Of a stretch of DNA of 11,286 nucleotides, positions 1 through 11,286 are shown in pieces. Source of the stretch: a bacterium (lineage in GTDB: Bacteria; UBP6; JAFGXH01); NCBI GenBank assembly GCA_027064085.1, contig JAMOQH010000089.1, positions 1 to 11,286 of the forward strand, written 5' to 3'. Under the pieces are notes generated by a model. It saw nothing but the letters and a program-made list of their open reading frames with translations, did not search any database and was not told where the DNA came from. Position 1 is the stretch's first letter; each line of letters starts with the position of its first letter. A program made the position numbers and the translations under genes.

Positions 1-50
1 AAGTCGTAACAAGGTATCCCTACCGGAAGGTGGGGATGGATTACCTCCTT
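1..50 (+). rRNA. rrs: 16S ribosomal RNA, 3' end (partial, 5' part outside window)
   Basis: The first 50 bases match the universally conserved end of small-subunit rRNA, beginning at the site used by the common 1492R primer and ending with the anti-Shine-Dalgarno ACCTCCTT. The helix 45 stem CTACC/GGTGG closes the conserved GGAA tetraloop, the site dimethylated by KsgA in other bacteria. It is extended by ATCC/GGAT where E. coli has AACC/GGTT, a compensated change that supports a functional RNA. The base before the ACCTCC is T (GGATTACCTCC) where E. coli has C. The mature 3' end near base 50 is inferred from homology. Confidence 0.97.
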
Positions 51-128
51 ATGGAGTATTATTACTCTGTCAACAAGAGACTTGTTCTCTTGATTCCTTC
101 CTTCTTACTAACAGTTCTATTGTATTAT
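51..128 (+). other. 16S-tRNA internal transcribed spacer with two hairpins
   Basis: This 78-base spacer separates the 16S end from tRNA-Ile. Two short inverted repeats are visible: GAGTA/TACTC (54-58 with 63-67), directly after the anti-SD, and CAAGAG/CTCTTG (74-79 with 87-92) with a 7-base loop. They could be local folds of the pre-rRNA used in processing of the 16S 3' end. That role is inferred from position only. Confidence 0.55.
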
Positions 129-205
129 GGGCTTGTAGCTCAGTTGGTTAGAGCGCACGACTGATAATCGTGAGGTCGAAAGTTCAACTCTTTCCAGGCC
201 CACCA
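129..205 (+). tRNA. tRNA-Ile (anticodon GAT)
   Basis: A complete 77-base cloverleaf. The acceptor stem is GGGCTTG/CAGGCCC with one G-U pair, the D stem GCTC/GAGC, the anticodon stem CACGA/TCGTG with loop CTGATAA (anticodon GAT at 163-165), and the T stem GAAAG/CTTTC with loop TTCAACT. The discriminator is A and the CCA end is encoded (203-205). Its place in the 16S spacer followed by tRNA-Ala is the classic rRNA-operon arrangement. Confidence 0.97.
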
Positions 206-235
206 CTCTAGCTTATGCTACGGGTGTTATCCTAT

Positions 236-311
<76 letters not shown>

Positions 312-313
312 TT

Positions 314-341
314 AAGCCATCAATTTAGATGGCTTTTTTTA
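314..341 (+). terminator. Intrinsic terminator of the 16S-tRNA-Ile-tRNA-Ala operon
   Basis: An 8-bp stem AAGCCATC/GATGGCTT with a 6-base loop runs directly into a long T tract (TTTTTTT, then ATTTTTT). It starts two bases after the CCA of tRNA-Ala. It is the strongest terminator-like structure in the window and marks the end of the rRNA operon where a 23S gene would normally be expected. Confidence 0.88.
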
Positions 342-366
342 TTTTTTCATTTTATTTTTTTAAAAA

Positions 367-394
367 TTGACATTTTTATCATATTAGTTATAAA
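367..394 (+). promoter_or_regulatory. Sigma-70 type promoter for the 420-1178 gene
   Basis: The -35 box TTGACA (367-372) is a perfect match, and the -10 box TATAAA (389-394) is a 5/6 match at a 16-base spacing. Transcription would start near 401, leaving a leader of about 19 bases before the ATG at 420. It follows the rRNA terminator directly, so the next genes form an independent unit. Confidence 0.75.
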
Positions 395-419
395 TAGATA
401 GTTGTTTTTTGAGTTTATT

Positions 420-1178
420 ATGAAGCCTTACATATTTTTTTTATTTTTTTTACCATTTTTATTATTTCCTAAATCAATTATCTTAAATATTACTTCTAAA
501 TTTAATGTTCCATCTGACTTTAAAGGGGTAATTGAGAATAATTTAGAAGACTATAAATATAGACTTATAGATATGGTTGATTCTGATTCTTTAGACATTG
601 AAGTTAAAAAGTCTAAAGTAAATTGCAGAAAAGATAGTTGCTATATTGAATTAGGTAAAAAATTTAATGCAGACTATTTATTAGATATATATATAGATAG
701 AATTCTTGATCATTATACATCAAAATATAAAGTTAAATTAATAATTATTGATTTAAAATCATTAGATAAAATTAAAAAGTTATTTTATTATAAATATAGA
801 TTATCTAACATAGATAAATTAAGGGTTTTTACTGAAAGTATGATGATTAAATTTTTTGATGCAATGGATAAAATTAAAAAACTAAAAAAAATAGAGAGAT
901 TGAATAAAATACCTAAAAAATTAACTAAAAAAAATATTTTAACGATGATTAGAGAAGTTTATCCTAGTATTAAAGAATGTGGACGAAATAATGATTATTC
1001 TGGTATTATTAAAATAAAGTTTAAAATAAATAATGATGGAAGTGTTTCTAATATAACATTTATAACAGAGGTTACAGATATAATAAAAGAATGTATTTAT
1101 AATTCTGCAATTAAAATGAGAACTATAAAATTTAGAGCTAAACCTATTATAGTTAATTTTCCTTTAAAATTGGATTGA
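420..1178 (+). CDS. Exported protein with TonB-like (AgmX/PglI-type) C-terminal domain
   Basis: A 252-residue protein. The N-terminus (about residues 1-20) is very hydrophobic with one early lysine, like a signal peptide or membrane anchor. Residues about 20-100 carry C69 and C74 followed by ELGKKFNADYLL. This resembles CsgG/TolB-N-like domains of lipoproteins and periplasmic proteins, a weak match. A lysine-rich helical part leads to a C-terminal domain (about 170-252) with the pattern C187, GxIKIKFKI, DGSV, C225 and final VNFPLKL. That pattern is typical of the TonB C-terminal-like AgmX/PglI domain common in Myxococcota. Role: possibly periplasmic energy transduction or envelope complex scaffolding; substrate unknown. 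An in-frame TTG at 402 is also possible, but it coincides with the predicted transcription start and has no room for an RBS, so ATG 420 is preferred (weak TTGAG upstream). Confidence 0.72.
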   Translation: MKPYIFFLFFLPFLLFPKSIILNITSKFNVPSDFKGVIENNLEDYKYRLIDMVDSDSLDIEVKKSKVNCRKDSCYIELGKKFNADYLLDIYIDRILDHYTSKYKVKLIIIDLKSLDKIKKLFYYKYRLSNIDKLRVFTESMMIKFFDAMDKIKKLKKIERLNKIPKKLTKKNILTMIREVYPSIKECGRNNDYSGIIKIKFKINNDGSVSNITFITEVTDIIKECIYNSAIKMRTIKFRAKPIIVNFPLKLD

Positions 1179-1242
1179 TTAGCCCGTAATTCTTGCTTTT
1201 TCTATATGAATATTATAGAATTAGTATTATTATAAGGTTTTT

Positions 1243-2049
1243 ATGGATTTTACTAATACAGCATCAATTAAAGATTTATCTCTTTTAGACTATTTACAGT
1301 TAATTTTAACAATAAATAAAGATAAAAATATTATTGTTAGGTCTACTAATAAGCTTGGGGTTATTGTTGTTAGAAATAAAAAAATAATATTTGCAATTGA
1401 TTATTTAGGAAATAAGGGTGAAAATGCCTTTTATAATATTTGTTCTTGGAAAGAGCCTATAACTTTTAGAGAATTTGAAATCAAAGAATTTGTTGGCCCT
1501 AATATTAATTACAATGGAAATATTTTATTAAAGGCAACAGAATATATAGATAAGAATCTTGTTATTGATAAACTTGATGAAGAATTATCAGATATTGAGT
1601 TTTACTGTAAATATGATGAAATTCAAAAGATATTTATAAAAAATAAAATATTATATCTTGATATAAAAAATGAAAATAGATTAGTAAAAGATGTAATTAA
1701 TGAATTAATTATTGATTATAATATTGAAACATTAGTTATATTAGAAAAAGAAAATAAAAAAAATAAAATAGTTGCACTTCATAATTGTGAAGTAATAGAT
1801 TTTTGTGACTTATTGTATGATATATTTGAAAAGATTTCCCAAATTATTTATGATAGAAAATTCTCTTTCTCAATAAATCAATATCAGGTAAGATTAGAAA
1901 ATAATAAAATAATGATAGTTGAATTGATAGAAAATACAAATTACTTAATTGGTTTACTTGTTGATACAGAAAAGCTTTCTTTAGGATTTATCTTAAATGT
2001 ATTTATTCCTCTTCTAAAGGATGAGTTATTAAAAATTTTAATTCATTAA
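1243..2049 (+). CDS. DUF4388-domain protein, possible Roadblock/LC7-like C-terminal half
   Basis: A 268-residue soluble protein without signal peptide or membrane segment. Residues about 10-105 fit the DUF4388 (PATAN-like) pattern: LLDYLQLI, then GVIVVRNKKIIFA, then GENAFYNICSWKEPITFREF and a closing NI...NILL motif. DUF4388 occurs in signalling and regulatory proteins, notably of deltaproteobacteria. Residues about 155-265 (IETLVILEKE, a helix with IDFCDLLYDIFEKIS, two strands, then LGFILNVFIPLLKDELL) look like the Roadblock/LC7 fold, which in MglB-type proteins controls small GTPases. That half is inferred from pattern only. The gene starts at an ATG preceded by TAAGG, 64 bases after the upstream gene, with no obvious terminator or strong promoter between, so the two are probably co-transcribed. 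Its TAA stop directly abuts the stop of the opposite-strand gene. Confidence 0.68.
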   Translation: MDFTNTASIKDLSLLDYLQLILTINKDKNIIVRSTNKLGVIVVRNKKIIFAIDYLGNKGENAFYNICSWKEPITFREFEIKEFVGPNINYNGNILLKATEYIDKNLVIDKLDEELSDIEFYCKYDEIQKIFIKNKILYLDIKNENRLVKDVINELIIDYNIETLVILEKENKKNKIVALHNCEVIDFCDLLYDIFEKISQIIYDRKFSFSINQYQVRLENNKIMIVELIENTNYLIGLLVDTEKLSLGFILNVFIPLLKDELLKILIH

Positions 2050-2982
2050 TTACTTCTTGTATCCAAATTTCTTATTAATTCCATCTACAAGAACTCCATT
2101 ACTAAAGAAACTTAATGGTATATAACTTTCAATACTGCCTTTTATCTCTTTAAGACCCTCTGATAATACTCCTGCAAGTTCAGGAAGCTTTCCTATCCAA
2201 GCTTTTGTATCTAGATATTCTCCCTTAATATTTAATTTAAAGAATGTATCATTAATTACACCTAAATGAGATAAATAATCAGTGTCTATTTTACTTTCTG
2301 GCATTTCTGGATATTTCATAATTAATTGATTGTATAATTCTTTGTTGAGATAAATATGTTTACCATTAAAATCAAAGATAGATTTTATTTTTAATTCATT
2401 GATTTCTAATATTGAAACACTTGAGGCAATGTAAGCTTCTTTGTTTATATTACTAATATGATATGACGTTCCTATTACTTCTCCAATTTCATTTTTTTCA
2501 GAAAAAAATGAAATCTCATTTTTATTAAATTCAAGCAATATAATAAATTTATTAAGGACATCTGCACCTAAAATTGCATTAAATTTTAAACCTGCTTTCT
2601 GGTTATATGTAGTAATGATTTGATCAAATGCCTCATTACTTTCTAAATCAAAATTCACATCTATATTGTCTAATTTAGATGCGTCCATACCAAATTTCCC
2701 CATCATATCTTTTAATGAGTTTTTATCAGAAAACATGTTTTTAACCATGTCTGACATGTTAGGAGGTAAATTTAATTTCATTCCAGTCATATCTTCTAAA
2801 GAGTCTAAAATCCTATCAACACCTTTCTTTTCAGATTTAATAATTGGTTTATTGTTAAGTTGTACCGAAAAGTAATTTTCTGCATAGATGGTAAATGGTT
2901 GAATATATGATAGCGCTAATTTCATACCCGATTTCTCAATATAGTAAACTCCATTAGAGTTTAATAAATTTAATTTTTCCAT
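2050..2982 (-). CDS. Aspartic-protease-fold-like protein with degenerate active-site motif, unknown function
   Basis: A 310-residue protein with no signal peptide, so probably cytoplasmic. I do not recognise a specific family with certainty. Two segments recall the two lobes of pepsin/retropepsin-like proteins. Residues 137-160 (ILGADVLNKFIILLEFNKNEISFF) match the lobe-closing pattern of the family, 'GxLGxDxLxxFxxxxD'. Residues 200-220 (KSIFDFNGKHIYLNKELYNQL) match the strand that usually carries D-T/S-G. Here that motif reads D204-F-N-G207, and the end (288-308, IPLSFFSNGVLVDGINKKFGY) repeats the closing pattern. A methionine-rich insert lies at about 62-100. The degenerate motif argues against normal protease activity. 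The start is set by a good SD (GGAGAG, 2988-2993). It begins 18 bases after the queD stop and is probably co-transcribed with it. Confidence 0.6.
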   Translation of the reverse strand: MEKLNLLNSNGVYYIEKSGMKLALSYIQPFTIYAENYFSVQLNNKPIIKSEKKGVDRILDSLEDMTGMKLNLPPNMSDMVKNMFSDKNSLKDMMGKFGMDASKLDNIDVNFDLESNEAFDQIITTYNQKAGLKFNAILGADVLNKFIILLEFNKNEISFFSEKNEIGEVIGTSYHISNINKEAYIASSVSILEINELKIKSIFDFNGKHIYLNKELYNQLIMKYPEMPESKIDTDYLSHLGVINDTFFKLNIKGEYLDTKAWIGKLPELAGVLSEGLKEIKGSIESYIPLSFFSNGVLVDGINKKFGYKK

Positions 2983-3000
2983 GTTTTCTCTCCAAAAATA

Positions 3001-3369
3001 TTAAATAGAATAAGAAGCAAAAGATGTATCTGTTTCAAAAACTTTTACCTTTATAACTTTCATTCTTTTATCATTTAATTCATTACTCATTTCATCAAAA
3101 ATATATTTACATAAATTTTCTGATGTTGGATTAATAATATCAAAAGGAGGGTAGGTATTTATGTCATTATGGTCCATAGGCATAATAATTTTATGCATTG
3201 CTTTTTTTAAGTCTTTAAAATCTATTACCATACCCATTTCATTTAATTGTTCTGCTCCAACTGTAACTATTATTTTCCAATTATGTCCATGAATTCTTTC
3301 ACAACCACCTTGATGTTCTCTAACTCTATGTGTTGCTGATATCATTATTTCTTTTGCTACTCTGTACAT
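3001..3369 (-). CDS. queD: 6-carboxy-5,6,7,8-tetrahydropterin synthase (QueD / PTPS family)
   Basis: A 122-residue protein, the normal length for QueD. The enzyme converts 7,8-dihydroneopterin triphosphate to 6-carboxy-tetrahydropterin, the second step of queuosine and 7-deazaguanine synthesis, in the cytoplasm. The zinc ligands H14, H27 and H29 and the catalytic C23 are present. The spacing C-x3-HGH (CERIHGH) is that of QueD; the pyruvoyl-tetrahydropterin synthase type has C-x5-HGH. Also seen are the MVIDFKDLK segment (47-55), MDHND with D66/H67, PTSEN (81-85) and the conserved FETD with E112. The SD AGGAG (3375-3379) lies 5 bases before the ATG. It is first in a two-gene leftward operon. 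No other queuosine genes are in the window, so a pterin role remains possible. Confidence 0.88.
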   Translation of the reverse strand: MYRVAKEIMISATHRVREHQGGCERIHGHNWKIIVTVGAEQLNEMGMVIDFKDLKKAMHKIIMPMDHNDINTYPPFDIINPTSENLCKYIFDEMSNELNDKRMKVIKVKVFETDTSFASYSI

Positions 3370-3389
3370 ATTTTCTCCTATTTACGTTA

Positions 3390-3418
3390 ATTATACTTTT
3401 ATTAACTAAAGGTAAAGT
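3390..3418 (-). promoter_or_regulatory. Probable promoter of the queD operon
   Basis: A perfect TATAAT (-10, 3390-3395 read leftward) lies 20 bases upstream of the queD start codon. At 17 bases further upstream the -35 region reads ACTTTA, a poor match; TTTACC at 15 bases is an alternative. The start site near 3383 leaves a short leader that still contains the AGGAG SD. Confidence 0.5.
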
Positions 3419-3522
3419 ATTAATAGTTATTTATATATTAGTTATGAAATTATAAAAATCAAGAGGAAATAGCTTGTTTTATAAATAATCTTTCCTTTTT
3501 TAGTAGGAGGGAAATGTATAAA

Positions 3523-3596
3523 TCGGGATGACTGGATTTGAACCAGCGGCCACACCCACCCCAAGGGTGTACGCTACCAGACTGCGCCACATCCCG
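3523..3596 (-). tRNA. tRNA-Pro (anticodon GGG)
   Basis: A complete 74-base cloverleaf on the minus strand. The acceptor stem is CGGGATG/CATCCCG with C1-G72 and discriminator A, both proline features. The D stem is GCGC/GCGT, the anticodon stem CACCC/GGGTG with loop TTGGGGT (anticodon GGG at 3560-3562, followed by G37), and the T stem GCTGG/CCAGT with loop TTCAAAT. The discriminator is followed by TTT, so CCA is not encoded, unlike the two rRNA-operon tRNAs. G34 lets it read CCC and CCT codons. Confidence 0.96.
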
Positions 3597-3604
3597 ATGG
3601 AGTT

Positions 3605-3633
3605 AATTTAAAATAATTTATTTTACATGTCAA
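3605..3633 (-). promoter_or_regulatory. Promoter of tRNA-Pro
   Basis: Reading leftward, a perfect TTGACA (3628-3633) is followed after 17 bases by TAAATT (3605-3610). Transcription should start at about 3597-3599, only one to three bases before the mature tRNA 5' end at 3596. Confidence 0.65.
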
Positions 3634-3653
3634 GACTATTTTTATATTTTAAA

Positions 3654-3708
3654 GATTTTAGCTTTAAAATCGGTGTAAAATGCCCAAAAGGCAGTTGAAA
3701 CCGTTCAA
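3654..3708 (-). terminator. Possible weak terminator region after the macroglobulin gene
   Basis: Just past the stop codon, reading leftward, three small hairpins follow one another. They are TTGAA/TTCAA (3695-3708, loop CGGT), TGCC/GGCA (3681-3693, followed by TTTTA) and GATTTTA/TAAAATC (3654-3671). Stems are short and the T tracts poor, so this is only a candidate. It is the only place between this gene and the tRNA-Pro promoter where termination could occur. Confidence 0.33.
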
Positions 3709-3715
3709 AAAACAT

Positions 3716-6700
3716 TTACTTAACTTCTATTCTTACTCCTTCCGAATGGCTTGTAAATTCAGGAGCATACATAGATTGAATAGTAGTAATACCATTAGAA
3801 AAATCTCCTTTATGCGTAACTTTTAGTGGGTATTCAAAAACATAGGTACCCTTTCGTAGATTATCAAAAAAGAAATCCGTAGATGCATCTTTTGTGCTTT
3901 CATAATATCCTAAACCATCTTGCCATTTATAACGGGAAATTACATTTTCTGGTTCTAAATTACTTGCCCTCATATCTTTCATGTGAACATATTCCATATT
4001 TCTATCAACTTTTAGAGTAATTCTCACTTTTATTCTATCTCCAATATTTATTTTTTCATTTTTACCTAATGGTTTTAATATAGGGCCTTTGTCTGAATTT
4101 CTTTCTACAAATAATTTTTTATGTAAAACTAGTGGTGTTTTAGCAAATGTTATTTTATCAAGATTTTCAAAGTATTGCCAATAAACTCCACCCCAAGCTA
4201 CTAATTTGTTGTTATTTGTAACTGTAATCTTACCCATTTCAGGAGTAATTGCATCTCCTATCCATGATGTTTTGATGTAACCTGTTCCAACTTCGGGTTT
4301 AACATATCTTAATCTTAGTTTTCTTTTGAGTTTTTCGTTAAATATATAGGGGGATTTTGACAAAACTGGTTTATAGGTAAGTTTGTAATTTCCTATTGTT
4401 ATATCAGCTTGTTTGCTTTCTTTAATCCAATTACCTCCTCTTAATAATAAAGCGTAAATTGCATTAACTGTAGCTTTGGTAGTTTTCCAGTTTTGAGTTT
4501 GTTTCGATTTTAAAAGCCATGTTTTTAAACCATCAATTGTTTTGGTATCATTTTTAATTTCATCAAAAGCTTCAACTAATAAAGCATGTGTTTCTATAGG
4601 CATATTATACCAATAATAGCCGTATGATTCTTTGAAATATAATCCCATTTCTTCGCTTTCAATAAAATGCTCTTTTATGCTATCCATAATTTTATTAGCC
4701 GTTTTTGAATCTTTGTATCTATTTAAAAAGAGGGCAATCATTCCTTGTGAATATTTATTGAAATTAGGCCAGAACTTTTGAGCTTGAGCAAAATAATAAT
4801 CGAATGCTATTTTAGAACTACTAGGAAGATTTAGCATATCTTTGAAATAGGACCTTGAATAAAAATATTGAATTTGAATATATCCGATATGTTGTAATTT
4901 TAAATCTTTTTTATGGGCAATTAAATAATCGTAATCTTTTTTTATTTGTATATCTAAATAATCAATAGCTCTTTTTAACATATTCCAAATTACTGTATTT
5001 TTTTTAATATCTATAACTTTTAGTCTATGTAAGTGTGCAAAACCTGTTACGATATATTGTGTAACCCATCTACTTTCATAGCCTCCTTTAAACCAAGGCC
5101 ATGCACCATTAGTTAGTTGTGCATTTTTAAGTTTGTTTAATGCTTTATTTAGTTCATTAGACATTTTGTTTAAGTCAAAAAGTAATGCAATTCTGCGTTT
5201 TTGTTCTGTTTCACTATAGGCATCTCTTACCCATGGTGTTTCTTTTAATATAATAGATTTTAATTCTTCATTTTTTTCCAAATTAGATATTAGTTCTTTT
5301 GAATTAGTCGATTTCCATGTATTAAAAACTTTTTTAATTTTTGGATTTGAATTGACTATATAAGATGCCAAAGAATTTGCATAATATCTACTAAAAGTTT
5401 GCTCGTTACATTCATAAGGATATTCCATCAAATAAGGAAGAGCCTGTACTGCATACCAAACAGGGTTTGAGGTAAATTCAAGTGTTAATTTATGATTTTT
5501 TAATGTTTTAGAGTTTTTGCTGTTAATTAGTTTTTTAAATTTAAATGTTTTAGTTTGATTCGCTCTAATAGGTAATGGCATTGTTTCGGTTACAAGCATT
5601 CTATTTTTTAAAATAGGAATAGCCATTTCTTCACCATCTGAAAAGTTACCACTTTGTGCCGTAATCCTATATGTTACAGCATTTATACTGTCAGGAATTG
5701 ATAATTTCCAGGATAACATAGGTGAATTTCCTTTTTTAGCAGTAAAACTCTTTTCCATGTTGGTATTTTTAAATAAATTATCTATAGGCTTCATAGTTAT
5801 TGCATCAAAAAGCATTAATTTTGCTTTACCAATGAGTTCTTTATCTGTCAAATTTGTGATTTTGGTAGTAAAAATTATAGTATCACCTTCTCTTAAAAAT
5901 CTAGGAGCATTAGGGATAACCATTAAATCTTTTTGGGTAACAAGTTCATTTTGAGTTATTCCATATTTTAAATCTTTTGTGTGAGCAAAACCAAGCATTT
6001 TCCATTTTGTTAGCGATTCTGGTGCTGTAAAAGAAATAATAATGTTTCCGTTTGCATCTGTTTTAAGATGAGGATAAAAGAATGCTGTTTCATTAAAATT
6101 TTTTCTGATTTTTATAGGTTTTTCCTTATTTTTATCAGTTTTTTGCTCGTTTGGCTGTTTATTATCATTATTTTTTTCTGTAAATTTGTCTTTTTGTAAA
6201 ATATTGTCAGAGATTTTTTTTGTCTGAACTTTACCCTTTGTTTTTACAGAGAAACTTGCCAAGGTATCTGATTCCTCATATGCAAAGTCTGCTTTTACTG
6301 CTTTTTTAGTTATAGGCATCGGTCTTATAGATCTAGATAGTTTTTTATATTTTATACGGTTTCTTCTGTAGTATCTTGTCCAATAAAAACCAAACCAGTT
6401 TAATTCATCATAGTATTTTGGAGTAATACTATAACCTGTAGGATAATAACCAATATAAGAAGAATATGAATTACTAAATTCTCTATACCAAACAGCATTT
6501 TGATATAATGATGGAAATAATGATATCCACCAATTGTTGGCTTTAAAAGCATCAAGAGACGCATCATATAAAGTTGCAACCATTTCTGCCATTAGTTTAT
6601 CTTTTTTATTTCCTGATATTTTTAATTTCCATTCTTCTGTTTCTCCTGGAGCAAGTTTATCTCTAAAAGTTTCAAAGCTTATTTTTAAATCTTTATTATC

Positions 6701-9700
6701 CCAAGGAACATAAACAGTATCATTAAAAAGAAACACTCTATTGTGTTTAATAAAAATAAAATTAACAAAGAAATTGCCTCTATCAGATTCTTTGATAGGA
6801 ATACTTATTTTTCTTTGTTCATTATTTAATACTAACTCTTTAGATGTTATTTTTCCCCTTCTTTCAATTTCGTATAAAATGTGCACATCTTTATCGCTAG
6901 TAGCTATTAAATATTCTGCCTTTTCTCCTACTTTTGTTGTTTTACTTAGTTTTTTATGCCAAAAAATTTGTTTATAAGGAGATTTTTTAGATTTTGAATC
7001 AAAAAGAGTAAAATATTTTATATCTTTAATGTTATTTCCAAATTTATCTTTTGAATTTGCTTCTATTATGTATTTTCCTGTTTTCCATTTGTTTAAGTTT
7101 TTCAATGATATTTTTTTACTTTTATTAGTATCAAATGGAGTTGTGAATACTAAACTTTCTTTTTCCCATTTATAAATATTATTTTCATCTTTATATTCGT
7201 CGTAGGGATAATCTTTATTATAAGTTTCTTGCTCTATTAAAAAATTATTAGCTTTAGCCCATTTTTTACTTCGGTATAGTTTATTAGGTGTTTTTAGTTT
7301 ATATATTTTTACTTCTCCCTTTGATTTTACGAATTCTCCACTCAAATTACTTGAATTAATGTTTACCGTATCTTTAACACTTTGCTTATCAATACTATCA
7401 TTAATGCCTAATGTTAATACTAAACTTGTATATCCTAATGATATAGTTTTACTGCTACTTCTTGTTTCTCCATTTAAATCTGTTACATCTGCATAAATAG
7501 TGTATCTAAATGCTGGTTTTTTAGTTTTATCAACTGATAAATCAGGAATTGCCTCAAATTTAATAGAAAATTCACCTTTATTATTAGTTTTAGTAAATCC
7601 ATTTGTTATTTCTACAGATGGACTACTGGGATAATAACCATACCAATACCAAGCATAAGGATAAAATGTTGTTCTTACTACTCTATATTTTACTTTTGCA
7701 TTGTCTATATTAAATCCTGCATAAGCTTTTGCAAAACCTTTGACTTCAACTTCTTGATTTAGTTTAAATTCTTTATCTGCTTTTTTAAATTTAACTTCAA
7801 ATTTTGGCCTTTTGTACTCCTCAACAGAAATATAATAATTACTATAGTTATCTGATAAGTAATATTGCCCATTTAGTCTATCTGTTGGAATTATAAATGT
7901 ACCACTAACTGTACCAAAATTATTAGTTTTTAAGTTTAATGATGACACTTTTTGCCCATTCGGGTCGTAAAGAGTAATTGTTTTTGCTGTATTTTTTAAT
8001 ATTTTTGTTTTTTCACCTTCAAAATTATATTTATCAACTGCTAATGCTTTAAAATATAATGTTTGTCCAGGTCTGTATATTTTCCTATCTGTAAAATAAA
8101 ATGTTATTTTTTTATGCTTATTTTCATTATAGTGATAACTTGGGTAAAATGCGCTATTAGGGAGATAGTTATCCGTATTGGTTCTAAAATTAATATAAAA
8201 ACTATTATAATTTAATATATTTTTAGGTATTTTAATATAAGCTTTTGAGTTTGTTTTAAGTGTTTTTATCTTTTCAAATACATATTTTCCCGTAAATCGA
8301 CTCCATACATTTTGATATAAATCTAATCTTACATTTTTTAATGCTTTACCTGTAATACTATCTTTTAAGTATAGTTCCATACCCTTTTTATCACTGTTTT
8401 TAATTAAATATGAAATATTAGTAACATTAAGTTCATTATAAGCTATTACATTTTTATCAGGGTCAAAACTATTATTATCAGAAAGCATTACTATATACTT
8501 TCCAACAGACAATTTATTAAATGGAATTTCAACTTTATATGTATTAAAATCTTTGTCATCTGGTAAATTTAGTGAAAAATTTAATCCTGTTTTTTTATCA
8601 TTATAATAAGTTATCATTTTTTTATAGCGTCTTTTTTGTTCTGAAAACTCCTGAAAGCTAGTTTTAATAACCTTTACATAAATTTTATTAATATTTTTAT
8701 ATTCTAACAGCCCTTTAAATTTTTTATTTATAGGGTTACTTGATTCTAATGTTAATTTTAAAGATTTAGATTCAATTCCTTTGATTGTTTTTTTACAATT
8801 CATTGCTCCAAAGCTATTGCTATAATTTTTTATTGTTTTACTGCATAAATTATGGGCAAGTTTTCTGTAATCTTTATATTTATCTGAAATATCTGCATTG
8901 TATTTATTAGCTAAATCTAAGTAAAGTAGGGCAAGTTTATGGTTTATTTCTGCTGTTATAGCTTCTTTTTTATATTTTTCTGCTAAATTTTTTAGCAGAG
9001 CTTCATATATTAATTTTTTATTTAAAATAGCTCCGTTTTTATAAACAAATGTCAGTCTTTTAAGCTCTAAATCAATTAGAACTTCTTTATCAGTATCATT
9101 TACATGTGATTTTGCCCATTCTTGAAATAATTTAATAGCAATATATTGAAAATTTTCTGTATCTTTTGAATTAATTTTTAATTTTATAAACTCATCTGTA
9201 TCTGTTAAGTATTTTTTATTATTTAATGTAAAATAATAAGCAGGTTTAGTAAGCCCAGATTGATTGTTTGTATAAAATTTAATGGCTCTATAAATTAGAA
9301 AATCATACATAGTCGGGTGAAACTTTCTTGTATCTTTTCTTTCGTATAAAATTTCTGCATAATCATCAATTTTTATTTTCTTTAAATCATTACTGTTTTC
9401 AAGTGATAATTTATAATATTTTTCAGTTTCCTTTATGATTTTATCTAGTGTCCATGTTTTCATATCATATTGCTTAATATCATCAACTTTGGTTCTGTTT
9501 AAGAATTTATATCTGTTTTGGTTATAATAATTCCAATACTGTTGTGCAAGCATAGATGCTAGAATTTGTTTCCTTGGAGTTGTTGCTTCTTTTATTTCAT
9601 CTAGTAATAGTTTATGAACTTTTACAAGAGTATTTTCTTCAACTTGTTGTAAGTAATTCATTTTATAGATTATTGCTTTTATTAGTTGTGGATTATTGTT

Positions 9701-9979
9701 ATACTTTTTAGCATTTTTATAAATTGTATCTATTATTTTTAACCTTGATTTAGGTAGGTTTTTGGTGTTTTTGGCTTCTAGCCAAGTGGTTGTATAATCA
9801 AATTTGTCATCTTTTAAAGGAAGAGTTTTGGGCGTTGGGTGAGGCATCGCCTCATCCATACGCACCGCCTCACCCTTATTTAGAGTCTTATCCTTAGTAA
9901 TTGATTCCACATTACCTGATGGTTGAGCACAAGATAAAAATAACACAAATGATATTAGTATTGATATAAAGAATTTCAC
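3716..9979 (-). CDS. Giant alpha-2-macroglobulin family lipoprotein with intact thioester
   Basis: A 2087-residue surface or periplasmic lipoprotein. Alpha-2-macroglobulins trap proteases: cleavage of a bait region exposes a thioester that binds the attacker. The signal peptide ends in FLSC with lipidated C17. After a disordered linker, residues about 50-400 are helical (TPR-like). MG domains follow; the MG2 hallmark TDRKIYRPGQ is near 630-639. A bait-region-type (BRD) domain covers about 1030-1160. A Lys/Asn/Gln-rich linker at about 1248-1290 is followed by the MG7-like segment NETAFFYPHLKTD from N1296. The thioester motif is C1524-N-E-Q1527, with the helical thioester domain onward (GAWPWFKGG at 1625-1633). 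The conserved C-terminal domain runs to 2087 (MYAPEFTSHSEG near the end). This long layout is the one common in Bacteroidota; E. coli-type proteins are shorter. The start is GTG at 9977-9979 with SD AGGGAG 5 bases upstream. No pbpC neighbour is seen. Confidence 0.93.
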   Translation of the reverse strand: MKFFISILISFVLFLSCAQPSGNVESITKDKTLNKGEAVRMDEAMPHPTPKTLPLKDDKFDYTTTWLEAKNTKNLPKSRLKIIDTIYKNAKKYNNNPQLIKAIIYKMNYLQQVEENTLVKVHKLLLDEIKEATTPRKQILASMLAQQYWNYYNQNRYKFLNRTKVDDIKQYDMKTWTLDKIIKETEKYYKLSLENSNDLKKIKIDDYAEILYERKDTRKFHPTMYDFLIYRAIKFYTNNQSGLTKPAYYFTLNNKKYLTDTDEFIKLKINSKDTENFQYIAIKLFQEWAKSHVNDTDKEVLIDLELKRLTFVYKNGAILNKKLIYEALLKNLAEKYKKEAITAEINHKLALLYLDLANKYNADISDKYKDYRKLAHNLCSKTIKNYSNSFGAMNCKKTIKGIESKSLKLTLESSNPINKKFKGLLEYKNINKIYVKVIKTSFQEFSEQKRRYKKMITYYNDKKTGLNFSLNLPDDKDFNTYKVEIPFNKLSVGKYIVMLSDNNSFDPDKNVIAYNELNVTNISYLIKNSDKKGMELYLKDSITGKALKNVRLDLYQNVWSRFTGKYVFEKIKTLKTNSKAYIKIPKNILNYNSFYINFRTNTDNYLPNSAFYPSYHYNENKHKKITFYFTDRKIYRPGQTLYFKALAVDKYNFEGEKTKILKNTAKTITLYDPNGQKVSSLNLKTNNFGTVSGTFIIPTDRLNGQYYLSDNYSNYYISVEEYKRPKFEVKFKKADKEFKLNQEVEVKGFAKAYAGFNIDNAKVKYRVVRTTFYPYAWYWYGYYPSSPSVEITNGFTKTNNKGEFSIKFEAIPDLSVDKTKKPAFRYTIYADVTDLNGETRSSSKTISLGYTSLVLTLGINDSIDKQSVKDTVNINSSNLSGEFVKSKGEVKIYKLKTPNKLYRSKKWAKANNFLIEQETYNKDYPYDEYKDENNIYKWEKESLVFTTPFDTNKSKKISLKNLNKWKTGKYIIEANSKDKFGNNIKDIKYFTLFDSKSKKSPYKQIFWHKKLSKTTKVGEKAEYLIATSDKDVHILYEIERRGKITSKELVLNNEQRKISIPIKESDRGNFFVNFIFIKHNRVFLFNDTVYVPWDNKDLKISFETFRDKLAPGETEEWKLKISGNKKDKLMAEMVATLYDASLDAFKANNWWISLFPSLYQNAVWYREFSNSYSSYIGYYPTGYSITPKYYDELNWFGFYWTRYYRRNRIKYKKLSRSIRPMPITKKAVKADFAYEESDTLASFSVKTKGKVQTKKISDNILQKDKFTEKNNDNKQPNEQKTDKNKEKPIKIRKNFNETAFFYPHLKTDANGNIIISFTAPESLTKWKMLGFAHTKDLKYGITQNELVTQKDLMVIPNAPRFLREGDTIIFTTKITNLTDKELIGKAKLMLFDAITMKPIDNLFKNTNMEKSFTAKKGNSPMLSWKLSIPDSINAVTYRITAQSGNFSDGEEMAIPILKNRMLVTETMPLPIRANQTKTFKFKKLINSKNSKTLKNHKLTLEFTSNPVWYAVQALPYLMEYPYECNEQTFSRYYANSLASYIVNSNPKIKKVFNTWKSTNSKELISNLEKNEELKSIILKETPWVRDAYSETEQKRRIALLFDLNKMSNELNKALNKLKNAQLTNGAWPWFKGGYESRWVTQYIVTGFAHLHRLKVIDIKKNTVIWNMLKRAIDYLDIQIKKDYDYLIAHKKDLKLQHIGYIQIQYFYSRSYFKDMLNLPSSSKIAFDYYFAQAQKFWPNFNKYSQGMIALFLNRYKDSKTANKIMDSIKEHFIESEEMGLYFKESYGYYWYNMPIETHALLVEAFDEIKNDTKTIDGLKTWLLKSKQTQNWKTTKATVNAIYALLLRGGNWIKESKQADITIGNYKLTYKPVLSKSPYIFNEKLKRKLRLRYVKPEVGTGYIKTSWIGDAITPEMGKITVTNNNKLVAWGGVYWQYFENLDKITFAKTPLVLHKKLFVERNSDKGPILKPLGKNEKINIGDRIKVRITLKVDRNMEYVHMKDMRASNLEPENVISRYKWQDGLGYYESTKDASTDFFFDNLRKGTYVFEYPLKVTHKGDFSNGITTIQSMYAPEFTSHSEGVRIEVK
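9837..9875. repeat. GC-rich palindromic island inside the macroglobulin gene
   Basis: The arm GGGTGAGGC (9837-9845) is perfectly complementary to GCCTCACCC (9867-9875). It is also complementary, with one G-T, to a second copy GCCTCATCC (9849-9857). The core TGAGGC-ATC-GCCTCA (9840-9854) is a perfect hairpin. The patch is strikingly GC-rich within a very AT-rich gene. It encodes residues about 36-48 of the lipoprotein, in the linker behind the lipobox, and keeps the frame. It resembles small palindromic elements inserted into genes (as known in Rickettsia), but no second copy is in this window. Confidence 0.6.
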
Positions 9980-10044
9980 AATATCTCCCTAAAAGATTAA
10001 TAAACCTACAGTTATGACTCTTTTTAATTAAAAAAGTTCCTTTT

Positions 10045-10073
10045 ATTATCTTTTATTATTTTTGTTTTGTCAA
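10045..10073 (-). promoter_or_regulatory. Promoter of the macroglobulin lipoprotein gene
   Basis: Reading leftward, a perfect TTGACA (10068-10073) is followed after exactly 17 bases by GATAAT (10045-10050, 5/6 match). Transcription would start near 10038, giving a leader of about 58 bases before the GTG start. The leader contains a short AT-only inverted repeat (CTTTTT/AAAAAG). Confidence 0.75.
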
Positions 10074-10244
10074 ATCTCAATAATTTAATTGTATATCTTT
10101 TGCAAAAAAGATAGTTTATTTATTTAATATACATAATCTCATAATATAATGTAAAATCAGAGTCTTAAAACTCTATATTGTTTTACTAGGGTTGATTTAC
10201 TGTAATATATTGATTTTATTGATAAAAATATTCTGTAAGATTTC

Positions 10245-10273
10245 TTGACTAAAATCTGAAATTCTAATAAAGT
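10245..10273 (+). promoter_or_regulatory. Probable promoter of the cysteine-rich lipoprotein gene
   Basis: TTGACT (10245-10250, 5/6) and TAAAGT (10268-10273, 4/6) are spaced by 17 bases. Transcription from about 10280 would give a leader of about 130 bases that includes all heptamer repeats. In sequence this AT-rich, chance matches are common, so confidence is moderate. Confidence 0.45.
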
Positions 10274-10300
10274 TCTTTGATTAATAGAGAGAATATTTTG

Positions 10301-10345
10301 AAGAAACAAGAAACAAGAAACAAGAAACAAGAAACAAGAAACAAG
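10301..10345 (+). repeat. Heptamer tandem repeat (AAGAAAC) x6 in the lipoprotein leader
   Basis: Six perfect tandem copies of AAGAAAC (10301-10342) are followed by a partial copy AAG. They lie about 70-113 bases upstream of the lipoprotein start codon. A perfect short tandem array is prone to slipped-strand length change. The array falls downstream of the likely promoter, in the 5' leader. A possible tiny reading frame from TTG 10298 runs through it to TAA 10349-10351. Confidence 0.95.
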
Positions 10346-10368
10346 GCGTAAAAAGCTTGTTTTTATTT
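10339..10368 (+). terminator. Terminator-like hairpin overlapping the last heptamer repeat
   Basis: AAACAAG (10339-10345) pairs with CTTGTTT (10356-10362) around a 10-base loop, followed by TTATTT. The left arm is formed by the final repeat, and AAACAAG recurs at each repeat junction, so several alternative hairpins can use the same right arm. With only two G-C pairs it is a weak terminator; an attenuator or RNA-stability element is equally possible. Confidence 0.35.
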
Positions 10369-10413
10369 CTCTAAGGAAGAGGTCACTGGATAGTTTAAAT
10401 TTAGGAGGTTATT

Positions 10414-10842
10414 ATGTCTAAGTTTTTTATATTATTAAGTTTTTTATTTATAGTTAGTACTATGGCATTTATATCATGTTTTGGTTGTGATGGAGATGAT
10501 TGTATTGTTTATAAATCATGTGTAACAGATAAAGACTGTGAAGATGAAGCTGCTCCCGAAGTTTGTATTGAAGCTAAATGTCAGCCAAATCCTTGTGAGG
10601 AAACAGTAAATAACTGTGGGATGGGGAAATGTATTCCACATGATAATCCTGAAACTAAAAATGAGGTAGAAAGGTTTTATTGTCAATGTGATGAGGGCGC
10701 ACAGTTTTATGTACATAATAATATTAAACTTTGTGTTCCTAAATGTAAAACGGATGATGATTGTAATTATGAGCATGGAATGAATTACCAATATTGTGAT
10801 ACTAAAATAGGTAATTGTGTATTTGATAAGCCACAAGAATAA
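10414..10842 (+). CDS. Cysteine-rich lipoprotein with EGF-like domain
   Basis: A 142-residue predicted surface or periplasmic lipoprotein. The hydrophobic signal (1-21) ends in FISC, with C22 as likely lipid attachment site. The mature part has 16 further cysteines, enough for eight disulfides. Cysteines 61, 68, 73, 90, 92 and 107 follow the EGF-like spacing (C-x6-C-x4-C-x16-C-x-C-x14-C). On each side is a related four-cysteine unit: CVTDKDC with C51 and C56, and CKTDDDC with C128 and C135. Such acidic CxTDxDC units are common in secreted proteins of Myxococcota-like bacteria; the function is unknown, probably adhesion or surface structure. The start is secure: perfect AGGAGG 5 bases before ATG. 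It seems to be a single-gene unit with an unusual repeat-bearing leader. Confidence 0.85.
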   Translation: MSKFFILLSFLFIVSTMAFISCFGCDGDDCIVYKSCVTDKDCEDEAAPEVCIEAKCQPNPCEETVNNCGMGKCIPHDNPETKNEVERFYCQCDEGAQFYVHNNIKLCVPKCKTDDDCNYEHGMNYQYCDTKIGNCVFDKPQE

Positions 10843-11023
10843 TTTGTTTTTAACAGCTACTTTGCAACTCTTTTCTTTCTTGTAATTCTATTATTTACTC
10901 CCCACATTTGTGGATTTATTCTTTTAGAGTATAATAATTTTTATTTATTTAATATTTTACTATGTTACCCTATTTGCAATATCATAAAAAGTAAATATTG
11001 TAATTAAATAAAATTTTCTCTAC
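10843..11023. other. AT-rich intergenic stretch after the lipoprotein gene
   Basis: No gene is visible. A weak hairpin CCAC/GTGG (10902-10913) followed by ATTTATTCTTTT may terminate the lipoprotein transcript. Outer bases ACTC/GAGT (10897-10900 and about 10926-10930) could extend the fold. No strong terminator is present. Confidence 0.4.
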
Positions 11024-11052
11024 TTGCACATTTAAATAAAAGAAGTTATACT
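11024..11052 (+). promoter_or_regulatory. Possible promoter of the Rpn-like gene
   Basis: TTGCAC (11024-11029, 3/6) and TATACT (11047-11052, 5/6) have a 17-base spacing. Transcription would begin near 11059, right at the AGGAGG SD, giving a very short leader. The -10 is good and the -35 poor. Confidence 0.4.
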
Positions 11053-11068
11053 CTTATTAGGAGGTCAA

Positions 11069-11286
11069 ATGGTAAAAAATAAGGATAAAAATAGAATAGA
11101 AAACCGTTATGATAAAATCTTAAAAGAGCTTTTAGATAATAAAATATTAATGAAACAATTAATTACAGGATTCATTAACGAAGATTGGGTTAAAAATATA
11201 GATTTTAGAACTTTAAAAAAGGAAAAAACAGATTTTTTATCAGAAGACTTAAAAGAATTTAGAAAAGATTTACTTTGGAGTGTTAA
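11069..11286 (+). CDS. Rpn-family (PD-(D/E)XK) nuclease/transposase-like protein, 5' part only
   Basis: The first 72 codons are in the window; the gene continues past base 11286. The start is ATG with a perfect AGGAGG (11059-11064) 4 bases upstream. The pattern YDKILKELL (14-22), LITGFINEDWV (31-41), IDFRTLKKEKTDFLSEDL (44-61) and RKDLLWSV (65-72) matches the N-terminus of the Rpn/recombination-promoting nuclease family (formerly 'putative transposase'). There 'H/YDkxfKel', 'Fl...', 'F....l.e.rsDllw.v' recur. D67 would be the first acidic residue of the PD-(D/E)XK site; the ExK part lies outside. Members are DNA endonucleases linked to RecA-independent recombination, often multicopy. Confidence 0.72.
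   Translation, partial: MVKNKDKNRIENRYDKILKELLDNKILMKQLITGFINEDWVKNIDFRTLKKEKTDFLSEDLKEFRKDLLWSV

Follow-up and report, generated by a model that had tools for sequence, protein, structure and literature searches.

Repeat-based phase variation is known mainly from host-adapted pathogens and commensals. The classical frame-switch contingency genes, e.g. lic and mod of Haemophilus influenzae, carry the repeats in the 5' part of the coding region. In the pil1/pil3 loci of Streptococcus gallolyticus, GCAGA repeats lie in a leader frame between the promoter and a gene for a surface structure; the unit is not a multiple of three, and repeat number decides in which frame the leader is read and how long it is (Danne et al., 2014; PMC3894217). 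There, a strong terminator (-18.7 kcal/mol), set apart from the stop of the short leader, is the switch. The short leader stops well 5' of the terminator, and leaders which end immediately before or in the hairpin lead to high expression (PMC3894217). In hmw1A and hmw2A of H. influenzae 7-nt tandem repeats, (ATCTTTC)n, are situated directly 3' of a surface-protein-gene promoter; they lie between two promoters in untranslated RNA, reach 20 and more copies and act in a graded manner (PMC8262952). Finally, heptamers of the STRR type (cyanobacteria, Xanthomonas, Bacteroidota) and the TAACTGA heptamers of Beggiatoaceae vary in copy number by locus, are numerous, mostly intergenic and have no fixed place (PMC4692102, PMC4679880).

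Here we describe a stretch of 11,286 nucleotides, the window, which is an entire contig (C89) of a draft genome of 3.65 Mb in 195 contigs. It carries a heptamer array in the leader of a lipoprotein gene. The principle of a repeat in a leader frame is that of pil1; the 7-nt unit beside a surface-protein promoter is that of hmw1A/hmw2A. As in pil1, the leader frame has a putative start codon and a ribosome-binding site, albeit a weak one, and is located between promoter and gene. Different from pil1/pil3, a conserved terminator is absent and a conserved peptide is present, the frames which read this peptide (ON frames) overlap or fuse with the downstream gene, the units have 7 nt, and seven loci share three units. 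Unlike in hmw1A/hmw2A, a single promoter is predicted and the array is part of a reading frame. Compared with the STRR and TAACTGA heptamers, the arrays are few (just seven loci found, all leaders), in one place and in a coding context. In the open-access literature searched no case was found of heptamers which gate a conserved leader peptide at several loci.

The array is perfect (TRF score 90); the doubled AAGAAAC unit was matched five times in the window and never in 200 shuffles. It starts about 28 nt behind a sigma-70-like promoter and ends 68 nt ahead of the lipoprotein ATG (Table 1). This bears out the preliminary description, which had noted six AAGAAAC copies in the leader of this gene and a TTG at 10298 with a weak purine site upstream, opening a 17-codon frame to 10351; coordinates and frame were correct, and the predicted promoter places the array in a promoter-proximal leader. 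The copy numbers given for this genome are those of a single draft assembly of the short-read type. The promoter element TTGACTAAAATCTGAAATT is exact at three loci and has one mismatch at a fourth; the 17-nt spacing also occurs at C141, C22 and C179. A candidate for a second promoter at 10387-10415, matching at 9 of 12 positions, overlaps the gene start; by chance alone, several matches of this quality would be expected. An Rfam covariance-model search of the leader gave no match at E <= 2, and a known leader RNA was rejected as an explanation. A search for orthologues of the lipoprotein within the phylum yielded no good match, just weak partial ones.

Table 1. Features of the leader in the window and loci of the genome that carry the same module. 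ON and OFF denote leader frames that do or do not read the conserved segment.
Feature	Position	Strand	Basis or remark
Region 5' of promoter, common to window and C141	10140..10244	+	about 91% identity; BLAST match of 204 bases at 92%
Sigma-70-like promoter TTGACT-17-TAAAGT	10245..10273	+	consensus scan
Weak purine-rich ribosome-binding-like AGAGAGAA	10286..10293	+	sequence
Putative TTG start codon of leader frame	10298..10300	+	phase shared across loci
Leader frame at 6.43 copies, KKQETRNKKQETRNKA, 17 codons, OFF	10298..10351	+	TAA 10349-10351, 4 nt past array
Heptamer array (AAGAAAC)6.43	10301..10345	+	perfect; no stop or start codons in any of 3 frames
Possible hairpin AAACAAG / CTTGTTT	10339..10362	+	not conserved; -7.1 kcal/mol, z -2.7
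Putative conserved coding segment KKLVFISLRKRSL	10350..10388	+	synonymous excess vs C141, C144, C179; ON frame only
Rest of ON frame, DSLNLGGYYV	10389..10421	+	TAA 10419-10421 overlaps lipoprotein gene start
AGGAGG ribosome-binding site of lipoprotein gene	10403..10408	+	sequence
Cys-rich lipoprotein gene, 142 aa	10414..10842	+	no Pfam family
Locus window (C89), AAGAAAC x 6.4			before 142-aa Cys-rich lipoprotein gene
Locus C141, AAGAAAC x 13.4			before 690-aa secreted-protein gene, then lipoprotein gene
Locus C22, AAGAAAC x 3.1 and extra hairpin			adjoins ndk; 5' of predicted 208-aa outer-membrane-type protein
Locus C6, AAGAAAC x 8.4			at contig end, before gene remnants
Locus C179, GTTACAA x 6.1			before secreted protein of ~1,300 aa
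Locus C140, GTTACAA x 7.0			before 646-aa secreted protein
Locus C144, CTACAAA x 18.6			before paralogue of C179 protein

Several further features of the window were noted. Its first 311 positions hold the 3' end of a 16S rRNA followed by tRNA-Ile and tRNA-Ala; a hairpin with a T-run comes after tRNA-Ala (314-342), and a protein gene is next. A 23S rRNA was not found within 11 kb after the 16S end, and therefore the 16S and 23S genes may not be linked in this genome. A TTGATTTTATTGATAA-like sequence is located 5' of the promoter (10205-10230); short matches recur elsewhere in the genome, one of which (in L064) stands shortly 5' of a gene start. Possibly it is a regulator site. An intergenic hairpin, CTCC-CCACATTTGTGG followed by TTATTCTTTT, occurs at 10899-10925 and at L010 ~4459, i.e. 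3' of the lipoprotein gene and 3' of ndk; these are probable terminators with a common sequence. A gene for a YhgA-like putative transposase (PF04754) begins 3' of the lipoprotein gene (11069-11284), and a protein of similar look is encoded just 5' of the C144 leader (L289:38-1216).

The module was present at seven loci, the window and six more, mostly before secreted-protein genes, with the units AAGAAAC, GTTACAA and CTACAAA at 3 to 18.6 copies. The doubled unit and the promoter sequence served to locate further copies. Paralogous modules differ in copy number (3, 6, 8, 13; 6, 7; 18.6). A genome-wide search for ACAANNN x 4, for which C22 with its 3 copies is too short, recovered these arrays and no other convincing one. 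About 0.62 Mb of this genome was sampled and contained no further perfect heptamer array with 2.9 or more copies, save the C144 array, which had been retrieved deliberately, and two short arrays resembling T/A-runs. At C22 the leader frame is broken, and there is a second promoter-like sequence for the gene downstream. The 690-aa protein at C141 weakly matched the permuted papain-like amidase family C92. The C141 locus has two broken duplicates (L009:1-500 at C6 and L011:1088-1500 at C141), in which promoter or leader is fused to the last codons of the 690-aa gene, followed by an internally deleted copy of the lipoprotein gene that comes next at C141. An ORF at L010:1599-1988 contains about 30 asparagines in a run in its C-terminal part, probably from a trinucleotide repeat.

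A start codon precedes the array, TTG at the AAGAAAC loci and ATG at the GTTACAA and CTACAAA loci. At the ribosome-binding-like place the other loci have AGAGAGAA, AGAGAAAA, AAAGG, GAAGAG, AAGAG or AAAAGGG. The starts read TTG-AAG-AAA-CAA, ATG-TTA-CAA and ATG-AAA-GTG-CTA-CAA; the phase between start and unit is constant and the unit is always read ..CAA-NNN-ACA. Because 7 is not a multiple of 3, copy number sets the leader frame. The earlier statement that gain or loss of a copy shifts this frame thus holds: the three exit frames from the window array end at different stops, at 10349 in the hairpin loop, at 10372 after the T-run and at 10419 at the lipoprotein start. The ON frame in the window needs 5, 8, 11, ... 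copies. The present copy numbers leave the leaders of the window, of C141 and of C179 out of frame, and that of C140 as well, the post-array segment of which is just loosely similar. C144 is now in frame; starting with its ATG, 618 codons are open across the array as far as the contig end, into the secreted protein. The ON frame of C141 ends 62 nt ahead of its gene, and those of C144 and C179 continue without a stop into the secreted protein. In this respect C144 and C179 are like genes of the lic/mod type, in which an array near the start codon decides by frame on protein production. Here, however, the long form would carry an extension of 50-95 aa before the signal peptide, and the gene also has its own plausible start inside the long form.

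Does the ON frame encode a peptide? In the window it reads KKLVFISLRKRS(P) after the array. The 39-nt segment reads KKLVFISLRKRSL in the window, KKLVFISLRKRSP in C141 and C144, and KKLTFISLRKRSP in C179. Among these four sequences, which are not fully independent and to which window and C141 contribute just 39 nt each, 13 columns are variable and 2 amino-acid changes were observed vs 9.5 expected at random; none of 20,000 randomisation trials was as low (P<5e-5). C144 and C179 could be compared over 39 codons. In the ON frame pN was 0.064 and pS 0.52, a ratio of 0.12 (P = 5e-5 by randomisation), vs ratios of 0.76 and 0.94 in the remaining frames. The two genes are less conserved in the signal-peptide region (ratio 0.53) than in the leader segment. 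C141 and C144 differ at 5 positions, all 5 synonymous. Judged by this substitution pattern, the stretch 10350-10388 is protein-coding, in a frame which is not open at present, and purifying selection appears to act on a peptide that is read through the array. Start and stop codons are lacking from every sense-strand frame of the arrays, and in the ON frame there is no start codon between array and KKL. Therefore, the conserved peptide is reachable only through the array, and codon-level conservation beyond it argues for translation of the array. A peptide which is conserved, yet mostly out of frame, would be what a contingency locus predicts. The conserved segment is at present out of frame at three of its four loci, which would fit switching and also early decay.

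Searches with the leader peptide gave good matches just to C144 and C179 of the same genome and a weak one to C141; among viral contigs no relative was found. Looking near the end of the leader for arrest motifs of the form R-(A/G)-P/G/S-P, we noted RKRSP in C141, C144 and C179, RKRSL in the window and, in one of the C140 frames, RGSP followed by a stop. RGSP is among the SecM motifs that have been tested, and RSP alone is absent from that list (PMC10987492). The likeness of RKRSP and RGSP-stop to SecM-type arrest motifs may serve as a lead only.

How fast do the repeats change? The flanks of window and C141 differ by about 9% upstream and 18% downstream of arrays that are both perfect, with 6.4 and 13.4 copies. 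The relative G020 (public record JAGOEX01) is from another family of the same phylum. Its perfect AAGAGAC arrays of 4.6, 8.6, 9.3 and 12.9 copies lie in leaders of this kind ahead of genes for secreted proteins; three related leaders (4.6, 8.6 and 12.9 copies) differ by 9-24% in their flanks, and the array of 9.3 copies is the fourth. Perfect arrays in diverged flanks would arise because repeats expand and contract faster than substitutions accumulate. They are as expected from fast repeat turnover and are no proof of switching within a population. In a codon test of the G020 leaders no frame after the array had a synonymous excess, and therefore the coding claim is not extended to G020. Three of its four arrays (L143-L146) are in related leaders before large secreted proteins, which carry thrombospondin type 3, Kelch or LVIVD repeats. 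In the closest relatives, G001 and G002, there were no ACAAGNN arrays, and the leader module had just short weak DNA matches.

A phase-variable leader reading frame, i.e. a contingency locus, best explains the module, and we give this reading a probability of roughly 0.6. Transcription would begin about 20 nt 5' of the TTG or ATG that opens the leader frame. The first leader codons would be the heptamer array, open in three frames and without start codons. Gain or loss of repeats would alter the frame in which ribosomes exit the array. One of the three frames would take them through the conserved segment KKLVFISLRKRSP; in the other two translation would stop early. The ON frame would end in the window at a stop that overlaps the lipoprotein ATG, and at C144 and C179 it would result in fusion into the secreted protein. 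The overlap of the TAA at 10419-10421 with the ATG at 10414 would suit translational coupling. We infer that the leader starts at the TTG or ATG, that copy number changes fast enough for a switch, and that more of the downstream protein is made in the ON frame, owing to translational coupling in the window and to fusion in C144 and C179.

The preliminary description had instead proposed a phase-variable attenuator, in which AAACAAG copies compete for one CTTGTTT arm and ribosome position decides on hairpin formation. In pil1, leader length in fact decides whether a ribosome opens a terminator hairpin (PMC3894217), and here, too, the repeat is inside a leader frame before a surface-protein gene. 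Such pairing is predicted: CTTGTTT (10356-10362) is able to pair with any AAACAAG, with the last copy at -7.1 kcal/mol (z -2.7), and a T-rich stretch is next. However, a scan of the leader for intrinsic terminators found none, the stem is A-T-rich and unconserved, and the arm is probably coding sequence. The whole leader is not unusually structured (z -0.97). The arm pairs over 7 bp with the AAGAAAC unit and not with GTTACAA or CTACAAA arrays; where the unit is changed, at C144 (z 0.1) and C179 (z 0.9 to 1.3), the hairpin is absent and the sequences fold no better than shuffles. No frame stops well 5' of the hairpin. As the stops are in the loop, past the T-run and at the gene start, ribosomes that translate the leader would open the hairpin in every phase, and since even the shortest frame stops inside the loop, all three phases would by comparison with pil1 be of the high type. 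Because every frame puts a ribosome on the hairpin and the hairpin is lost with the unit, such an attenuator is improbable, and competing hairpins were rejected as a general mechanism. Of the original proposal, the phase-variable leader frame of a surface lipoprotein is a fair reading and the predicted pairing stands; the hairpin switch and its control by ribosome position are not supported. The 17-codon peptide, which had been taken as the relevant product, appears to be a truncated out-of-frame version of a longer conserved leader.

A length rheostat as in hmwA would work irrespective of frame, the heptamer number in the 5'-UTR gradually tuning the transcript level. The geometry is the same, a promoter and at once a heptamer array before a surface-protein gene, and in hmw1A more repeats lower mRNA and protein (PMC8262952). 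Yet neither the synonymous excess after the array nor the start codons before each array would be explained, and we consider a rheostat rather unlikely. Alternatively, the array might be a multivalent RNA- or DNA-binding site, with ACAAR bound by a protein such as S1, Hfq or a cold-shock protein; the leader frame would then be incidental. All three units retain this core, and MacGregor proposed such binding for TAACTGA heptamers 5' of start codons in Beggiatoaceae (PMC4679880). Genome contigs scanned with ACAAGWD x 4 gave at least 119 stretches; the matches listed were from Bacteroidota, Cyanobacteria, Chloroflexota, Patescibacteria, Proteobacteria and others and had no leader preference. A special role for the AAGNNAC heptamer was thus rejected: such arrays are widespread off leaders, therefore the heptamer sequence alone is not diagnostic, and the core need not be a regulatory site. 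As binding would also leave the codon-level conservation unexplained, we regard it as very improbable. Lastly, promoter regions may have been duplicated along with a slippage-prone heptamer which has no role. C6 and the second C141 site are broken duplicates of the module, and bacteria commonly have heptamer arrays (PMC4692102). Such a neutral repeat would hardly be confined to one position at seven loci or be followed by a peptide under apparent purifying selection, and we give it little credence. As a side observation, genome G043 from another phylum (L147-L149) contains many heptamer arrays (units AAGGCAC, GGGATCA, GTCCCTG, AATGGCT and others), some of which face inverted copies; it is a repeat-rich genome of the STRR kind.

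The phase-variable leader frame allows a wider interpretation, which is tentative and in our opinion possible rather than probable. Promoter, start, array and conserved KKLVFISLRKRSP peptide may constitute interchangeable phase-variable cassettes before unrelated secreted-protein genes. The repeat would gate translation of a regulatory leader peptide, which would either act on the ribosome or be coupled to the start codon downstream. In a second family of the phylum the arrangement would have arisen again, there with a different unit.

As far as can be read from its sequence, the module looks like a multi-locus random expression switch. One caution follows for annotation: what appears as a hairpin arm in a leader may be coding sequence, out of frame at the sequenced copy number. 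Annotation of a single genome will then miss or truncate such genes. If our reading is true, a 7-nt array gates a conserved leader peptide common to several unrelated surface genes, and repeat-based phase variation would reach into a sparsely sampled uncultured phylum.
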